Shown: one piece after another, positions 1 to 51,162 of the stretch
Layout: each line of letters begins with the position of its first letter
How positions within the stretch are numbered: the first letter of the stretch is position 1
NCBI GenBank assembly: GCA_001793945.1
Contig: MGIW01000006.1
Location: forward strand, 134,179-185,340
Direction: 5' to 3'
From: Candidatus Wolfebacteria bacterium RIFOXYD12_FULL_48_21
Lineage (GTDB): Bacteria; Patescibacteriota; Minisyncoccia; UBA6257; UBA9933
DNA length: 51,162 nt
Position numbers and translations under genes: made by a program
The notes under the pieces: generated by a model
The model's database searches: none
Told to the model about the DNA's origin: nothing
What the model saw: only the letters and a program-made list of their open reading frames with translations

Positions 1-154
1 GCGCGACCTGCGTGCCGGCATGGCGCATATGATTGCTGCGTTGGTCGCCGAAGGTGAATCTGTTATTGAGGGTATTGAGGAGATTGACAGAGGATATGAG
101 GTTCTCGATACCAGGCTTAGGGCGCTTGGCGCGGATATTCGCCGGGTTGATTGA
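1..154 (+). CDS. murA: UDP-N-acetylglucosamine 1-carboxyvinyltransferase, C-terminal end (partial)
   Basis: The reading frame enters from the left edge (first full codon at base 2) and stops at TGA 152-154. The roughly 50 visible residues contain the DLRAG motif and the IDRGYE motif, followed by LRALGADI, which match the C-terminal end of MurA/EPSP-synthase family enzymes. MurA transfers enolpyruvate from PEP to UDP-GlcNAc in the cytoplasm, the first committed step of peptidoglycan synthesis. The catalytic cysteine loop lies outside the window. A second wall gene, mreB, follows 147 nt downstream. Identification rests on the short tail only, but that tail is one of the most conserved parts of the family. 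Confidence 0.85.
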
Positions 155-301
155 TGATCGGCCGCGTTTTTTAATCAGTTTTTGCGCGATAAAGAGTAAT
201 TTGTACAATCGATAAAAAAAGGGTAGTATCGAGTAATATAACTAAGTATATTGCGGGTGGTTTTGCCTTGAGCACTTGCCCGTTTTTTAAGAAACAATCG
301 C

Positions 302-1309
302 ATGTTTACGAGAAAAATCGGAATCGATCTGGGAACTGCAAATACCATCGTATTTGTAGAAGGGAAGGGATTTGTCATCAACGAGCCAACCATCGTTGCA
401 TTGAGCGTGCCCGAGAATACGGTGCTTGCTGTTGGCAGGGAGGCAAAGGATATGATCGGCCGAACGCCGAGCGACATCGTGGCGTACCAGCCATTGCGGG
501 AGGGTGTTATTGCCGACTACTATATTACCAAGGCGATGTTGAAATATTTTATTACCAAGGCTATTGGTTCCTTTAATGTGTTTAAGCCGGACATCGTTAT
601 TTCCGTTCCGGCTGGCATTACGCAAACGGAGCGTCGCGCGGTGATCAATGCCGCAAAAGAAGCGGGTGCACGCGAAGCCTATATTGTGCGCGAGCCGATG
701 CTCGCCGCATTGGGTGCGGGCATTCCGATCAATTCCCATGCGGGCAACATGATCATTAATATCGGCGGCGGTACGACCGAAACCGCGGTGGTTTCGCTGG
801 GTGGTATCGTATCATGGGCAAGCTTGCGCGTTGCGGGAAACAAGTTCGACATGGCCATCGTCGATTACATCAAGAAAAAGTATTCGCTTTCCATAGGACA
901 GCAAACATCCGAAGCGATCAAGATCCAGATCGGCTCCGCATTGACGACCAAAGACAAGCGCACTATGGAAGTGCGCGGACGCGACCTTATCACCGGATTG
1001 CCAAAAGATATTATGGTCACCTCAAATGAGGTTGCCGAGGCGATCCATCCGTATCTGCTTGATATCGCAAGCGAAGTGCAGAATGTGTTCAATGAAACTC
1101 CGCCCGAGCTTGTTGCGGATGTTATGGAAAAGGGCATAATCATTTCCGGCGGCGGTGCGCAGATCCCGTATTTGGCCGACTTCCTGAAGCGTATGTTGGG
1201 CGTGAATGCCTATGTTGCCGAAGAGCCGCTGTTCTGCGTGGCCAAAGGCGCAGGGCTTATATTGACCCATTTGGATGTGTACAAGAGGACATTATTAAAT
1301 AAACGATGA
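302..1309 (+). CDS. mreB: Rod shape-determining protein MreB
   Basis: A 335-residue actin-like ATPase of the MreB family, normal length. The phosphate-1 loop (IGIDLGTANT, residues 6-15), the phosphate-2 loop (INIGGGTTETAV, about 151-162) and the adenosine loop (IIISGGGAQI near residue 280) are all intact. MreB forms membrane-associated filaments that direct lateral peptidoglycan synthesis, so the cell probably has a wall and a non-spherical shape. It sits after murA and is followed by an intrinsic terminator. The MreC/MreD/RodA partners are not in the window. The ATG at 302 opens directly on the conserved N-terminus (MFTRKIGIDLGT). Confidence 0.95.
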   Translation: MFTRKIGIDLGTANTIVFVEGKGFVINEPTIVALSVPENTVLAVGREAKDMIGRTPSDIVAYQPLREGVIADYYITKAMLKYFITKAIGSFNVFKPDIVISVPAGITQTERRAVINAAKEAGAREAYIVREPMLAALGAGIPINSHAGNMIINIGGGTTETAVVSLGGIVSWASLRVAGNKFDMAIVDYIKKKYSLSIGQQTSEAIKIQIGSALTTKDKRTMEVRGRDLITGLPKDIMVTSNEVAEAIHPYLLDIASEVQNVFNETPPELVADVMEKGIIISGGGAQIPYLADFLKRMLGVNAYVAEEPLFCVAKGAGLILTHLDVYKRTLLNKR

Positions 1310-1340
1310 TCGGTTAACGGGTTAGCGTGTTAACAGGTTG

Positions 1341-1369
1341 AAAAATCGGGACAGATGTTCCGATTTTTT
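1341..1369 (+). terminator. Intrinsic terminator after mreB
   Basis: AAAAATCGG pairs with CCGATTTTTT around a short loop, ending in a T run; it lies 32 nt after the mreB stop. Confidence 0.75.
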
Positions 1370-1383
1370 GTATCCTGTGGGAT

Positions 1384-1413
1384 TTGACAAGTTCTTCCAT
1401 TATGCGCTTTACT
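1384..1413 (+). promoter_or_regulatory. Promoter TTGACA-18-TTTACT
   Basis: TTGACA at 1384-1389, an 18-nt spacer and TTTACT at 1408-1413. It would give a leader of about 55 nt before the Shine-Dalgarno-led gene at 1477. This differs from the short-leader TATACT promoters common in the window. Confidence 0.5.
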
Positions 1414-1476
1414 GGACTTAGTACTACTTACATACATCGTTTTTATTCACTGCACACCCACAGAGGAGGAGGCGGT

Positions 1477-1815
1477 ATGCACACTATCGAGGGGAAGTTG
1501 CCGTTGTATCTCGGAGTCATCGCGCTGATGAAAGCGAAGGCGCAGATGGTGAGTGTGTCGCATTCGCATGAAAAACAGCTCTTTGAGCTCGGCAATCTGT
1601 TGCGCATGTCGCAATGGCAATCGGCGGAGGACCTCTCTGTCGCGGTGCGCCGGCTGTTGGAGATTCGTGCCGCCATGCTTTCCGCTGGAACCGATATGAT
1701 CGCCTGCCGCTTGTTTCTTCGACAGCTGATCGAGGAGCTTACGGCAGAAGCGACCAGAATGATGCCCAAACCGGCAAATTGCCCAAGAGGGTTTTTATCC
1801 GGCATGCATGAATAA
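1477..1815 (+). CDS. Small hypothetical protein (112 aa)
   Basis: Not recognised. The ATG at 1477 is chosen over the in-frame start at 1384 because a very strong purine-rich ribosome binding site (GAGGAGGAGG) ends a few bases before it, and because the upstream extension overlaps a promoter. The predicted protein is 112 residues, mostly alpha-helical by composition, with no signal peptide or membrane segment. It has a positively charged helical core and a C-terminus containing MMPKPANCPRG. It forms a single-gene transcription unit with its own promoter and terminator. Function unknown; the clean expression signals argue that it is a real gene. Confidence 0.6.
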   Translation: MHTIEGKLPLYLGVIALMKAKAQMVSVSHSHEKQLFELGNLLRMSQWQSAEDLSVAVRRLLEIRAAMLSAGTDMIACRLFLRQLIEELTAEATRMMPKPANCPRGFLSGMHE

Positions 1816-1836
1816 CGCGTTGCCTTACATCGCATA

Positions 1837-1863
1837 AAAGCCGCGGACACTCGCGGCTTTTTT
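1837..1863 (+). terminator. Intrinsic terminator
   Basis: AAAGCCGCG / CGCGGCTTT hairpin followed by T residues, 22 nt after the small gene at 1477-1815. Confidence 0.85.
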
Positions 1864-1891
1864 CCACATGGGGCTTTGGGTCTATTTTTGA

Positions 1892-1897
1892 TATACT
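1892..1897 (+). promoter_or_regulatory. -10 box TATACT of the phosphohexomutase-like gene
   Basis: TATACT ends 9 nt before the ATG at 1907 with no Shine-Dalgarno between, so the transcript is predicted to start at or within a few bases of the start codon. Confidence 0.6.
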
Positions 1898-1906
1898 GTT
1901 AGCAAT

Positions 1907-2812
1907 ATGAAAAAGACCTCGCCGTTCATTGATGAATATATCGATTTTTTGAACGGGTTTTTGCGCGACGATGTAAAAACACTCGATGTTGTTTTTGATT
2001 GTTCCAACGGGGCTGCGGGGTCTGTGATAGAGCGGTTATTTTCGGATAGCATCATTCTTAATGGACGGCCTGATGGGAACTTCCCGAATCATGCGCCGGA
2101 TCCGTTGCACGCGGGTTCGCTGCGCGCGTTACAGGAGGGTGTTGTTTCTAATGGTGCCGATGTGGGCATCATCTTCGATGCGGACGGAGACCGTGTTTTC
2201 TTTATTGACGATATGGGACGCTTTGTCGATCCGGATGTCGTGGCATATCTGCTACTGTGGTCCTTGCGTCCGAATCGATTTGTGACCGATGCAAAAGATG
2301 GATGGCTTGTGCGCCGGCAATTGCTTGGCGCGAAACGCATTGCGGGCAAGACGGGGCATTATCATATCAAGCAAGTGATGCGTGCGAAAGACGCCGAATT
2401 CGGGTGCGAGCGATCGGGGCATTATTATTTCAAAAACTTTTTCTATTGCGACTCGGGCATCATGGCGGCCGTCGCGGTGCTGAACGCGCTTGCGCGATTG
2501 CCGTATGCGCTGTCTGAATTTGTGGACCTCTTGCCGGCAACATACCGATCGCCAGAGATCAATGTCCCTATTTCGCCTTCCGTTGCGCCTGCCGCGTTGT
2601 TTGCGCGCATAGAAGCCGCATATAAAAAGGATGCTGCCGCGATATCGAAGACAGATGGCATTGGCATGGATTTTGCAGATCCCGATTGGTGGTTCAATGT
2701 GCGGCTTTCCAATACCGAACCGCTGGTGCGGTTGAATGTGGAAGCGCAGGATAAAGCGGTGTATGATGCGCAATTGAAAAAATTGACATATCTTCTAAAA
2801 AGCGTTACCTAA
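1907..2812 (+). CDS. Phosphomannomutase/phosphoglucomutase-like protein lacking domain I
   Basis: A 301-residue member of the alpha-D-phosphohexomutase family, about 150 residues shorter than usual. Domain II begins near residue 25, the metal-binding loop DADGDR is at 91-96, the domain III loop GKTGHYHIK is near 147-155, the sugar-specificity motif ERSGH is at 168-172, and the phosphate-binding loop RLSNTEPLVRL is near 268-278. Domain I, which carries the phosphorylated catalytic serine in an S-H-N-P loop, is absent. A terminator, a promoter and a start codon lie directly upstream, so this is not an assembly or frameshift artefact. It may need a partner for domain I, use another chemistry, or only bind sugar phosphates. 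The exonuclease gene begins 8 nt downstream, probably in the same operon. Confidence 0.8.
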   Translation: MKKTSPFIDEYIDFLNGFLRDDVKTLDVVFDCSNGAAGSVIERLFSDSIILNGRPDGNFPNHAPDPLHAGSLRALQEGVVSNGADVGIIFDADGDRVFFIDDMGRFVDPDVVAYLLLWSLRPNRFVTDAKDGWLVRRQLLGAKRIAGKTGHYHIKQVMRAKDAEFGCERSGHYYFKNFFYCDSGIMAAVAVLNALARLPYALSEFVDLLPATYRSPEINVPISPSVAPAALFARIEAAYKKDAAAISKTDGIGMDFADPDWWFNVRLSNTEPLVRLNVEAQDKAVYDAQLKKLTYLLKSVT

Positions 2813-2819
2813 AGAAGGT

Positions 2820-3362
2820 ATGCGTGACTTTATCGTTTTCGACATCGAGACAAAAAACACGCTCGCCGAAGTGGGGCGGGATAATTTTAACGACCTGCAG
2901 GTTTCCGTGGTGGGTCTTTTTTCCTATGCGCAAGATAAATATATTTCGTTCGACGAACACCACATGATCGAATGCAGTGAACTGTTGCGCGATGCCGAAT
3001 GCATCATCGGGTTCAGTATTACCCGATTCGATATTCCCGTATTGAACAAGCACTGCAAGTTCAATCTGTACGGCGTGCCGCGCATCGACCTGCTCGATGA
3101 CATCGAAATGCAGTTAGGGAGACGGATCAGCCTGGATCTTTTGGCAAAGGTAAATCTGGGAACGCAAAAAACGCACCATAGTCTTGAGGCTCCGGTGATG
3201 TATCGCGAGGGCAGACTGGAGGAGCTTGCCGATTATTGCTTGCACGATGTGCGCATAACAAAAGATCTGTATGAGCTTGCCCGCACGCAGGGCTATTTGT
3301 TGGTTCCGCAGTGGGGGAGCGAAGAGCCGGAACGGGCAACATTCAATTTTGGTCCATTCTAA
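2820..3362 (+). CDS. Predicted DEDDy 3'-5' exonuclease (RNase H-like fold)
   Basis: A 180-residue protein resembling the stand-alone PolB-type proofreading exonuclease/YprB-like families. Exo I is FDIET (D8, E10), Exo II is GFSITRFDIP (D71), and Exo III is Y139-x3-D143 (YCLHD), which places it in the DEDDy subclass with all four metal ligands present. Such enzymes remove 3'-terminal nucleotides from DNA or RNA using two metal ions. No polymerase or helicase domain is attached. It lies 8 nt after the truncated phosphohexomutase, so the two are probably co-transcribed, although no functional link is obvious. The substrate cannot be told from sequence. Confidence 0.8.
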   Translation: MRDFIVFDIETKNTLAEVGRDNFNDLQVSVVGLFSYAQDKYISFDEHHMIECSELLRDAECIIGFSITRFDIPVLNKHCKFNLYGVPRIDLLDDIEMQLGRRISLDLLAKVNLGTQKTHHSLEAPVMYREGRLEELADYCLHDVRITKDLYELARTQGYLLVPQWGSEEPERATFNFGPF

Positions 3363-3378
3363 GCGTCTTTTGGTGGTA

Positions 3379-3407
3379 TTGACTTATTGTTACTTATATG
3401 CTTTAAT
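3379..3407 (+). promoter_or_regulatory. Promoter TTGACT-17-TTTAAT
   Basis: TTGACT at 3379-3384, a 17-nt spacer and TTTAAT at 3402-3407. The implied leader of the gene at 3533 is about 118 nt and contains an AAGGAGGTGA sequence near 3444 with no start codon at a usable distance, plus the real GGAGG just before 3533. Confidence 0.6.
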
Positions 3408-3532
3408 TTAAATATACGCAGTTCGTTTACAAACCCATATACCAAGGAGGTGAATTATCGGAGAGCGCTAAACATTGGAATGCTGTTCAGAAATTAACGA
3501 AGTTCGGAAGAAAACAAGACGGAGGAAGAACG

Positions 3533-4573
3533 ATGAACGCATCAACCGCATCAACCGATCCCCAAAGCACCGCCAAGAAACTTACCGCCCCGCTTGCCCA
3601 GCAGTTTGAACTTGCCCTCGCAAAGAGGAGCAAGGAAAAAGTAAAACCCGCCCTACCCGACCTCGACGCCATTAAAGTGGCGGTCGTCAGCGATGACGAC
3701 ATCGAGAAACAGGTCGAGGAAGCCCGCGGCCGGAGCGCGTACGCCCAGAAGGCGGCGCAGAAGATCATCATGATCCGCGCCCGCGTGACTCAGATTAATC
3801 TGGTCAAGGAGCGTGGTGGCATGCTGACATCCGGCGATGTTGCGGAGCTGAAAAAGCTCGCAGCCGAGGAGGAAAAGATCCTCGGCGCGGGCGATGAAGA
3901 GCTGCAAAAGTCGTTGAAGTTCGCACTTTTCATCGAAGAGATCCGTTCTGCCTCGCCGACCTCTGAAAACGCGCTTGCGTTTCTGGTGCGTGCCGTGGAT
4001 ATCGGGCGGTTCCGCGAACCGACCGATGCCGAGAAGCAGGCTTTCCGTGCTGCCGACAACAAGTACCCCTCGGGGACCTTGTTCTACGCCAAAAAGGCGT
4101 ACCTGTCGGTTTACACCGGTGGCCCGCAACGCGCGCTCGAAGCGGAGCTGCGCAAGTTCATCGGCGCCGTCAAGAAAAACGACGGCAAGGCCGAGCGGGC
4201 CGAGATCGAGTTCATTCTGCAAAACGGAGAGGCTGAACTCGGCGATATGCGCAGGGGCATTGTCGGGGTCTACGCCCTTAATCTGCCTCATCGGGAGACC
4301 AATGGGAAAGTCTTCCGCGCCGGAGCCGCTCTTGTTTCTCTTGAGAAGAAAAAGATCGGCAAAGGTGGCGAAATGCCGATCGTCAAGATCGTCCGCGGCG
4401 CCGGCACGCTGGCGTGGATGAACGAACACAAGGGGAGATGGATTTCCCTTTCGTCGTACTGTCGCTATACCAGCGACAAGAACCTCGAGGGTGAACTGTT
4501 GGAGTTTTCCAACAAATTCATCCGCACTCTTGAGGCCGCGGTAACGGCGCTCCGCCGCTCTAGGGCGGCGTAA
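3533..4573 (+). CDS. Hypothetical protein, 346 aa
   Basis: Not recognised. GGAGG precedes the ATG at 3533. The N-terminal 60 residues are Ala/Lys/Pro-rich and low in complexity; residues 60-160 look like long charged helices; a middle region contains YPSGTLFYAKKAYLSVYTGG; and the C-terminal third has GAGTLAWMNEHKGRWISLSSYCRY. There is no signal peptide or membrane segment, so it is probably cytoplasmic. Codon usage is visibly more GC- and C-ending (AAG, ATC, GCC, GAG) than in neighbouring genes, which may mean high expression or recent acquisition. It has its own promoter, a long leader and a strong terminator, so it is a single-gene transcription unit. Confidence 0.65.
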   Translation: MNASTASTDPQSTAKKLTAPLAQQFELALAKRSKEKVKPALPDLDAIKVAVVSDDDIEKQVEEARGRSAYAQKAAQKIIMIRARVTQINLVKERGGMLTSGDVAELKKLAAEEEKILGAGDEELQKSLKFALFIEEIRSASPTSENALAFLVRAVDIGRFREPTDAEKQAFRAADNKYPSGTLFYAKKAYLSVYTGGPQRALEAELRKFIGAVKKNDGKAERAEIEFILQNGEAELGDMRRGIVGVYALNLPHRETNGKVFRAGAALVSLEKKKIGKGGEMPIVKIVRGAGTLAWMNEHKGRWISLSSYCRYTSDKNLEGELLEFSNKFIRTLEAAVTALRRSRAA

Positions 4574-4599
4574 CACCGGTTTACCGGTAAAACCACAGG

Positions 4600-4625
4600 G
4601 AGGGGCTTCGGCCCCTCTTTTTTTT
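4600..4625 (+). terminator. Strong intrinsic terminator
   Basis: GAGGGGC-TTCG-GCCCCTC hairpin with a stable UUCG tetraloop followed by eight T residues. Confidence 0.95.
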
Positions 4626-4659
4626 GCACCCGTTTCTTGCACCCTTTTATTTTTTGTGA

Positions 4660-4665
4660 TATATT
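4660..4665 (+). promoter_or_regulatory. -10 box TATATT of secD
   Basis: TATATT ends 9 nt before the GTG start of secD with no Shine-Dalgarno between, another short-leader arrangement. Confidence 0.45.
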
Positions 4666-4674
4666 CTTTTCATC

Positions 4675-5919
4675 GTGAAAACATACGCAAAACTTATCTT
4701 AACCGGTATTGCCGTTGTGGCCGTGTTGGCCGCAGTGTTTGTTCTCCCAATATCGAAAAAACCGTTTGATTTTGGTTCAAGGATCGCTCCATGGAGACTG
4801 GGGCTTGATCTGGTAGGTGGTTCTCATTTAGTGTACGAGGTCGACATGTCCAATGTCGAAGCAAAAGATCGCGATTCCGTCATGAACGGACTCAAGGATG
4901 TCATCGAGCGGCGCGTGAACCTGTTTGGCGTCAGCGAGCCGCAGGTCGTTACCGCGAAAGAAGGCGAGTCGCATCGGTTGATCGTGGAACTTGCAGGTAT
5001 TCCCGTCGAGGAAGCCATTAAGCAGATCGGCGAAACCCCGATGCTTGATTTTCGTGAAGTGTATGAAGTCGGTACGACGACCGCATTTTTGCCGACCAAC
5101 CTTACCGGCCGTTATTTGAAAAAGGCGCAGATGACATTCGACCAAACACTTGGCACGCCGAGCGTAAGCCTTGAGTTCAACGACGAAGGCGCCGCATTGT
5201 TTGAAGAATTGACCGCACGCAACATCGGCAAACCGATCGCGATCTTTTTGGATGGAGAACCCATTGAAGTGCCGACCGTACGGGAAAAGATCTCCGGCGG
5301 AACCGCACAGATCACGGGCAAGTTCACTTCCGATGAAGCGCGCAAAATGGTGGAACGATTTAATGCGGGCGCATTGTCCGCTCCGATGTCGCTCATCAGC
5401 CAGCAGACCGTTGGCGCAAGCCTTGGTCAGGAATCGCTGAAGAACGCGATCAAGGCCGGGTATCTTGGCACCATCGCCATCATATTATTTATGCTCGCGT
5501 ACTATCGCAGGTTTGGCCTCTATTCGTCCGTTGCATTGGTCATTTACATCGCACTGTCTGCGGCAATCTTCAAATTGGGTGTTACCATGACCCTTGCGGG
5601 TATCGCAGGTTTCATTCTTTCCATCGGGATGGCCGTGGATGCAAACATCCTTATTTTCGAGCGCACTAAAGAAGAGTTAAAGCGCGGACTTTCCAAATCT
5701 GCCGCGGTCGAAGAAGGATTCCGCCGTGCATGGTCTTCCATCCGAGACTCGAATGTTTCAACGGGCATCACCTGCTTGATCCTGTTCTTTACCACATCCA
5801 GCTTTGTGAAAGGATTTGCATTGACACTCGGTATCGGCGTATTGGTCAGCATGTTCTCGGCCATTACCGTGACCCGATTGCTCATGTATGTGTTTTCGTT
5901 AAAAACAAAGAAGCACTAA
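4675..5919 (+). CDS. secD: Protein translocase subunit SecD
   Basis: A 414-residue SecD that starts with GTG (the next ATG would remove the first membrane helix). The first transmembrane helix is at about 7-27, followed by the RLGLDLVGGSHLVYEV motif, an extracytoplasmic P1 domain, and five C-terminal helices with the DANILIFERTKEEL signature of the RND-type core. SecD and SecF use the proton gradient to help pull preproteins through SecYEG. It is followed 21 nt later by secF in the same orientation, forming the usual separate secD-secF pair. Length is shorter than E. coli SecD and typical of Gram-positive and small-genome bacteria. Confidence 0.95.
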   Translation: MKTYAKLILTGIAVVAVLAAVFVLPISKKPFDFGSRIAPWRLGLDLVGGSHLVYEVDMSNVEAKDRDSVMNGLKDVIERRVNLFGVSEPQVVTAKEGESHRLIVELAGIPVEEAIKQIGETPMLDFREVYEVGTTTAFLPTNLTGRYLKKAQMTFDQTLGTPSVSLEFNDEGAALFEELTARNIGKPIAIFLDGEPIEVPTVREKISGGTAQITGKFTSDEARKMVERFNAGALSAPMSLISQQTVGASLGQESLKNAIKAGYLGTIAIILFMLAYYRRFGLYSSVALVIYIALSAAIFKLGVTMTLAGIAGFILSIGMAVDANILIFERTKEELKRGLSKSAAVEEGFRRAWSSIRDSNVSTGITCLILFFTTSSFVKGFALTLGIGVLVSMFSAITVTRLLMYVFSLKTKKH

Positions 5920-5940
5920 TCGTCATCATTTAACAGGTCT

Positions 5941-6840
5941 ATGAATATCATAAAACACAAAGCATGGTTTCTCGGCTTCTCGACGATCTTGATCATCGTG
6001 AGTATTGCCGCGCTTGCCGTATTCGGTCTTAAAACTGGCATTGATTTCCGCGGGGGAACGATGTGGCAGGTGAAGCAGGTTTCCGGCGAGGTCGTCATGA
6101 ACGAAGCCGCGCTGAAGGATTTTTTGGGCACCACGCTCGAAGATAAAAATTTCACCATGTTTCCCGTCGAAGACGGAAGCTATCTGATCCGCATGTCCGC
6201 TATTTCCGAGGCTGCGCATCAGCAGCACTTGCAGGATATGCGTACCCGTTTTGGGACTATCGATGAAGGGCAGTTTCAGTCCATCGGCGCGACCGTGGGT
6301 CAGGAATTGCGCAATAAGGCATTGTGGGCAATGCTGTATGTCGTTTTGGGAATTTCACTGTATGTGACCTATGCGTTCCGCAAAGTTTCTTATCCGGTGA
6401 AATCATGGAAGTACGGCATCATCACGCTGATCACCTTGTTGCATGATGTGATCGTACCCGCTGGTTTCTTTGCCTTTTTGGGTTGGAAGTTTGGCGTCGA
6501 GATCGATACGAATTTCATTGTCGCATTGCTCGTAGTCATGGGCTTTTCCGTTCACGACACCATTGTGGTATTTGATCGGATCCGTGAAAATGTGCTTAAC
6601 CACAGCGGAAATACTTCGTTTTCCGACATCGTAAATAAGAGCGTCAACCAAACGATCGTCCGTTCCATCAACACATCATTGACCGTTTTGATCGTTTTGG
6701 TGGCCATGTATTTTTATGGTCCGGCAACCTTGCAGTACTTCGTTTTGACCTTATTGATCGGTATTGCCATGGGAACCTACTCCTCGATCTTCGTGGCAAG
6801 CCCCCTCTTGACATTATCCCGTAAATTAAGTAAAGTTTAA
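5941..6840 (+). CDS. secF: Protein translocase subunit SecF
   Basis: A 299-residue SecF: N-terminal helix at about 10-30, the GIDFRGGTMWQVK motif that defines the family at 34-46, a short extracytoplasmic P4 domain, then five helices with the HDTIVVFDRIREN signature near residue 203. It pairs with SecD in the translocon accessory complex. The gene starts 21 nt after secD and the two are clearly co-transcribed. Many proteins in the window carry signal peptides or pilin leaders, so the complex has obvious clients here. Confidence 0.95.
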   Translation: MNIIKHKAWFLGFSTILIIVSIAALAVFGLKTGIDFRGGTMWQVKQVSGEVVMNEAALKDFLGTTLEDKNFTMFPVEDGSYLIRMSAISEAAHQQHLQDMRTRFGTIDEGQFQSIGATVGQELRNKALWAMLYVVLGISLYVTYAFRKVSYPVKSWKYGIITLITLLHDVIVPAGFFAFLGWKFGVEIDTNFIVALLVVMGFSVHDTIVVFDRIRENVLNHSGNTSFSDIVNKSVNQTIVRSINTSLTVLIVLVAMYFYGPATLQYFVLTLLIGIAMGTYSSIFVASPLLTLSRKLSKV

Positions 6841-6870
6841 TCATTAATCGGTAGATTGGATTTAACTATT

Positions 6871-7899
6871 ATGAAGAACACAGGCAATATCATCGAACAG
6901 GTAACGCACGCATTGTCCGCTCGACAACGGGAAATAGTCGAGGAACGTTTTGGACTTCGCGATGGACAGGAAAAGACCCTGCAGGAACTCGGCGAACGCA
7001 ACGGCATTACCCGTGAGCGCGTGCGTCAGATAGAGGCAGAAGGGCTTCGTTTGGCGCGGGAACGCTTCAGCGATGCAGGTGGCGATCGCTTGGTGCAGGT
7101 CGCCAAGGAGCAGCTCGTTGCTTTGGGCGGCGTTCGCAAGGAAGATGATTTTGTCGAAGACATGCGCACGGTATTGAAAGATGCGACCGTAAATAAGAAC
7201 CAGTTTCGTTTCTTGTTCCGCATTGCCGGCGAGCCGATGTACCACTCTGAAAGTGATCATTCCTATGGCTTTTGGTCCTCGGACAATATTGTCGTCAAAA
7301 AGGCAGAGACTTTCATTGAAAAGGCGGTCAAGTTCTTTGGAGGCAAAAAAGAAGAAATAGTCTTCAAGGGACAGTTCGACCCGCACTTCAAACAGGTCGT
7401 GACCGCTTCGGGCATCGACCGAACCGTCGGCATGAATTACCTTGGCATTTCGAAGCAGTTTTCCGTGAATCCGTATTCCGATTTTGGTCTTTCCCATTGG
7501 GAAGAGATCACGCCGAAGACCGCGCGCGCAAAGGCGTATCTTATCTTGCGCAAACATGGCAAGCCGATGCACTTCCGCGATATTGCCACCACGATCAATT
7601 CGATCGGGTTCGATAAAAAGCCGGTGTATGCGCAGACGATCCATAATGAATTGATCAAGGATGGGCGATTTGTCCTCGTAGGTCGCGGTATGTATGGTTT
7701 GACCGAACATGGGTTTTTCCCGGGTACGGCAAAGGATGTCATCAAGCAGGTGCTTGTCGACAATGGTCCGCTTGCCCAACACGAGGTCGTGCAGTTGGTT
7801 TCCTCTCAGCGATTCTTGAAGGAAAACACTATTTTGCTCAACTTGCAGAACAAGAAATATTTCAAACGATTGGACAACGGAACATATCATGTTGCGTAA
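6871..7899 (+). CDS. Sigma-70 region 4 / HARE-HTH fusion regulator
   Basis: From the ATG at 6871 the protein has 342 residues. An upstream in-frame TTG at 6856 would add five residues. Residues about 15-65 form a sigma-70 region 4 helix-turn-helix (ERFGLRDGQEKTLQELG followed by ITRERVRQIEAEGLRLAR), the module that reads -35 boxes. Regions 2 and 3 are missing. Residues about 220-280 match the HARE-HTH (HB1/ASXL-type winged helix) domain known from the RNA polymerase delta subunit and chromatin or restriction proteins (MHFRDIATTIN, VGRGMYGLTEHG). The middle has no recognised domain. It cannot act as a complete sigma factor; a transcription regulator that binds polymerase or -35 DNA is more likely. 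It is close behind secF and ends at a hairpin. Confidence 0.8.
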   Translation: MKNTGNIIEQVTHALSARQREIVEERFGLRDGQEKTLQELGERNGITRERVRQIEAEGLRLARERFSDAGGDRLVQVAKEQLVALGGVRKEDDFVEDMRTVLKDATVNKNQFRFLFRIAGEPMYHSESDHSYGFWSSDNIVVKKAETFIEKAVKFFGGKKEEIVFKGQFDPHFKQVVTASGIDRTVGMNYLGISKQFSVNPYSDFGLSHWEEITPKTARAKAYLILRKHGKPMHFRDIATTINSIGFDKKPVYAQTIHNELIKDGRFVLVGRGMYGLTEHGFFPGTAKDVIKQVLVDNGPLAQHEVVQLVSSQRFLKENTILLNLQNKKYFKRLDNGTYHVA

Positions 7900-7918
7900 C
7901 ATAATCCAATAACAACAC

Positions 7919-7942
7919 AAAGGAGCGCGTATGCGCTCCTTT
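7919..7942 (+). terminator. Hairpin after the sigma/HARE gene
   Basis: AAAGGAGCGC-GTAT-GCGCTCCTTT, a perfect 10-bp stem starting 20 nt after the stop. The T tract is short, so termination may be incomplete. Confidence 0.65.
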
Positions 7943-8145
7943 GTCATTCCCGCGGAGGCGGGAAGCCATCTTTTCGTACTTTTTTAATAAAGTACGGCAA
8001 AAATCGCGAGCGAGTAAAAATGGCGGAATGGGCTCTGAAATCTCTTACGAAACTGCGAACTCGCTCCTGTGCGCCGCTCAAACAACGCAGTTTCTGAGGA
8101 GATTTCCATCGCCCATTTGATCCGCCATTTTCACAGGCTCGCAGT
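7943..8145. repeat. ~205-bp structured dispersed repeat, copy A
   Basis: Similar to 47424-47629 over its whole length. It begins with a TCCCGC/GCGGGA hairpin and a GTACTTT.../...AAAGTAC hairpin, then a long foldback: an outer GCGAGC/GCTCGC stem, AAATGGCGGAATGGGC facing GCCCATTTGATCCGCCATTT, GAAATCTC (8037-8044)/GAGATTTC (8099-8106), and GAAACTGCG (8049-8057)/CGCAGTTTC (8086-8094). The two inner stems differ from copy B but stay paired. An open reading frame on the minus strand is a by-product of the structure. It fills most of the gap between the gene ending at 7899 and the one starting at 8225. Confidence 0.8.
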
Positions 8146-8207
8146 CGCAGAATGCAAAAAGTCATAGCGCATGCCTTTCCGCGCTTTTTTGTTGGACCAT
8201 TTTACGA

Positions 8208-8213
8208 TATACT
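8208..8213 (+). promoter_or_regulatory. -10 box TATACT
   Basis: TATACT ends 11 nt before the ATG at 8225, with no clear Shine-Dalgarno between. Confidence 0.55.
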
Positions 8214-8224
8214 AAAAGAGATAC

Positions 8225-9568
8225 ATGGAAAACATTTCGGACTTTCTATTGGATTATTTTTCGATCACCCCGATCGTACAGGATATTATCCTTGGCATTG
8301 CGCGAAGCATTGGCGAGGTCTTTTCGTATGTTTGGTGGATCGTCATTCCGGTCGCCTTGGCGTTCTATCTTTGGGACCTCTATGTCGACTCGAACAAAAA
8401 AGCGGCAAAAAAAGCGCAGAAGTGGGTCGTGCTCGAATTGCGCATTCCTAAGGAAAACTTGCGCAGTCCGAAGTCCATGGAACAGGTGTTTGCCACGATC
8501 CATGGCACCTATGTCGGCGAGATCAAATGGTGGGACGAAAACATCAAGGGAAAGGTGCAAAACGCCTTGTCGTTTGAAATGGTTGGGCGAAGCGGGGGCG
8601 TATATTTTTATGTGCGCGTGCCGGCCGAGCATCGCAATTTGACTGAGTCTGCGCTGTTTGCGCAATATCCTGCCGCGGAAATAGCCGTTGTCGATGACTA
8701 CATCAGCTTTTTGCCGATGATGTTGCCCAACGACATATATGATGTATGGGGCGTCGATATGGTCCTTGATAAAGACAGCGCGTATCCTATCAAAACTTAT
8801 CTATACTTTGAAGAAAAAGAAGAAGAACAGCGCCTCGATCCGCTTACGGTCATTTTGGAGACTATGTCAAAGTTGCGCGAAAATGAAATGATCTTCGTGC
8901 AATACATATCCAAGCCGACCGGTGAAAAAACGCACAGTTATAAAAAGGGCGGGCAGGCGATCGTCGATAAAATGCTGGGCCGCGAGGTAAAGGTTGCTCC
9001 CGAGTTGAGCATACTTGATTATCTTGTCTTGTGGATCAAGAATTTTTTCCTTGCGTTTATAAGCACTCCGGAATGGCCGGAGCCTCCGAAAAAATCAGAA
9101 TCCGCGCCAAAGACCATTGCGTCGTTGAGTTTTTCCGAAAAGGAGGCACTCGAGGGCGTCGAAGGGAAAATATCAAAGCTGTGCTATGAGGTAAGCGTGC
9201 GCGCAGTATTTATAGACCGACAAGAAACATTCCACAAGGGGTACATCGGCGGCATCATGGGCGCGTTCAAGCAATTCGGATCTCAGCATATGAACTCGTT
9301 CAAGCCCAACAAGGAAACATCGGTAAACCCGCCTAAGGGCCTAAGGGCGTGGTTGTTCCCGGCGTGGAAAAATCATCAGGAATTCATGAAAAAGCGGGCC
9401 ATATTCGGGGCCTATCGCGAGCGGATCATGATCAAAAAGGCGCCGGTCTTTTCTATTGAAGAATTGGCTACACTGTACCATGTGCCGTCATCGTTGGTTA
9501 CCGCGCCGAGCATGCGCCGTATCGAGGCAAAGAAAGGCGAGCCGCCGGAGAATCTGCCGATAGAATAA
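8225..9568 (+). CDS. Membrane protein paired with a VirD4/HerA-like ATPase
   Basis: A 447-residue protein with a hydrophobic N-terminus (residues about 13-55, one or two membrane segments containing YVWWIVIPVALAFYLWDLYV) and a large soluble part. The order of this protein followed by a type IV secretion-like ATPase is one I recognise from Patescibacteria genomes, and a DUF8128-like assignment is my best guess, but I cannot verify it. Residues 60-200 look like a mixed alpha/beta domain (WVVLELRIP, GVYFYVRVPAEHRN); the C-terminal part contains HKGYIGGIMGAFKQF and ends in a short helical tail. No enzyme motif is visible. It probably anchors or regulates the ATPase encoded 142 nt downstream. Biochemical function unknown. 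Confidence 0.7.
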   Translation: MENISDFLLDYFSITPIVQDIILGIARSIGEVFSYVWWIVIPVALAFYLWDLYVDSNKKAAKKAQKWVVLELRIPKENLRSPKSMEQVFATIHGTYVGEIKWWDENIKGKVQNALSFEMVGRSGGVYFYVRVPAEHRNLTESALFAQYPAAEIAVVDDYISFLPMMLPNDIYDVWGVDMVLDKDSAYPIKTYLYFEEKEEEQRLDPLTVILETMSKLRENEMIFVQYISKPTGEKTHSYKKGGQAIVDKMLGREVKVAPELSILDYLVLWIKNFFLAFISTPEWPEPPKKSESAPKTIASLSFSEKEALEGVEGKISKLCYEVSVRAVFIDRQETFHKGYIGGIMGAFKQFGSQHMNSFKPNKETSVNPPKGLRAWLFPAWKNHQEFMKKRAIFGAYRERIMIKKAPVFSIEELATLYHVPSSLVTAPSMRRIEAKKGEPPENLPIE

Positions 9569-9594
9569 ATAACCAACAACATACCATCAGTATT

Positions 9595-9679
9595 GTCATT
9601 CCGAGCGAAACGGTACTCCGTAACGCCGAGGAATCTGCAGTTGATTATTACAGATTCCTCGGCAAGCTTCGGAATGACA
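9595..9679. repeat. REP-like palindromic element (GTCATTCCGAG type)
   Basis: Starts GTCATTCCGAGCG and ends CGGAATGAC, with an inner inverted repeat GAGGAATCTG / CAGATTCCTC. It lies between the membrane protein and the ATPase gene. The same family occurs at 38863, 41017, 42601 and 50653. Confidence 0.75.
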
Positions 9680-9710
9680 AAAAAAGTTCGCGTTTCATTT
9701 GTGACATATT

Positions 9711-11456
9711 ATGAGTAACAAAGAAATTTCAATTTTTGCAAAGACGAATTTTCGCAATCAAAGCGTTAATTTTGGCATCAAAATGAACGACCGCCTACGG
9801 CATATGTACATCGTCGGGAAGAGTGGTACGGGTAAGACCACCATGATGAAAAACTTGATGATCAACGACATCAAGAATGGATTCGGTGTTGCCGTGCTCG
9901 ACCCGCATGGTGAATTCGTCGAAGAGTTGCTTAAGCATGTACCCGAGGATCGCATTAAGGATGTCATTTATGTCAATCCGGCCGATATTGAAAATCCGGT
10001 CGGGTTCAATCCGCTTGAACGCGTCGGTGATGAACATGCGCACCTTGTCGCGTCGGCCGTAATGGGCGTGTTTCAAAAAATCTGGGTGGACGCATGGTCT
10101 GCGCGTATGGAATATATCTTGAACAACACCCTGTTGGCGCTTTTGGAATATCCGGGAACAACCCTATTAAGTATTATGCGCATGCTTGCGGAGAAAGAGT
10201 ACCGCCTGAAGGTCGTTTCCAATTTAAAGGACCCGGTCATCAAGTCGTTCTGGGAAAACGAATTTGCAAAATATACCGACAAATTCATGACCGAGGCCAT
10301 TGCACCGTTGCAGAACAAGGTTGGGCAATTCAGTTCCAACCCGGTCATTCGCAACATCATCGGTCAACCGAAGTCCACCATCGACATGCGCAAGGCGATG
10401 GACGAAGGCAAGATATTGATTTGCAATCTTTCGCAGGGCCGTCTCGGCGAAGATAATTCCGCATTGCTCGGCGCCATGATCATTACCAAGATCCAGCTGG
10501 CTGCCATGAGCCGCATCGACATTCCCGAGAGTGAACGCAGGCCGTTCTTTTTGTACATCGACGAGTTTCAGAACTTTTCCACTGGTTCATTTACGAAGAT
10601 CTTCGCCGAGGCGCGCAAATATGGACTTGGCTTGACGCTGGCCCACCAGTATGTCGATCAGCTTAAAAAAGAAGAAGGGCTTGCAGAGGCAATCGTCGGC
10701 AACATTGGCACCTTGGCTATGTTCCGCGTTGGCGCCATCGACGCCGTATTTTTTGAAAAGGAATTCGAGCCCGAGTTTACGCCGCAGGATATGATCGGCT
10801 TGTCAAACCGGCATATTTACCTTAAATTGTTGGTTGACGGCCAGGCATCGAGACCATTTTCGGCAGAGACCTTGCCGCCGTATCCAATTCCGCAGCCGAA
10901 TTACGAGGATGTCATTATTGAAAACTCCCGTAGGAATTATTCCATGCCTAAGGCGTTGGTTGATGAAATGATCGCCAAGGAATATATGGGTTCGGGTAAG
11001 GCGTCTATGGCAGATAAGGTTATGCGCCGGGATGAACGGTCGCTGGGCTCAACACTGACCCCGAGGGATTATCCGCCGAAGCGTGAATATTCGAGGTCCT
11101 TTGGTTCCGAGTCCTCCTCCTCCGCCAGCGGGCGGATACCGGCGGGCAAGCAGGATAAATCCTTCGTCCGCCAGCCGGCAGATCAGGACAGATCGTCGTT
11201 TGCGCGGGCATCCCAGGACGGGCCGTTGACCGACAGGCCGACGAACGCGCGGCCATTTAGCGGAGATCGTGGCACCAGTCCTGTGCCGCATCGCCCAGCG
11301 ATGGACGATAGATCTCGCAGCATGCCGCAGGATAAACCAAGGCATGTGTTCGAGAAAAAAGCAGTCAATATCGATGACCTGAAAAAGGCAATCGAAGAAT
11401 CATTACAAAAAAGAAAAGAAGGGCAGGGGTTAGACGCTTCATCGGAAGAGAAGTGA
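9711..11456 (+). CDS. VirD4/TraG/HerA-like DNA-translocating ATPase
   Basis: A 581-residue ATPase of the type IV coupling protein/HerA-FtsK class. Walker A is GKSGTGKTT at about 37-45, followed by the DPHGEF motif at about 64-69. Walker B is FFLYIDEFQNF near 281-291, and a downstream ARKYGLGLTLAHQY segment corresponds to the sensor region. Residues after about 430 are disordered, rich in Ser, Arg, Pro and Asp, and end in a short charged helix. There is no transmembrane helix of its own; the upstream gene probably supplies the membrane part. A role in moving DNA (export, import or conjugation-like) is inferred. The other core secretion proteins (VirB4, VirB6, relaxase) are absent from the window. 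Confidence 0.8.
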   Translation: MSNKEISIFAKTNFRNQSVNFGIKMNDRLRHMYIVGKSGTGKTTMMKNLMINDIKNGFGVAVLDPHGEFVEELLKHVPEDRIKDVIYVNPADIENPVGFNPLERVGDEHAHLVASAVMGVFQKIWVDAWSARMEYILNNTLLALLEYPGTTLLSIMRMLAEKEYRLKVVSNLKDPVIKSFWENEFAKYTDKFMTEAIAPLQNKVGQFSSNPVIRNIIGQPKSTIDMRKAMDEGKILICNLSQGRLGEDNSALLGAMIITKIQLAAMSRIDIPESERRPFFLYIDEFQNFSTGSFTKIFAEARKYGLGLTLAHQYVDQLKKEEGLAEAIVGNIGTLAMFRVGAIDAVFFEKEFEPEFTPQDMIGLSNRHIYLKLLVDGQASRPFSAETLPPYPIPQPNYEDVIIENSRRNYSMPKALVDEMIAKEYMGSGKASMADKVMRRDERSLGSTLTPRDYPPKREYSRSFGSESSSSASGRIPAGKQDKSFVRQPADQDRSSFARASQDGPLTDRPTNARPFSGDRGTSPVPHRPAMDDRSRSMPQDKPRHVFEKKAVNIDDLKKAIEESLQKRKEGQGLDASSEEK

Positions 11457-11460
11457 GTGT

Positions 11461-11605
11461 GTCATCCCGTGCTCCGACACGGGATCCAGAGTGCGGGGAA
11501 CAAGGCGCTGGATACCGGTCCCCGATCAGGTCGAGGACAGGCCCTCACCCGCCGGTATGACAATTCGGGGAATGCTGGATACCGGCCTCCGCCGGTATGA
11601 CAATG
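11461..11605. repeat. REP-like element (GTCATCCCG / CCGGTATGACAATG type)
   Basis: Contains GTCATCCCGTG...CACGGGATCCAG, then CTGGATACCGG and two CCGGTATGACAAT ends. It is a composite of two or three hairpins immediately after the ATPase stop. Relatives are at 17176 and 19346. Confidence 0.7.
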
Positions 11606-11650
11606 TGCATGCAGATTTATGCTTTTGCGTAGATGGTAGAATAAAATCAT

Positions 11651-11656
11651 TATAAT
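11651..11656 (+). promoter_or_regulatory. -10 box TATAAT of efp
   Basis: Perfect TATAAT ending 9 nt before the efp ATG; no Shine-Dalgarno fits between. Confidence 0.6.
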
Positions 11657-11665
11657 ATATACATT

Positions 11666-12235
11666 ATGTTAGGCATCAACGACTTGGAAAAAGGAAGCTC
11701 TATCATTATGGACGGAGATCCGTTTATTGTACTTGAAATATCCCATCAGCATGTCGGACGGGGAGGTTCTTCCGTGCAGACGAAATTGAAAAATCTGCGC
11801 ACCGGCCAAGTGCTGTCGCGCAACTTTAAGCCGGCCGACGAATTTGAAGAAGCCGAAGTGGAAGAATTGAAATCAAAATATCTGTATGCAAGCAAGGGCG
11901 AGTTTTGGTTTTGCGAATCGGCAAACCCGGGTAAGCGGTTCAGCTTGACCGAAGAAACGGTCGGTGATCAGAGGGATTTTTTGAAGGCCGACATGGAAGT
12001 GGTCGCGCTTATCTTTAATGAAAAGATATTCGCCGTGCGGTTGCCGGTCAAAATGGAATACCGGGTCGCGGAAGCCCCTCCGGCCATTAAGGGCAATACC
12101 GCACAAGGCGGCACGAAGGTCGTGGTCCTTGAATCAGGCGCAAAGGTGAATGTACCCATGTTCATCAACGAAAACGACATCATTCGTGTAAATACGCAGA
12201 CCGGCGAGTATGCCGAGCGCGTGGAAAAAGCGTGA
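11666..12235 (+). CDS. efp: Translation elongation factor P
   Basis: A 189-residue EF-P with the three expected beta-barrel domains: KOW-like residues 1-65, central OB about 70-128, and the C-terminal OB ending in DIIRVNTQTGEYAERV, the EF-P signature. EF-P binds between the P and E sites and rescues ribosomes stalled at polyproline. The tip of the domain I loop reads HVGRGGSS with Arg at position 32, where E. coli has the modified Lys34. An arginine tip is the type rhamnosylated by EarP in some proteobacteria, but no modification gene is in the window. It is a single-gene unit with a TATAAT box and a strong terminator hairpin. Confidence 0.95.
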   Translation: MLGINDLEKGSSIIMDGDPFIVLEISHQHVGRGGSSVQTKLKNLRTGQVLSRNFKPADEFEEAEVEELKSKYLYASKGEFWFCESANPGKRFSLTEETVGDQRDFLKADMEVVALIFNEKIFAVRLPVKMEYRVAEAPPAIKGNTAQGGTKVVVLESGAKVNVPMFINENDIIRVNTQTGEYAERVEKA

Positions 12236-12320
12236 GTAAAGCTCGATAGCTCATTAGCTTGATAGCTTAATAGAAGGATAGCTCCATAGAGAAGAAGCTT
12301 GATAGCTCGTTAGTCAAGAT
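12236..12320. repeat. Degenerate octamer array (AGCTCAAT type)
   Basis: Successive 8-nt words AGCTCGAT, AGCTCATT, AGCTTGAT, AGCTTAAT, AGAAGGAT, AGCTCCAT ... AGCTTGAT, AGCTCGTT follow one another between efp and its terminator. Shorter arrays with the same words occur at 17107, 26261, 31998 and 32646. Confidence 0.7.
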
Positions 12321-12321
12321 A

Positions 12322-12350
12322 TACAAAGAAGCGCTTTGCGCTTCTTTGTA
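12322..12350 (+). terminator. Perfect 13-bp hairpin after efp
   Basis: TACAAAGAAGCGC-TTT-GCGCTTCTTTGTA. The T-rich arm gives terminator character on both strands. Confidence 0.7.
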
Positions 12351-12412
12351 TCCTACATTTTGCACTCACTATTAAGCTATCAAGACTTCTTTTCCATCGA
12401 GCTTATTTGTTG

Positions 12413-12418
12413 TATACT
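12413..12418 (+). promoter_or_regulatory. -10 box TATACT
   Basis: TATACT ends 9 nt before the ATG at 12428. A second TATACT directly abuts the start codon. No Shine-Dalgarno. Confidence 0.55.
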
Positions 12419-12427
12419 TATTATACT

Positions 12428-12748
12428 ATGGCTATTATCTATGGAATCGATACTGAACAGCCGGTCATGCCACTTATGGTTCGTGACGCACTTATTGAAT
12501 GTTTCTACGAGGCGCATTGTCAGGATACCGGGCTTGATATGCCCAATGAGAGTACCGACCGGTCGTATTGTTCGGCGTTGGTCAAAAAGGCTTTTGCTGA
12601 AAGCGGCGGCAATTTCGATAATCCTACAAAGGAGGATCTCATGCGTGTCATGGAAAAGCTCGTCGAGTTTTCGAAAAATTTCAGAGACCCCTCGCTTGTT
12701 CAAAAGCACGCGAAAGAAATACAACAATTGCTTGACCTCATATCCTAA
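12428..12748 (+). CDS. Small conserved-looking hypothetical protein (106 aa)
   Basis: A 106-residue soluble protein beginning MAIIYGIDTEQPV. The ATG at 12428 is preferred to the upstream in-frame start because the TATACT box lies 9 nt before it. It is acidic and mostly helical, has no membrane segment, and contains cysteines at C33, C38 and C55. The segment MPLMVRDALIECFYEAH followed by a helical C-terminus looks like a small DNA- or nucleotide-associated protein, but I do not recognise a family. It is a single-gene unit closed by a strong bidirectional terminator. Function unknown. Confidence 0.65.
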   Translation: MAIIYGIDTEQPVMPLMVRDALIECFYEAHCQDTGLDMPNESTDRSYCSALVKKAFAESGGNFDNPTKEDLMRVMEKLVEFSKNFRDPSLVQKHAKEIQQLLDLIS

Positions 12749-12753
12749 TGACA

Positions 12754-12795
12754 AGGCAAACAAAAATACCCGCACGGGTATTTTTGTTTGCCTTG
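12754..12795. terminator. Bidirectional terminator
   Basis: A near-perfect hairpin of almost 20 bp (AAGGCAAACAAAAATACCCG / CGGGTATTTTTGTTTGCCTT) with a 2-nt loop, A-rich on one arm and T-rich on the other. Confidence 0.85.
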
Positions 12796-12820
12796 CGGTG
12801 GATATTCGCTTTGATCCGAT

Positions 12821-12862
12821 ATCTGCTGTCTAAATATACGATCGTATATTTGGACAGCAGAT
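12821..12862. repeat. 42-bp near-perfect palindrome upstream of the giant surface-protein gene
   Basis: ATCTGCTGTC-T-AAATATACGATCGTATATTT-G-GACAGCAGAT: two 21-nt arms with a single T/G mismatch and no loop. It lies about 165 bp before the start at 13027 in a stretch without genes. It could be an operator for a dimeric regulator or a cruciform; it is followed by no T run, so a terminator is less likely. Confidence 0.7.
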
Positions 12863-13010
12863 TCACAAAACATGGCAAATTTTCGCCGATAGCGTGAATC
12901 CGTTGATTGGCGAAGGGGCGGATAAACTCCCTATACGACTGGAGGGAGCGAGGGGGCGTCATTGAGCGAATATTTACTATGAAAAGTTTGTGGGGATGCG
13001 CGAAAAACGG

Positions 13011-13016
13011 TATACT
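13011..13016 (+). promoter_or_regulatory. -10 box TATACT of the giant surface-protein gene
   Basis: GGTATACTTATCGTATA precedes the ATG at 13027 with a 10-nt gap. The same 17-nt string occurs before the pilin gene (26394-26410). Confidence 0.6.
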
Positions 13017-13026
13017 TATCGTATAT

Positions 13027-16000
13027 ATGTTCATAAAAAAACGATTGCGAATACCTTCGAAATTTTTTCGTTTTGTAAAAAAAGTCGCGCTGACCAGCGC
13101 GATGATTTTCGTAGTGCTTCTTTCCAACGGCGGGTATGTAATCCTGTCTGCGTTGCATTTCGATACGCTTGCCGATGCTGTGCAGGCGCCGCAAGCGCAG
13201 GCGGCCCATGGTGACGGTATATTGTTTTATGGCATAGCGGGGGATGCGACGCCGCAAGTCAGGGATTATTTTTCCGCGACCAATTCGTTTGGTGCCGCCG
13301 AGCCTACCGTTACCGGTACGCAGCCGAATATTGTTGTATTCAAGCCGGCGTCCATGAAACAAGAATTCATCGGAGGATATTTAAATCCGGCGGGCAATCT
13401 GCAGATTATGTGCTATGACGGCGTAACATGGACAAATGAATGGTCCGTTGCGGTGGGTGGTACTGGCACGACACGCCGGTTTGATATTTCCTATGAAGAT
13501 GCGTCGAGTGATGTTATTGTACTGTATTCCACTAATGCGGGGGCAACGAACGAGCTTGCGTACCGCACCAAATCTGGTGCATCGGGATGCGGATCGGGCA
13601 ATTGGTCGGGAGCGACCAACCTTGATCCGGTGCGGACATCCGGTGTGGTGCAATGGGTCAAGCTTGCGAAAAACGGGACGAGCGGATCGAATTTGGTCGC
13701 CGCAATATGGGCGGATGCAAACTCCGACCTGTCGGCAATGGTCTGGTCTGGGTCTGCATGGGGGAATGAACCGTCTGCCGCGTTGTCGACAACGCTTGAA
13801 GTTGCCGCTGCCGCGCAGGATGTCGACGATTTTGACATCGGGTATGAATCGCTCTCCGGAGATTTGATGATCGTGTGGAGTAATTCCGGGCAAGGCGCGA
13901 CCGGGCTTTTGAAGTATGCCGCCTGTACGGGCAATAGCGCCTCGTGTGTGTGGACGCTCAACGGGACCATTCCTACGGTCGCCGATGCGGGTACCAATAT
14001 CGACTTGTCAGGTGACCCGCTGACCGACCAGATGTCCATGTCTGCGACAGATAACGGCACCGGCGATCTTTCGGCCGGGTATTGGAGCGGGTCTGCGTGG
14101 ACGGGCTATGCCAACCTCGATATTTCGACCGAGGCGCCGACTGCCGGCAAGCGGTTGAATCAGACCGCATGGTTGACCAACGGATCCATCACCCGATGGA
14201 TTATTGTATATGATGATGCCTCCGGCGGAAACTTGGACTGGTTTTTGGCGACGCCGGGATCGGCTCCGGTGCAACAGTCTGATACCGTCATCTCTCCTAA
14301 CTTGAATGATATTCGTCACAGGTATCGCGCGGATAATAATCCGTTTGATTCGAGCGAGGTTATGTTTGCCATTAGCGATTCGACTCAGTCGATTTATGCA
14401 AAACGGGTTGTTATGGATGCTGCTGGTGAGTTTACATGGTCCAATGCCGATGGAGGAGCCTCATTGGGGACGCTCAACGCCGTTCCGCCTGAGGGATTCC
14501 ATTTCGTGTACGATCGGTATGTGTCTAATGCTCTGACCATCGGCGTGACCGCAGGATCGATGGTGTCGAACATTAATTCGGGCGATTCTGATCAGTATGC
14601 GAACACAGCCTTGTGTGCTGATGCCGGAATATGCGCGGCATTTACGCTTAGCGTTGATGGTTCTGCGGTAACCGTTGGATCGATCAAAGTCACACAGACC
14701 GGTACGGTCGATGCGACCAACGATCTTTCCAATGTTGCATTGTTCTATGATACGGACGGCAATTATAGCAACGGTGTGACGGGACAATATGACGGCACGG
14801 TCGCGAACTTCACCGCGGGAACGGTCACATTCAGTGGTTCGCTCGCGTTGACACCGGGCACAACCTATTATTTTTATGTGCGCTACGATGCAAAGAACGG
14901 TTCCAACGCGCCGAAAGGCGGGCAGACCGTCGATTTTTCGATTGCTGCAAATAGCGATGTAACGCTATCATCCGGGACTGCCGATATTGCCGGCGGCGGC
15001 GCGGTGCTTGCCGGATCTACTACTATTATTCCCAATGCGACGGCAACGACCTATGGGAGCGGGCTTGCCGACGGCGGGCGAAGCTATGAATCAATCACAG
15101 TCACCGGGTATGGATTCGGCGTTGCGCCGGGCGGTTCGCGCGCAAATTGTTCCGGCGCGGTGGATACCGGGTGTGTTCGGTTTGTGGTCGGCGGCAACGC
15201 AACGGTTGCCGATGGCGACATTACCGCGTGGTCCAATACCTCAATTACCTATGCGATTGACCCCGGGCTTGCAACACTTGGCGGAGCAAGCGCCGTTGAA
15301 GTTGTCGCAGGCGGGCAGAGTGATGCATCCGATTTGAACTTTACTATTTATCCGAATGTTACCGGCATGGCGGTTTGTGTCGATTGCGGGACGAATGCCG
15401 CGCGTGAATATAATGCGGCTGATACGGACGGACTTATGATGCTGCAAGGCGACCACTTCGGGGCAACCGCGGGGACGGCGACATTTGGTGGCGGGTTCGG
15501 CTCGCTCGCTGGAACGATCCATGCGACCGCCGAAGGGCCGTGCACGACGGGCGGTTGGAGCGCGGCGGGTTATTCGGGTAATACCGTGTGCGTAGAGGTA
15601 AGCCCTGCAATTTCAAATAGCGTCTATACCGGCACAGTGACGGTGACCCGCAACAGTGATGCAAAGACTGATTATATCGACTTGCGTGTGTTGCCACGCA
15701 TTATTTCCAACTCGCCAACGAGCGATATTAAGGGTGCGACCGTACAGATCCTCGGCGATCATTTGTGTGAATCGGGCACATGCCCTACCGCAGGGAACCG
15801 ATCCACCGTTTCTGATAATATTTTATTTGGCACGACGCAAGCGCCCGATGCTGACTTTCTTGCGCTGAGCGGTGGGGCGGGGGCGTGCAATGGCAGCGGC
15901 GCTGCGTGGACGCATACGGAAGTTTGCGTAAAGGTTCCTGCTGCTGTCGGAGCCGGTTCTCAGCCGACCAAGGCGACATCGAACAATTCCTATCTATCCA

Positions 16001-17106
16001 ACGAAAAGGCATTTACCGTATTGTCGAGTATCCCGAATGATCCGGATAACCTGTTGCAATATCAGGCCGATGGTGTAACACCCATTTCGGTTGGCGGATC
16101 CATTACTGCCGGCGATATGGTGCATGCGGCGGATATCGCGGCATCATTGGCGATCAATATGGCGCTGCAGATCGAGTCAAAACCGGTTGGCACTTCGTTT
16201 GCTTGCGGAGCGGGGGATTGCGCTGATGCAGAAGAAGGGACGGTCGTCGGCGGCGGTGCGTGTACGAGCTGTATGGTTTTGAATAATGCACAGCTTTCCC
16301 ACCCACATCCTGACGGCAGCTATCATTGGCAGGCGCGCGTGCGCAATACGACGACCAATGAATATTCCGGTTGGGTTTCCTTCGGGGGCAACCCTGAATC
16401 CGAGCCCGATTATATTCGCGATGTGACGGCGCCTGCAATCACGAGCGGGCCCGACGCCGCCGCTGATACGAACTCCGCCACCATTACATGGGGTACCTCG
16501 GGCGAGCAGTCGACGAGTCAGGTGCAATACAATACAACCGGAACATTTGTAAACAATTGCGCTACCAACAACGATTGTACCGCGCTTGACGCGACCTATG
16601 TCTTTAACCACACGGTCGTGCTTGGGAATTTGGATTCCAATACGACTTATTATTATCGGGTGCGTTCGAAAGATGCCGCGGCCAATGAAACGATCGGCTC
16701 GACATTGAGCTTTGCTACGGGTGGCGTCAACCAGCCGGGCAAGACCGTGTCATTCCATATCATCGGAAGCGCGGGGGCCATTTCTGGTGGAGGGAGCACG
16801 GCACCGACATTCACTGTGGGTCTTCCTGAAACCTCTCCCTCCATCAAGAGCGCGTTCGTTGAGCTGACGGGCATTTCGGGAACCTCCGGTACGAACACCG
16901 TTGGGGTGCAGGTAAATGGACAGGCAATAGGCTCTTATGTGATCGACGCTGTTTCGAAAACGCAGTTCAAGATTTTGTATTTGGTCGATCCGGCAAACCT
17001 TACTATTAACGATGATCCGACCATTAATACGCTTACGATCTCGCCCAGCCTTGATACCTATATTTCGTCGGCAAAGATCGTGGTTACATATGCGTATACA
17101 CCTTAG
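13027..17106 (+). CDS. Giant secreted surface protein with IPT/TIG and fibronectin III domains
   Basis: A 1359-residue exported protein. The ATG at 13027 is chosen because a TATACT box lies 10 nt upstream and because a signal peptide follows: a Lys/Arg-rich start, a hydrophobic core near residues 20-40 and a likely cleavage site after AQA near residue 60. Residues about 65-480 are beta-rich repeats with SGSAW/WSGSAW motifs like BNR or lectin propellers. The middle contains several IPT/TIG-like sheets with Cys pairs. A fibronectin type III domain with TTYYYRVRSKDAAANE lies near 1135-1230, and the last ~110 residues match the protein at 17335-18186. There is no LPXTG or C-terminal membrane helix. 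An adhesin or cell-envelope component is likely. Confidence 0.8.
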   Translation: MFIKKRLRIPSKFFRFVKKVALTSAMIFVVLLSNGGYVILSALHFDTLADAVQAPQAQAAHGDGILFYGIAGDATPQVRDYFSATNSFGAAEPTVTGTQPNIVVFKPASMKQEFIGGYLNPAGNLQIMCYDGVTWTNEWSVAVGGTGTTRRFDISYEDASSDVIVLYSTNAGATNELAYRTKSGASGCGSGNWSGATNLDPVRTSGVVQWVKLAKNGTSGSNLVAAIWADANSDLSAMVWSGSAWGNEPSAALSTTLEVAAAAQDVDDFDIGYESLSGDLMIVWSNSGQGATGLLKYAACTGNSASCVWTLNGTIPTVADAGTNIDLSGDPLTDQMSMSATDNGTGDLSAGYWSGSAWTGYANLDISTEAPTAGKRLNQTAWLTNGSITRWIIVYDDASGGNLDWFLATPGSAPVQQSDTVISPNLNDIRHRYRADNNPFDSSEVMFAISDSTQSIYAKRVVMDAAGEFTWSNADGGASLGTLNAVPPEGFHFVYDRYVSNALTIGVTAGSMVSNINSGDSDQYANTALCADAGICAAFTLSVDGSAVTVGSIKVTQTGTVDATNDLSNVALFYDTDGNYSNGVTGQYDGTVANFTAGTVTFSGSLALTPGTTYYFYVRYDAKNGSNAPKGGQTVDFSIAANSDVTLSSGTADIAGGGAVLAGSTTIIPNATATTYGSGLADGGRSYESITVTGYGFGVAPGGSRANCSGAVDTGCVRFVVGGNATVADGDITAWSNTSITYAIDPGLATLGGASAVEVVAGGQSDASDLNFTIYPNVTGMAVCVDCGTNAAREYNAADTDGLMMLQGDHFGATAGTATFGGGFGSLAGTIHATAEGPCTTGGWSAAGYSGNTVCVEVSPAISNSVYTGTVTVTRNSDAKTDYIDLRVLPRIISNSPTSDIKGATVQILGDHLCESGTCPTAGNRSTVSDNILFGTTQAPDADFLALSGGAGACNGSGAAWTHTEVCVKVPAAVGAGSQPTKATSNNSYLSNEKAFTVLSSIPNDPDNLLQYQADGVTPISVGGSITAGDMVHAADIAASLAINMALQIESKPVGTSFACGAGDCADAEEGTVVGGGACTSCMVLNNAQLSHPHPDGSYHWQARVRNTTTNEYSGWVSFGGNPESEPDYIRDVTAPAITSGPDAAADTNSATITWGTSGEQSTSQVQYNTTGTFVNNCATNNDCTALDATYVFNHTVVLGNLDSNTTYYYRVRSKDAAANETIGSTLSFATGGVNQPGKTVSFHIIGSAGAISGGGSTAPTFTVGLPETSPSIKSAFVELTGISGTSGTNTVGVQVNGQAIGSYVIDAVSKTQFKILYLVDPANLTINDDPTINTLTISPSLDTYISSAKIVVTYAYTP

Positions 17107-17172
17107 AAGCTCGATAGCTCGATAGAAGGGAAGCTCGTTAGTTAACCGATAATAGGGGCAAGAGGTTGGAGG
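17107..17172. repeat. Octamer array followed by a TAACCGATAA/GAGGTTGGAG tract
   Basis: AGCTCGAT AGCTCGAT AGAAGGGA AGCTCGTT AGT, followed by TAACCGATAATAGGGGCAAGAGGTTGGAG, right after the surface-protein stop. The second part recurs at 19290 and 19481. Confidence 0.6.
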
Positions 17173-17175
17173 GGT

Positions 17176-17274
17176 GTCATCCGGTGCTTTAGCCTGTCCG
17201 TCCGCTGACGGAACACGGGATCCAGAGTGCTGGGAACAGGACACTGGATACCGGCTTTCGCCGGTATGACAATG
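17176..17274. repeat. REP-like element (CACGGGATCCAG / GCCGGTATGACAATG type)
   Basis: GTCATCCGGTG...ACACGGGATCCAGAG followed by CTGGATACCGGC-TTTC-GCCGGTATGACAATG. It is closely related to 11461-11605 and 19346-19469. Confidence 0.7.
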
Positions 17275-17334
17275 CGCTGGGCGGCTTATAACCGATAATC
17301 TATAACCGGCAATGCACAGAATCCATACTTTATT

Positions 17335-18186
17335 ATGCAAAAATCCACTCGTTTAAGCATTTTAATAGGATTTATTGTTATGTCTGCGTTGGTTACGCGG
17401 GTATTTGCGGTGGATCAGATAAAAACAACCGAAACTTACATCGGTGCGTCAACCGGGCAGGTAAGCGGGCAGACGGATCTTCCGTTCTCCCTCTACATCG
17501 GGGACAATATTTCCGGAGTCGCGACATCGGTCAAATCGGTGTTCGTGACCGTATCCGGTGTGTACACCGGCAGCGGTTCCGTGCAGGCCAAGCTCGACGG
17601 CGATACTGCGACTGCGCAGACATTTGCGCTTCCCAATGTCGGTTCCACGCCCACGCCATTTGAAGTTTTGTATAAAGACGGCACGGGGACAATCGCCCCT
17701 GCAACTCCGGGAACATATGCCTACACGCTCAATGTCATACCGAGTGGCGTGACCATTTCCGCACTCGGTGCAAAGGCGACGATGACCTATCGGTATAAAC
17801 CTCCGGCGTGTGGCGGAGGTTATCCGCCGACGGGCGATGTGACTTCTGCGATTTTTGATACGACAATCGGCGGGGCATATAATTCCATTGCGTGGAAAGG
17901 AGTGCTCGGAGGCCCTGCGCAAAATCAAGGGAAGGTGCGATTCCAATTTGCCTCTTCAAACGACTCAGGCGGCCCATGGAATTATATCGGTGGAGCGACC
18001 TGTTCAAGCGGGGATTGGTATGATCCGGGCACGCAGAGTACTCCCATAGAAATATCCTGCTCTCCTCAATACCATAACAATCAGCGGTATTATAGATATA
18101 AAGTGCAAATCTGTTCGCAGGATTGCAGTACAAGTGGATCGTATACGCCGACCGTGCAGGATGTGGTGGTGAGCTGGGCGCCGTGA
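17335..18186 (+). CDS. Secreted protein sharing a module with the giant surface protein
   Basis: A 283-residue exported protein with a classic signal peptide (basic start, hydrophobic residues 9-22, cleavage near TRVFA-VD at residue 25). Residues about 30-155 resemble the last 110 residues of the giant surface protein: both read KS(A/V)FV-x-(L/V)(T/S)G, then a VQ(V/A) beta strand, then F-x-(I/V)LY, and end in a T-Y-x-Y-x-P strand. The C-terminal half (about 160-283) has Cys residues spaced like disulphide pairs (CGGGYPPTG, CSSGDWYDPG, CSQDCS) and repeated YYRYKV-type strands. It follows the giant gene by 228 bp of repeats, so it is probably expressed separately. A co-assembling surface component is the simplest reading. 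Confidence 0.7.
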   Translation: MQKSTRLSILIGFIVMSALVTRVFAVDQIKTTETYIGASTGQVSGQTDLPFSLYIGDNISGVATSVKSVFVTVSGVYTGSGSVQAKLDGDTATAQTFALPNVGSTPTPFEVLYKDGTGTIAPATPGTYAYTLNVIPSGVTISALGAKATMTYRYKPPACGGGYPPTGDVTSAIFDTTIGGAYNSIAWKGVLGGPAQNQGKVRFQFASSNDSGGPWNYIGGATCSSGDWYDPGTQSTPIEISCSPQYHNNQRYYRYKVQICSQDCSTSGSYTPTVQDVVVSWAP

Positions 18187-18275
18187 GGGGCGCGAGGTAG
18201 GAGGCGTGAGATAAGAGATATGAGGTAGGAGATAGGAGGTATGAGATAAGAGATGTGAGATAAGGAAGTAAGAAT
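18184..18275. repeat. Purine-rich degenerate tandem repeat (GAGATAAGAGATATGAGGTAGGA type)
   Basis: About 90 bp of GAG-GTA-GGAG / GAGATAAGAGAT words with almost no pyrimidine other than T, between the secreted protein and the pilin-like gene at 18283. The last part could supply a Shine-Dalgarno-like sequence. Confidence 0.65.
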
Positions 18276-18282
18276 TATATAT

Positions 18283-18816
18283 ATGATGCAGAATGGGAAA
18301 AATAATTTGCGAAAGGGATTTAGTCTTTTGGAGCTATTACTTTACATTGCCATTTTGGCGATCATAATGACATTTATTACGGGGGCGTTTTTTAGCATCA
18401 ATCAAGGCCGTGCCCGTGTTGAGGCTGCAACGGAGGTCAATTCGAATATGCGGTTTGCCGTTGATAAGATAGCGCAGGATATTAAGGCCGCGTCCGCCGT
18501 AGCAGTGCCGGCTACGGCGAGCGCGACATCCACGGCGTTGCAATTGACCGTGGATGGCACATCCGTGCAGTATTGCGTACTCGTCGGGCGCATCCGCCGC
18601 CAAAGCGGTGGGGCATGTTCCGATGCATCCGATGTGGTAACGGGCGATGCTGTTGTTGTTGATTCCCTTCTCTTCACGCGTTTGGAAAATAGCAATGTAG
18701 TGCTGGGGAAAGCATTTGTCACAGTCGGCGTTTCCATTGAATTACATTATAATAGCGATGCCCCGGAATGGCAGTACGCTGCCGTCAAGCAAACAACCGT
18801 ACCACTTCACCAATGA
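18283..18816 (+). CDS. Type IV minor pilin (PilW/GspJ-like)
   Basis: A 177-residue prepilin. The leader ends in KG before FSLLELLLYIAI (cleavage between G12 and F13), with Glu5 of the mature protein present as required for assembly. The hydrophobic helix spans about 14-35 and is followed by a beta-rich C-terminal domain with one Cys pair (VQYCVLV, GGACSD). PilW/GspJ proteins sit at the pilus tip and prime assembly. The start codon of the next gene overlaps its stop (ATGA at 18813-18816), a typical coupled minor-pilin pair. Confidence 0.85.
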   Translation: MMQNGKNNLRKGFSLLELLLYIAILAIIMTFITGAFFSINQGRARVEAATEVNSNMRFAVDKIAQDIKAASAVAVPATASATSTALQLTVDGTSVQYCVLVGRIRRQSGGACSDASDVVTGDAVVVDSLLFTRLENSNVVLGKAFVTVGVSIELHYNSDAPEWQYAAVKQTTVPLHQ

Positions 18817-19289
18817 CGCTCCACCCTTTTTTATTTGCCATACCGCTGCGAGTACTCCGTTCCCGAAGAGGCGCAGCAACATTGCCGGCCATCATTGCAT
18901 TGACCATTCTTATTCTTGCCGTTGGCGTCAGTATTACGGCGATCAGCTTTACCGAAGGACTTATTTCGGTCGGACAAGGCAATGCGGCGCAGGCATTGGT
19001 CTATGCCGAGGCGGGCGCCCACGATGCGCTTATTAAACTTGCAAGAAATAAACAGTATGTATGTGTGACTGAAGATTGCTATACGATCGATCTGGTTGCC
19101 GACGGATGTGCGACCGATGATGGGTGTGCCCGGGTCAGCGTAAGTGCGGGAGTCGGGACGCTCGGCGATCCGCGTATTATCGTGTCCGAGGGGAAGGCAA
19201 GAAGCAGTGTGCGAAGGGTACAGGTCAGCGTGGTGTTCGATGCAGCGCTTGACGGAGAGATTGCAACGACAACATGGCGGGAATTGTAA
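18813..19289 (+). CDS. PilX-like minor pilus protein
   Basis: A 158-residue protein that begins at the ATG overlapping the previous stop. A basic N-terminus with RRGAATLPAIIALTILILAVGVS resembles the PilX-type leader helix, in which the classic G-F-E motif is replaced. The remainder is a soluble domain with four cysteines (YVCVTEDCY, DGCATDDGCAR), probably two disulphides. Together with the upstream PilW/GspJ-like protein it probably belongs to the pilus tip complex. A repeat-filled gap and then the convergent pilMN operon follow. Confidence 0.65.
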   Translation: MTLHPFLFAIPLRVLRSRRGAATLPAIIALTILILAVGVSITAISFTEGLISVGQGNAAQALVYAEAGAHDALIKLARNKQYVCVTEDCYTIDLVADGCATDDGCARVSVSAGVGTLGDPRIIVSEGKARSSVRRVQVSVVFDAALDGEIATTTWREL

Positions 19290-19540
19290 CCGATAACGGG
19301 GCAAGAGGTTGGAGATGAGAGGTTAGAGGTTGGGGGGGTGGGGGTGTCATCCCGGACTTGATCCGGGATCCAGTGTTTTCTGCAGTAGTGACGCAATAGC
19401 ATTTAGACTCTGGATACCGGCCGGAGTTTATCCCGTACTTGATACGGGACCCGCGTTCGGTATGACAATGTGGGGCGACTTATAACCGATAATAGGGGCA
19501 AGAGGTTGGAGATGAGAGGTTGGGGGGTGGGGTGTCATCC
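19290..19540. repeat. Composite intergenic repeat block between convergent pilus operons
   Basis: Order: TAACCGATAACGGGGCAAGAGGTTGGAGATGAGAGGTT tract (19289-19335), a REP-like element GTCATCCCGGACTTGATCCGGGATCCAG...GGTATGACAATG (19346-19469), then a second TAACCGATAATAGGGGCAAGAGGTTGGAGATGAG tract (19484-19530) ending in GTGTCATCC. No terminator with a T run is visible, so the hairpins may end transcription from both sides. Confidence 0.65.
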
Positions 19541-19542
19541 TT

Positions 19543-20166
19543 TTATCTTGCTATCGAGCTCCCTATCGTTATGACGATATCGTATGGCGAGCCATTTTCT
19601 AATATCTGCGGATCGTCAACGCGAAATCGTTTCCCTATAAGCAGGATCATTTCTTCGATAATGGCGGGGCTTGCCTGTACGCGTTCTTTTATACGGATAA
19701 TTGTCGTTGGCTCGGCGGGCGATTTGTTTCCCGTTTCTGCGACCGTAAACCCTGCGGCGATGAGATCGCCTTTGAGCGTATTCGCCAGTCCCGGTTGTTT
19801 TGTGCTATTAAAGACTGCAATCGAGAACATGCTCTTTGCCGGGGTTGGTAGCGACTCCTGTGCTGCTTGCTCTTGTGGCAGGGGTGGCTCGACTGCTCCC
19901 GTTCCGATTGATCCTATCGCCGGCAGGTTTAGCTTTTCTTTTACAGGTTCGTAATCCGACATATTAATGTGCGTCAATTGGGCCTGTATCTGCATTTCAT
20001 CGGGCGATGACAGTGCCGCGTTGATGCTCATTGAAAGAAAGCGGGCTGCAAAAAAGAACAAGCCGACGATGATGGCGGCGAAAACGGCCAGTATCGCAGG
20101 ATATTGCATGCTCTTGATCCATTGAAGGACCGATAGGGTTTTTTGTTCCGGTTCTGTCGCGGTCAT
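19543..20166 (-). CDS. Membrane-anchored LytR_C-domain protein of the pilus operon
   Basis: A 207-residue protein with one N-terminal transmembrane helix (about 24-46), a Pro/Gln/Glu linker (about 85-110), and a C-terminal LytR_C-like domain (about 113-207) containing IAVFNSTKQPGLANTLKGDLIAAGFTV, written here as the family pattern V-x-N-(G/S)-T-x2-x-GLA. LytR_C domains bind envelope polymers in other proteins. It is the last gene of a minus-strand operon, overlapping pilO by an ATGA. This is the position where PilP would be found in other bacteria, so it may connect the PilMNO platform to the wall. Confidence 0.65.
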   Translation of the reverse strand: MTATEPEQKTLSVLQWIKSMQYPAILAVFAAIIVGLFFFAARFLSMSINAALSSPDEMQIQAQLTHINMSDYEPVKEKLNLPAIGSIGTGAVEPPLPQEQAAQESLPTPAKSMFSIAVFNSTKQPGLANTLKGDLIAAGFTVAETGNKSPAEPTTIIRIKERVQASPAIIEEMILLIGKRFRVDDPQILENGSPYDIVITIGSSIAR

Positions 20167-20732
20167 ATTTTTTTCGTATACAGCGTACCTTGTATGGTTA
20201 TCGTAGAGCTATCTTCCCATCCCTTTTGCGATCCGGTCGATATCGTGATCGATCGGATGCCGACGAAGTAGGAAAGTTCTTCGAACTGGCGCGCATAGTT
20301 TGCGAGTGTTGTAATGGTACCGTTGGCTGTTATCGTATATTTGACGGGGATGATGGTTATGGATTCCGTTTCGACTATTGGTTGTCCGGGTGCGTCGAAT
20401 CGTATCGTTTGCTGCATTGAATTTTGGTTACCCAGTGTCTCGGTTGCGGTGACAAAATCCAGCACATTCTCCGTAGCGGGGAATGCGTCCGCTATTCGCC
20501 GGTCGCTATCGCCTATGACGGCGAATGCATTCCTTAGGGCCACCGTCGTTTCGCTGCGCTTTTGGAGTGCGATGGTCATCGCCTTTTTTTCGTTAAGTGT
20601 AACCTCCATTTTGGTTATTCGGGCGCCAATGATCGAAATGAGCGTACCTGCAATTGCTATTGCAAGGAACACCTTTAGGATATCGGGAATGAGTGCGTAG
20701 ATGAAATGGTTTGTATGCTTCGTCATGGTCAT
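20163..20732 (-). CDS. pilO: Type IV pilus inner-membrane alignment protein PilO
   Basis: A 189-residue protein with one N-terminal membrane helix (about 14-36), a coiled-coil segment and a C-terminal ferredoxin-like domain (about 115-185), the PilO architecture. PilO forms a heterodimer with PilN and links the cytoplasmic motor to the pilus. Its start overlaps the stop of the PilM-PilN fusion by ATGA and its stop overlaps the next start by ATGA, so the three genes are translationally coupled. Sequence conservation in this family is low, so the call rests on topology and context. Confidence 0.75.
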   Translation of the reverse strand: MTMTKHTNHFIYALIPDILKVFLAIAIAGTLISIIGARITKMEVTLNEKKAMTIALQKRSETTVALRNAFAVIGDSDRRIADAFPATENVLDFVTATETLGNQNSMQQTIRFDAPGQPIVETESITIIPVKYTITANGTITTLANYARQFEELSYFVGIRSITISTGSQKGWEDSSTITIQGTLYTKKI

Positions 20733-22138
20733 TGTATGTAGGCCGCCGCCGGATCCTTGAGTTTGAATGAAAGTGAAAACGGGATCATTTCACGCACTTC
20801 CAAATTTGTCGCCGGAAGCGCTATTTCCGTGAACAGGTCCGATTCTTCAATCGATCGCTTGAATACCGTCAGTTGTTCGCGGGTGCCGGCAGTGCCGGTT
20901 ACCGCCAGCATTCCTTCTGGCGAAGGGAAGGTTGCGTTGGTTACGGTGATCCCTTGCGGTGTGCGTTTGCGGAGCTCATCGATGACTGCGCTCCAGTGGG
21001 GGATCTGTTGAAGCGACTGGTGAGCGGCGCCGGCAAGCTCGTTAAGCATTTTTGCCCGCGCTTCGAGCGCTCCCGTATCGGCAGAGATCGGGAGGGCATT
21101 GAGATTTTCAATCTGCAACAATGCGCGCTGCTGAAGAGACGACATCAGAAGCCATGTTCCCGCAAATGCGATGCTAAAGAATATTGCAATGCCTATGGTC
21201 GCATTTGCGATGAACTCAATAAATGCAGCAAGTCGTTGCTGGCGGTAGGCTTCCATGGTTCCCATTGGCATTAGACTTGTCAGCGAATCTTGTGCGCGTG
21301 GAACGGCTCCGCGGCTCGCTGCCCCGATGCTTGCAAGCCATGGGCTCTCCGGTTTTTTATTCGCCCGTGCTCCGATGTCTTTGCGCATCGTTGCGTGTTC
21401 AAGCGCCATGACCGTCGGGGTGACGCCGCGCTCTGCTTCATATGCTGCCGATATGCTTCGCATCTCTGCTTCTTTTCGTGAGGAAAACCGTTTTGGAAGC
21501 GATCGGACAAATCGCACCATTCCCTCGTGTGCTATCCAAAAGAGTACATCTCCTGCCGATGACTCTTCAACAATAAGGGTATGTTCTTCGCGGGGCAGGG
21601 CAGTCGAGCGCAGTACGGCGAATATGTGTGGTTCTATGGCTACGGGGCTGATCTTTGCTGCGGAAAGCGCCGCGATATAGCCATCGATGAGTGATTTTTG
21701 GGCCGCTATCAGCACAACCTCATTTTTTGAGCGGTCTTCAGCGGGCTCCCAATCGAGGTAGACATCCTCTGTGTGGATCGGAAGTTGAAAATTGATCGCG
21801 AGGTCCATTGCCTCGTTTAGTTTTTTCCCCTGTATTGATTTCGGGAATGTGATGGTTTTTATGTATGCGCATTGGGACGGTATCGTCACGATGGCGTAGC
21901 GGATGTCTCCCGATAGCGGCTTTAAGAGCGATGTGATCGTTTTTGTGACAGCCGCACTGTCTTGGATGACGCCTTGCTCTATTGCATGCTCCGGGAGCTT
22001 GTGCTCTTCCTGATAAAAGTCGGGCGTCGATGCACCTCCTTTTTTATGATGGTCAAAAAAACTGATGCGGATATGCGAATCGCTTATTTCCAGTCCCGCA
22101 ATCGTTTCTTCTTTTGTGAAAAATGATGATAGACCCAT
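20729..22138 (-). CDS. PilM-PilN fusion protein of the type IV pilus
   Basis: A 469-residue fusion. Residues about 1-260 resemble the actin-like PilM (GLEISDSHIRISFF, then YAIVTIPSQCAYIKTITFP, then VVLIAAQKSLIDGYIAAL), although the second half of the actin fold is shortened. A Lys-rich linker leads into a PilN-like part: a membrane helix at about 313-335, a coiled coil, and a periplasmic-type ferredoxin domain (VTNATFPSPEGMLAVTGTA) at about 395-465. In most bacteria PilM and PilN are separate and bind through the PilN N-terminal peptide. A fused protein resembles GspL of type II secretion. The operon continues with pilO. It is divergent from the sensor gene, with 94 bp between the two starts used here. 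Confidence 0.75.
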   Translation of the reverse strand: MGLSSFFTKEETIAGLEISDSHIRISFFDHHKKGGASTPDFYQEEHKLPEHAIEQGVIQDSAAVTKTITSLLKPLSGDIRYAIVTIPSQCAYIKTITFPKSIQGKKLNEAMDLAINFQLPIHTEDVYLDWEPAEDRSKNEVVLIAAQKSLIDGYIAALSAAKISPVAIEPHIFAVLRSTALPREEHTLIVEESSAGDVLFWIAHEGMVRFVRSLPKRFSSRKEAEMRSISAAYEAERGVTPTVMALEHATMRKDIGARANKKPESPWLASIGAASRGAVPRAQDSLTSLMPMGTMEAYRQQRLAAFIEFIANATIGIAIFFSIAFAGTWLLMSSLQQRALLQIENLNALPISADTGALEARAKMLNELAGAAHQSLQQIPHWSAVIDELRKRTPQGITVTNATFPSPEGMLAVTGTAGTREQLTVFKRSIEESDLFTEIALPATNLEVREMIPFSLSFKLKDPAAAYIQ

Positions 22139-22152
22139 GATCCTTTACTGTC

Positions 22153-22158
22153 ATTATA
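22153..22158 (-). promoter_or_regulatory. -10 box TATAAT of the pilMN-pilO operon
   Basis: On the minus strand TATAAT lies 14 nt before the ATG at 22138, and AAAGGAT precedes the start codon. Confidence 0.55.
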
Positions 22159-22209
22159 TCCCGAAAACCATATTTTGCATATCATATTTTTTGTTTTGCA
22201 TATGTTTGG

Positions 22210-22215
22210 TATACT
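22210..22215 (+). promoter_or_regulatory. -10 box TATACT of the PAS sensor gene
   Basis: TTTGGTATACTG. Transcription would begin near 22222, which is downstream of the first in-frame ATG (22218) and so favours the ATG at 22233 or 22239. Confidence 0.55.
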
Positions 22216-22232
22216 GTATGCATCAACACGGC

Positions 22233-23450
22233 ATGCGCATGGTCATACTTCCCCTCCACAATCGGAGACGAGGGCGATCCAGTATCGCTCTCCTCGTTGG
22301 CATTTCCGTTGCCGTTATCATAGTACTCGGCAGCTTTTTGACTGGCGCCCTTTCGCGGACGATAGATGTGGTTATTGTGGATCTGCTTGTTAAACCGCTT
22401 GCGCTGACCGTGCAGGCGCAAATGCGTTCACATTTGTTCATAGAAAATCGTTTTCATGACTGGGGAGATCCGATGAGCACGATGCACTTTGACGAATTTC
22501 TTAATGAGATCAAGCCGTTGGGGATCATTCGGCGTGTCAATATTTTGAATACTGACCGGGTGCTTGTATTTTCTACGGAGCCGCAGGATGTTGGTAGTGT
22601 CATGCGCAATCCCGAAGTCGACCGGGCGCTGCTTGGCGAGCTTGTTCTTGAAAAGCCCGAGCACGAAGATATTTCTAATACCGCGCTCGATGGTGTCATA
22701 GAGATATATATTCCCGCGGCTCCTGAAGGAGCAGGCGCGGCGGTTCAGGGAGTTGTTTCCGTCTATATCGACGGGGTTGCGCTATTCACATTTCGTGACC
22801 GACTGTATTTTCTTGTCTTTCTTTTTGTGCTTGCAGTTATTTTGACATTTGGTGTCGTGACTTATATGGGACTTCGCGGGCAATCTATATTTATCAGGCG
22901 GCAGGCGGATGAATTAAGGACTATCGTCGATAAGGCTCCCGTAGGGATCTGCATCATAAATAAAAAAGGGGTTGTTGAAATTCTTAATCCAAAAATGGCC
23001 GAACTTGCCGGTGCGCAAGGTTCAGGCGAGGCCATAGGGGTGAATGTCGTTGAGTTGCCCGCTTATACGGGTTCCGGTATGGGCGGTTTTATCGAGCAAG
23101 GGATGGCCGGAAAAGCATTCGAACAGGAAGCCGAGTATGTTTTACCTGCTTCAGGCGTTCCGCTGTGGCGCAGGTATCACGGTGTTCCGCTGTCCGATGC
23201 GACTGGCGGACGGGTGGAACGGCTCCTACTAATCGTCGAAGATATGACCCAGCGTAAACGATTTGAGCGGGAGCTTGAACAGGTGATAACCGATAAAACA
23301 AAAGAGCTATATGAGAAGATCGACGAGCTGGAAAAATTCAAGGCTGCGATGATCGGGAGAGAATTGAAGATGATCGAACTGAAGAAAATGATAGAAACAA
23401 TAAAACAGCCGATCATTCCCCATGAAGAAGACTCTGTCAATAAAAAATAA
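22233..23450 (+). CDS. Membrane PAS sensor protein without kinase domain
   Basis: About 405 residues. It has a transmembrane helix near 18-40, an extracytoplasmic sensor region of roughly 140 residues, a second helix near 190-210, a PAS domain (ELRTIVDKAPVGICIINKKG onward, about 225-345), and a long C-terminal coiled coil ending in charged residues. No HisKA, HATPase, GGDEF or methyl-accepting domain follows. The start at 22233 is preferred because the -10 box leaves too little room for the ATG at 22218. The next gene, a full histidine kinase, begins inside its last 29 bases, so the two are translationally coupled and probably function together, perhaps as a heteromeric sensor. Confidence 0.75.
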   Translation: MRMVILPLHNRRRGRSSIALLVGISVAVIIVLGSFLTGALSRTIDVVIVDLLVKPLALTVQAQMRSHLFIENRFHDWGDPMSTMHFDEFLNEIKPLGIIRRVNILNTDRVLVFSTEPQDVGSVMRNPEVDRALLGELVLEKPEHEDISNTALDGVIEIYIPAAPEGAGAAVQGVVSVYIDGVALFTFRDRLYFLVFLFVLAVILTFGVVTYMGLRGQSIFIRRQADELRTIVDKAPVGICIINKKGVVEILNPKMAELAGAQGSGEAIGVNVVELPAYTGSGMGGFIEQGMAGKAFEQEAEYVLPASGVPLWRRYHGVPLSDATGGRVERLLLIVEDMTQRKRFERELEQVITDKTKELYEKIDELEKFKAAMIGRELKMIELKKMIETIKQPIIPHEEDSVNKK

Positions 23451-25836
23451 AATAACACTGGCGTTCGTTGGGATCACCATTTTTTTCGGGGCCATTACCG
23501 CTGTTGGAGTTTTTGTCGTTGTGCGGCAAAACCTCTCTACCCTTAAAAAGGACGATATCACATTGCGGGTTGTCTCCGAGGCACGCGAGGTTGCTCAGGC
23601 GTTCGACGGCTCGGTCCGGCTTTCAAAAACGATCACAGCTCAGTCGGAGATCGCCGATTATTTACAGCAGGCGCATCCCGTCATCCAGGATCCAAATGTT
23701 GTCGCCTTGCTGCGGCGATATAGCGTCGATGATTTGTATGATGCGATCTTCGTGATGGATAGCAAAGGATCCATTATTGCGTCGACCGAACTGGTTTTTG
23801 TCGGGATTGATCGTTCATCGCGCGATTATTTTAAGCAGGCGATCGTCGGAGTGCCGTTTATTGAATTCGGCATCGGTGCGGTGACCGGCAAGCCCGGATA
23901 CTATTTTTCACAGCCGGTCATCAATGGGCGGGGTGAAATAGTCGGCGTTGTCGTTATAAAATTTCCCGCACGGGGCGTTTTGGAAATAGTCGAGCGATTT
24001 GCGGATGAACCATTTGGGCATTCGATGCTCGTGGATGCCGACGGGATCGTTGTACACTCCGATATCCCCGATCATGTCTATAAAGCCATCGGCGCCTTGT
24101 CGCAGGAAAAGCGCCAAAGCATCACTGCGGAAAACAGAATTCCCGGGGGGAGTGATTTTGGAACCTTACACTATGATCCGATCGTTTCCATATTGCAATC
24201 ATATCGGGGACCGACCACAATCGATTTTTATGACAATGTAGAAAAGAAAGATAAGGTCATTTCGGTGTCGCGCGTGGCAGACACATCCTTTTTTCTCGTC
24301 ATAGAGTCAGATGCGGAAACCCTTACCACTTCCGCGTATATAATTTCCGCCGTACCGGGTATTGGAGTATTTTTTGCCGCTCTTTTCGCGGCTATCATTG
24401 GATATATTCTTGTAGCTCGTTTTTTGCGTCCACTGAAATTACTTAAGGCTGCGGCTCAGAAGATCGGCGAAGGCGATTATGCATACCGGGTTTCCATCGA
24501 GACCGGCGATGAATTCGAGGAGGTTGCCGATGCGTTTGAGGATATGGCGCAGAAAATACAGGTATCGTACGCGGATCTTGACCGGCGGGTTGCCGAGCAG
24601 ACCGCCAAACTTTCTTTGCAGTTGCAGGAATTTGAGCAAAAAAATATCGTGTTGCGGGACACCCAGCGCGCAGTGTTGAATGTATTGGAAGATTCCCACA
24701 CACTTGAGCTTCAGCTGCAGGACGAGCGCGACTATTTGCGCGGGATTCTTGCATCCATGGGGGAGGGGCTGTTTGTGCTCAATAAGGATCTGCGTATTGT
24801 GCTAACAAACTCGATGGCCGGGCGGATATTGGGGATTCCGAGCGAGCGTCTCGAAAATGCGTTTTTGCCCTCCATTATAACATTTTACAAGGGGGAGGAG
24901 ACCATTCCTGAGAAAGAACGACCGTTGCATCGGGTTATTAACGATCGGGTTTCCATTACGGCAAATGTCGAGGACAATTTTTATTGGGAAGTCAGGGGCG
25001 GCAAGCGATTTCCTCTCGGCCTTACTGCGGCTCCTATCTCTACGCAGCTATTTACCGGGGGTGTCATCGTTTTTCGTGATCTTACTAACGAAAAGAATAT
25101 AGGCGAAGCGCGCACGAGTTTTATTTCGATTGCGTCCCATCAGCTCCGCACACCGCTTACTTCCCTGAAGTGGTTTTTGGAAATGTTGATGGATGGATCT
25201 TACGCACAACCACTTACTCCGGAACAGAAAAATTTTGCGGACCTTGCCTATCAGTCGGCCGATCGCATGATGGGCATTATCAATCTTCTGTTGCAGATCG
25301 CGCGCGTCGAGGCGGGTCGCATCAAGGTCGCACCGACACCGACCGATCTTGGGGAGTTTGTCCGTGAGAGCGTTGCATCGCTCGGCAATATATTCGCCCT
25401 TAAAAAGCAAGCGGTCGAGGTACTTACCAATCCTGATCACCTGACCGCCGTCCCCGTTGATGTCGACATCTTCGGGCAGGTTATGCAAAATCTTCTGTCG
25501 AATGCCAATCGGTATGCATTTGAAGATTCCACTATTCGCGTAATGATTGTCGAGGAGCACAACCGGTATGTCTGTTCGATTACGAATGAAGGCATCGGTA
25601 TTTCCAGGGCGGATGAGAGCCGCATTTTTGAGAAGTTCTATCGCGCTGAAAATGCGTTGCGCATGGTCCCAGAGGGGTCCGGTCTTGGATTGTCCCTCGT
25701 AAAATCGCTTGTTGAGGGATGGGGCGGGAAGATATGGTTTGAGTCGAAGGAAGGTGCGGAAACTACATTTTATTTCACGATCCCGCTTGTCGGTATGGAC
25801 GCACGGGAAGGAAAGGTGGGTGTGCGCATTTCTTGA
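23422..25836 (+). CDS. Sensor histidine kinase (Cache-HAMP-PAS-HisKA-HATPase)
   Basis: 804 residues. A transmembrane helix at about 10-32 and another at about 310-340 flank a large double-Cache-like sensor domain (YDAIFVMDSKGSIIASTE, then SRDYFKQAIVG, then YYFSQPVINGRGEIVGVVV), the fold that commonly binds small organic ligands. HAMP follows at about 335-390, then a coiled coil, a PAS domain at about 440-550, and HisKA with the phospho-acceptor H573 in IASHQLRTPL. The HATPase domain has N-box NLLSNANRYA, G1 NEGIGIS, F-box IFEKFYR and G2 GSGLGLSLVKSL. All catalytic motifs are intact. A CheY-like receiver gene follows, and pilus genes lie on both sides, so control of pilus use is plausible. Confidence 0.9.
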   Translation: MKKTLSIKNKITLAFVGITIFFGAITAVGVFVVVRQNLSTLKKDDITLRVVSEAREVAQAFDGSVRLSKTITAQSEIADYLQQAHPVIQDPNVVALLRRYSVDDLYDAIFVMDSKGSIIASTELVFVGIDRSSRDYFKQAIVGVPFIEFGIGAVTGKPGYYFSQPVINGRGEIVGVVVIKFPARGVLEIVERFADEPFGHSMLVDADGIVVHSDIPDHVYKAIGALSQEKRQSITAENRIPGGSDFGTLHYDPIVSILQSYRGPTTIDFYDNVEKKDKVISVSRVADTSFFLVIESDAETLTTSAYIISAVPGIGVFFAALFAAIIGYILVARFLRPLKLLKAAAQKIGEGDYAYRVSIETGDEFEEVADAFEDMAQKIQVSYADLDRRVAEQTAKLSLQLQEFEQKNIVLRDTQRAVLNVLEDSHTLELQLQDERDYLRGILASMGEGLFVLNKDLRIVLTNSMAGRILGIPSERLENAFLPSIITFYKGEETIPEKERPLHRVINDRVSITANVEDNFYWEVRGGKRFPLGLTAAPISTQLFTGGVIVFRDLTNEKNIGEARTSFISIASHQLRTPLTSLKWFLEMLMDGSYAQPLTPEQKNFADLAYQSADRMMGIINLLLQIARVEAGRIKVAPTPTDLGEFVRESVASLGNIFALKKQAVEVLTNPDHLTAVPVDVDIFGQVMQNLLSNANRYAFEDSTIRVMIVEEHNRYVCSITNEGIGISRADESRIFEKFYRAENALRMVPEGSGLGLSLVKSLVEGWGGKIWFESKEGAETTFYFTIPLVGMDAREGKVGVRIS

Positions 25837-25872
25837 CGGCTGCATGGAGTTCCTTCCGGGCTTGATCGGTGG

Positions 25873-25878
25873 TATACT
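25873..25878 (+). promoter_or_regulatory. -10 box TATACT of the receiver gene
   Basis: GTGGTATACTGT, ending 6 nt before the ATG at 25885; predicted leaderless transcript. Confidence 0.6.
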
Positions 25879-25884
25879 GTATAT

Positions 25885-26259
25885 ATGAGCGAACAAAAGC
25901 GTACAATATTGATTATCGAAGACGATAGCTTTTTGGTAAAGGCATATCAGCTTCGCTTTGAAAAAGAGGATATGTCTGTAGAAACCGTGACAACGGGAAC
26001 GGATGCGCTTGCGCGGCTGAATCAGGCCCCCCCGCATGTCGTATTGCTTGACCTTATGCTCCCGGGTGCAAGCGGGTTCGACATTCTTGCGGCATTGCGA
26101 AAGCTTCCCGCATGGAAAAATGTCCCGGTCATCATTCTAAGCAACCTCGGCCAGCCGGAAGACATAAAGCGCGCGAAGGACCTCGGAGCGAACGATTATG
26201 TCATCAAGGCGAATATGCGCATCAATGAAGTCGCCGATGTTGTAAAGAAATATCTATAG
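25885..26259 (+). CDS. Single-domain response regulator (CheY-like)
   Basis: 124 residues forming only a receiver domain. The acidic pocket is E12-D13-D14, the phospho-acceptor is D56 (LLDLMLPG), the switch residue is S86, and the conserved lysine is K108 (YVIKAN). There is no output domain, so it must act by protein contact, as CheY or Spo0F do. It follows the histidine kinase but has its own short-leader promoter. Placed between the kinase and the pilin gene, it is a good candidate for controlling the pilus motor or a phosphorelay. Confidence 0.9.
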   Translation: MSEQKRTILIIEDDSFLVKAYQLRFEKEDMSVETVTTGTDALARLNQAPPHVVLLDLMLPGASGFDILAALRKLPAWKNVPVIILSNLGQPEDIKRAKDLGANDYVIKANMRINEVADVVKKYL

Positions 26260-26260
26260 G

Positions 26261-26366
26261 GTAGCTCAATAGCTCAATAGATGGGAAGCTCGTCAGTAAA
26301 AAAGCGCTATATGGTTTTTGCATGTGGGCTAACGAGCGAAGCGCTAACGAGCTATTAAGCTTGCAA
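26261..26366. repeat. Octamer array and related GCTAACGAGC words
   Basis: AGCTCAAT AGCTCAAT AGATGGGA AGCTCGTC AGT (26263-26297), then GGCTAACGAGCGAAGCGCTAACGAGCTATTAAGCTTGC. It is the same family as 12236, 17107, 31998 and 32646. Confidence 0.6.
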
Positions 26367-26394
26367 ACTGTTTGTGTAGTTTTTTAGAATGCGG

Positions 26395-26411
26395 TATACT
26401 TATCGTATAAT
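26395..26411 (+). promoter_or_regulatory. Overlapping -10 boxes TATACT and TATAAT of the pilin gene
   Basis: GGTATACTTATCGTATAAT offers two -10 boxes, TATACT (26395-26400) and TATAAT (26406-26411). The leader before the ATG at 26450 would be about 30-40 nt. Confidence 0.55.
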
Positions 26412-26449
26412 CATAATCAAGGTCGAAAGACTTTATCACTTCGTATTAC

Positions 26450-27121
26450 ATGAAAACAATTTCACATTCTGCAAAAAAAGGATTCACCCTGCTTGAGTTG
26501 TTGATCGTTATTGCGGTTATTGCGGTGCTTTCCGCCATTTTGATCTTTATTTTAGATCCGACGGAAACATTGGCAAAGGCGCGCGATACACAGCGCATTT
26601 CCGATATGGGAAGCTTGAAGACGGCGATTGGCGTGTATGTTACGGGAACTACCACTGCATCGCTTGATGGAGTAAACGGTGCGAGCCGCAACAACAAGTG
26701 TCTCGGCGGGTCAGGAACGAAATCCATATTTCCTTCCATCGACAGCGGAACGACGCTGACATTTGGCATAGTTACCGGGTTCACTGCTTTTTCGCAAGTA
26801 GCTGAGGCAAACAGTTCGCTTACCGATGGAACCGGATGGATTCCCGTTAACTTGAGCGGAATCGTCGGCGGCAGTCCGATCTCGAATATGCCGATTGATC
26901 CGATCAATACGGTTGCTGTTGCAGCGACTCCCGCGAATACCGACCTGTACTATCGGTATGCCTGCAGAAAGTCGCCACTGACTTTCGAGCTCGATGCAAA
27001 ACTTGAGAGTATCGCGTTTACCACGACTGACAACCGCGCAACGAAAGATGGAGGAAACAATTCGACGCTGTATGAGGTTGGAACGGATCTCGCCATCCTG
27101 CCGTCATCAGGTGCATTCTAA
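26450..27121 (+). CDS. Type IV pilin (probable major pilin)
   Basis: A 223-residue prepilin with the leader MKTISHSAKKG before FTLLELLIVIAVIAVLS: cleavage after G11 with mature F1 and E5 present. The conserved helix runs to about residue 50, then RDTQRISDMGSLKTAIGVY, and a beta domain with C84 and C173. It is the most canonical pilin in the window, has the strongest-looking promoter region, and is closed by its own terminator, which suggests the major subunit. It lies between the receiver gene and the pilB/pilC block. Confidence 0.9.
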   Translation: MKTISHSAKKGFTLLELLIVIAVIAVLSAILIFILDPTETLAKARDTQRISDMGSLKTAIGVYVTGTTTASLDGVNGASRNNKCLGGSGTKSIFPSIDSGTTLTFGIVTGFTAFSQVAEANSSLTDGTGWIPVNLSGIVGGSPISNMPIDPINTVAVAATPANTDLYYRYACRKSPLTFELDAKLESIAFTTTDNRATKDGGNNSTLYEVGTDLAILPSSGAF

Positions 27122-27141
27122 TAGTTAGCCATTCCTTCTTA

Positions 27142-27174
27142 TAAAAACAGCCCTTGGATTCCGGGGGCTGTTTT
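27142..27174 (+). terminator. Intrinsic terminator after the pilin gene
   Basis: AAAAACAGCCC / GGGGCTGTTTTT hairpin and T run. It allows a strong pilin transcript separate from the machinery genes. Confidence 0.85.
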
Positions 27175-27177
27175 TGG

Positions 27178-27183
27178 TATACT
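27178..27183 (+). promoter_or_regulatory. -10 box TATACT before the PilD-like gene
   Basis: TTGGTATACTGT inside the T-rich end of the previous terminator; 23 nt to the ATG at 27207. Confidence 0.5.
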
Positions 27184-27206
27184 GTATTGAAATCAATTCT
27201 ATTGAT

Positions 27207-27830
27207 ATGGCGGTATTTTTTTTAAATCCAATTTTTCTGTCAGTACTTGATGCGATCCCGCTCGTTTTTTTTGTTGCCGTTATTTTCTGGGCTGGCTATG
27301 TCAATTACATTTCTTCTCCATCAGGAGCGCTTCGTCGAAAAACTTTCCTCTCCTTGGCGTTTATTGTCATTGGATTTCGCGTCGTATTTGCACTAATAAA
27401 AACCGGTTTGCAGTATTATGCATGGGCGCAGGATCCGATGGGAAAACTGTTGCTCCCGCCCATTCAAAGCGTGTTCGTTTTTGTCCGCTATGCGTGGACC
27501 CACTTCTGGATCAATCCGTTGATTGCAGTTGGCGTGGGGCTGTTCGTACTTCTTCTCCTAAGCGTTTTGCAAAGAAAAAACGAACGATTTTTTGACACAG
27601 GAGAAGTCGAGCTGGGCATGCTGTTGACGATCGTTGTCGGCTGGCCTCATTTCGTGCTTTTTTTCCCGTTGACATTTTTACTTGTCGTTATGCTGAGCGC
27701 CATTCGCGGCATTTTTTTCAAGGAGCAATTCACGACTCTTGGATTGCCTTTTTTTATTGCTTCGATCATTGCGCTGTTCTTTGGCATACAGGCGATCATT
27801 GGCATGCATCTTACGGCTTTGGTCATCTGA
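27207..27830 (+). CDS. Polytopic membrane protein resembling a degenerate prepilin peptidase
   Basis: 207 residues with five or six predicted membrane helices. The segment DTGEVELGMLLTIVVGWP (130-147) followed by hydrophobic residues, a basic stretch and LGLPFFIASIIALFFG resembles the second half of A24 prepilin peptidases, where the catalytic GxGD motif is followed by V/I-K-L and then F/L-G-P-F. Here the Asp position is Glu133 and the first catalytic Asp region is not visible, so peptidase activity is doubtful. It lies between the pilin and pilB, where a pilus membrane component is expected. Alternatives: an unrelated pilus platform protein. The family assignment is tentative. Confidence 0.5.
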   Translation: MAVFFLNPIFLSVLDAIPLVFFVAVIFWAGYVNYISSPSGALRRKTFLSLAFIVIGFRVVFALIKTGLQYYAWAQDPMGKLLLPPIQSVFVFVRYAWTHFWINPLIAVGVGLFVLLLLSVLQRKNERFFDTGEVELGMLLTIVVGWPHFVLFFPLTFLLVVMLSAIRGIFFKEQFTTLGLPFFIASIIALFFGIQAIIGMHLTALVI

Positions 27831-27863
27831 GCGGCAGTCGATGACAATGTCGGTATTTTTCCG

Positions 27864-27880
27864 TATACTGATGGTATACA
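27864..27880 (+). promoter_or_regulatory. -10 boxes TATACT/TATACA before pilB
   Basis: CGTATACTGATGGTATACA; the second box ends 12 nt before the ATG at 27893. Confidence 0.5.
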
Positions 27881-27892
27881 TAGAAACGATTT

Positions 27893-29605
27893 ATGCACAT
27901 TACCGACGCAACATTACAATCATTATTAAAGGAGTCGGGATTTGTGAGCGATGAAGAATTTGCATCTGCGCAGGCAGAAGCAGTCCGCTCGGGGCAATCG
28001 TTGCCCAATGTTTTGATTGGAAGAGGCGCACTTACCGAGGAGTATCTTATGGAGTTGCTGGAGCCTTATTTTGGCGCTCCGATAATCGATTTGCATACCG
28101 TTGCGATCGCGCCGGAAGTGCTTACGCTCGTATCTGAAGGATATGCAAAGTCGAAAGGGCTTATGGTGTTTGACTTTGATGCGCGGGAGCACATTGCCAA
28201 GGTGGCTATGACCGATCCGTTTGATTACGATACCATCGAATTTTTACGCGCAAAGCTTGCCGCGTGGGTTGATGTTTATTTTGTCACGCCGTCTAATTTG
28301 CGATTCGGGCTGCGCCAATATAAGAAAAAAATCGGCGTTGAGTTCAATGAGATCATATCCGAGAATGTCGATAAGCTGCTTGCCGGAGGCGGAGAGGTCG
28401 ATGTGGCGAAACTTGCGGAGGCGGTCCCGATCGTAACCATCGTTGACAGTGTCATCGACAATGCAGTCGCGCTCAATGCGTCGGATATCCACTTTGAGCC
28501 GCTTATTAAGGAAGTGTTGGTCCGCTATCGTATTGACGGCGTATTGCATGAAATACTGAGCCTTAATAAAGCGATAGAGCCCATTCTTGTAGCGCGCGTC
28601 AAGGTCCTCTCGGATCTGCAGATCGATGAACATCGCATTCCGCAGGACGGGCGATTTCGTTTCGAGGTTGAGGCTGGCACTGTTGTCGATGTGCGCGTGA
28701 ATGTCATGCCGGTCATGCACGGCGAGAAGGTCGAAATGCGCCTCTTGAAGAGTTCTGCGCGTCCCTTTACGCTCGAAGAACTTGGGTTTTCCGGGAGCGC
28801 TACGGCCATCGTGCTGGATGAAATAAAAAAGCCGCACGGCATGATCTTGGTTACCGGTCCGACCGGACATGGGAAAACCACGACATTATATGCGATATTG
28901 CATTTGTTGAATACGCCTGATGTAAACATTACGACAGTCGAAGATCCGATCGAATACGAAGTCGAACGAATCAATCAAACCCAGGTCAATGTTAAGGCCG
29001 GTGTTACCTTTGCCAATGGGCTTCGTGCGCTACTGCGGCAAAATCCGGACATCATTATGATCGGCGAGATCCGTGACAACGAGACGGTCGAGATATCCGT
29101 GCACGCGGCGCTTACCGGACACTTATTGCTTTCTTCGTTGCATACCAACGATGCTCCTTCGGCATTGCCGCGACTTCTTGATATGGGCGCACCTGCGTTT
29201 TTGCTTGCTTCCACAGTAAACTTGATCATCGCGCAGCGGCTGGTGCGCAAGATCTGTACTTCGTGCGTCGAGTCCTACCCGATTACTCCCGAGATGAAAC
29301 GGCTTGTGGAAGTACAAACCGCGTTGCTCGGGGGCAAGGCGAGCAAACATACTCCGCAGATGCTTTTTCGGGGCAAAGGGTGCAAGGTTTGCGGCGGGAG
29401 CGGATTTTCCGGGCAGATCGGCATCTATGAGCTGCTGCAGGTTTCCGATACTATCCGAGACCTTTTGACAAAGGAAACTCCCGTGTCTCAGATCCGATCG
29501 CAGGCTATCAAGGATGGCATGGTCACCATGTTTGAAGACGGCATGGATAAGGTCGAGCGCGGAGTAACCACCATTGAAGAGATCGTGCGCGTTGTGCGCG
29601 AATAA
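27893..29605 (+). CDS. pilB: Type IV pilus assembly ATPase PilB
   Basis: A 570-residue GspE/PilB-family ATPase. The N-terminal MshEN-like domain spans about 1-150 (VLIGRGALTEEYLMELLE), followed by the N2 domain with SDIHFEP and RIDGVLHEI. Walker A, GPTGHGKTTTL at about 322-332, has His where Ser or Thr is usual. The Asp box TVEDPIEYE and Walker B IIMIGEIRD are intact, as is the His box HAALTGHLLLSSLHTND. A zinc-binding pair, C-x2-C (CTSC) and C-x2-C (CKVC), is present in the C-terminal part. It powers pilus extension in the cytoplasm. No retraction ATPase PilT is in the window. pilC follows 11 nt later. Confidence 0.95.
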   Translation: MHITDATLQSLLKESGFVSDEEFASAQAEAVRSGQSLPNVLIGRGALTEEYLMELLEPYFGAPIIDLHTVAIAPEVLTLVSEGYAKSKGLMVFDFDAREHIAKVAMTDPFDYDTIEFLRAKLAAWVDVYFVTPSNLRFGLRQYKKKIGVEFNEIISENVDKLLAGGGEVDVAKLAEAVPIVTIVDSVIDNAVALNASDIHFEPLIKEVLVRYRIDGVLHEILSLNKAIEPILVARVKVLSDLQIDEHRIPQDGRFRFEVEAGTVVDVRVNVMPVMHGEKVEMRLLKSSARPFTLEELGFSGSATAIVLDEIKKPHGMILVTGPTGHGKTTTLYAILHLLNTPDVNITTVEDPIEYEVERINQTQVNVKAGVTFANGLRALLRQNPDIIMIGEIRDNETVEISVHAALTGHLLLSSLHTNDAPSALPRLLDMGAPAFLLASTVNLIIAQRLVRKICTSCVESYPITPEMKRLVEVQTALLGGKASKHTPQMLFRGKGCKVCGGSGFSGQIGIYELLQVSDTIRDLLTKETPVSQIRSQAIKDGMVTMFEDGMDKVERGVTTIEEIVRVVRE

Positions 29606-29616
29606 TATATTTTATT

Positions 29617-30831
29617 ATGATCTATACATACGAAGCATCCGATCAATACGGGAAAATCATCGAAGGGGAATATGATGCCCAAGACCGAGACAGTGTCGTC
29701 GAATATCTTGCGCGAAAGGATATGATCCCCGTTTCCATACAGGAAAAGGGGTTGGCGGGCGACACTAAAAAGAAGGGTATTGTGCTGTTCGAGACGATCA
29801 CCGCGGTTGATCGTATTTTGCTTGTGCGCAATCTTGCGGCAACCGTGCGATCGGGGCTTACCATCATCGAAGCGCTCAACATTCTCATTGGCGATACGAC
29901 CAAGGAGCTGATGCGCACTATTTTGAATGATGCAAAAAATAATCTTAAAAGCGGGCAGCCGCTTTCGGCAACATTTACGACCTACAAAAAATATTTTCCG
30001 GTCATCTTCGTCGGGATGATCAAAGCGGGTGAGGCATCGGGCCGGCTTGAAGAAACATTGAACGAGCTTGGGCGGCATCTTTCCCGGGAATACAATCTTT
30101 TACGCAAGGTGCGATCCGCGCTCGCATACCCCGTCATTCTTCTTGTTGCTTCCGTCGGCGTCATTACATTGATGCTCATTTTTGTGCTGCCTCGGCTTGT
30201 GAAGGTGTTCAAGCAGAGCAACGCGGAATTGCCGTTGCCGACCCAAATACTCATGAGCATCAGCGGCGCCGTTACCTATAGTATTACGCTTGATCTTATT
30301 CTGCTGGGAGTGGTGGTATGGTTTTTCATTTTTTTCCGCAAGACCGATGCGGGGCAGCGATTTTTCATGTGGGCGTTCATGCGGATGCCTTTTGTGCGCG
30401 AGTTGGTACATAAGGTCGCGTTGGTCCGGTTCACCCGCACGCTTGGCAGTCTTATCGGCAGTGGTACGCATATCATCGAGGCACTTGAGCTTGCCGCCGA
30501 TTCTGTCGGAAATATCTATTATAAAAATGCCATCGTTGCGTCGATCGTGCAGATCAAAAATGGCGTACCGCTTTCCAAGGCGCTGGAACAGTACCCGGTC
30601 TTATTCCCGCATTTTCTCATCGGACTTGTGTCCGTTGGAGAGCGGACCGGCACATTGCAACATGTCATGGAAACATTCGCCGATTTCTATGATGAAGAGG
30701 TCGACCATACGCTTAAAGACCTCACCACATTCCTTGAACCGATGCTGTTGTTGATGATGGGCCTTGTCATTGGTACGATCGCGCTTTCCATTCTATTGCC
30801 GATCTATCGACTCGTGGGAAACTTCGTATGA
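29617..30831 (+). CDS. pilC: Type IV pilus inner-membrane platform protein PilC
   Basis: A 404-residue PilC/GspF family protein with two repeated cytoplasmic GspF domains (about 65-190 and 268-390) and three membrane helices (about 170-190, 220-245 and 375-398). Signature segments are FVGMIKAGEASGRLEETL and IGLVSVGERTGTLQHVM. It couples ATP hydrolysis by PilB to pilin insertion. It is co-transcribed with pilB (11-nt gap) and overlaps the following pilin-like gene by ATGA at 30828-30831. Confidence 0.95.
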   Translation: MIYTYEASDQYGKIIEGEYDAQDRDSVVEYLARKDMIPVSIQEKGLAGDTKKKGIVLFETITAVDRILLVRNLAATVRSGLTIIEALNILIGDTTKELMRTILNDAKNNLKSGQPLSATFTTYKKYFPVIFVGMIKAGEASGRLEETLNELGRHLSREYNLLRKVRSALAYPVILLVASVGVITLMLIFVLPRLVKVFKQSNAELPLPTQILMSISGAVTYSITLDLILLGVVVWFFIFFRKTDAGQRFFMWAFMRMPFVRELVHKVALVRFTRTLGSLIGSGTHIIEALELAADSVGNIYYKNAIVASIVQIKNGVPLSKALEQYPVLFPHFLIGLVSVGERTGTLQHVMETFADFYDEEVDHTLKDLTTFLEPMLLLMMGLVIGTIALSILLPIYRLVGNFV

Positions 30832-31334
30832 GCATGGCACGCACTGTTTCTTTAAAAACGAATGGCAGGGTGTTTCGTCCGGGCTATTCCCGCGGATTTT
30901 CATTGCTGGAGCTGCTTATTGTTATTGCCCTCCTTGCCATCATCGGGAGTATCGCGACAGGGTATTATGTTAATGTGATAAAAAACATCGAGTTGCATAC
31001 GACGGCGGCGGGCGTCATTTCCGATCTTAAGCGCGCGCAAGCAGGCGCCATGGCCGGAGAGGGCGGCGTGCGATGGGGAGTGCATTTCGTCAATGGGGTT
31101 GATGACTATTATCAGGTATTTTCCACGCCGACGGATTTTTCCGCTGCGTCTACGACGATCGCATCCACCGTGTATCTTTCCCAGCAGATCACCTTTTCCG
31201 ATCCGGCTTCTGATTTCACTGCAGATGTTTTATTTGAGCGCATTCGCGGTACGGCTACCGCTACCGCCATCATTCTTGCATCTCCTGATGAAACGCGAAC
31301 TATTACGATCTCCGCGACGGGGAGCGCCTATTGA
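30828..31334 (+). CDS. Pilin-like protein (GspH/FimT type)
   Basis: 168 residues. A longer than usual basic leader (about 22 residues) ends at RG before FSLLELLIVIALLAIIGS, with mature F1 and E5 present. A second ATG six bases downstream could shorten the leader by two residues. The globular part with SDLKRAQAGAMAG and RWGVHFV resembles the GspH/FimT family of minor pseudopilins. Translation is coupled to pilC. It probably belongs to the initiating tip complex with the next gene. Confidence 0.8.
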   Translation: MSMARTVSLKTNGRVFRPGYSRGFSLLELLIVIALLAIIGSIATGYYVNVIKNIELHTTAAGVISDLKRAQAGAMAGEGGVRWGVHFVNGVDDYYQVFSTPTDFSAASTTIASTVYLSQQITFSDPASDFTADVLFERIRGTATATAIILASPDETRTITISATGSAY

Positions 31335-31335
31335 T

Positions 31336-32001
31336 ATGATCATACTAACAAGGGACAAATCATATGGCCGGCGCGGACAGCTTCTTATGGAGGCGCTTCT
31401 TGCGATATCGGCGGCGGTCATCGTGCTTTCTTTGGGGGCGCAGCTTGTGTATGTGAGCTTGCGTAGCAACCAAGTTTCAGGCGATCGCAATGTCGGTATC
31501 GGGCTTGTTGACGAAGGGATCGGCGCGGTGAGAAATATCGCAACCGAACAGTGGCAGTATATCTATGATGTAAACAAAACAGGCGTGCATTATCATCCTG
31601 TTGTTGCGTCGGGAGCATGGGCGCTTGTTTCGGGAGACGACGCTATTGCCGTCGGTGCAAAGACCTATGTTCGCTCTGTTACCGTTGCCAATGTTTGCAG
31701 GGATGCGACCACACGCGACATCACGGGCATCACTGATACGGGCGGCTCTACTATGCTGTGCACGGCAAGCGGCGGCGCATTTGATCCATCGACCCAATGG
31801 GTAACCGTGTCCGTGCAATTGCCGGATGGCGGAGATACGCTGAGTACCGGGGAATATCTGCTCCGGTGGAGAAATAAGATATGCGCGCAGACGAATTGGG
31901 CGGGAGGGTCGGGGAGCGGCGTGAAGTCGTGCCCTGATACCACCTATGGTTCAAAGACCAATATTACCGCGGGCGCCGACTTGCAGTTGACGCCGCAGTA
32001 A
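31336..32001 (+). CDS. Minor pilin-like protein (PilV/GspI-like)
   Basis: 221 residues from the ATG at 31336, one base after the previous stop. The leader RRGQLLMEALLAISAAVIVLSLGAQLVYVS is pilin-like: a G before a hydrophobic helix with Glu at the fifth position, but Gln rather than Phe as mature residue 1, as in some PilV proteins. The C-terminal domain has four cysteines (NVCRDA, TMLCTAS, NKICAQ, VKSCPD), probably two disulphides. It is the last gene of the pilB-pilC-pilin operon and is followed by an octamer repeat. Confidence 0.7.
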   Translation: MIILTRDKSYGRRGQLLMEALLAISAAVIVLSLGAQLVYVSLRSNQVSGDRNVGIGLVDEGIGAVRNIATEQWQYIYDVNKTGVHYHPVVASGAWALVSGDDAIAVGAKTYVRSVTVANVCRDATTRDITGITDTGGSTMLCTASGGAFDPSTQWVTVSVQLPDGGDTLSTGEYLLRWRNKICAQTNWAGGSGSGVKSCPDTTYGSKTNITAGADLQLTPQ

Positions 32002-32036
32002 AGCTCAATAGCTTTATAGAAGGGAAGCTTAACAAG
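31998..32036. repeat. Octamer array copy
   Basis: AAGCTCAATAGCTTTATAGAAGGGAAGCTTAAC, overlapping the stop codon of the preceding gene. Confidence 0.55.
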
Positions 32037-32080
32037 GAATGCAGGAGGGAATAATTCGTGATAGTATTATATAAACTGGT

Positions 32081-32644
32081 ATGGAAAAAATTGATTTTGG
32101 ACAACTTAAGGGGCGCATGAAACAGCTTGCAGCCCAGCGGCGTGTTCGTATTGGCGGAGCTGTGGTTCTTGTTGTTATCGCATTGAGCATTTTTGGAATC
32201 ATCCCATGGAATAGGTTGTATCTTACGGGCGACCCGAATATGATCGATGGACGCAACGCATATGATATCGCACTGCTTCGGGCGCGGGAGTGGCAGCCCG
32301 ATGTTCTTATGGATCGAATCAATTCCGGTGACATCGGGGATACCGACAAGTCGAAAGCATGGAAGGTTGTTTTTGTTTCCAAGGATGTTATAGGGAAGGG
32401 GTTTGTTGTGGAAGTCGTCGATAGAGAGGTGACATCGGCGATGGAGATCCCGTATGTCGGAACTGGGGCTGATTATCCGGTCGAAACCATATCACAGGAA
32501 GAAGCAATCAGAAGGTTTAGACAGACGCCATGGAATGAACAGGTACCTATCTTGAGCGTCGAGGCGGTTTACGGACCTGCCGGGCAGGTGTGGTATTGGG
32601 GTATCAAAACGGCTAAAGGAATCGTATCCGTACAGGCGAAGTGA
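32081..32644 (+). CDS. Membrane-anchored hypothetical protein (187 aa)
   Basis: Not recognised. A basic cytoplasmic N-terminus (about 1-22), one membrane helix at about 23-41 (IGGAVVLVVIALSIFGIIP), and an extracytoplasmic domain of about 145 residues with a WKVVFVSKDVIGKGFVVEVVD strand pair that resembles a PepSY-like fold only superficially. A TATTAT box lies about 10-15 nt before the ATG. It is downstream of the pilus operon but separated by a repeat, so membership of the pilus system is uncertain. Confidence 0.6.
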   Translation: MEKIDFGQLKGRMKQLAAQRRVRIGGAVVLVVIALSIFGIIPWNRLYLTGDPNMIDGRNAYDIALLRAREWQPDVLMDRINSGDIGDTDKSKAWKVVFVSKDVIGKGFVVEVVDREVTSAMEIPYVGTGADYPVETISQEEAIRRFRQTPWNEQVPILSVEAVYGPAGQVWYWGIKTAKGIVSVQAK

Positions 32645-32645
32645 T

Positions 32646-32700
32646 AAAAGCTCAATAGCAGGCAAACTTGATAGCTCAATAGAAAAGAAGCTCGTTAGTA
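32646..32700. repeat. Octamer array copy
   Basis: AGCTCAAT AGCAGGCAAACTTGAT AGCTCAAT AGAAAAGA AGCTCGTT AGT, starting just after the stop at 32644. Degenerate relatives (TTTGATAGTGAATACGG, TTTGGTAGTG) continue to about 32755. Confidence 0.6.
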
Positions 32701-32794
32701 AATACAGCGCAAGTTTGATAGTGAATACGGGAATATGGGTTAGTTTGGTAGTGTGGCTTGTTTTTCTGCCGGCATTTGGTAGGCTGTCGAAGTT

Positions 32795-33883
32795 ATGAAT
32801 GACGAGAGAAAGAAAGTATTTGTCATGATGTCGGGCGGCGTCGATTCGAGCGTCGCCGCTTTTTTGTTGCGCGAACAGGGAATTTATGATGTGATCGGAG
32901 CGTTCATTAAAGGGTATAATGTGGACGGATGCCAAGACCGCGAAGCGGAAGATGCGCGGCGCGTCGCTGAACATTTGGGCATCCCATTTTATGTCATCGA
33001 TCTTGAAGAAGAATACAAACAGTTTGTAGTGGAGTATTTGGTCAACGGGTATCGCAACGGCATTACCCCGAACCCGGATGTGATGTGCAACAAGGAAATC
33101 AAGTTTGGCGTATTTTTGCAAAAAGCGCTCGCGTTGGGAGCTGATTATGTGGCGACGGGGCACTATGTAAAAATTTTAAATTTTAAATTTGAAATTTTAA
33201 ATGAGCATGCGCACACGGTCTATGCATTACAACAAGGAGTTGACACTAATAAAGACCAATCCTATTTCTTGTGGACATTGACGCAGGAGCAACTGCGGCA
33301 TTGTTTGTTTCCGATCGGTGCCTATGAAAAGCCGAAGATCAGGGAAATTGCGGCAGCCGCAGGACTCCCGACGGCGCAGAAAAAAGATTCGCAGGGCATT
33401 TGTTTTTTGGGAAAGATATCATTGCGAGAATTTTTGGAGCAGTATTTGCCGAAGCAGAGGGGTGATATCGTTACCGGTGATGGCATAAAGGTGGGTGAGC
33501 ATGATGGTGCTTGGTTTTATACCATTGGACAACGGCACGGATTGCATGTCGGGGGCGGACCGGCGTATTTTGTGGTCAAAAAAGATGTCGTAAACAATAT
33601 CGTTACGGTTTCGCACGATGACCGTCTGCTTGAGCAGGCACATGCGGATGTTGGTCTTGGCGAGCTTAATTTTATGGGTGCATATGCCATAGCGCGTCCA
33701 AAGTCCCTTTCGGTCATGGTGCGCATTCGTTATCGCCAGCCGTTGTTTGCGGCCATGTTGATCGCCGATGGCGATGTGTATCGTTTGCAATTCAATGAGC
33801 CGCAACGGTTTGTCGCCGCGGGTCAATCGGCCGTTTTTTACGACGCCGATGGCGTTGTTATCGGCGGAGGGGTCATGGTGTGA
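32795..33883 (+). CDS. mnmA: tRNA-specific 2-thiouridylase MnmA
   Basis: A 362-residue MnmA that thiolates U34 of tRNA Glu, Gln and Lys. The PP-loop SGGVDSS is at 13-19, the catalytic nucleophile C98 is in NPDVMCN, and the second catalytic cysteine C203 is in SQGICFLG. GITPNPDVMCNKEIKF and the C-terminal barrel (RIRYRQPLFAA, then QFNEPQRFVAAGQSAVFYD) are intact. Odd: residues about 127-137 (ILNFKFEILNE), between ATGHYVK and the TNKDQSYFL motif, are encoded by an AT-only low-complexity stretch that looks like an in-frame insertion. It is a stand-alone gene. The sulphur donor system is not in the window. Confidence 0.95.
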   Translation: MNDERKKVFVMMSGGVDSSVAAFLLREQGIYDVIGAFIKGYNVDGCQDREAEDARRVAEHLGIPFYVIDLEEEYKQFVVEYLVNGYRNGITPNPDVMCNKEIKFGVFLQKALALGADYVATGHYVKILNFKFEILNEHAHTVYALQQGVDTNKDQSYFLWTLTQEQLRHCLFPIGAYEKPKIREIAAAAGLPTAQKKDSQGICFLGKISLREFLEQYLPKQRGDIVTGDGIKVGEHDGAWFYTIGQRHGLHVGGGPAYFVVKKDVVNNIVTVSHDDRLLEQAHADVGLGELNFMGAYAIARPKSLSVMVRIRYRQPLFAAMLIADGDVYRLQFNEPQRFVAAGQSAVFYDADGVVIGGGVMV

Positions 33884-33950
33884 GCGCAATCAACAAGGCA
33901 TCGATGTTGAATGTTGATACTTTTCGCGTAAGTGGCCTATTTTTTGTGGT

Positions 33951-34011
33951 ATACTATAGGTAAACAATAGAAAAAGGTCGAACCCCGTCTGCACAAAGGG
34001 TGTAGACGGCG
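33951..34011 (+). promoter_or_regulatory. TATACT promoter and leader hairpin of the copper locus
   Basis: GTGGTATACTATAGG (TATACT at 33951-33956), then a hairpin CCGTCTGCAC-AAAG-GGTGTAGACGG at 33987-34011 inside the leader of the 41-residue peptide gene. There is no T run after the stem, so it is not a terminator; it may be a regulatory element. Confidence 0.45.
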
Positions 34012-34043
34012 CATATGTTCTTATTATTCAATTACGCATTAGC

Positions 34044-34169
34044 ATGATGAATTATAATTATATGATGGGTGGGGGAGGGTTCTTTTTCGGCTGGATCATC
34101 CCTTTGTTGGTGCTGGTGTTATTGGTGCTTGGCATCGCCGCATTGTGGAAGTATATCAATAAAAAATGA
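34044..34169 (+). CDS. 41-residue membrane peptide upstream of the CopB-type ATPase
   Basis: Starts ATG-ATG at 34044 and stops at TGA 34167-34169. The sequence reads MMNYNYMMGGGGFFFGW, followed by a single long hydrophobic helix (about 18-34) and a basic tail WKYINKK. The Met/Gly/Trp-rich start plus one helix resembles small SHOCT-type or copper-locus membrane proteins that accompany copper ATPases. It has its own promoter and sits 118 nt before the ATPase start. Methionines near the outer face could bind Cu(I). No assigned function. Confidence 0.65.
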   Translation: MMNYNYMMGGGGFFFGWIIPLLVLVLLVLGIAALWKYINKK

Positions 34170-34272
34170 TATAGTCGGTATTTTAGGAAGCGATTCGCAT
34201 AGTGTTTAACAAAAATAGCCTTTATTGGGGCTGTTTTTTTGTTGGCCTGTTTAATGGATTGCCTTGATGAGG

Positions 34273-34278
34273 TATACT
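34273..34278 (+). promoter_or_regulatory. -10 box TATACT of the copper ATPase gene
   Basis: GAGGTATACTGTACATAGTATG: the box ends 9 nt before the ATG at 34288. Confidence 0.6.
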
Positions 34279-34287
34279 GTACATAGT

Positions 34288-36462
34288 ATGATACACGATC
34301 TTCTGAGCGATCCGGCAATCGAATATACCTGTCCCATGCATCCTGATGTTTCTTCGGAGCATGCGGGTAATTGTCCGAAGTGCGGCATGACGCTTGTCAT
34401 ACGCGGTTCCATTGATCATGCGCTGCCGGGCGAACAGGCTCCGGCACATGATGCACATGCCGGCCATACGGCCGGTTCATTTTTGAAAAAGTTTTGGATT
34501 TCGTTTGTGTTGACCATTCCAATCGTATTGTATTCCGAACTCCCCGAGACATTGTTCGGTTTTTCCATGCCCACATTTTCTGGCGTACGCTATCTTCCGC
34601 CTGCGCTTGGATCCATCGTATTCTTTTATGCGGGTTGGATCTTCCTCGTCGGCGCGGTACGCGAATTGCGCGCAAAGGTTCCAGGGATGATGACACTTAT
34701 ATCGCTTGCCATCATCAACGCATATGCCTATAGCATGTACGCATTCGCCGTGGGCGATCCGCATGGTCTGTTTTGGGAACTTGCAACGCTGATCACCATC
34801 ATGTTGTTGGGGCATTATATAGAAATGCGTTCAATTGATACGGCTCAGCGTGCATTGCAGGCGCTTGCCGCGTTGTTGCCTGACACCGCTGAGGTTGTTG
34901 TAGGAAAAGAAACAAAGACTGTGGCGTTGAATGAATTGAATCTTGGCGATATGGTCGTGGTGAAGCCGGGCGGGAAAATACCGGCCGATGGCGTGGTCGT
35001 TGAAGGGGAATCGCAGGTCAATGAAGCTATGATCACGGGTGAATCCGCTCCGGTTGCGAAGCGGCTCGACAGTGGGGTCGTTGCAGGCACCATCAATGCA
35101 GATGGGCGATTGGTCATACGCATAACCCACATCGGCGGGGATACATTTTTGGCGGGGGTCATGCGGCTGGTTGCCAAGGCACAAATGTCAAAGTCGCGTA
35201 TGCAGATTCTTGCCGATCGAGCCGCTTCTTATTTAACCGGGATCGCCATCGTTACCGCTTTGGCTACCGCGGTCGTTTGGGGTACATTGGGTGCCGATCC
35301 ATCGTTTATATTGGGCCGCATCGTCGCCGTGTTGGTGGTGGCATGCCCGCATGCGCTTGGGCTCGCCGTGCCTTTGGTGGTCGCCATATCGACCTCACTT
35401 GCTTCGCGCAATGGATTGTTCATTAAGGATAGACTTGCGCTTGAGGCGGCTCGTACCATTGACATGGTATTGTTCGACAAGACCGGCACATTGACGACCG
35501 GTGCTTATGGCGTTTATAAGATCATTCCATTCGAGCGGGAAGCTGTCGAGGGTGATGCGCAAGGCGCGGTTGAATCCCGTGTCGAAGAAAACATATTGCG
35601 TCTTGCCGCTTCGGTTGATACCGCTTCGGAGCATCCTGTTTCCCGCGCCATCGTGGCGGAATCGCGACAGCGCGAGATTGAATTGTTTCCGGTGACCGGC
35701 TTTGAGCGATTACCCGGCAAGGGTGTGCGGGGTACATTGCGCGGGCTTCGCGTGGAGGTGGGGGGAGAGACGCTTGTGGGAGCAAAGATCGTCGATCAGA
35801 TGCCACAAGAAGTGCGCCAAGAGGTTGCATTGCTTGCGGGTAAAGGGCAGACCATCGTGTATGTCGTCGTGGATGATGCGCCGATTGGGGTCATCGCGCT
35901 TGCCGATGTCATTCGTCCGGAATCGATCGAGGCTATCGCCACGCTGAAACGCCTTGGTATCAAGCCGGTCATGATGACCGGAGATTCCGAAGAGGTTGCC
36001 GAATGGGTTGCGTTGGAAATCGGCATTACCGATTATTTCTTTCGCATATCGCCGCATGAAAAAGTGGAGAAGGTAAAAAAATATCAGGAGCAAGGTTATC
36101 GCGTTGCTATGGTTGGTGACGGCATTAACGATGCGCCTGCATTGATGCAGGCGAACATCGGGGTTGCTATCGGCGCAGGTACGAATGTCGCTATTGAATC
36201 CGCGGGGATCATTTTGGCAAAGAGCGATCCGCGTGACATCGCCAAGATTTTCGAACTTTCCCGATTGACCTATCGCAAGATGTTGCAGAACCTGTTTTGG
36301 GCGACGGGGTATAATGTGGTCGCCATTCCGCTTGCCGCTGGCGTTTTGTATACGCAGGGATTTGTACTTTCTCCTTCGGTTTCGGCGGCGCTTATGTCAT
36401 TGAGTACGGTGGTCGTTGCCGTTAATGCGTTGTTGTTGCGGTGGAGCGGAAAGAAATTATGA
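34288..36462 (+). CDS. copB: CopB-type (P1B-3) copper-translocating P-type ATPase
   Basis: 724 residues. The N-terminus has a heavy-metal-binding zinc-ribbon-like motif (CPMHPDVSSEHAGNCPKCGM, with C-x-M-H and C-x2-C) and a His-rich linker (HDAHAGH). The membrane motif is C353-P354-H355 rather than CPC, and the last helix has MSLST, both diagnostic of the P1B-3 group. Phosphorylation site D397 in DKTGT, the TGES loop and GDGINDAP are intact. P1B-3 enzymes export copper (Cu2+ or Cu+) or silver from the cytoplasm. The start at 34288 follows a TATACT box. Its stop overlaps the murB start by ATGA. The 41-residue membrane peptide upstream probably belongs to the same locus. Confidence 0.9.
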   Translation: MIHDLLSDPAIEYTCPMHPDVSSEHAGNCPKCGMTLVIRGSIDHALPGEQAPAHDAHAGHTAGSFLKKFWISFVLTIPIVLYSELPETLFGFSMPTFSGVRYLPPALGSIVFFYAGWIFLVGAVRELRAKVPGMMTLISLAIINAYAYSMYAFAVGDPHGLFWELATLITIMLLGHYIEMRSIDTAQRALQALAALLPDTAEVVVGKETKTVALNELNLGDMVVVKPGGKIPADGVVVEGESQVNEAMITGESAPVAKRLDSGVVAGTINADGRLVIRITHIGGDTFLAGVMRLVAKAQMSKSRMQILADRAASYLTGIAIVTALATAVVWGTLGADPSFILGRIVAVLVVACPHALGLAVPLVVAISTSLASRNGLFIKDRLALEAARTIDMVLFDKTGTLTTGAYGVYKIIPFEREAVEGDAQGAVESRVEENILRLAASVDTASEHPVSRAIVAESRQREIELFPVTGFERLPGKGVRGTLRGLRVEVGGETLVGAKIVDQMPQEVRQEVALLAGKGQTIVYVVVDDAPIGVIALADVIRPESIEAIATLKRLGIKPVMMTGDSEEVAEWVALEIGITDYFFRISPHEKVEKVKKYQEQGYRVAMVGDGINDAPALMQANIGVAIGAGTNVAIESAGIILAKSDPRDIAKIFELSRLTYRKMLQNLFWATGYNVVAIPLAAGVLYTQGFVLSPSVSAALMSLSTVVVAVNALLLRWSGKKL

Positions 36463-37403
36463 GCATTGCTATTCGAAGGAACATTTCACTTGCACGGCGC
36501 ATGCATTACCGGATTGGCGGAAAGGCCCGTTATTTTTGCGAGCCGCAGAATGCACAAGATATCATCGATGCCGTTCGTTGGGCATTTGCGCGCCATGTAC
36601 CCTTTCTTTTTTTGGGTGCCGGCACGAATATGCTTTTTTCCGAACGAGGTTACGATGGGCTGATCATGCAATATGTGAACAAGCGCATTCGTAAAGAGGC
36701 GGGAGGCGTGCGCATTTCCGCAGGAACATCCATGCGGGATGCGGTCCAATATCATTCGGCGCAGGGGTTCAACGATCTTGCATGGGCGGGCGGTTTGCCC
36801 GGTACGGTTGGCGGTGCGGTGTTTGGGAATGCAGGTTGCTTTGGAGGAGAAATGAAAGACTGCGTTGTTTCAGTGGAGAGCATTTTTTATGATCGCGCAG
36901 CGGGAATGGTAGAGCGCCGCGTTCGCAGTGCTGCAGAATGTGCGTTTGGTTACCGCGATAGCGTATTCAAGCGCAACGGCAACGAGATCATTGCGAGCGT
37001 CGTGGTGCGTGCCACGCCGGGAGACAAACAAGCCGTGCGTGCGGAGGTGGAGCGATGCATTGCGTATCGCGAACGATTCCAGCCTCTTGAACATCCGAGT
37101 GCGGGGAGTACATTCAAGAACATTCCTGTTGCATCCGTCACGCCGCAAGTGCGAAAGGAGTTTGCCGCCGCGATCAAGGTAGATCCGTTTCCCGTGATCC
37201 CCGTTGCCGCGGTACTCGATCGGCTTGAGCTGAAGGGGTCGCGCATTGGCGGCGCTGAAATATCGGAAAAGCATCCCAATTTTTTCATCAATCGAAACCA
37301 TGCGACCTTTGCCGATGTTATCGGCTTGATCAAGCTCGCCAAAAAGAAGGCCCTTGGGCGGTACGGAATCGTTTTGGAGGAAGAAATCCGCATCGTGCCG
37401 TAA
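36459..37403 (+). CDS. murB: UDP-N-acetylenolpyruvoylglucosamine reductase MurB
   Basis: About 314 residues from the ATG at 36459, which overlaps the copB stop; a GTG at 36441 would add six residues. FAD-binding motifs are RIGGKARYF, LFLGAGTNML and AWAGGLPGTVGGAVFGNAG. The catalytic region has GYRDSVFK, the conserved Ser lies in PSAGSTFKN, and the C-terminal Glu in EEEIRI. It reduces the MurA product to UDP-MurNAc using NADPH in the cytoplasm. The short C-terminal part fits the type IIb-like enzymes of Gram-positive bacteria. Coupling to a copper ATPase is unusual and probably only reflects genome compaction. Confidence 0.9.
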   Translation: MSIAIRRNISLARRMHYRIGGKARYFCEPQNAQDIIDAVRWAFARHVPFLFLGAGTNMLFSERGYDGLIMQYVNKRIRKEAGGVRISAGTSMRDAVQYHSAQGFNDLAWAGGLPGTVGGAVFGNAGCFGGEMKDCVVSVESIFYDRAAGMVERRVRSAAECAFGYRDSVFKRNGNEIIASVVVRATPGDKQAVRAEVERCIAYRERFQPLEHPSAGSTFKNIPVASVTPQVRKEFAAAIKVDPFPVIPVAAVLDRLELKGSRIGGAEISEKHPNFFINRNHATFADVIGLIKLAKKKALGRYGIVLEEEIRIVP

Positions 37404-37447
37404 CCCTTTCATAAGGTCGGCCTTTTGCGATACAATACACACATGTG

Positions 37448-37584
37448 CCCTGTAGTGAGATTGCGGCAGTCTTCGATGATTTTCGCAAGTTGGTAGCGAA
37501 TGGGTATGTGATATATACTAATTTTAATTATAGGGTTGTATGGGTTTGATTTGCGAAAATCAAGGCCGCAGTCCTACTACGGGG
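37448..37584 (+). promoter_or_regulatory. Structured leader candidate of tyrS
   Basis: Nested pairings: CCCTGTAG (37448-37455) with CTACGGGG (37577-37584); TTGCGGC (37461-37467) with GCCGCAG (37565-37571); GATTTTCGCAA (37478-37488) with TTGCGAAAATC (37551-37561). A TACAAT -10 box at 37431-37436 would start transcription a few bases before the first stem. The last stem includes the only SD-like GGGG and ends one base before the tyrS ATG, so ribosome access would depend on folding. The T-box signature (GGGTGGNACCGCG) is absent. An internal TATACT at 37513-37518 offers an alternative, short transcript. Confidence 0.55.
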
Positions 37585-37585
37585 T

Positions 37586-38848
37586 ATGCATATTTTGGAT
37601 GAATTAAAGGAACGGGGACTGATCTATCAGATATCCGATGAAGAAGCGCTCCGGGCGCTCATAGACCGTAAAGGCGGCCTGTTTTATATGGGATTCGACC
37701 CGACGGCTGCAAGCCTGCATGTGGGTAGCCTTTTGGGCATTGTATTTGCCAAGCGGCTTGAAGATGCTGGCATGGTGCCGGTGATGCTGGTAGGCGGGGC
37801 CACAGGCCTGATCGGTGACCCGAGCGGCAAGGCACAGGAGCGCACGCTTAACACAAGCGATGTTGTGGAATCGATGACTGCCGGACTGGAAAAGCAAATC
37901 GGGCAATTCAATTTCAAACATGCGCAATATGTGAATAATTACGATTGGCTCGGGCAAATGCCGCTTGTTGATTTTTTGCGCGATGCGGGAAAATATTTTA
38001 CCGTTAATGAAATGCTTGCCAAGGAATCGGTAAAGAGCCGATTGGAGACGGGTATCTCGTTCACCGAGTTCAGTTACATGTTGTTGCAGGCGTATGACTT
38101 TTTGAAACTGCATGAATCGCGCGAAGTGGCATTGCAGATCGGCGGTTCCGATCAGTGGGGAAATATTACCGCGGGCATCGAGTTGGTTCGCAAAGCGTTG
38201 CACAAGGAAGTCTACGGCTTGACCATGCCGCTCGTCACAAAGGCAGATGGCAAGAAGATGGGCAAGAGCGAAGGGGGAGCTGTTTGGCTCGACGCAACAT
38301 TGACCTCGCCCTATCATTTTTACCAATTTTGGTTGAATGTTGACGACGCCGATGTGGTGAAATTTTTGAAATACTATACATTTTTGACGCTTGAAGAAAT
38401 TGCAGAACTGGAACGATCGTTGCAGGCCGCACCCGAGAAGCGCGAAGCACACAAGGCGCTTGCGGAAGCGGTGACGGAATTTGTGCATGGGAAAGAAGCG
38501 CTGAAGCAGGCCCAAAACATTTCCGAGGCGCTGTTTGGCGGAGATATTTCGGAGATCATCAAGGATAAAAAGAAGTGTGAAGCGTTGTTTGTCGGGAACT
38601 TCGCTGTACAGGAAATGTCTCTTGTTTACATAAGTGGCGTCGTTGATTTTATTAGCTCACTTGATTGGAAAACGCCTTTGTCGAAGCGGCAGGCTAAGGA
38701 AGATATTAAAAATGGCGCCATTGAGATTAATGGGAAGGAGATTTCCGATCCGGATGCATTAATGGATAAGGACGATATTTTGTTCGATCGATATATCATC
38801 GTGAAACGGGGTAAGAAGAATTACCATTTTGTGGAGATTCCCGAATAA
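37586..38848 (+). CDS. tyrS: Tyrosyl-tRNA synthetase
   Basis: A 420-residue class I synthetase. The HIGH-like motif is LHVGS in YMGFDPTAASLHVGSLLG, the tyrosine-binding region includes QIGGSDQWGN, and the signature KMSKS loop is KKMGKSEGG. A C-terminal S4 RNA-binding domain spans about 350-420 (SKRQAKEDIKNGAIEINGKE, then DILFDRYIIVKRGKKNYH). It charges tRNA-Tyr in the cytoplasm. Length and the TyrRS class are standard. The unusual feature is the long foldable leader immediately upstream. There is no strong Shine-Dalgarno other than GGGG. Confidence 0.95.
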   Translation: MHILDELKERGLIYQISDEEALRALIDRKGGLFYMGFDPTAASLHVGSLLGIVFAKRLEDAGMVPVMLVGGATGLIGDPSGKAQERTLNTSDVVESMTAGLEKQIGQFNFKHAQYVNNYDWLGQMPLVDFLRDAGKYFTVNEMLAKESVKSRLETGISFTEFSYMLLQAYDFLKLHESREVALQIGGSDQWGNITAGIELVRKALHKEVYGLTMPLVTKADGKKMGKSEGGAVWLDATLTSPYHFYQFWLNVDDADVVKFLKYYTFLTLEEIAELERSLQAAPEKREAHKALAEAVTEFVHGKEALKQAQNISEALFGGDISEIIKDKKKCEALFVGNFAVQEMSLVYISGVVDFISSLDWKTPLSKRQAKEDIKNGAIEINGKEISDPDALMDKDDILFDRYIIVKRGKKNYHFVEIPE

Positions 38849-38862
38849 ACCAAGTTTTTGTA

Positions 38863-38936
38863 TTGTCATCCCGAGCGTAGCGGAGCCGAGGGATCTGAAT
38901 CCGTGCTACAGATTCCTCGGCAAGCTCGGAATGACA
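38863..38936. repeat. REP-like palindromic element (GTCATCCCGAG type)
   Basis: GTCATCCCGAGCG...GAGGGATCTG...CAGATTCCTC...CTCGGAATGAC, a long imperfect palindrome 15 nt after the tyrS stop, possibly also its terminator (followed by ATTTTT). Confidence 0.75.
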
Positions 38937-38991
38937 TTTTTAGGGGACGGACCTATAAGCGCATATCGCAGTTACTCAGTTCTTCTGTCGG

Positions 38992-39019
38992 TTGATTTTT
39001 ACCCCAATATCCCTATAAT
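38992..39019 (+). promoter_or_regulatory. Promoter of tRNA-Ala: TTGATT-16-TATAAT
   Basis: TTGATT 38992-38997, a 16-nt spacer and perfect TATAAT 39014-39019, 16 nt before the tRNA 5' end. Confidence 0.7.
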
Positions 39020-39035
39020 AAAAAGGCTAATAAAA

Positions 39036-39106
39036 GGGCCTATAGTCTAGTGGTAGAACACGGCATTCGCATTGCTGAGACGGCGGTCCGATTCCGCCTA
39101 GGTCCA
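39036..39106 (+). tRNA. tRNA-Ala (anticodon CGC)
   Basis: Acceptor GGGCCTA/TAGGTCC with the G3-U70 wobble that identifies alanine tRNA, D arm GTCTAGTGGTAGAAC, anticodon stem CGGCA/TGCTG with loop TTCGCAT (anticodon CGC, 39068-39070), a 4-nt variable loop, and T stem GGCGG/CCGCC. The T loop reads TCCGATT, that is C rather than U at position 55. CCA is not encoded. Confidence 0.9.
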
Positions 39107-39108
39107 CA

Positions 39109-39148
39109 AAAACAAAAACCATGCATTTAAAATGCATGGTTTTTGTTT
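39109..39148 (+). terminator. Terminator of tRNA-Ala
   Basis: AAAAACCATGCATTT / AAATGCATGGTTTTT hairpin with T-rich tail; A-rich on the left arm, so it may be bidirectional. Confidence 0.85.
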
Positions 39149-39198
39149 TGTTGGGCGTTGTCGGATATACTTAGTATATAGTTATTTTTTGAGCAGGC

Positions 39199-40983
39199 AT
39201 GATACAACAGGCGCTTATTGAAGTAGTAAAAAACCAATTGGGTGGAGGGGTGAGCGAAGCGGAGGTCCGCGAGTTTTTGCGTAGGCGGGGAACCGATGAG
39301 GAAGAAATACGCGAGATATTTGAACTGGTATCGCCCGGAGTTACGGGTGTGGCGCGTAAGGAAGTGGTTGCTGATCCCATCCCAACCCCTGAGATCGTTG
39401 CCGAGCCGACTCCGGCGCCTGAGCCAGCGCCAGTTCCCGAAATAGTCGTTCCTGTGGTAAAAGAAGAAGTCCCGATCGTTCCCGTTGCAACGCCGCCAGC
39501 GCCGTCGCCTGAGTCTGCACCTTTACGCACGGAAGCGCATGGCGTGGTCCGCCCGGTACCGCCTTTGCAACCCACCGTTCCGTTCGCCGTTGCTAATGGT
39601 TCGTCAGTCCCTGTTATTGAAGCAACCGCTTCTGCTGTTGTAGAAAAACCTGTTTCCGAAATTCGCAACAAGAAAAAAATCATTACATTTACCGCCATTG
39701 CGATCGTTGGCGTTGCGGTATTGGCGCTGGGCGTTTGGTTTGCTTATGCCGCCTATTTCATATCGCCCGAGCGCGATATCGATCGGGCTATGTCGCGATT
39801 GCACAGCGTGAAGTCGTTTACATTCGCGAGCGAGATCGTGGTGGAAATGGCAAATGCAAAAGCCGGTTTGGTCGCAACAACAGGAGCCGCGGGGCCGTTT
39901 GTGAGCATGTTTGCCACTACTGGGCCGGCGACGCTTACGACAAATATTGTCGGTTCTTTTGACGGAACGCAAGAGGGTGCTCCTCGCTTGGCCTTTACCG
40001 CCGTATCGACCATGGACAAATGGGCTGTGGGCGAGGCGACGCTCGGATTTATTTATAACAATATCGATCAGGTTAGCTATGTGAATATAACGACTATGCC
40101 CAACCTTGGGTTTCTCAACCTGAGCGCATTGCAGCAACAGTGGTTCATGGTGTCAGACAAAGATGCGCATGAACAGTTTGGATCACCTGCGGATCCTGCG
40201 AGTGGGCTTGTGCCTTGGCTTTCAAAGCAGGAGCGCAGTACGAGTATTGCCGCATGGAAAGAACATCGATTTTTGACCGTGCAAAGTACATTGGCAGACG
40301 AGGCCATCGACGGTGTTTCATCGCGGCACTATGTGCTTGCGTTCGATAAGGAGGCTTTTATTCGTTGGCTTGAAAAAAATGGTTCACCGGAAGCGCGAGA
40401 CATGTTTGCCACTATTGCGATCGATGATCTCCATATGTGGATCGGGAAACTTGGAGGGGCGCCACGCAAAGTGCAGATGCACATTGCGATTGGTCCGCAA
40501 GACAGCGCACGCAGTGCGAGTGTTCTGGTAACGCTTACCGGTAACAGCTTTGATAAGCCTGTGGACATTTTCCCTCCGGAAGATGCGCGATCGATCGATA
40601 GCGCTTTGCAATCTTTGTTCACGCAGATGCTTGGCGGCGATGCGCGCATCCCCGCGCCAAAGACCGCGCTGGAGCGCAACGCCCGCAGGAGTTTTGATGT
40701 CGAAGCGATCATCAACGCCATCAAGAAAAACGAAGCCGATAACGACGGCGCATTTACTTGTTCTGCCGGACCGTTGCCGACGACTGCAAAGTTTCTGGGT
40801 ACGAGCGGATATGCCATCGAGCCTTGCCTTGTGCCATGGTACCTGCGCGCATTGCCGCGGGACCCGAGCAGGGGAACGGCAATAATGAGCGGTTATTCCG
40901 TGCTCCGCGACCCGAAGGCGGGAAAGATAACCGTGCGGGCGCCGTATGCGGAAGGGGGGGTTAAAATATCAATCACAAAATAA
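39199..40983 (+). CDS. Membrane protein with N-terminal helical module and C-terminal pilin-like domain
   Basis: 594 residues. Residues 1-45 are a small helical module (ALIEVVKNQLGGGVSEAEVREFLRRRG) that also opens the protein at 41165. A proline/valine-rich linker follows (about 55-145), then a membrane helix at about 157-180 (ITFTAIAIVGVAVLALGVWFAY). A large extracytoplasmic domain (about 190-470, VKSFTFASEIVVEM) resembles lipoprotein-carrier-like beta folds, and the C-terminal ~110 residues (FDVEAIINAIKKNEADNDGAF, YAIEPCLVPWYLRALPRDP and a final strand pair) resemble the globular half of type IV pilins without their N-terminal helix. Function unknown; possibly an envelope component interacting with pili or surface proteins. 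The stop is followed by a REP element. Confidence 0.65.
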   Translation: MIQQALIEVVKNQLGGGVSEAEVREFLRRRGTDEEEIREIFELVSPGVTGVARKEVVADPIPTPEIVAEPTPAPEPAPVPEIVVPVVKEEVPIVPVATPPAPSPESAPLRTEAHGVVRPVPPLQPTVPFAVANGSSVPVIEATASAVVEKPVSEIRNKKKIITFTAIAIVGVAVLALGVWFAYAAYFISPERDIDRAMSRLHSVKSFTFASEIVVEMANAKAGLVATTGAAGPFVSMFATTGPATLTTNIVGSFDGTQEGAPRLAFTAVSTMDKWAVGEATLGFIYNNIDQVSYVNITTMPNLGFLNLSALQQQWFMVSDKDAHEQFGSPADPASGLVPWLSKQERSTSIAAWKEHRFLTVQSTLADEAIDGVSSRHYVLAFDKEAFIRWLEKNGSPEARDMFATIAIDDLHMWIGKLGGAPRKVQMHIAIGPQDSARSASVLVTLTGNSFDKPVDIFPPEDARSIDSALQSLFTQMLGGDARIPAPKTALERNARRSFDVEAIINAIKKNEADNDGAFTCSAGPLPTTAKFLGTSGYAIEPCLVPWYLRALPRDPSRGTAIMSGYSVLRDPKAGKITVRAPYAEGGVKISITK

Positions 40984-41016
40984 TGAAATGTCTTCGAGAG
41001 TATTTTCTTTGAGTGT

Positions 41017-41112
41017 GTCATTCCGATCCGCCAGCCGGCGGAGAGGAATCTGTAGTATGTATGCAGATCCCTCGATTCCTCCGCCAGCTGGCGGATGCAC
41101 TCGGGATGACAG
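41017..41112. repeat. REP-like palindromic element with nested GATCCGCCAG / CTGGCGGAT arms
   Basis: GTCATTCCGATCCGCCAGCCGGCGGAGAGGAATCTG...CAGATCCCTCGATTCCTCCGCCAGCTGGCGGAT...CTCGGGATGAC. Same family as 42601 and 50653. Confidence 0.75.
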
Positions 41113-41164
41113 AATGATTTTTGGTTTGAATCGTATCAGTGTGTAAATATCAATCTAAAAAACC

Positions 41165-41500
41165 ATGGATAAACAAAAACTAATCACAATCGCAAAAGAC
41201 CAGCTGAAGGGAGGTATCGGACAGGACCAGGTTCGTGAACTGCTCGTATATCGGGGCGTCGAGCCGGCCGATGTGGATGCTATCATGCAGGCGGTGCTTG
41301 CAACGGGCGATGCGAAACCTGCCCAGGTTTCCGGCGAGGATGTTCTTAAAAAGGCCGATGAGGTATTCAATGACATCGCTCAAGAGGCGCATTTGAAGCC
41401 CGAAGATGCGAAAAAAGAACGCGTGATCATCGCCCTATCTGTTTTGACATTCATTGCATTATTGGCCATCGGGTCGACGGTGTATTATTTATATTTTTGA
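41165..41500 (+). CDS. Small membrane protein sharing the helical N-terminal module
   Basis: 111 residues. Residues 4-45 (KLITIAKDQLKGGIGQDQVRELLVYRGVEPADVDAIMQAV) match the start of the 594-residue protein at 39199 (QALIEVVKNQLGGGVSEAEVREFLRRRGTDEEEIREIFE), including the Q-L-x-GG and V-R-E-(F/L)-L positions. A short linker is followed by one C-terminal membrane helix (about 88-108). It is probably anchored with the module in the cytoplasm. It is followed one base later by a glycerophosphodiesterase gene, so the two are co-transcribed. Confidence 0.65.
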   Translation: MDKQKLITIAKDQLKGGIGQDQVRELLVYRGVEPADVDAIMQAVLATGDAKPAQVSGEDVLKKADEVFNDIAQEAHLKPEDAKKERVIIALSVLTFIALLAIGSTVYYLYF

Positions 41501-41501
41501 T

Positions 41502-42182
41502 ATGGTACTCCGACTTGGACATCGCGGGGCATGTGGCTATGCGCCGGAAAATACGGTTGCTTCGTTCGTGAAGGCAATTGAATTAAATGTGGCCATGATC
41601 GAACTCGATGTACGGCTGTGCAAGTCGGGCGAGGTTATGGTATTGCATGATGAAAAAGTGGACCGTATGACGAACGGGCATGGGGCTGTTTCCGACTTGA
41701 CGCTTGAAGAACTGCGACAACTTGATATTAAAGACGGGGGTAAAATCCCGACGCTTGCGGAAGCGTTTGATGCCATCGATCGCAAGGCGCGAGTCGTCAT
41801 CGAGTTGAAGCATGCCGAGGTGGTGGAGCCGACTGCCGCGCTGGTGCGATCATATATCGCGGAGCGCGGGTGGGGTGCTGATGATTTTTTGCCTACGGCG
41901 TTCGACCATTACTTTTTGGCGCGGTTTCGCGAACTGGTGCCGGGTATCGGGCTTGCGGCAATTCTTGCCGGGGTGCCCATCGGGTATGCCGAATTTGGCG
42001 AGCGATTGGGGGCATATTCGGTCAACATGGCATTTCCGTTTTTAAACAAAGAGTTCGTCGAGGATGCCCACAGGAGGGGATTAAAGGTGTTTGCATGGAC
42101 GGTAAACGAGCCGGAGGACATCGCATGGGTCAAAGCGCTTGGCGTGGACGGCATTTTTTCCAATTTTCCGGATAGGGTGTAG
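41502..42182 (+). CDS. Glycerophosphodiester phosphodiesterase
   Basis: 226 residues of the GDPD TIM-barrel family (UgpQ-like). Signature residues are H-R-G (LGHRGACGYAPENT, catalytic His near residue 7), the metal ligands E-x-D in IELDVRL, the second catalytic His in VLHDEKVDRMTNG, and VFAWTVNEPEDI near the C-terminus. It hydrolyses glycerophosphodiesters to glycerol 3-phosphate and an alcohol. There is no signal peptide, so it is probably cytoplasmic and used for phospholipid head-group salvage. The ATG at 41502 follows the previous stop by one base. Confidence 0.9.
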   Translation: MVLRLGHRGACGYAPENTVASFVKAIELNVAMIELDVRLCKSGEVMVLHDEKVDRMTNGHGAVSDLTLEELRQLDIKDGGKIPTLAEAFDAIDRKARVVIELKHAEVVEPTAALVRSYIAERGWGADDFLPTAFDHYFLARFRELVPGIGLAAILAGVPIGYAEFGERLGAYSVNMAFPFLNKEFVEDAHRRGLKVFAWTVNEPEDIAWVKALGVDGIFSNFPDRV

Positions 42183-42198
42183 AGAGAGGGCCCATTTG

Positions 42199-42227
42199 TT
42201 GACATTTTAAGGGTCTTCAGGTATCTT
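42199..42227 (+). promoter_or_regulatory. Promoter of rplU: TTGACA-17-TATCTT
   Basis: Perfect TTGACA (42199-42204), a 17-nt spacer and TATCTT (42222-42227), ending 8 nt before the ATG at 42236. The transcript is predicted to start at or one or two bases before the start codon. Confidence 0.7.
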
Positions 42228-42235
42228 TAAGTGAT

Positions 42236-42559
42236 ATGAAATTTGCAGTCATCGAAACGGGTGGAAAGCAGTACAAGGTTTCCGCCGGACAAAAGCTAAG
42301 AGTAGAAAAACTGGAGGCCGCCATTGGCGAGCAGTTTGTTTTTGATAAGGTTTTGCTTGTCGCCGACGAGCAAAAAGATAGCGCCGATGCGACCATCGGA
42401 GCTCCGTATGTGGCCAATGCGAAAGTCGAAGCGACCGTGTTGAGCAAGGATCGCGATGATAAAAAGATCGTCTTCCGCTACCACAACAAGAACCGCTATC
42501 GAAAGTTTAAGACGCATAGGCAGGATTATACTGAGGTGGAAATTGGTAAAATTTCCTAA
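42236..42559 (+). CDS. rplU: 50S ribosomal protein bL21
   Basis: 107 residues with the bL21 signature (AVIETGGKQYKV at 4-15, then F(D/E)KVLLV, and RYHNKNRYRKFKTHRQ near 79-94 matching the conserved KKRRKxYRRKxGHRQ segment). It binds 23S rRNA in the large subunit. It has its own consensus promoter and terminator. bL27, which usually follows it, is not adjacent here. Confidence 0.95.
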   Translation: MKFAVIETGGKQYKVSAGQKLRVEKLEAAIGEQFVFDKVLLVADEQKDSADATIGAPYVANAKVEATVLSKDRDDKKIVFRYHNKNRYRKFKTHRQDYTEVEIGKIS

Positions 42560-42565
42560 CGATAA

Positions 42566-42597
42566 AAATCGTCGAATAAAATTCGGCGATTTTTTGT
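42566..42597 (+). terminator. Terminator of rplU
   Basis: AAAATCGTCGAAT-AAA-ATTCGGCGATTTTTT: 13-bp stem with one G-T pair followed by a T run. Confidence 0.85.
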
Positions 42598-42600
42598 AGT

Positions 42601-42690
42601 TGTCATCCCGATCCGCCAGTCGGCGGAGAGGGATCTGAAGTTCAGATTTCTCGGCTTCTCCGTCGGCTGACGGATCCGCTCGGAATGACA
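42601..42690. repeat. REP-like palindromic element
   Basis: GTCATCCCGATCCGCCAGTCGGCGGAGAGGGATCTG ... CAGATTTCTCGGCTTCTCCGTCGGCTGACGGATCCGCTCGGAATGAC; near-perfect nested palindrome. Confidence 0.8.
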
Positions 42691-42751
42691 AGTCGCCTTA
42701 CAGGGTATTGGATGGCACAGCTCTGAAAGAAAATGTTGCTGAAAAGCGTAG

Positions 42752-42757
42752 TATACT
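42752..42757 (+). promoter_or_regulatory. -10 box TATACT of the ECF sigma gene
   Basis: GTAGTATACTGTAACC; ends 8 nt before the ATG at 42766 with no Shine-Dalgarno. Confidence 0.6.
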
Positions 42758-42765
42758 GTAACCAT

Positions 42766-43356
42766 ATGACCGACCACGGGCAGTGCGCCGAAAAAACCGA
42801 TGAGGAGCTGGTAACATTGACGCTCAAGGATCGTGAACTATATGCGTGTTTGATCCGTCGCTATGAAGCTCCACTTGCCCGCTATGTGCGGCGTATTTCT
42901 GGCTATTCGGATGACGACATTGCCGATATATTACAAAATGCGTTCATTAGCGCGTATCGCAATTTGAATGGGTTTGATCCATCGCTCAAGTTTTCTTCGT
43001 GGCTATACCGGATCGTGCATAACGAAACCATATCCCAGCACCGCAAGCGGCGCGCCCGACCGCAGACCGTTTCGGTCGAAGAGAATGACAATGTGTTTGA
43101 ATTGCTTGCGTCCGAGGTTGATGTAGCACGGGATGCGGATCGTGCTATGACCGCAATGCGCATTCGAGCTGTGCTTGATGCCATGGATCCGAAATATCGT
43201 GAAGTGCTTGTTCTGAAATATCTTGAAGACAAGGATTATCGCGAAATATCGGACATTTTGCAGAAACCGATGGGCACTATTGCCACGCTTATCAATCGGG
43301 CGAAGAAGCAATTTAGAAACAAGGTCGAAGACGGTCCGTTATCAACAATCCGCTAA
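42766..43356 (+). CDS. ECF-type RNA polymerase sigma factor
   Basis: 196 residues with only regions 2 and 4, the ECF architecture. Region 2 (about 25-95) contains DDIADILQNAFISAYRNL and FSSWLYRIVHNETISQHRKRR; region 4 (about 140-190) has MDPKYREVLVLKYLEDKDYREISDIL followed by the DNA-reading helix PMGTIATLINRAKKQFR. The linker between them is acidic. It directs RNA polymerase to a specific regulon. The next gene starts four bases after its stop and encodes a membrane protein that is the natural candidate for its anti-sigma factor. Confidence 0.9.
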   Translation: MTDHGQCAEKTDEELVTLTLKDRELYACLIRRYEAPLARYVRRISGYSDDDIADILQNAFISAYRNLNGFDPSLKFSSWLYRIVHNETISQHRKRRARPQTVSVEENDNVFELLASEVDVARDADRAMTAMRIRAVLDAMDPKYREVLVLKYLEDKDYREISDILQKPMGTIATLINRAKKQFRNKVEDGPLSTIR

Positions 43357-43360
43357 TATC

Positions 43361-44134
43361 ATGAAAGATTTTTCCAAAAATATTTTACAAACCATAGAAC
43401 GGAAAAACATACAGCCTTTGCCCCGGTGGATATTTTTTGCGCAACAGGCTGGGCTGGTTGGTGCCTTTTTGCTTTCGGTACTTGTCGGAGGCATATCCGT
43501 TTCAGTCATTTTGTTTTCATTGTCCGATGCGGTTGAAACAGGCATGGGGCGCATGATGCGCATGCATCCGGGCCCGTTCCTGTTTACCTACTTGCCGTAT
43601 GTTTGGGTCCTGGTTATGATCGCGTTCGGTGTCTTGGCATATGTTGAGGCGCGCCATACCAAGGCCGGATATCGCTATCGAATGGCGACTATTGTGGGTG
43701 CAAGTTTTTTGGCAAGCATTGTGCTTGGCGGATTGTTGCATGCTGCCGGAGCTGGGCGGCTGGTGGATCGACGATTTGCCGAAGTGGTCCCGCAGTATCG
43801 CGGATTGGATGCACGCAAGATGCACTTATGGATGCATCCGCAGGAAGGTGTGATTGCCGGCAGGATTGTTTCCGGCTCTGCGACCACTACGCTGACGATA
43901 GAAGATTTTACGGGAATGAGATGGATTGTCGAGACTGATGCTGTTGTCTCGCGCGGAACGATCGAGGCTGTGCCGGGTGAACGGATCCGAGTTTTTGGTT
44001 CCGTGGTTGCCCCGGGCGTATTCCACGCGACCGAGCTGTTCCCTTGGACGAAACAGGGCGCGATGATGATCCCCGAACGATTTGACGGCAGGGGGATGCT
44101 TATGCGTGAAAGAAAAATGCCGTTGCGTTCGTAG
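43361..44134 (+). CDS. Candidate membrane anti-sigma factor
   Basis: 257 residues, not recognised by sequence. An amphipathic N-terminal segment (about 1-25, SKNILQTIERKNIQPLPRW) could bind the sigma factor. Three membrane helices follow (about 28-52, 70-92 and 106-125), interrupted by a Met/His-rich loop (GMGRMMRMHPGP). The extracytoplasmic C-terminal ~120 residues form a beta-rich, OB-like domain (VIAGRIVSGSATTTLTIED, then ERIRVFGSVV). It lacks the zinc-binding His-Cys-Cys motif of ZAS anti-sigma factors. The anti-sigma role is inferred from its position 4 nt after the ECF gene. Confidence 0.6.
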   Translation: MKDFSKNILQTIERKNIQPLPRWIFFAQQAGLVGAFLLSVLVGGISVSVILFSLSDAVETGMGRMMRMHPGPFLFTYLPYVWVLVMIAFGVLAYVEARHTKAGYRYRMATIVGASFLASIVLGGLLHAAGAGRLVDRRFAEVVPQYRGLDARKMHLWMHPQEGVIAGRIVSGSATTTLTIEDFTGMRWIVETDAVVSRGTIEAVPGERIRVFGSVVAPGVFHATELFPWTKQGAMMIPERFDGRGMLMRERKMPLRS

Positions 44135-44224
44135 TAATCAATGAAGGCTTTGCTGCATTGCTTTTCGATCGTGCACATTGTTTTGCTCCGTAGCTTTGCC
44201 TGAAATAATCTAACGCATATCATT

Positions 44225-44656
44225 ATGAACAAAAAAATTGCAGTAGGGGTAGTCGGGCTGGTCATTGTCGCGGGCGTCGCAGGGATTGCGGCAAATACGA
44301 CCTATGCTCGCGGAGGAATGGTGGGCGGCAATGTTGCGCCAACTGCGGCGGTTGCGGCACAGCGTGAGACCATGGAAGCCCATCGTACGGCGGTGGACGC
44401 GGCCATTCAGGCGGGTGACTATACGGCTTGGAAAGCGGCCATGAGTTCGCTTCCGGGCAATGGACGCGGAGCCGAGATGACAAGCGGCATTACCGAGGCC
44501 AACTTCGGACGATTCGTCGAAATGCACAAGCTGATGGGGCAGGCAGATGCCATTCGCCAGGAGCTTGGCATGGGCGAGCGGGGAGGCATGGGCCAGGGTA
44601 TGCATGGACGCGGACAGGGCAGGGGTATGAAGGCGCAAGCGGCCGCTACCCAATAA
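44225..44656 (+). CDS. Small exported Met/Gly-rich protein
   Basis: 143 residues with a signal peptide (MNKKIAVGVVGLVIVAGVAG, cleavage near NTTYA-RG at about 28). The mature part contains a helical segment with the motif AIQAGDYTAWKAAM that recurs in exported proteins of small-genome bacteria. The C-terminus is rich in Met, Gly, His and Arg (MGERGGMGQGMHGRG). Methionine- and histidine-rich tails often bind copper, but no canonical site is present. It follows the ECF sigma/anti-sigma pair by 90 nt and ends at a strong terminator, so it may belong to their regulon or operon. Confidence 0.65.
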   Translation: MNKKIAVGVVGLVIVAGVAGIAANTTYARGGMVGGNVAPTAAVAAQRETMEAHRTAVDAAIQAGDYTAWKAAMSSLPGNGRGAEMTSGITEANFGRFVEMHKLMGQADAIRQELGMGERGGMGQGMHGRGQGRGMKAQAAATQ

Positions 44657-44670
44657 AAATGGTTGTTTAA

Positions 44671-44698
44671 AAAACACGACGCGCGGGCGTCGTGTTTT
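44671..44698 (+). terminator. Strong terminator of the ECF locus
   Basis: AAAACACGACGC-GCGG-GCGTCGTGTTTT, a 12-bp perfect stem followed by T residues. Confidence 0.95.
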
Positions 44699-44803
44699 TT
44701 ATTCTTTTCGCGCAGAACCTCGGACGCTTAGCCTGTGATGAAGCGAATTTGCTGCTTCGCATGTTTATAGGGTGTTGCAAAGGTATTGAACCATTACAAG
44801 GTA

Positions 44804-44837
44804 TTGACAAAATATAGTATATAACATATACTATATT
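44804..44837 (+). promoter_or_regulatory. Consensus promoter overlapped by a 27-bp palindrome
   Basis: TTGACA (44804-44809), a 17-nt spacer and TATACT (44827-44832). The spacer and -10 box are covered by AATATAGTATAT-AAC-ATATACTATATT (44811-44837), a perfect 12-bp inverted repeat with a 3-nt centre. This is a classic layout for a repressor operator. The direct repeat GGTATTGA occurs at 44782 and 44800. Confidence 0.75.
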
Positions 44838-44880
44838 CAGAAACTTTATCAACTTTAATTTATTTACGGAGGTATGCGCG

Positions 44881-45222
44881 ATGATTTTGTACTGGCGGCT
44901 TTTGATGATGGTATTCGCAGACAGTATTAAGGCGTGTGGTATTTCAACAATTCTCGGTTGGCTCATCCATTACTTCTTTAAAGTGTCTTTTGCAGAAGGC
45001 TTTTGGTCTATCTTTGCGGTGTATGAGATAGTGTTCACTATATGCTTTATTGCGTTAGTGAAAAGGATTATCAAGGAAATATCTGAAGCCGTCGAGAGGT
45101 TAGGCCTTCCGAAAAATGTTGTTATTGAAGGTATGGTCAAGTATAAATTCTCGGCAATTCCTAATTTTCCCGAGTGGCGGGCCGAAGATTTTCTGCGAGA
45201 GCTAGAAAAAGCCCGGCATTAG
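44881..45222 (+). CDS. Small membrane protein behind an operator-like promoter
   Basis: 113 residues, not recognised. A GGAGG lies 8 nt before the ATG at 44881, and the leader is about 40 nt. Two hydrophobic segments (about 5-28, LLMMVFADSIKACGISTILGW, and 43-62, FAVYEIVFTICFIALV) are followed by a charged cytoplasmic tail with PNFPEWRAEDFLRELEKARH. It is less GC-rich than its neighbours. Single-gene unit with its own terminator. The regulated promoter suggests a conditional, possibly toxin-like or stress-related membrane protein, but no function can be assigned. Confidence 0.6.
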   Translation: MILYWRLLMMVFADSIKACGISTILGWLIHYFFKVSFAEGFWSIFAVYEIVFTICFIALVKRIIKEISEAVERLGLPKNVVIEGMVKYKFSAIPNFPEWRAEDFLRELEKARH

Positions 45223-45250
45223 CGGGTATAGCATGTTTACCTATGTTGAA

Positions 45251-45276
45251 GAGGCGGAGCGATCCGCCTCTTTTTT
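45251..45276 (+). terminator. Intrinsic terminator
   Basis: GAGGCGGA-GCGA-TCCGCCTC followed by TTTTTT, between convergent genes (44881-45222 plus, recR minus). Confidence 0.9.
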
Positions 45277-45299
45277 GTGTTACAAATATGATTAGTGCA

Positions 45300-45899
45300 T
45301 TATATGCGTCGTTCGAGTGCCTGCTCCAGCGTGTCTTCGTCGGCGAATTCTATTTCGCCGCCGGTCGGGATGCCCCGGCCGAGACGGGTAAACTTTTTCG
45401 CGTAGCCTTCGAGTTCGTTTTTGATGACCATGGCGTTCATATCGCCGTAGGTCGTGGGGTTGGTGGCGATGATCACTTCGTCGGCTTGGCCGTCAAGCTG
45501 CTTTTTTAGGACATCTTTCAAGTGATTCAGGCGCAACCGTTGCACGGCGTCGAGTATGCCGCCCTTGGTGAGTTCGCCGATGACGAGATATTTGCCCTTG
45601 AACTTACGCGTGCGTTCGATGGATATAAGGTCTGTTTCTTTTTCAACGATCATGATCGTTTCCTTGACCCTGTCGGGATTTTGGCAAATGTCGCACAAGA
45701 CTTCTTGGTTGGAATGGATAAAGAAGCAGTTCGTGCAGACCTTGATCGATCCGAGATCGACGATGGCACGCGCGGTTTCATTTATTTTGCTTTTGCCTCC
45801 GCCAATCATAAAAAAAGCGAGCCGCGTCGCTTGGCGCGGTCCGATGCCGGGGAGCTTTGCAAATACATCAATGAAGTTTTTTATTTGGCTTGGAAGCAT
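45300..45899 (-). CDS. recR: Recombination mediator RecR
   Basis: 199 residues from the ATG at 45899. The helix-hairpin-helix KLPGIGPRQATRLAFF is at about 14-29, the zinc finger C-x2-C (CTNC) and C-x2-C (CDIC) near 55-72, and the Toprim domain (IMIVEKETDLISIERT) near 79-95, with ATNPTTYGDMNAM and RLGRGIPTGGEIEFADEDTLEQAL at the C-terminus. With RecO it loads RecA on single-stranded gaps. Upstream on the minus strand are TATACT (45976-45971) and TATAAT (45969-45964) boxes, so it can be transcribed separately from dnaB. Confidence 0.95.
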   Translation of the reverse strand: MLPSQIKNFIDVFAKLPGIGPRQATRLAFFMIGGGKSKINETARAIVDLGSIKVCTNCFFIHSNQEVLCDICQNPDRVKETIMIVEKETDLISIERTRKFKGKYLVIGELTKGGILDAVQRLRLNHLKDVLKKQLDGQADEVIIATNPTTYGDMNAMVIKNELEGYAKKFTRLGRGIPTGGEIEFADEDTLEQALERRI

Positions 45900-46003
45900 G
45901 GGGGAGTAGCGGGTATTAGGTATACAGTATTCGGTATAAGAAAGAATAGAAATAAGCCGCCGCATTATACAGTATACGAGCTGCTGTATACCTACTACCA
46001 ATA

Positions 46004-47365
46004 TTAGATTGTATGCACCGTATCCACTTCGGTAAAGGAAACCTTTTCCGGGTTCCACAAAAGCGGAACATCGCCAAGCGGGCCGTTGCGGTGTTTGGTG
46101 ACGATCAGGGCCGACTTGTTTTTTTCTTCGGCTGACATAAGGTCCTTTGCGTCGCGGTTGAAACGGTGGATGAACATGACGATGTCGGCGTCCTGTTCCC
46201 ATGAACCGGTTTCCCGCAGGTCGGAAAGGCGCGGGGTTTTATCGTCGCGGCTTTCTACGCCACGGCTCAACTGCGACAAGGCGAGTACGGGTACATTTAA
46301 TTCACGCGCCAAGCCTTTGATGCCATGGCTGATCTCGGTAAACTGTTGAACGCTGTTTTCGCTGTGGCGGCTCGGCTGAATGAGTTGGACATAATCGATG
46401 ACGATCAGGTCGAGCTCGTGTTCCATTTTGAGTTTGCGCGCCATGGAGCGGATCTGCAGTACGGTCGGAGACGGCGTGTCATCGACATAGATCTTCATGC
46501 GCGACAGGCGATCGAGCGCGGCCTGGATCATTTGGAAATCCATTTCATCGGTGATGCGGCCCGAGCGCAGGTTCCACAATGGAACGCCCGATTCGGTGGC
46601 GATGAGACGGTCGATGATCTGTTCTTTGGACATTTCGAGTGAGAATACCGCGATCGAAGCGCCAGCCTTTGCCGCGCCGCGCACCATGTCGAGCGTTACC
46701 GCGGTTTTACCCATGGACGGGCGCGCGCCGAGAATGATCATGTCTGATTTTTGAAACCCTGAAAGCAATGTATCAAGCCCCTTGAAGCCCGAACTGGTGC
46801 CCGAAAGACCTTGCATGCCTAAGTTCTTTTCCATGCGCTCGTACGCGGCCTTGAGGTGGTCGGAAATCGGCGTAAATGCGTATGTCTTTGACTTTTGGTT
46901 GATCGCGAAGATCTTTTGCTCGATCATATCGAGCATCTCATCGGGGTTTTCCTGATTTTGGAACACATCTTCGCTGATGCGTGCGGCCGTGGTCAACAAT
47001 TCACGCAATACCTTCTTTTGCTTTACTATGCCTCCATAGTGATCCACATGAGCGGATGAGGGGACCGAGTTAATAAGCTCGGTAAGGTAGGTCGAGCCGC
47101 CGACGGTATCAATCTGATTTCTATCTTTTAACTTCGTCGTAACGGTCAGTACATCGATGGGCTGGTTTTTTTCGAATAGCTCAATGATCGCCTGATAGAT
47201 CTTTTGATGCGCGGGGACATAAAAATCCCGGTCTTCGAGAAAATCGAGAACCTTTAATACAGCATTTTTGTCGAGCATCAACGCACCGAGGACCGACTTT
47301 TCGGCGTCAATGTCCTGTGGCGGCAGTTTCGGATCAAGATTTCCTTTGGTAGTTCCTTTAGACAT
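46004..47365 (-). CDS. dnaB: Replicative DNA helicase DnaB
   Basis: 453 residues from the ATG at 47365 (the next upstream in-frame start adds 21 residues that look non-conserved). The N-terminal helical domain (PPQDIDAEKSVLGALMLDKNA at about 11-31) and the RecA-like C-terminal domain are complete: Walker A GARPSMGKTAVTLD, H1a region, Walker B LDLIVIDYVQLI, and the arginine finger region ALSQLSRGVESRDDKTPRLSDLRETGSWEQDAD. It unwinds DNA at the fork. No intein or insertion. recR follows 104 nt downstream on the same strand. Confidence 0.95.
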   Translation of the reverse strand: MSKGTTKGNLDPKLPPQDIDAEKSVLGALMLDKNAVLKVLDFLEDRDFYVPAHQKIYQAIIELFEKNQPIDVLTVTTKLKDRNQIDTVGGSTYLTELINSVPSSAHVDHYGGIVKQKKVLRELLTTAARISEDVFQNQENPDEMLDMIEQKIFAINQKSKTYAFTPISDHLKAAYERMEKNLGMQGLSGTSSGFKGLDTLLSGFQKSDMIILGARPSMGKTAVTLDMVRGAAKAGASIAVFSLEMSKEQIIDRLIATESGVPLWNLRSGRITDEMDFQMIQAALDRLSRMKIYVDDTPSPTVLQIRSMARKLKMEHELDLIVIDYVQLIQPSRHSENSVQQFTEISHGIKGLARELNVPVLALSQLSRGVESRDDKTPRLSDLRETGSWEQDADIVMFIHRFNRDAKDLMSAEEKNKSALIVTKHRNGPLGDVPLLWNPEKVSFTEVDTVHTI

Positions 47366-47423
47366 GGCAATAATACTTCCATTGTATGGCAAGAGTTGCC
47401 TATGGGCAAGCCTTTGTTTTTTC

Positions 47424-47629
47424 GTCATTCCCGCAGATGCGGGAGGCTCTCTTTCTGTACTTTTTTCTAGGAAAAAAGTACCAAAAAAGTCGCGAGCGAA
47501 TAAAAATGGCGGAATGGACTCGTAAATTTCTTACGAAAACGAGAACTCGCCGTTACTACGGCTCAAACAACTCGTTTTCTGAGGAAATTTATTTTCGCCC
47601 ATTTGGTCCGCCATTTTCACAGGCTCGCA
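47424..47629. repeat. ~205-bp structured dispersed repeat, copy B
   Basis: Counterpart of 7943-8145. GTACTTTTTTC-TAGG-AAAAAGTAC hairpin, then GCGAGC/GCTCGC, ATGGCGGAATGG facing CCATTTGGTCCGCCAT-like arms, AAATTTC (47524-47530)/GAAATTT (47584-47590) and GAAAACGAG (47535-47543)/CTCGTTTTC (47571-47579). A small inner hairpin GCCG-TTACTA-CGGC is seen only here. The apparent ORF through it is not a gene. It occupies most of the divergent gap between dnaB and 47728. Confidence 0.8.
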
Positions 47630-47727
47630 AATGGGGTGCGAAGAGGGTTGACAAGGTCAATTTTAGAGACTCCGAGTGTCTACCGGCATTGTTGCTTTTT
47701 GGTCTGGAATACGATTAAATATCCCTA

Positions 47728-48339
47728 ATGATGAGCGAATTGTATTTTAGAGTTCCTCGAAAGATCCGCTTGTTCGTGATCTTTCTGATCATGGTATTTT
47801 TCGCCTATTTTGTGGGTCGGTTTTTGCTTGCCCAAACAAAGACGGTTCCCGATGAGTTTATGCAGGCCCGACAGGAGGCTTCGCTCATTGCGCATGACAT
47901 TGTTGGCATGTCCAAAGATTCTGCGAAGCATATCGGCGATATTTCTGCATTGAACAATGATAAAAAATACGCCGAAGCGCTCGAATTGGTAAAGCAGGAA
48001 CTTGAACGCAACCGACAAATCCGCGATAAGGCCATTGCATTGTCCGGGCATCTGCAGACCATGACACTCGGTGTTTCTTCCATTGAACCAAAGACTTCTG
48101 CAGAAATGGCCTTGGGCGCGGTCAGTACGGAAGTTACCCTAATAGGACATTTGCTCACATATAACGACTATCTGAACCAACTGCTGGTGATCATCAAGGG
48201 CAAGATCACCGGTGATCCGGAAGTGGCTACTGCGGATGTATCTGCGTTGGTAAAAAAGATCAACGACGAATCAATCGAGGTCAATGAATTGAATGAGACC
48301 TTCAACGAGCAAATGACAACATTCGACCGGGGCTTTTGA
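47728..48339 (+). CDS. Membrane-anchored helical protein (203 aa)
   Basis: Not recognised. Starts ATG-ATG at 47728. A short basic start is followed by one membrane helix (about 13-33, IRLFVIFLIMVFFAYFVGRFLL). The rest is a long, mostly alpha-helical extracytoplasmic domain with QARQEASLIAHDIVGMSKDSAKHIGDI and coiled-coil periodicity, resembling four-helix sensor or stalk domains. There is no output domain. It is closed by a terminator and followed by a triple-PAS gene, which is suggestive of a sensory locus, but each gene has its own promoter. Confidence 0.6.
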   Translation: MMSELYFRVPRKIRLFVIFLIMVFFAYFVGRFLLAQTKTVPDEFMQARQEASLIAHDIVGMSKDSAKHIGDISALNNDKKYAEALELVKQELERNRQIRDKAIALSGHLQTMTLGVSSIEPKTSAEMALGAVSTEVTLIGHLLTYNDYLNQLLVIIKGKITGDPEVATADVSALVKKINDESIEVNELNETFNEQMTTFDRGF

Positions 48340-48340
48340 T

Positions 48341-48370
48341 AAAAAACCGTACACAATGTACGGTTTTTTT
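48341..48370 (+). terminator. Intrinsic terminator
   Basis: AAAAAACCGTACA-CAA-TGTACGGTTTTTT: 13-bp perfect stem with T run. The next gene's TATACT box starts three bases later. Confidence 0.95.
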
Positions 48371-48372
48371 GT

Positions 48373-48378
48373 TATACT
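48373..48378 (+). promoter_or_regulatory. -10 box TATACT of the triple-PAS gene
   Basis: Located right after the preceding terminator; 9 nt to the ATG at 48388, no Shine-Dalgarno. Confidence 0.6.
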
Positions 48379-48387
48379 ATTCACACT

Positions 48388-49548
48388 ATGGAACACACAC
48401 ATAAAGCGCAGGCCCATTTAAAAGAGCACGAAGCGGGGCATTATCGGATGCTGTTCAATAACATGCTTTCCGGGTCCGCCCATTGCGAAATGATTTATGA
48501 CGGAGTGGGTAATCCGATCGATTTTACCTATCTCGAGGTCAATCCGGCATTTGAAAAATTGACCGGACTAAATGATGTCGTCGGCAAGCGTGTTACAGAA
48601 GTCATTCCGGGTGTTCGGGAGGCTAACCCTGAATTGTTTGAAACATATGGACGCGTTGCTTCTACCGGAACGCCGGAAAAGATAGAGATTTATCTTGGTC
48701 CGCTGAAGATGTGGTTTACGGCTTCGATATATAGTCTTGAGAAAGGGTTTTTTACCGCGGTATTCGACAACATCACCGAGCAAAAGGTTCGGGAGGTGAA
48801 ACTGCGCGAGGCGATGAATGAGATACAAAATCTTATGCGGCATATTCCGGAAGTGCTGTATGTGCTGGATACTAAAAACAACATCATAAAATGGAATCGC
48901 AAGGCCGAGCTTGCCAGCGGATATTCGGCGGAAGAACTTTCCCATAAGCTGATCTTTGAGTTACTCCCGGAGCGTGATCGACCGTCGGTGGTTTCCGCGG
49001 TCAACGACGCATATTTGAAAGGCTACGCCGAGGTTCGTGCGCATCTTGTCAAAAAGGACGGCACTACCATTCCGTATCGTTGGTCGGCTGCTCCGCTGAA
49101 TGATGAAAAAGGCAATGACATCGGCGTCATCGGCATCGGGTGGGATTTGCGTGAGCAGGTGATTTTCGAAGAAAAAGCCCGTGCATATGAAGTGCAACAG
49201 CGTGTTTGCTTGGATAACATCCCCGACGCGGTGTGGATGAAAAACGCCGCAGGTGAATATCTTGCCGCCAATGCAGCATTTCTTGCGAATGCAGGAAAAC
49301 AGCGCGACGAAGTGCTTGGCAAGACCGATCGCGATATTTTTCCCAAGGAGTATGCCGATAAATATATGGCGGATGACAAGGATGTCATGGCTGGTCGTTT
49401 GCAAAAGCGGATGGAAGAGACCACTCAAGATCCAAATGGGAATGTTCTCCATCTCGAGACCATTAAAACTCCGGTCTACGATGAAACCGGAAAACTGATC
49501 GGCATTACCGGCATCGCCCGAGAGATCCCCAAGATTGTTTGCCCTTGA
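48388..49548 (+). CDS. Three-PAS-domain soluble protein without output domain
   Basis: 386 residues, no membrane segment. PAS-1 spans about 18-132 (FTYLEVNPAFEKLTGL, then FFTAVFDNITEQK), PAS-2 about 145-258 (DTKNNIIKWNRKAELASGYSAEEL, then GVIGIGWDLREQ), PAS-3 about 268-382 (DAVWMKNAAGEYLAANAAFL, then GITGIAREIPK). Each has the N-x-A/F and G-x-(D/T)-x-(D/T)E hallmarks. No kinase, cyclase, phosphodiesterase or DNA-binding domain follows; the protein ends at IPKIVCP. It must act through contact, for instance with the histidine kinase encoded at 23422. It could also be a truncated former kinase, but the terminator directly after the stop argues against a recent truncation. Confidence 0.8.
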   Translation: MEHTHKAQAHLKEHEAGHYRMLFNNMLSGSAHCEMIYDGVGNPIDFTYLEVNPAFEKLTGLNDVVGKRVTEVIPGVREANPELFETYGRVASTGTPEKIEIYLGPLKMWFTASIYSLEKGFFTAVFDNITEQKVREVKLREAMNEIQNLMRHIPEVLYVLDTKNNIIKWNRKAELASGYSAEELSHKLIFELLPERDRPSVVSAVNDAYLKGYAEVRAHLVKKDGTTIPYRWSAAPLNDEKGNDIGVIGIGWDLREQVIFEEKARAYEVQQRVCLDNIPDAVWMKNAAGEYLAANAAFLANAGKQRDEVLGKTDRDIFPKEYADKYMADDKDVMAGRLQKRMEETTQDPNGNVLHLETIKTPVYDETGKLIGITGIAREIPKIVCP

Positions 49549-49550
49549 TA

Positions 49551-49590
49551 AACACACAAACACCCCGCAGCGCGGGGTGTTTGTGTGTTT
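49551..49590 (+). terminator. Long terminator hairpin
   Basis: About 18 bp: AACACACAAACACCCCGC / GCGGGGTGTTTGTGTGTT with a 3-nt loop, between the PAS gene and the convergent tRNA-Arg. Confidence 0.85.
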
Positions 49591-49596
49591 GGTTTG

Positions 49597-49668
49597 TGCC
49601 CCCGATAGGAATCGGACCTATATTGGGAGATTAGAAGTCTCCTGTTCTATCCATTGAACTACAGGGGC
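49597..49668 (-). tRNA. tRNA-Arg (anticodon TCT)
   Basis: On the minus strand: acceptor GCCCCTG/CGGGGGC with discriminator A, D arm GTTCAATGGATAGAAC, anticodon stem GGAGA/TCTCC with loop CTTCTAA (anticodon TCT at 49635-49633), T stem ATAGG/CCTAT. The T loop is TCCGATT, with C at position 55 as in tRNA-Ala above. CCA is not encoded. Confidence 0.9.
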
Positions 49669-49792
49669 AGTTTACTTTATCGACTATTTCATTATAATAA
49701 GAAAGCGACAAACTGCAACAGTTGTCAAACATTGCATGGTGTGGTAGTAATGGTTACTGCGAGGCAGGTGGGTATAAATCGCCCGTAAAAAA

Positions 49793-49863
49793 CGGAGAGT
49801 AGTATAGTGGTAGTATGTATGCTTTGGGAGCATATGGTCCGGGTTCGATTCCCGGCTCTCCGA
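49793..49863 (+). tRNA. tRNA-Pro (anticodon TGG)
   Basis: Acceptor CGGAGAG/CTCTCCG with C1-G72 as in bacterial proline tRNAs, anticodon stem TATGC/GCATA with loop TTTGGGA (anticodon TGG, 49825-49827), and a normal T arm CCGGG-TTCGATT-CCCGG. CCA is not encoded. Confidence 0.9.
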
Positions 49864-49865
49864 CT

Positions 49866-49905
49866 AAAATAACAAATAACTAATAACCTATAACCAATAA
49901 CGGGG
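49866..49905. repeat. Degenerate AATAACY heptamer tract
   Basis: AATAAC AAATAAC TAATAAC CTATAAC CAATAAC GGGGG, between tRNA-Pro and tRNA-Phe; it resembles the TAACCGATAA tracts near 17150 and 19290. Confidence 0.5.
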
Positions 49906-49968
49906 GATTGGGATTGAAAAAAAAATCCAACCATGTATAATGATTGCACATCTTGAATAGGTGTATAG

Positions 49969-50275
49969 GCCGCGGTAGCTCAGCGGTAGAGCGTTGCCCT
50001 GAATCTTCGGGGCCTTCTACAGTAATGTAGATTGAATAACCGGGTGAATTCGGGGAAGGCTGTTGTGAAAGCAACGGATAATCCCGAGCCGAGCTCCATT
50101 GGGTTCGTCATATGACGAAGTGGTGGAGAAGGTGTAGAGACTAGCGAGTGAGTCCCAACAATAATCTTGCAATAGCGCCCGGCTCCGTATCTTGCCATTG
50201 GCAGGACGGAGATGAGATAGTCCAAACTAGCCTTGGAAGAGGCAAGCGTCGGGGGTTCAACTCCCTCCCGCGGCA
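49969..50275 (+). tRNA. tRNA-Phe (anticodon GAA) interrupted by a group I intron
   Basis: 5' exon 49969-50000 and 3' exon 50236-50275. Spliced: acceptor GCCGCGG/CCGCGGC with A73, D arm GCTCAGCGGTAGAGC, anticodon stem TTGCC/GGCAA, loop CT-GAA-GA (C32 U33, anticodon GAA, G37 A38), variable GCGTC, T arm GGGGG-TTCAACT-CCCTC. The stem, loop length of seven and T arm only form if the 235-nt intron is removed. A73 is followed by CCG, so CCA is not encoded. The intron begins directly after U33. A promoter is not obvious apart from TATAAT at 49936-49941. Confidence 0.88.
50001..50235 (+). ncRNA. Group I self-splicing intron in the tRNA-Phe anticodon loop
   Basis: 235 nt. P1 forms between the exon end GCCCT (49996-50000) and the guide GGGGC (50009-50013), giving the required U-G wobble at the 5' splice site. 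The last base before the 3' exon is G (50235). The catalytic core is recognisable: AATCCCGAGCCGAGC (about 50080-50094), AAGGTGTAGAGACTAG (about 50129-50144) and GAGATAGTCC (about 50214-50223), which match the P4, P7 and S elements of the tRNA introns of Anabaena and Azoarcus (IC3 type). AGACTA and TAGTCC form P7. There is no open reading frame, so no homing endonuclease. Confidence 0.88.
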
Positions 50276-50294
50276 CCGAAAGGGATTTGAATAA
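50258..50294. repeat. 37-bp direct repeat, copy 1 (tRNA-Phe 3' end)
   Basis: Runs from the T loop through the acceptor end into 19 nt of flanking sequence. The exact copy lies at 50474-50510. Key parts: CTCCCTCCCGCGGCACC and GAAAGGGATTTGAATAA. Confidence 0.9.
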
Positions 50295-50302
50295 AATAAA
50301 AG

Positions 50303-50329
50303 ACATACTTGTGAGGAGTATGTTTTTTA
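50303..50329 (+). terminator. Terminator of tRNA-Phe
   Basis: ACATAC-TTGTGAGGA-GTATGT followed by TTTTT. The 9-nt loop is identical to the terminator at 50517, while the stems differ. Confidence 0.75.
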
Positions 50330-50342
50330 TTTTTATCTGGTT

Positions 50343-50493
50343 GGTGCCGTGGAGCGGGCAAACTGCTTTGCCCGCGTGGGGAGTTTAAGACCGCAGCGAT
50401 ATGCGCCCAGCAGGGCGCATCGCGAGGGGCGGCCTGCGAGCTCGCTGAGCGACGGCGAAGCGAGACTTGTAGGCAACTCCCTCCCGCGGCACC
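50343..50493. ncRNA. Branched RNA-like structure ending in a copy of the tRNA-Phe 3' end
   Basis: Closing stem GGTGCCGTGG (50343-50352) with CCGCGGCACC (50484-50493). Hairpin A is GCGGGCAAA-CTGC-TTTGCCCGC (50354-50375). Second stem: GGGGAGTT (50378-50385) with AACTCCCT (50475-50482). Hairpin B is GCGATATGCGCCC-AGCA-GGGCGCATCGC (50396-50423). Hairpin C pairs GCCT (50432-50435) with AGGC (50471-50474) and CTCGCT (50441-50446) with AGCGAG (50459-50464). The 3' strand of the two outer stems is the duplicated tRNA end. No open reading frame. Whether it is transcribed separately or only read through from tRNA-Phe is unknown. Confidence 0.55.
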
Positions 50494-50510
50494 GAAAGGG
50501 ATTTGAATAA
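50474..50510. repeat. 37-bp direct repeat, copy 2
   Basis: Identical to 50258-50294 but not preceded by a tRNA body. Confidence 0.9.
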
Positions 50511-50516
50511 TTAAGG

Positions 50517-50545
50517 ATGACCCTTGTGAGGAGGGTCATTTTTAA
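50517..50545 (+). terminator. Terminator after the second repeat copy
   Basis: ATGACCC-TTGTGAGGA-GGGTCAT followed by TTTTT; same 9-nt loop as at 50303. Confidence 0.75.
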
Positions 50546-50571
50546 TTTATAAAACGGCTATTCTTGCTTAA

Positions 50572-50798
50572 CTAACGCACATTTTGGACAAATTCGAACG
50601 GCAATAATAAGCATGGCGAACTATGCGACAATATCGGGGATAATTTTTTCTGTCATCCCGATCCGCCAGCCGGCGTAGAGGGATCTGTAGTTGTTTGCGG
50701 CAGCAGATTCCTCGACTCCGCTCCGCTGCACTCGGAATGACAAACCTCTTTATACCCATTGAATGTCGGACTTCTTTTTTGTCCAAAATGCGCGTTAG
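50572..50798. mobile_element. MITE-like element with 21-bp terminal inverted repeats
   Basis: CTAACGCACATTTTGGACAAA (50572-50592) and TTTGTCCAAAATGCGCGTTAG (50778-50798) are inverted copies with one mismatch. There is no coding capacity inside. A REP-like palindrome (50653-50742) occupies the centre. I see no clear target-site duplication. Confidence 0.6.
50653..50742. repeat. REP-like palindromic element inside the MITE-like element
   Basis: GTCATCCCGATCCGCCAGCCGGCGTAGAGGGATCTG ... CAGATTCCTCGACTCCGCTCCGCTGCACTCGGAATGAC; same family as 41017 and 42601. Confidence 0.75.
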
Positions 50799-50809
50799 CG
50801 GAGTAATTC

Positions 50810-50838
50810 TTGACTTCCTCATAATTGTGGGGTTAAAT
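50810..50838 (+). promoter_or_regulatory. Promoter TTGACT-17-TTAAAT
   Basis: TTGACT 50810-50815, 17-nt spacer, TTAAAT 50833-50838; about 55 nt of leader before the gene at 50900. Confidence 0.5.
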
Positions 50839-50899
50839 AGGTGCAGTTCTGTTTACATGATTCAGTATCACGGAATCCGAAAGAAGGGAGGAGTCTTCG

Positions 50900-51162
50900 A
50901 TGCAGAGTTTATTGGATGGAGTGTGTAGAATATTGCGCGCGACTGCGCGGGGCAACCCCAGTCCCAAGCGGTTGAGAAGTGTTGAAATGCTTACCCGCCG
51001 TGCGATTGGACGGCGGTTGCGTAATGGCGCCGCGATCACGCCCATATCCATGTGGGCAAGCAGGACGGATGCGATACGCACGGTTATGACGGTCGAACGG
51101 CAAGGTAAAGCGTGCATTGCGACCAATGTCTCCATTACGGTATTTACCGGCGGCGCTTTGAG
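50900..51162 (+). CDS. Small basic hypothetical protein (partial, runs off the window)
   Basis: Not recognised. The ATG at 50900 follows AAGGGAGGAG with normal spacing. At least 87 codons are open to the right edge. The protein is strikingly basic (RGNPSPKRLRSVEMLTRRAIGRRLRNG at about residues 18-44), which suggests nucleic acid or membrane association, followed by a beta-rich part (MTVERQGKACIATNVSITVF). It has the long leader and strong Shine-Dalgarno class of expression signals seen at 1477, 3533 and 44881. The C-terminus is not visible. Confidence 0.5.
   Translation, partial: MQSLLDGVCRILRATARGNPSPKRLRSVEMLTRRAIGRRLRNGAAITPISMWASRTDAIRTVMTVERQGKACIATNVSITVFTGGAL

Follow-up and report, generated by a model that had tools for sequence, protein, structure and literature searches.

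A mobile fold-back element in Candidatus Wolfebacteria that may move as folded single-stranded DNA

A window of 51,162 nucleotides from Candidatus Wolfebacteria bacterium RIFOXYD12_FULL_48_21 contains two copies of an element that is dispersed, nested within itself and absent from the corresponding sites of relatives. Its stems change in a compensated manner, whereas a tip motif, a preceding hairpin and the spacing between these two are mostly constant. On balance, this element is probably a non-autonomous mobile fold-back element of a REP/MITE-like kind, composed of a REP-like hairpin, an A/T-rich hairpin (hairpin 1) and an imperfect palindrome of 139 nt whose tip is conserved, and it would move as folded minus-strand single-stranded DNA with the aid of an enzyme acting in trans.

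Both copies reported in an earlier note on this DNA are present as described, with cores at 8005-8143 and 47491-47629 that share the outer arms GCGAGC/GCTCGC and ATGGCGGAATGG with its partner. The differences listed there between the inner stems (GAAACTGCG/CGCAGTTTC versus GAAAACGAG/CTCGTTTTC, and AAATCTC/GAGATTT versus AAATTTC/GAAATTT) are all confirmed, and the statement that the copies adjoin core genes is a fair one, the neighbors being a sigma-70 region 4/HARE-HTH protein and dnaB. The span originally given for copy 1 (7943-8145) also covers two further hairpins, which are read from the plus-strand sequence: a REP-like left module of the CGTC-1/dRS3 type at 7942-7968 (TGTC-ATTCCCGC-GGAG-GCGGGAAG-CCA) and A/T-rich hairpin 1 at 7975-7996 (CGTACTTT..AAAGTACG, then GCAAAAA). 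The 139-nt core fold-back at 8005-8143, CGCGAGCGA..GGCTCGCA, is defined by its fold, by covariation and by empty sites, minus being the likely folded strand. Its tip motif, which is conserved while the stems change, occupies plus-strand positions 8057-8084, with GAACTCGC at 8057-8064 and GCTCAAACA at 8076-8084. Downstream of GCTCGCA, the right-end consensus GAATGC is found at 8150-8155 on the plus strand, and may mark either an end or a target preference. Copy 2 is 80% identical to copy 1 across most of the element. On the plus strand its sequence gives a left module with a decayed 3' arm (47423-47446; CGTC-ATTCCCGC-AGAT-GCGGGAGG), hairpin 1 (47457-47481; GTACTTTTTT..AAAAAAGTAC) and a tip motif at 47543-47569 (GAACTCGC at 47543-47550, GCTCAAACA at 47561-47569), while its 139-nt core at 47491-47629 is defined by fold and empty sites. 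The longest dnaB reading frame has its ATG start at 47426-47428, within the inserted REP, and the native start probably lies near 47365.

Four Candidatus Wolfebacteria genomes carry the dispersed element. Covariance-model searches give matches in all four genomes of the genus, in one more of the family, and in 5 of the 244 genomes in the order, with approximately nine copies in the genome to which the window belongs (G000, 879 kb) and 5-12 in each of the other three (Candidatus Wolfebacteria GWE2_44_13, GWB1_47_1 and RIFOXYB1_FULL_54_12). A scan of a genome collection returned eight stretches, seven from Wolfebacteria together with one candidate match in a Ruminococcus MAG (L105). At the site of copy 1, the genes of G002 match the window across 7900 and 8184 with about 46 bases between them and without the copy, which is also absent from the matching site in G001. 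At the site of copy 2, about 77 bases separate the matching segments in G001 and about 100 in G002, compared to more than 300 in the window. Moreover, copies are nested inside older copies (L091, L093 and L102). Dispersal, empty sites in two relatives, and nesting together identify the element as a mobile insertion, and its mobile nature is nearly certain. No target site duplication is cleanly readable at the compared sites, where the flanks have diverged.

The order of parts on the plus strand is a REP-like hairpin, hairpin 1 of the GTAC..GTAC type, (G)CAAAAA, the 139-nt fold-back with its ends CGCGAGCGA..GGCTCGCA, internal loop TTAC/TGAG and tip, and often GAATGC-like bases. Hairpin 1 precedes the core in most copies, and most have GCGAGC/GCTCGC as outer arms. 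The tip motif is conserved, with varying stems, in one of two tip classes; the other (..CCC..GGGACCC..) is seen in part of the Wolfebacteria copies, mainly in G002. Evidence of pairing between the hairpin 1 loop and downstream bases in a pseudoknot is weak, given that 22 of 1000 swaps are equally good. AATRC follows the core within 22 nt in 19 of 41 copies versus 16 of 202 control windows, and the presence of GGAATAC in the G002 empty site of copy 1 implies that the right-end GAATGC may be a target sequence. REP-like sequence is found upstream in 24 of 41 copies versus 5 of 40 control stretches, and the REP-like hairpin also occurs alone, scattered through G000. A second fold-back family (..CGGCTCCGAC..GTTGCAC..GCTAGCAACGCCAAG; about nine copies) occupies the same place repeatedly, either in the tip or between hairpin 1 and the core (L004 1563-1778, L008 1504-1719, L097, L098, L099 and L101). 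The two G000 copies L004 and L008 hold it within the tip, and AACGCCAAGG, which is the end of this second family, lies directly upstream of the core in 9 of 41 copies. Two other repeats are present in the window, namely a 43-nt repeat of AGCTCRATAGCTC-like units in seven copies (12235-12317, 17103, 26258, 31997 and 32660) and a 52-nt repeat, TGTCATYCCGATCCGCCAG..GAGAGGRATCTG, in three (41005, 42590 and 50640), the latter being another REP-like family.

Both window copies fold far better than shuffled sequences, with z-scores of -8.1 and -8.3 on the plus strand and -8.5 and -9.0 on the minus strand, and none of 200 shuffles equals them. Between copy 1 and copy 2, 4 of 39 pairs have changed on both sides and one on a single side. 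The claim that these changes are compensatory holds in a larger alignment of 19 copies, with 39 pairs compared to 500 shuffles that do not correct for relatedness: 92.7% of the cells are paired (82.3% shuffled), 81 cells carry double changes (22.6 shuffled) and the covariation score is 0.322 (0.131 shuffled), with no shuffle reaching any of these values. When the 3' arm is displaced by 1-3 columns, which preserves relatedness, pairing falls to 35-53%, although a structure derived from the same sequences is biased toward such a drop. Further standard pair types show no excess over shuffles among the 19 copies, 272 of 500 being as good.

Functional RNAs are conventionally proved by covariation. 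The element might be transcribed and kept under selection as an RNA fold, whether as an sRNA, an mRNA stabilizer or an RNA-based mobile element, and the strong covariation of the 19 copies, the conserved internal loop and tip, and good folding on both strands are all consistent with this idea. The mismatches in the stems, however, argue for a different kept form. We classified 1319 stem cells in 34 of the 71 covariance-model matches (33 from the genus and one from G006), leaving out opposite-strand matches of the palindrome, the repeated rows L086 and L087, and eight matches that were divergent, partial or distant (L093, L102, L303, L306, L304, L305, L302 and L117). Read on the plus strand, 1238 cells are Watson-Crick, 15 are G.U, 30 A.C, 32 pyrimidine-pyrimidine and 4 purine-purine, whereas 15 control tRNAs from the same sequence set contain 292 Watson-Crick pairs, 22 G.U pairs and no other mismatch. 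The stems therefore seem to be held in Watson-Crick form without the RNA-like tolerance of G.U that is clear in the tRNAs, although the difference between G.U and A.C has p 0.036 by cells, which are not independent of one another, and is not significant by distinct types (9 versus 14, p 0.40). The excess of pyrimidine-pyrimidine over purine-purine mismatches is seen by distinct types as well (22 versus 3, p 0.00016). The numbers of changed cells in the two arms are close (37 and 40), so the 32-to-4 imbalance is not due to one arm changing more, and we read it as a sign that one strand matters. Seen from the minus strand, they become rich in G.T and G.A, which are the better-tolerated mismatches in DNA, and DNA folding parameters favor this strand in 30 of 34 copies, a count that is not independent of the mismatches. 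In addition, Rfam searches of the window give tRNAs only, and only tRNAs reach the gathering cut-off in 15 loci. Copy 2 apparently lies between divergently transcribed genes. No preferred orientation to neighboring genes is seen by crude and unreliable ORF calls, the caller, which picked an antisense ORF as the left gene of copy 1, being too crude for any claim of a terminator or mRNA role. Folded minus-strand DNA is the likely kept form, and a structured RNA the less likely one, to which we would give a rather low probability.

The earlier note took the compensation as a sign that the element is conserved for its folded form. It is indeed dispersed and its changes compensatory, but the RNA signature is missing and mutational upkeep could also maintain a palindrome. 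The element might be an inert mobile repeat whose fold has no function, with template switching in quasipalindromes and gene conversion between copies upholding the palindrome. Mutation by template switching is reported both to generate hairpins and to fix them (PMC8794818). In favor of this explanation, most divergence bins contain more double than single changes (the numbers are equal in the closest bin, which has 2 comparisons), and double changes adjoin one another more than at random (1364 versus 895). The copies L078 and L080, which stand at matching sites with matching flanks, show 5 double and 2 single changes between them, pointing to the exchange or replacement of whole stems in the manner that block exchange predicts. 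Nevertheless, such processes do not account for the strand-asymmetric mismatches, or for an unpaired tip and a hairpin 1 spacing that are conserved across phyla, and upkeep by mutation alone, while possible, appears unlikely to us. A repeat that passes covariation analysis without a G.U signature is in any case a useful test case for separating selection on an RNA from selection on single-stranded DNA or from mutational repair.

Our preferred reading is that the fold is kept, as single-stranded DNA, since movement requires it. The minus strand would fold when the element moves, and an enzyme supplied in trans, perhaps a Y1/HUH-type transposase, would recognize the folded strand and its tip. 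If only those copies that still fold are copied on, the stems would remain palindromic while their letters drift. A search for a transposase recognizing the element ends, in which Y1_Tnp and RVT_1 were sought, found none. Y1_Tnp is present in 178 of 379 phylum genomes and RVT_1 in 134. As mobilizer, a Y1 transposase was set aside for lack of an association, being found in 7 of 11 architecture-positive genomes versus 171 of 368 others (p 0.36), the 11 having been picked by hand, and Y1_Tnp is absent from the element carriers G001, G006, G569 and G524. The one Y1 gene of G000, the only one whose flanks were read, is flanked by AATGTAACGATGTC-type palindromes and not by the element; in L031 (1262-2045) these palindromes, AATGTAACGATGTC..GACATCGTTACATT, stand on both sides of the gene, with one more inside the reading frame. 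A reverse transcriptase was likewise set aside. RVT_1 is commoner in the hand-picked architecture-positive sets, with 8 of 11 versus 126 of 368 (p 0.02) and p 0.0065 for a wider set of 16 genomes, but this association is not upheld within the family, where 3 of 5 genomes with the element and 8 of 17 without it have the domain. Moreover, G001 and G006 carry the element without RVT_1, which also counts against an RNA-based route, and the eight copies in G001 coexist with neither Y1_Tnp nor RVT_1. In G000 (C5:52429-53125) and G003 (C3:110846-111506), RVT_1 matches as two adjacent pieces, perhaps a broken gene.

Parts of this layout recur in other bacteria. In the phylum sample, the covariance model finds 3 of 379 genomes, its own included, with filters that lose weak matches, and matches in other families are seen in G569 and G524. 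The tip pattern is found in 24 of the 379 genomes (41 matches) compared to 12 (13 matches) for the reversed pattern, and scans of viral contigs returned 67 and 89 stretches, many of them chance matches. Among 94 non-redundant tip-motif matches with enough flank, 22 have an upstream hairpin of at least 8 bp at one fixed place, compared to 4 of 455 random places. G000 itself contributes two of these 22 (L138 and L151). CTTT is present in the arm of all 22 fixed-place hairpins, and CAAA follows 19 of them. The layout-positive matches include other CPR families as well as contigs that look Pasteurellaceae-like and Bacteroidetes-like by our reading of their text. The shortest tips, on the minus strand, are GCGNAGC or GCCGAAGGC, and DNA mini-hairpins with GNA loops are described as exceptionally stable (PMC4686876). 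A GNA-type tip is seen in 13 of the 22 layout-positive matches, or in 7 of 16 once six that came from a scan whose pattern already contained TNC are set aside, and the tips of the Wolfebacteria copies are longer than a GNA triloop. We tentatively suggest, with some doubt, that a hitherto undescribed superfamily of mobile elements that fold back as single-stranded DNA may extend across several bacterial phyla (CPR, Pasteurellaceae and Bacteroidetes-like). Its members would combine an A/T-rich hairpin, approximately 60-75 nt of stem that is free in sequence, and a tip of the GNA type on the minus strand (TGTTTGAGC..GCGAGTTC), and would be moved by an enzyme reading the folded minus strand. Chance or convergence, acting on a tip motif of few letters that had been picked out of these very sequences, does explain most tip-motif matches, 72 of the 94 having no hairpin 1 at the expected place and many lying within apparent phage genes, but is a very improbable source of the layout itself given the fixed-place hairpin with its CTTT and CAAA and the covariance-model matches in other families.

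A record annotated as Pasteurella multocida (L312, 895-1330) has the left half of the layout in its DUF484-dapF gap, where two copies of a related fold-back with a different tip (GCAGACTACGCACTGCGTGCTTCGCTG) face one another. Searching a phage collection with a Pasteurellaceae-like copy gave no match. Eight viral contigs (L174, L182, L183, L187, L196, L207, L221 and L235) have in common GCTCAAACACTGGCGCAC..GTACGGGGG..CCCCCGT right after the tip motif, and represent a different recurrent element. The letters of the element and a name for it gave no match in the text, as distinct from the figures, of open-licence literature. Should the layout seen across phyla represent a single family, it would be a mobile element unnamed in that literature and yet present in well-studied groups such as Pasteurellaceae.

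Among known systems, integron attC sites are imperfect palindromes whose bottom strand acts in folded form, with stems that vary freely, bulges that fix the strand, and GTTRRRY/RYYYAAC boxes. The element resembles them in its imperfect palindrome, variable stems and probable use of one folded strand, but has GCGAGC/GCTCGC where attC sites have these boxes. IS200/IS605-RAYT systems employ Y1 transposases that act on folded single-stranded DNA, and would account for both the strand-specific folding and the neighboring REPs, although the presence of Y1 genes does not follow that of the element and the one in G000 has other repeats on its flanks. REPs are single hairpins of 20-40 bp, and those of the CGTC type have a CGTC/TGTC tag, a stem of 8-9 bp starting with AT, a loop of 4-5 bases and a CCA tail (PMC3733652). 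The left module alone corresponds to this type, as in the CGTC-1 REP (dRS3 in Neisseria), having the tag, an 8-bp stem that starts with AT, a 4-base loop and the CCA tail, with 7 of 8 pairs intact in copy 1 and the 3' arm decayed in copy 2. Unlike a REP, the whole element continues beyond this module into hairpin 1 and the 139-nt fold-back, and so falls outside the definition of a single short palindrome. Finally, MITEs and Correia-like elements are short, non-coding, intergenic, dispersed and palindromic sequences without an enzyme of their own. The element shares all of these properties and, as G001 and G002 lack it at both window sites, is polymorphic between relatives as MITE insertions are, but instead of terminal inverted repeats alone it has a core that folds back with compensated changes over its whole length and has a conserved tip, together with hairpins that stand outside it.

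Follow-up and report, generated by a model that had tools for sequence, protein, structure and literature searches.

A group I intron between U33 and G34 of the tRNA-Phe(GAA) gene in a Wolfebacteria genome, and its relatives in Patescibacteria

Introduction

Group I introns of the IC3 subclass are found in the tRNA-Leu(UAA), tRNA-Ile(CAU), tRNA-Arg(CCU) and tRNA-fMet genes of cyanobacteria, plastids and proteobacteria. Self-splicing has been demonstrated for the tRNA introns of Anabaena and Azoarcus. IC3 introns are not known to possess a P7.1 helix; phage-type IA introns carry P7.1 and, usually, P7.2 as well. In archaea and eukaryotes, tRNA introns are excised by a protein endonuclease acting on a bulge-helix-bulge.

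In the phylum considered here, group I introns are reported from both tRNAs and rRNAs. In the portions of these papers considered here, some CPR tRNAs are described as containing group I introns that are hard to detect, the tRNA and the position not being given (PMC8172020), and CPR rRNA group I introns are described as often carrying LAGLIDADG endonucleases (PMC11270868). Within the sections of a review taken into account, tRNA-Phe is not mentioned as an intron host (PMC3984707). The title of a 2025 preprint (bioRxiv 2025.07.03.662931), as cited in PMC12641178, announces, for Patescibacteria, a new site at which tRNAs are interrupted by introns. According to this title, these introns would share phylum, intron class and kind of host gene with the intron described below.

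The window, that is the whole stretch of 51,162 nucleotides analysed here, comes from Candidatus Wolfebacteria bacterium RIFOXYD12_FULL_48_21. Its tRNA-Phe(GAA) gene (49969-50275) is interrupted by a 235-nt group I intron (50001-50235) located between U33 and G34. Like the IC3 tRNA introns, this intron is small, lies in the anticodon loop after a U and has a guide sequence pairing with the anticodon arm. It differs from them by its host, by its 33/34 site, by a P7.1 helix between P7 and P3, and by the lack of P9 in the clade to which it belongs. It also resembles the group I intron in the terminase gene of the Aeromonas phage phiA009, with 84% identity over 45 nt of P1-P3, similar P2, P4, P6 and P7 motifs and an insert between P7 and P3. 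However, the phage intron has a protein-coding host gene, a P9-like hairpin and another sequence in the P7-P3 insert. A previous sequence-only reading had considered tRNA-Phe as an unfamiliar host. tRNA-Phe does differ from the IC3 hosts listed above, but the claim has to be tempered in view of the preprint title, as the site announced there may be tRNA-Phe U33|G34 and hence already described. The parts with the best chance of being new are the P9-less variant with its hairpin across the 3′ splice site and the coevolution of exon and guide. As argued below from sequence comparisons, the interruption would be a functional, endonuclease-free group I intron (probability about 0.93), in the sole tRNA-Phe(GAA) gene that was found for this genome.

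Location of the intron and host genome

Run with its intron option, ARAGORN places a tRNA-Phe(gaa), interrupted by an intron of 235 nt, at 49969-50277. The spliced exons form a full, clean cloverleaf, in which the junction reads ...GCCCU|GAAGAGGC. The Rfam group I intron model RF00028 matches positions 49991-50245 over its full length with 61.3 bits (E 6.5e-15, cut-off 50), in a search limited to 1 kb and scored by E-value. Thus, the sequence-only reading, which had placed a group I intron after U33 and had proposed a covariance search for the core, proves correct to the base. The folding z-score of the tRNA-Phe precursor is -4.7. Without its intron option, ARAGORN misses the gene; default tRNA and fast Rfam scans of the whole window return three tRNAs and no intron. 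Standard tRNA callers can therefore score such genomes as devoid of tRNA-Phe.

From the tRNA alone, four cut points are equivalent because GAA begins both the intron and the 3′ exon. Cuts at 34/35, 35/36 or 36/37 give the same joined tRNA, but only U33|G34 is compatible with both a U-G wobble and a terminal G. Homologous introns starting with A or GG instead of GAA (L042, L043, L033 and others) confirm this choice. The features of the locus are collected in Table 1.

Table 1. Coordinates of the exons, the intron and its structural elements within the window
Feature	Positions	Strand	Remarks
tRNA-Phe(GAA) 5′ exon	49969..50000	+	positions 1-33, U33 last; same sequence in the intact G019 gene (5′ half)
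Group I intron, 235 nt	50001..50235	+	last base G (omega-G); RF00028 61.3 bits; empty site in G019
P10 strand of the internal guide sequence, UCUUC	50004..50008	+	pairs with 3′ exon GAAGA 50236-50240; covaries, UCUUY/GAAGA vs UUUUC/GAAAA
P1 strand of the internal guide sequence, GGGGC	50009..50013	+	pairs with 5′ exon GCCCU 49996-50000, U33-G wobble
P2 hairpin, UCUAC/GUAGA	50016..50031	+	97% canonical, many pair types
P3 5′ strand	50040..50045, partner 50177-50182	+	317/318 canonical, U-A/C-G exchanges
P4 (50050-50055/50082-50087) around P5 hairpin (50060-50066/50071-50077)	50050..50087	+	P4 317/318 canonical; predicted fold
P6 (50088-50090/50131-50133), P6a (50094-50097/50125-50128) and one further hairpin	50088..50133	+	P6 99% canonical, compensatory change; P6a 58%
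P7 5′ strand GACUA, guanosine-binding helix	50139..50143, partner UAGUC 50218-50222	+	265/265 canonical, invariant
P7.1 hairpin GCGAG/CUUGC, near-invariant loop UGAGUCCCAACAAUAAU	50144..50170	+	265/265 canonical, compensatory changes; second intron set agrees
P8 hairpin CUCCGU/ACGGAG	50183..50211	+	from the alignment of introns
3′ splice-site hairpin, intron GCCUU 50230-50234 with exon GAGGC 50239-50243, loop G|GAA	50230..50243	+	clade counts, swap test
tRNA-Phe 3′ exon	50236..50275	+	positions 34-73; anticodon GAA first; followed by CC at 50276-50277

The genome, 878.7 kb in 6 contigs, is 97% complete and contains two group I introns, one in tRNA-Phe and one in tRNA-Asn(GUU) after U35. Typing of the Rfam-located tRNA genes gave no tRNA-Phe besides the interrupted gene, and a pattern search for an intact tRNA-Phe found none in the genome. 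A second intact tRNA-Phe gene, designated beforehand as a finding that would, together with an absence of splicing, speak against the intron, was thus sought in two ways without being found in a 97%-complete genome. Within the same genus, G019 has a tRNA-Phe gene with the same exon sequence and no interruption, a natural empty site that defines the insertion precisely. In G018, a sister species of this genus, the intron is kept and is 97% identical over the aligned columns. There was therefore gain or loss within the genus.

A separate observation concerns the 3′ end of the tRNA. The window gene does not fully encode CCA: A73 is followed by CCG (50276-50278; ACCG past the acceptor stem), so that the CCA end must be made post-transcriptionally. 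The genes of G018 and G019 encode CCA.

Core helices and guide sequence

Pairing in the core was counted in an alignment of 53 introns that includes related sequences, the motifs used to gather the introns fixing part of P1 and P7. Canonical pairs account for at least 99.7% of those in P3, P7 and P7.1, and P3 and P7.1 also have compensatory exchanges. Lower pairing scores for P5, P6a and P8 are explained by the peripheral nature of these helices, which vary in length and align poorly. P1 with its U-G wobble, P7 and the terminal G had been recognized beforehand in the window; all three are confirmed, with compensatory exchanges in the helices of dozens of related introns. Likewise, the claim that the intron encodes no endonuclease is upheld, no such open reading frame being found within 50001-50235. 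As a side observation, a similar insert in P6 (CCTTCGCCGGGAGGCTACGGATTGCAAGC...GCCTGCCGTAGCTTTAGC, with variants) occurs in seven tRNA-Phe introns (L062, L034, L058, L061, L070, L075 and L035); it looks like a small repeat or a conserved extension of P6.

The guide sequence changes together with the anticodon arm of its host. The U33-G wobble is present in 53/53 aligned introns and compensatory exchanges occur at three further P1 pairs. In P10, one pair alternates between U-A (27 introns) and C-G (24 introns) along with the exon base, the other clade having UUUUC/GAAAA. When each guide is confronted with its own exon, 209 of the 252 possible P1 pairs and 202 of the 210 possible P10 pairs form, as compared to at most 188 and at most 196, respectively, with shuffled partners (2000 shuffles in each case); because the introns are related, these figures are not probabilities. 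Direct covariants of exon and guide are GGAUU/GAUCC, GGACU/GGUCC and GCCCU/GGGGC. The terminal G is found throughout a set of 42 introns in which two boundaries were corrected; a second set was gathered with that G required. The covariation of P1 and P10 with the host anticodon arm, taken together with the wobble found in every intron counted, is strong evidence that these introns would be working ribozymes.

P7.1 and the 3′ splice site

The five pairs of P7.1 occur as GCGAG/CUYGC, GCAGG/CCUGC, AUAGG/CCUAU, GGAAG/CUUCC or AUAAG/CUUAU, closing a 17-nt loop that is nearly invariant across the introns. As judged by sequence, most tRNA-Phe introns possess P7.1 and are devoid of P7.2. Two tRNA-Phe U33 introns (L087 and L088) apparently have a different, two-hairpin insert between P7 and P3, resembling P7.1/P7.2. 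This arrangement suggests that a second intron lineage may occupy U33|G34.

P9 is absent from the window intron, where 13 nt separate the 3′ strand of P7 from the intron end. In the clade with GAAGA exons, to which the window intron belongs, P7 is followed by 9-14 nt in 24/27 introns, which are hence without P9. The group with GAAAA exons has a longer tail in 23/29 introns, about 32 nt in most of them. A hairpin of 5-9 bp across the 3′ splice site, with the junction in its loop (mostly G|GAA), is possible in 22 of the 27 introns of the GAAGA clade and in 0/29 of the GAAAA group. Intron ends and exon positions 39-43 are matched at 83 of 105 pairs, against at most 82 across 5000 shuffles. Variant exons are accompanied by matching intron ends, as in GCGUG-CACGC, GCAUG-AUGC and GGAUG-UAUCC. 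In the window, the hairpin has only 5 bp and its outer pairs suit the exon of the sister species better than its own exon. Pairing of the intron 3′ end with the guide sequence, as at a circularisation site, was also considered and discarded, as the intron ends in L039 and L068 fit the 3′ exon and not the guide.

A tentative model, against which the odds still lie, may be envisaged from these data. In the GAAGA clade, P9 would have been lost and the last 5-9 nucleotides of the intron, by imitating the anticodon stem on its 5′ side, would hold the 3′ exon in a hairpin with the 3′ splice site in its loop. Exon-exon and exon-intron pairings would compete for one 3′ strand and the anticodon stem would form only after joining of the exons, giving a folding switch that coevolves with the host stem.

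Distribution in Patescibacteria

A 19-nt core motif was searched for in 84,980 species genomes. It occurs on 44 contigs, and all the informatively named ones belong to Patescibacteria (Moran-, Yanofsky-, Magasanik-, Falkow-, Berkel-, Peregrini-, Doudna-, Wolfebacteria and others). On 41 of the 44 contigs, the motif lies in a tRNA-Phe intron at U33|G34; L055 and L069 are tRNA-Asn introns and L057 is cut off. A second survey, independent of the core motif, used only the tRNA 5′ half plus the guide sequence on 381 genomes drawn evenly from the phylum. This combination was found in 21/381 genomes, with 20 real cases, or about 5% of the sample, all 20 being tRNA-Phe introns at U33|G34. An intact tRNA-Phe pattern is found in 241/381 genomes of the phylum and is missing from 19/20 of the intron-bearing ones; in G158, an interrupted and an intact gene are both present. 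As the interrupted and the intact patterns are both strict, their counts are lower bounds.

In total, 56 distinct tRNA-Phe introns at U33|G34 were gathered, with lengths of 200-439 nt. The survey of tRNA-Phe genes in related genomes, which had been proposed as a check, thus shows that the intron is recurrent and that the same genus contains an empty site. No endonuclease gene was seen in any of the 56 introns (0/56); in the eight longest ones, open frames reach 93 codons at most, on the minus strand.

Origin of the intron

In the intron tree, most Moranbacteria are found together and the GAAGA and GAAAA exon types are kept apart with only two changes, most deep branches being weak. The presence of the intron is patchy within families and within the genus of the window. 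With a distribution that is wide over Patescibacteria yet patchy, the intron may be either of the two things envisaged in the sequence-only reading, an ancient one passed down vertically or a derivative. These features fit an intron lineage fixed at U33|G34 and confined, in the present searches, to Patescibacteria, which would go back to ancient inheritance followed by repeated loss, to transfer now and then, or to a mixture of the two.

Another possibility, whose chances we place not far below even, bears on origin only. Instead of having long resided at the site, the intron would be horizontally mobile, perhaps related to phage introns, and would owe its spread to trans-acting endonucleases or to reverse splicing. 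Intact tRNA-Phe genes in the same genus and families agree with such a history, as do the resemblance to the phage terminase intron in P1-P3 and in having an insert between P7 and P3, and the possible HNH open reading frame that tRNA-Asn introns of the same family can hold. On the other hand, no endonuclease gene was seen in the 56 tRNA-Phe introns, a test of the window intron as a homing intron likewise finding no homing endonuclease frame. The core motif has no match in IMG/VR, and the intron tree largely groups Moranbacteria and tracks the exon type. As to phages, three short matches were obtained, in terminase introns; the one described above is among the closest of the phage matches. Whatever the origin, a mobile past is compatible with a functional intron as proposed here.

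Proposed function

In the preferred reading of a functional group I intron, P1, with the U33-G wobble, would form in the precursor RNA by pairing of the guide sequence to the anticodon arm, on its 5′ half. A guanosine bound at P7 would then cut after U33. The terminal G would enter P7 in turn and P10 would hold the 3′ exon GAAGA, that is the anticodon GAA plus positions 37-38. The tRNA halves would be joined and the 235-nt intron would be released. We infer that the intron self-splices, and the cells would probably be unable to make tRNA-Phe unless it excises itself. Since the searches gave no further tRNA-Phe gene, splicing would be essential. Since P9 is missing in the clade of the window, activity may need the help of a protein. 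Possibly, a transient hairpin between intron and exon at the 3′ splice site would take the place of P9 in this clade.

The lack of P9 could also be taken as a mark of decay, in which case the intron would no longer splice, this tRNA-Phe copy would be dead and the cell would rely on another tRNA-Phe. This is very improbable, considering that the tRNA genes of the genome yielded no other tRNA-Phe, that 53 introns have intact core helices which coevolve with their exons, and that the sister species keeps a 97% identical intron over the aligned columns. Removal by a protein, for instance a tRNA-splicing endonuclease recognizing a bulge-helix-bulge as for archaeal and eukaryotic tRNA introns, is the least probable of all, because the full group I core, the U-G wobble, the guide sequence and the terminal G are conserved in the family and the 33/34 site is not the usual protein-processed one (37/38).

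If splicing is confirmed, bacteria with reduced genomes would apparently rely, for all their tRNA-Phe, on a ribozyme located beside the anticodon of a single-copy gene. With its dozens of species, the intron family also constitutes a natural archive in which the joint evolution of a guide sequence and its tRNA host can be read.

Introns and insertions in other tRNA genes

Within this family, a second recurrent intron site is found in tRNA-Asn(GUU), between U35 and U36, with examples in the window's own genome (L001, C4:12516-12780) and in L009, L012, L008 and L010. The own genome also has an intact tRNA-Asn (L126). In L012 and L008, the intron contains a sequence coding an HNH-like CANCH motif; the 108-aa open reading frame of L012 gives a weak match to Pfam HNH (E 0.012). 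The Thr(tgt) label given by ARAGORN to L008 and L010 is likely a misassignment of the interrupted tRNA-Asn, and a 203-nt 'intron' in an Arg(gcg) call in L105, probably spurious, was set aside.

A tRNA-Arg(ACG) of the own genome (L126 70-200, C3:194978-195092) shows an apparent 41-nt insertion in the anticodon arm, too short to be a group I intron. It may be a pseudogene, an odd tRNA or some other kind of insertion.

A folded element downstream of tRNA-Phe

Just 3′ of the tRNA-Phe gene, and unrelated to the intron, lies a strongly folded element of about 155 nt (50343-50497; MFE z -9.1), with no match in Rfam. At its end, 37 nt covering the 3′ tail of tRNA-Phe and the following sequence are repeated exactly (50258-50294 = 50474-50510), with a similar terminator thereafter. 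G018 carries the same downstream element with compensatory changes in the stem. When relatives and the class were searched, the motif was found at 24 places, at least two of which were counted twice from overlapping loci. In 22 of these 24, the motif lies about 70-320 bp downstream of a tRNA gene (Phe, Ser, Tyr, Arg, Val, Pro, Asp, Gly, Lys or Leu), on the same strand, and in 15 of these 22 the sequence that comes next repeats 10-21 nt from the 3′ end of that very tRNA. The element may possibly be a small mobile element or an RNA tied to tRNA tails.

What the first reader, a model, noticed from the sequence alone, without database searches (positions are those of the whole stretch)
50258..50545. 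Duplicated tRNA-Phe 3' end embedded in a branched GC-rich RNA-like structure
A 37-bp exact copy of the tRNA tail plus flank reappears 216 bp downstream. The sequence before it has two separate segments (GGTGCCGTGG, GGGGAGTT) complementary to that copy, plus three more hairpins, so the whole folds as a multi-branch structure closed by the tRNA acceptor sequence. Both copies are followed by terminators with the same 9-nt loop TTGTGAGGA but different, still paired, stems. This could be a new non-coding RNA, a tRNA mimic, or the scar of an element that integrates at tRNA 3' ends.
Basis: seen in the sequence. Interest (0 to 1): 0.75.

Follow-up and report, generated by a model that had tools for sequence, protein, structure and literature searches.

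The report
Structured mini-elements inserted in tRNA genes
A tiny piece of DNA that folds like an RNA has settled at the tail of a tRNA gene, and relatives of it sit behind many kinds of tRNA gene in related small-genome bacteria, each with arms matched to its own tRNA, which looks like an undescribed kind of mobile element.

Summary
Window 50343-50493 is a folded element behind a tRNA-Phe gene that is itself split by a group I intron. A covariance model finds the family in 27 of 81 related genomes and 44 of 286 genomes across the phylum, with up to 15 copies per genome. 65 of 73 and 107 of 119 hits lie directly behind a tRNA or tmRNA gene on the same strand; all 20 tRNA isotypes occur. Each unit (mostly 110-220 bp) ends in a second copy of that tRNA's 3' end, starting at T-loop base C56. 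Pairings covary strongly (44 of 46 pairs change on both sides). One arm is complementary to the local tRNA's T-stem. Sister elements in one genome usually sit behind different tRNAs, yet their arms match their own tRNA (26 better, 1 worse, 11 ties). Congeneric genomes show occupied and empty sites. The element matches no Rfam family, and I found no description in the open-access library. Best reading: a non-autonomous element inserting into tRNA T-loops, with a folded sense strand as the working form. The enzyme is not identified: four recombinase or transposase families tested show no clear association.

The parts
49969..50000 (+). 5' exon of tRNA-Phe(GAA), ends in U33
   Evidence: sequence; ARAGORN with introns
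50001..50235 (+). group I intron between U33 and G34 of tRNA-Phe
   Evidence: RF00028 61.3 bits in narrow cmscan, match 49991-50245; ARAGORN intron length 235; exact ends inferred from the U.G pair at P1 and the terminal G
50236..50277 (+). 3' exon of tRNA-Phe; C56 at 50258; S1 = 50258-50277 is the first copy of the tRNA 3' end
   Evidence: repeat
50292..50336 (+). spacer terminator 1 (stem 50293-50309/50317-50333, loop TTGTGAGGA)
   Evidence: inverted repeat I2
50343..50352 (+). arm A, complementary to the acceptor 3' strand
   Evidence: helices 1-2
50354..50375 (+). hairpin H1 (loop AACTGCTT), placed between arm A and T-left
   Evidence: helix 3 (99% of cells paired, 9 of 9 pairs with double changes)
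50379..50385 (+). T-left, complementary to the T-stem 3' strand and T-loop 3' half of the local tRNA
   Evidence: helix 4; sibling test
50396..50423 (+). P3 hairpin GCGATA...TCGC with conserved flanks
   Evidence: helices 5-7
50432..50474 (+). P4 hairpin GCCTGCGAG...CTTGTAGGC with conserved G.U pairs
   Evidence: helix 8; 9 of 9 G.U at two positions in A1
50474..50493 (+). S2, second copy of the tRNA 3' end (C56 to 3' end; identity with S1 runs on to 50510)
   Evidence: statistics over the family
50511..50550 (+). terminator 2 with loop TTGTGAGGA; its kind of flank matches the empty site in a congener
   Evidence: L007 and L003 compared by eye

Best explanation
It is a non-autonomous, site-specific integrating mini-element. 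The mobile unit (mostly 110-220 bp) carries at its 5' end a replacement copy of the tRNA 3' half, then a spacer (often with a terminator), hairpin H1, the T-left arm and a branched core. It goes in at the T-loop, at C56: the tRNA gene is rebuilt with the unit's own 3' half (S1), and the displaced original 3' half (S2) stays behind at the far end. The sense strand folds, with T-left (and often arm A) paired to the tRNA T-stem and acceptor 3' strand. This fold, as single-stranded DNA or RNA, is most likely the form handled during movement. Shown: the arrangement, the fold, the target range, the boundary at C56, presence/absence between congeners, and spread inside genomes between different tRNAs with arms fitted to each. 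Inferred: that it moves by a recombinase supplied in trans, and that the folded strand is the substrate. The enzyme is unknown.
For: Target association: 65 of 73 model hits in the order set and 107 of 119 in the wider set (105 tRNA, 2 tmRNA) lie within 400 nt behind a same-strand tRNA/tmRNA gene; a rough expectation, assuming 45 tRNA genes in 0.85 Mb, is about 1%. Boundary: of 172 element/tRNA pairs, 123 have S2 at least 80% identical to S1 (80 perfect), and in 118 of these 123 the identity does not reach back beyond C56. Covariation: 44 of 46 pairs with double changes in 64 elements and again in 65 elements fetched in a second round. Mobility: the nearest core is in the same genome for 78 of 163 elements (1000 shuffles: mean 4, maximum 13), and 71 of those 78 are behind a different tRNA. 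Re-fitted arms: among 38 sibling comparisons T-left matches its own tRNA better in 26, equal in 11, worse in 1. Empty sites: tRNA-Phe in G002 against G000/G001; tRNA-Leu(gag) occupied in G232 and empty in congeners G224 and G171 before the same downstream gene. Tandem accretion in G015, G045, G171, G210.
Against: No dedicated enzyme was found. Serine recombinases (PF07508) are as common in element-negative genomes of the order (15 of 27 vs 30 of 54) and only weakly associated in the phylum sample (32 of 44 vs 137 of 242, p 0.047). PF00078 (21 of 44 vs 82 of 242, p 0.09) and PF01797 (20 of 44 vs 107 of 242, p 1) are not associated either. PF00589 is near-universal, mostly one per genome, so it says nothing. 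No excised form was seen. No hits in viral contigs by four exact patterns, one of them mis-specified, or by BLAST in phages and plasmids. In 49 of 172 pairs S2 is less than 80% like S1, so many copies are decayed or mis-bounded.
Confidence: 0.58

Rival explanations
1. The mini-elements are the decayed or minimal far ends (attR side) of larger integrative islands that go into tRNA T-loops with their own large serine recombinase, like the ssrA islands of Dehalococcoides.
For: Three islands with a large serine recombinase next to a tRNA end at a mini-element and an S2 copy: G318 tRNA-Glu (9 kb), G318 tRNA-Lys and G315 tRNA-Glu. [quoted passage not shown]
Against: In the G318 tRNA-Glu case a further, partial tRNA 3' piece lies between island and mini-element, as expected if the two are separate neighbours. 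12 serine-recombinase loci chosen by score alone had no mini-element in the stretch held. 12 of 27 element-carrying genomes in the order, among them G079 with four copies, and 12 of 44 in the phylum sample have no PF07508 match.
Confidence: 0.2
2. It is a host non-coding RNA gene that needs a tRNA 3' end for its own 3' processing, kept for a cellular function.
For: Strong covariation, conserved loops and conserved G.U pairs on the sense strand.
Against: Patchy presence (27 of 81, 44 of 286), changing tRNA partners, tandem and truncated copies, and often a terminator between tRNA and element with almost no room for a promoter (window 50336-50343).
Confidence: 0.12
3. Direct-inverted-direct copies made by replication template switching at the tRNA terminator hairpin, without mobility.
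For: In elements with a spacer terminator, acceptor-terminator-arm A is one long inverted repeat (for example L113, L116, L120), and in family f79 the hairpin's left half resembles the native flank.
Against: It cannot make the shared core or H1 at unrelated tRNAs, nor the within-genome core families. It may still explain how arms are refreshed.
Confidence: 0.05

Closest known systems
ssrA-specific genomic islands of Dehalococcoides (DsiB serine recombinase; PMC3146451, passages read)
   Different: Islands with integrase genes, at the tmRNA gene only; no conserved folded element or target-matched arm is described in the passages I read
Integron gene cassettes / attC sites (recalled)
   Same: Folded single strand with an extrahelical insertion on one arm and an apical variable part; tandem units in one orientation
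   Different: No GTT core at the S2 junction (bases before C56 are the core's, not TT), no integron integrase found, no own cargo, arms match the host tRNA
Tycheposons and other tRNA-targeting integrative elements (recalled; search listing only)
   Same: Use tRNA genes and restore them
   Different: Kilobase elements with recombinases; these units are mostly 110-220 bp without genes
MITEs, REP sequences (recalled)
   Same: Small, repeated, non-coding, hairpin-forming
   Different: No fixed terminal inverted repeats or fixed target-site duplication; fixed T-loop target; arms differ with each target
Bridge RNA of IS110 (recalled)
   Same: A structured RNA with a segment complementary to the target
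   Different: IS110 recombinases were not tested for; here the complementary arm pairs in cis with the copied target

Membership tests
Rfam families (release 15) | score above gathering threshold for the element | tested here: not met
   window-wide search found only three tRNAs; narrow search gave no family above threshold over 50340-50545
Integron attC site | GTT core site at the crossover | tested here: not met
   the copied block starts at C56; bases before it on the S2 side are core bases, not TT (118 of 123)
Integron attC site | integron integrase in the genome | tested here: inconclusive
   tyrosine recombinases are mostly single-copy whether or not elements are present; the integron type itself was not tested
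tRNA-targeting integrative element | tRNA gene intact, partial 3' copy at the far end | tested here: met
tRNA-targeting integrative element | own integrase gene | tested here: not met
   units of mostly 110-220 bp have no room for one
T-loop serine-recombinase islands (DsiB type) | large serine recombinase between tRNA and far repeat | tested here: inconclusive
   true for three islands that end at a mini-element, not for the mini-elements themselves; no genome-level association in the order
MITE | terminal inverted repeats of a parent transposon plus short target duplication | tested here: not met
   ends are tRNA-derived and differ per target
tRNA or tRNA mimic | tRNA cloverleaf or covariance score | tested here: not met
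   no tRNA called over 50340-50545 by ARAGORN or cmscan
Bridge RNA / IS110 | IS110-type recombinase | not tested
   no search made for it
Group I intron (the tRNA-Phe neighbour) | RF00028 score above gathering | tested here: met
   61.3 bits vs 50 in the narrow search; not reported in the window-wide search

The most novel reading that the evidence does not exclude
A gene-free mobile RNA-like element whose folded sense strand carries a target-matched guide arm: the arm pairs with the T-stem and acceptor strand of a tRNA, insertion falls exactly at the edge of that pairing (C56), and the arm is rewritten to fit each new tRNA when the element moves.
Probability: 0.15. Interest if true: 0.95.

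Novelty: categorically new. Interest (0 to 1): 0.8.

Why it matters
Elements of about 110-220 bp that move between tRNA genes of every kind and whose arms fit each new target do not match any system I could name. If the fold is the working form, this is either a new kind of folded attachment site or an RNA-directed insertion system, in bacteria with some of the smallest genomes. It also explains extra tRNA 3' ends in such genomes, and it marks tRNA T-loops as hot spots where restriction-modification islands pile up.

Tried and rejected
Integron-like gene cassettes: genes between a tRNA and a distant element in G232, G239 and G318 first looked like cassette cargo. A partial tRNA 3' piece lies just before the distal element in each, so I now read these as separate islands that entered the same tRNA (judged by eye; the pieces are 7-19 nt, and weak in G232 and G239).

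Serine recombinase as the general mover: found next to the tRNA in G318 but not associated with elements at genome level in the order and only weakly in the phylum sample. Tyrosine recombinase, Y1 transposase and reverse transcriptase likewise gave no clear link.

A cargo reading of two element copies 1 kb apart in the window's own genome (L095) was dropped because both are broken by runs of N.

One search spent the last genome-contig scan on a pattern mis-specified by one base; its single hit (L104) has no tRNA and looks like chance. One search, a protein query, found nothing. So the host phylum is not named by any tool; Patescibacteria/CPR is my inference from genome sizes (0.4-2 Mb).

mis-parsed the T-loop in some rows; one search repeats it with a corrected rule. 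One search kept 49 of 73 hits (dropped: N runs, no near tRNA, no clear H1, duplicates). One search used 119 of the 139 rows; 18 of those left out were the same places in overlapping loci and 2 were partial hits. drop duplicates and, in 108 and 110, rows with N. Both covariance models are fitted to the structure counted, which leans to it; one search uses elements not used in building.

Full report
What is there. The window is part of an 878,700-base genome in 6 contigs. The tRNA-Phe gene at 49969-50277 is split after U33 by a 235-nt group I intron. A 37-bp exact copy of its 3' end recurs at 50474. Between them lie a terminator, an arm A complementary to the acceptor 3' strand, hairpin H1, an arm T-left complementary to the T-stem 3' strand, and a branched core; the region folds far better than shuffles.

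It is a family. A DNA search of 61 genomes showed the core behind other tRNA genes. A covariance model from nine copies (R1) matched 27 of 81 related genomes with 73 hits, up to 15 in one genome and 4 in the window's own (the own-genome copies lie behind tRNA-Phe, tRNA-Arg(tcg) and, broken by N runs, near tRNA-Asn). A broader model (R2) matched 44 of 286 genomes drawn across the phylum; only ten candidates per genome were scored there, so copy numbers are lower bounds. G000 and G033 are counted in both samples. Several core types exist.

Where it sits. 65 of 73 hits and 107 of 119 further hits have a same-strand tRNA or tmRNA gene within 400 nt upstream. All 20 isotypes occur in the tally, and two targets there are tmRNA genes (L114, L142). 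Some target tRNAs carry introns (window, L130, L204). The 12 misses include two at contig edges, two displaced by an island in L140, one in L174, and L149 and L150, where the tRNA was later found kilobases upstream; the rest are unexplained.

Anatomy and boundary. In 123 of 172 element/tRNA pairs S2 is at least 80% identical to the tRNA from base 57 to its 3' end (80 are identical). Identity does not extend back beyond C56 in 118 of these 123 and ends within 3 nt of the tRNA 3' end in 93; unit length is mostly 110-220 bp. The empty tRNA-Phe site of G002 shares the flank found behind S2 in G001, so S2 and its flank are the original locus and S1 plus spacer plus element are the added part (compared by eye). 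Congeners of genus g166 show the same for tRNA-Leu(gag): occupied in G232, empty in G224 and G171.

The fold. On 64 elements 91.5% of pair cells are standard pairs against 62.6% after shuffling, with 44 of 46 pairs changing on both sides. On 65 elements not used for the model the figures are 88.6%, 58.6% and 44 of 46. The acceptor helix is the weakest (about 73-84%), and several elements with short spacers lack arm A (L107, L108, L111, L118). G.U cells outnumber A.C cells 364 to 127 over three alignments, so the tRNA-sense strand is probably the one that folds; the alignments were fitted to a sense-strand model, which inflates this.

Arms follow the target. Left arms pair better with their own tRNA copy than with others (0 of 10,000 permutations reach the observed mean for each of three measures; 49 elements). 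The nearest core is in the same genome for 78 of 163 elements (shuffled mean 4), and behind a different tRNA in 71 of these 78. In 38 sibling comparisons T-left fits its own tRNA better in 26, equally in 11 and worse in 1; by duplex energy own is lower in 30 and higher in 7. So cores spread within a genome while arms become fitted to the new tRNA. Whether this is by selection, by correction of the near-palindrome, or by templating on insertion is open. In family f79 the hairpin's left half resembles the native flank of the tRNA gene, which favours templating or correction.

Islands. Large serine-recombinase islands lie between a tRNA gene and a mini-element with an S2 copy in G318 (tRNA-Glu, 9 kb; tRNA-Lys, 5 kb) and G315 (tRNA-Glu, 11 kb). 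Cargo includes DNA methylases and, in G239, a TdeIII restriction enzyme, a methylase and a LexA-like protein. These loci were chosen partly because a mini-element was near; 12 serine-recombinase loci chosen by score alone showed none.

Enzyme. None of the four families tested explains presence: PF00589 is near-universal (74 of 81; 24 of 24 carriers), and PF07508, PF00078 and PF01797 are not or only weakly associated. G105 and G169, seven copies each, lack PF07508, PF00078 and PF01797.

Literature. Eight answered searches of the open-access library listed no description of such an element. I read passages of PMC3146451, PMC13059738 and PMC9897764. Subscription journals and preprints are not covered, so absence from print is not shown.

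Verdict. A real, widespread, structured element tied to tRNA T-loops, very likely mobile; enzyme and role of the fold unknown.

Noticed in passing
49969-50277: tRNA-Phe(GAA) interrupted by a group I intron after U33; default ARAGORN and window-wide Rfam miss it. tRNA-Asn of the same genome (L095) also carries an intron by ARAGORN.
   Followed up: partly
50572-50592 and 50778-50798: 21-nt inverted repeat (95%) around a 185-nt stretch with GTCATCCCGATCCGCC-type sequence; a similar stretch lies near L034 550-700, so probably a separate dispersed repeat.
   Followed up: no
L032 493-737 and L033 271-524: tRNA-Gly elements in G002 and G001 hold a conserved extra domain of about 90 nt in the P3 internal loop.
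   Followed up: no
L159 7763-9262, L229, L234, L237, L243, L248: Large serine recombinase genes directly behind tRNA genes, suggesting that tRNA-targeting serine-recombinase islands are common in this phylum.
   Followed up: partly
L174 894-5354: TdeIII restriction enzyme, DNA methylase, LexA-like repressor and a pPIWI-associated nuclease-like protein between two nearly identical elements behind tRNA-Ser.
   Followed up: partly
L140 3526-5719: HNH, DUF4145 and unknown proteins in an island between tRNA-Gln and its displaced elements.
   Followed up: partly
L095 1047-1541 and L084 upstream of 610: NYN-domain-like proteins next to elements in two genomes (Pfam hit only for L095).
   Followed up: no
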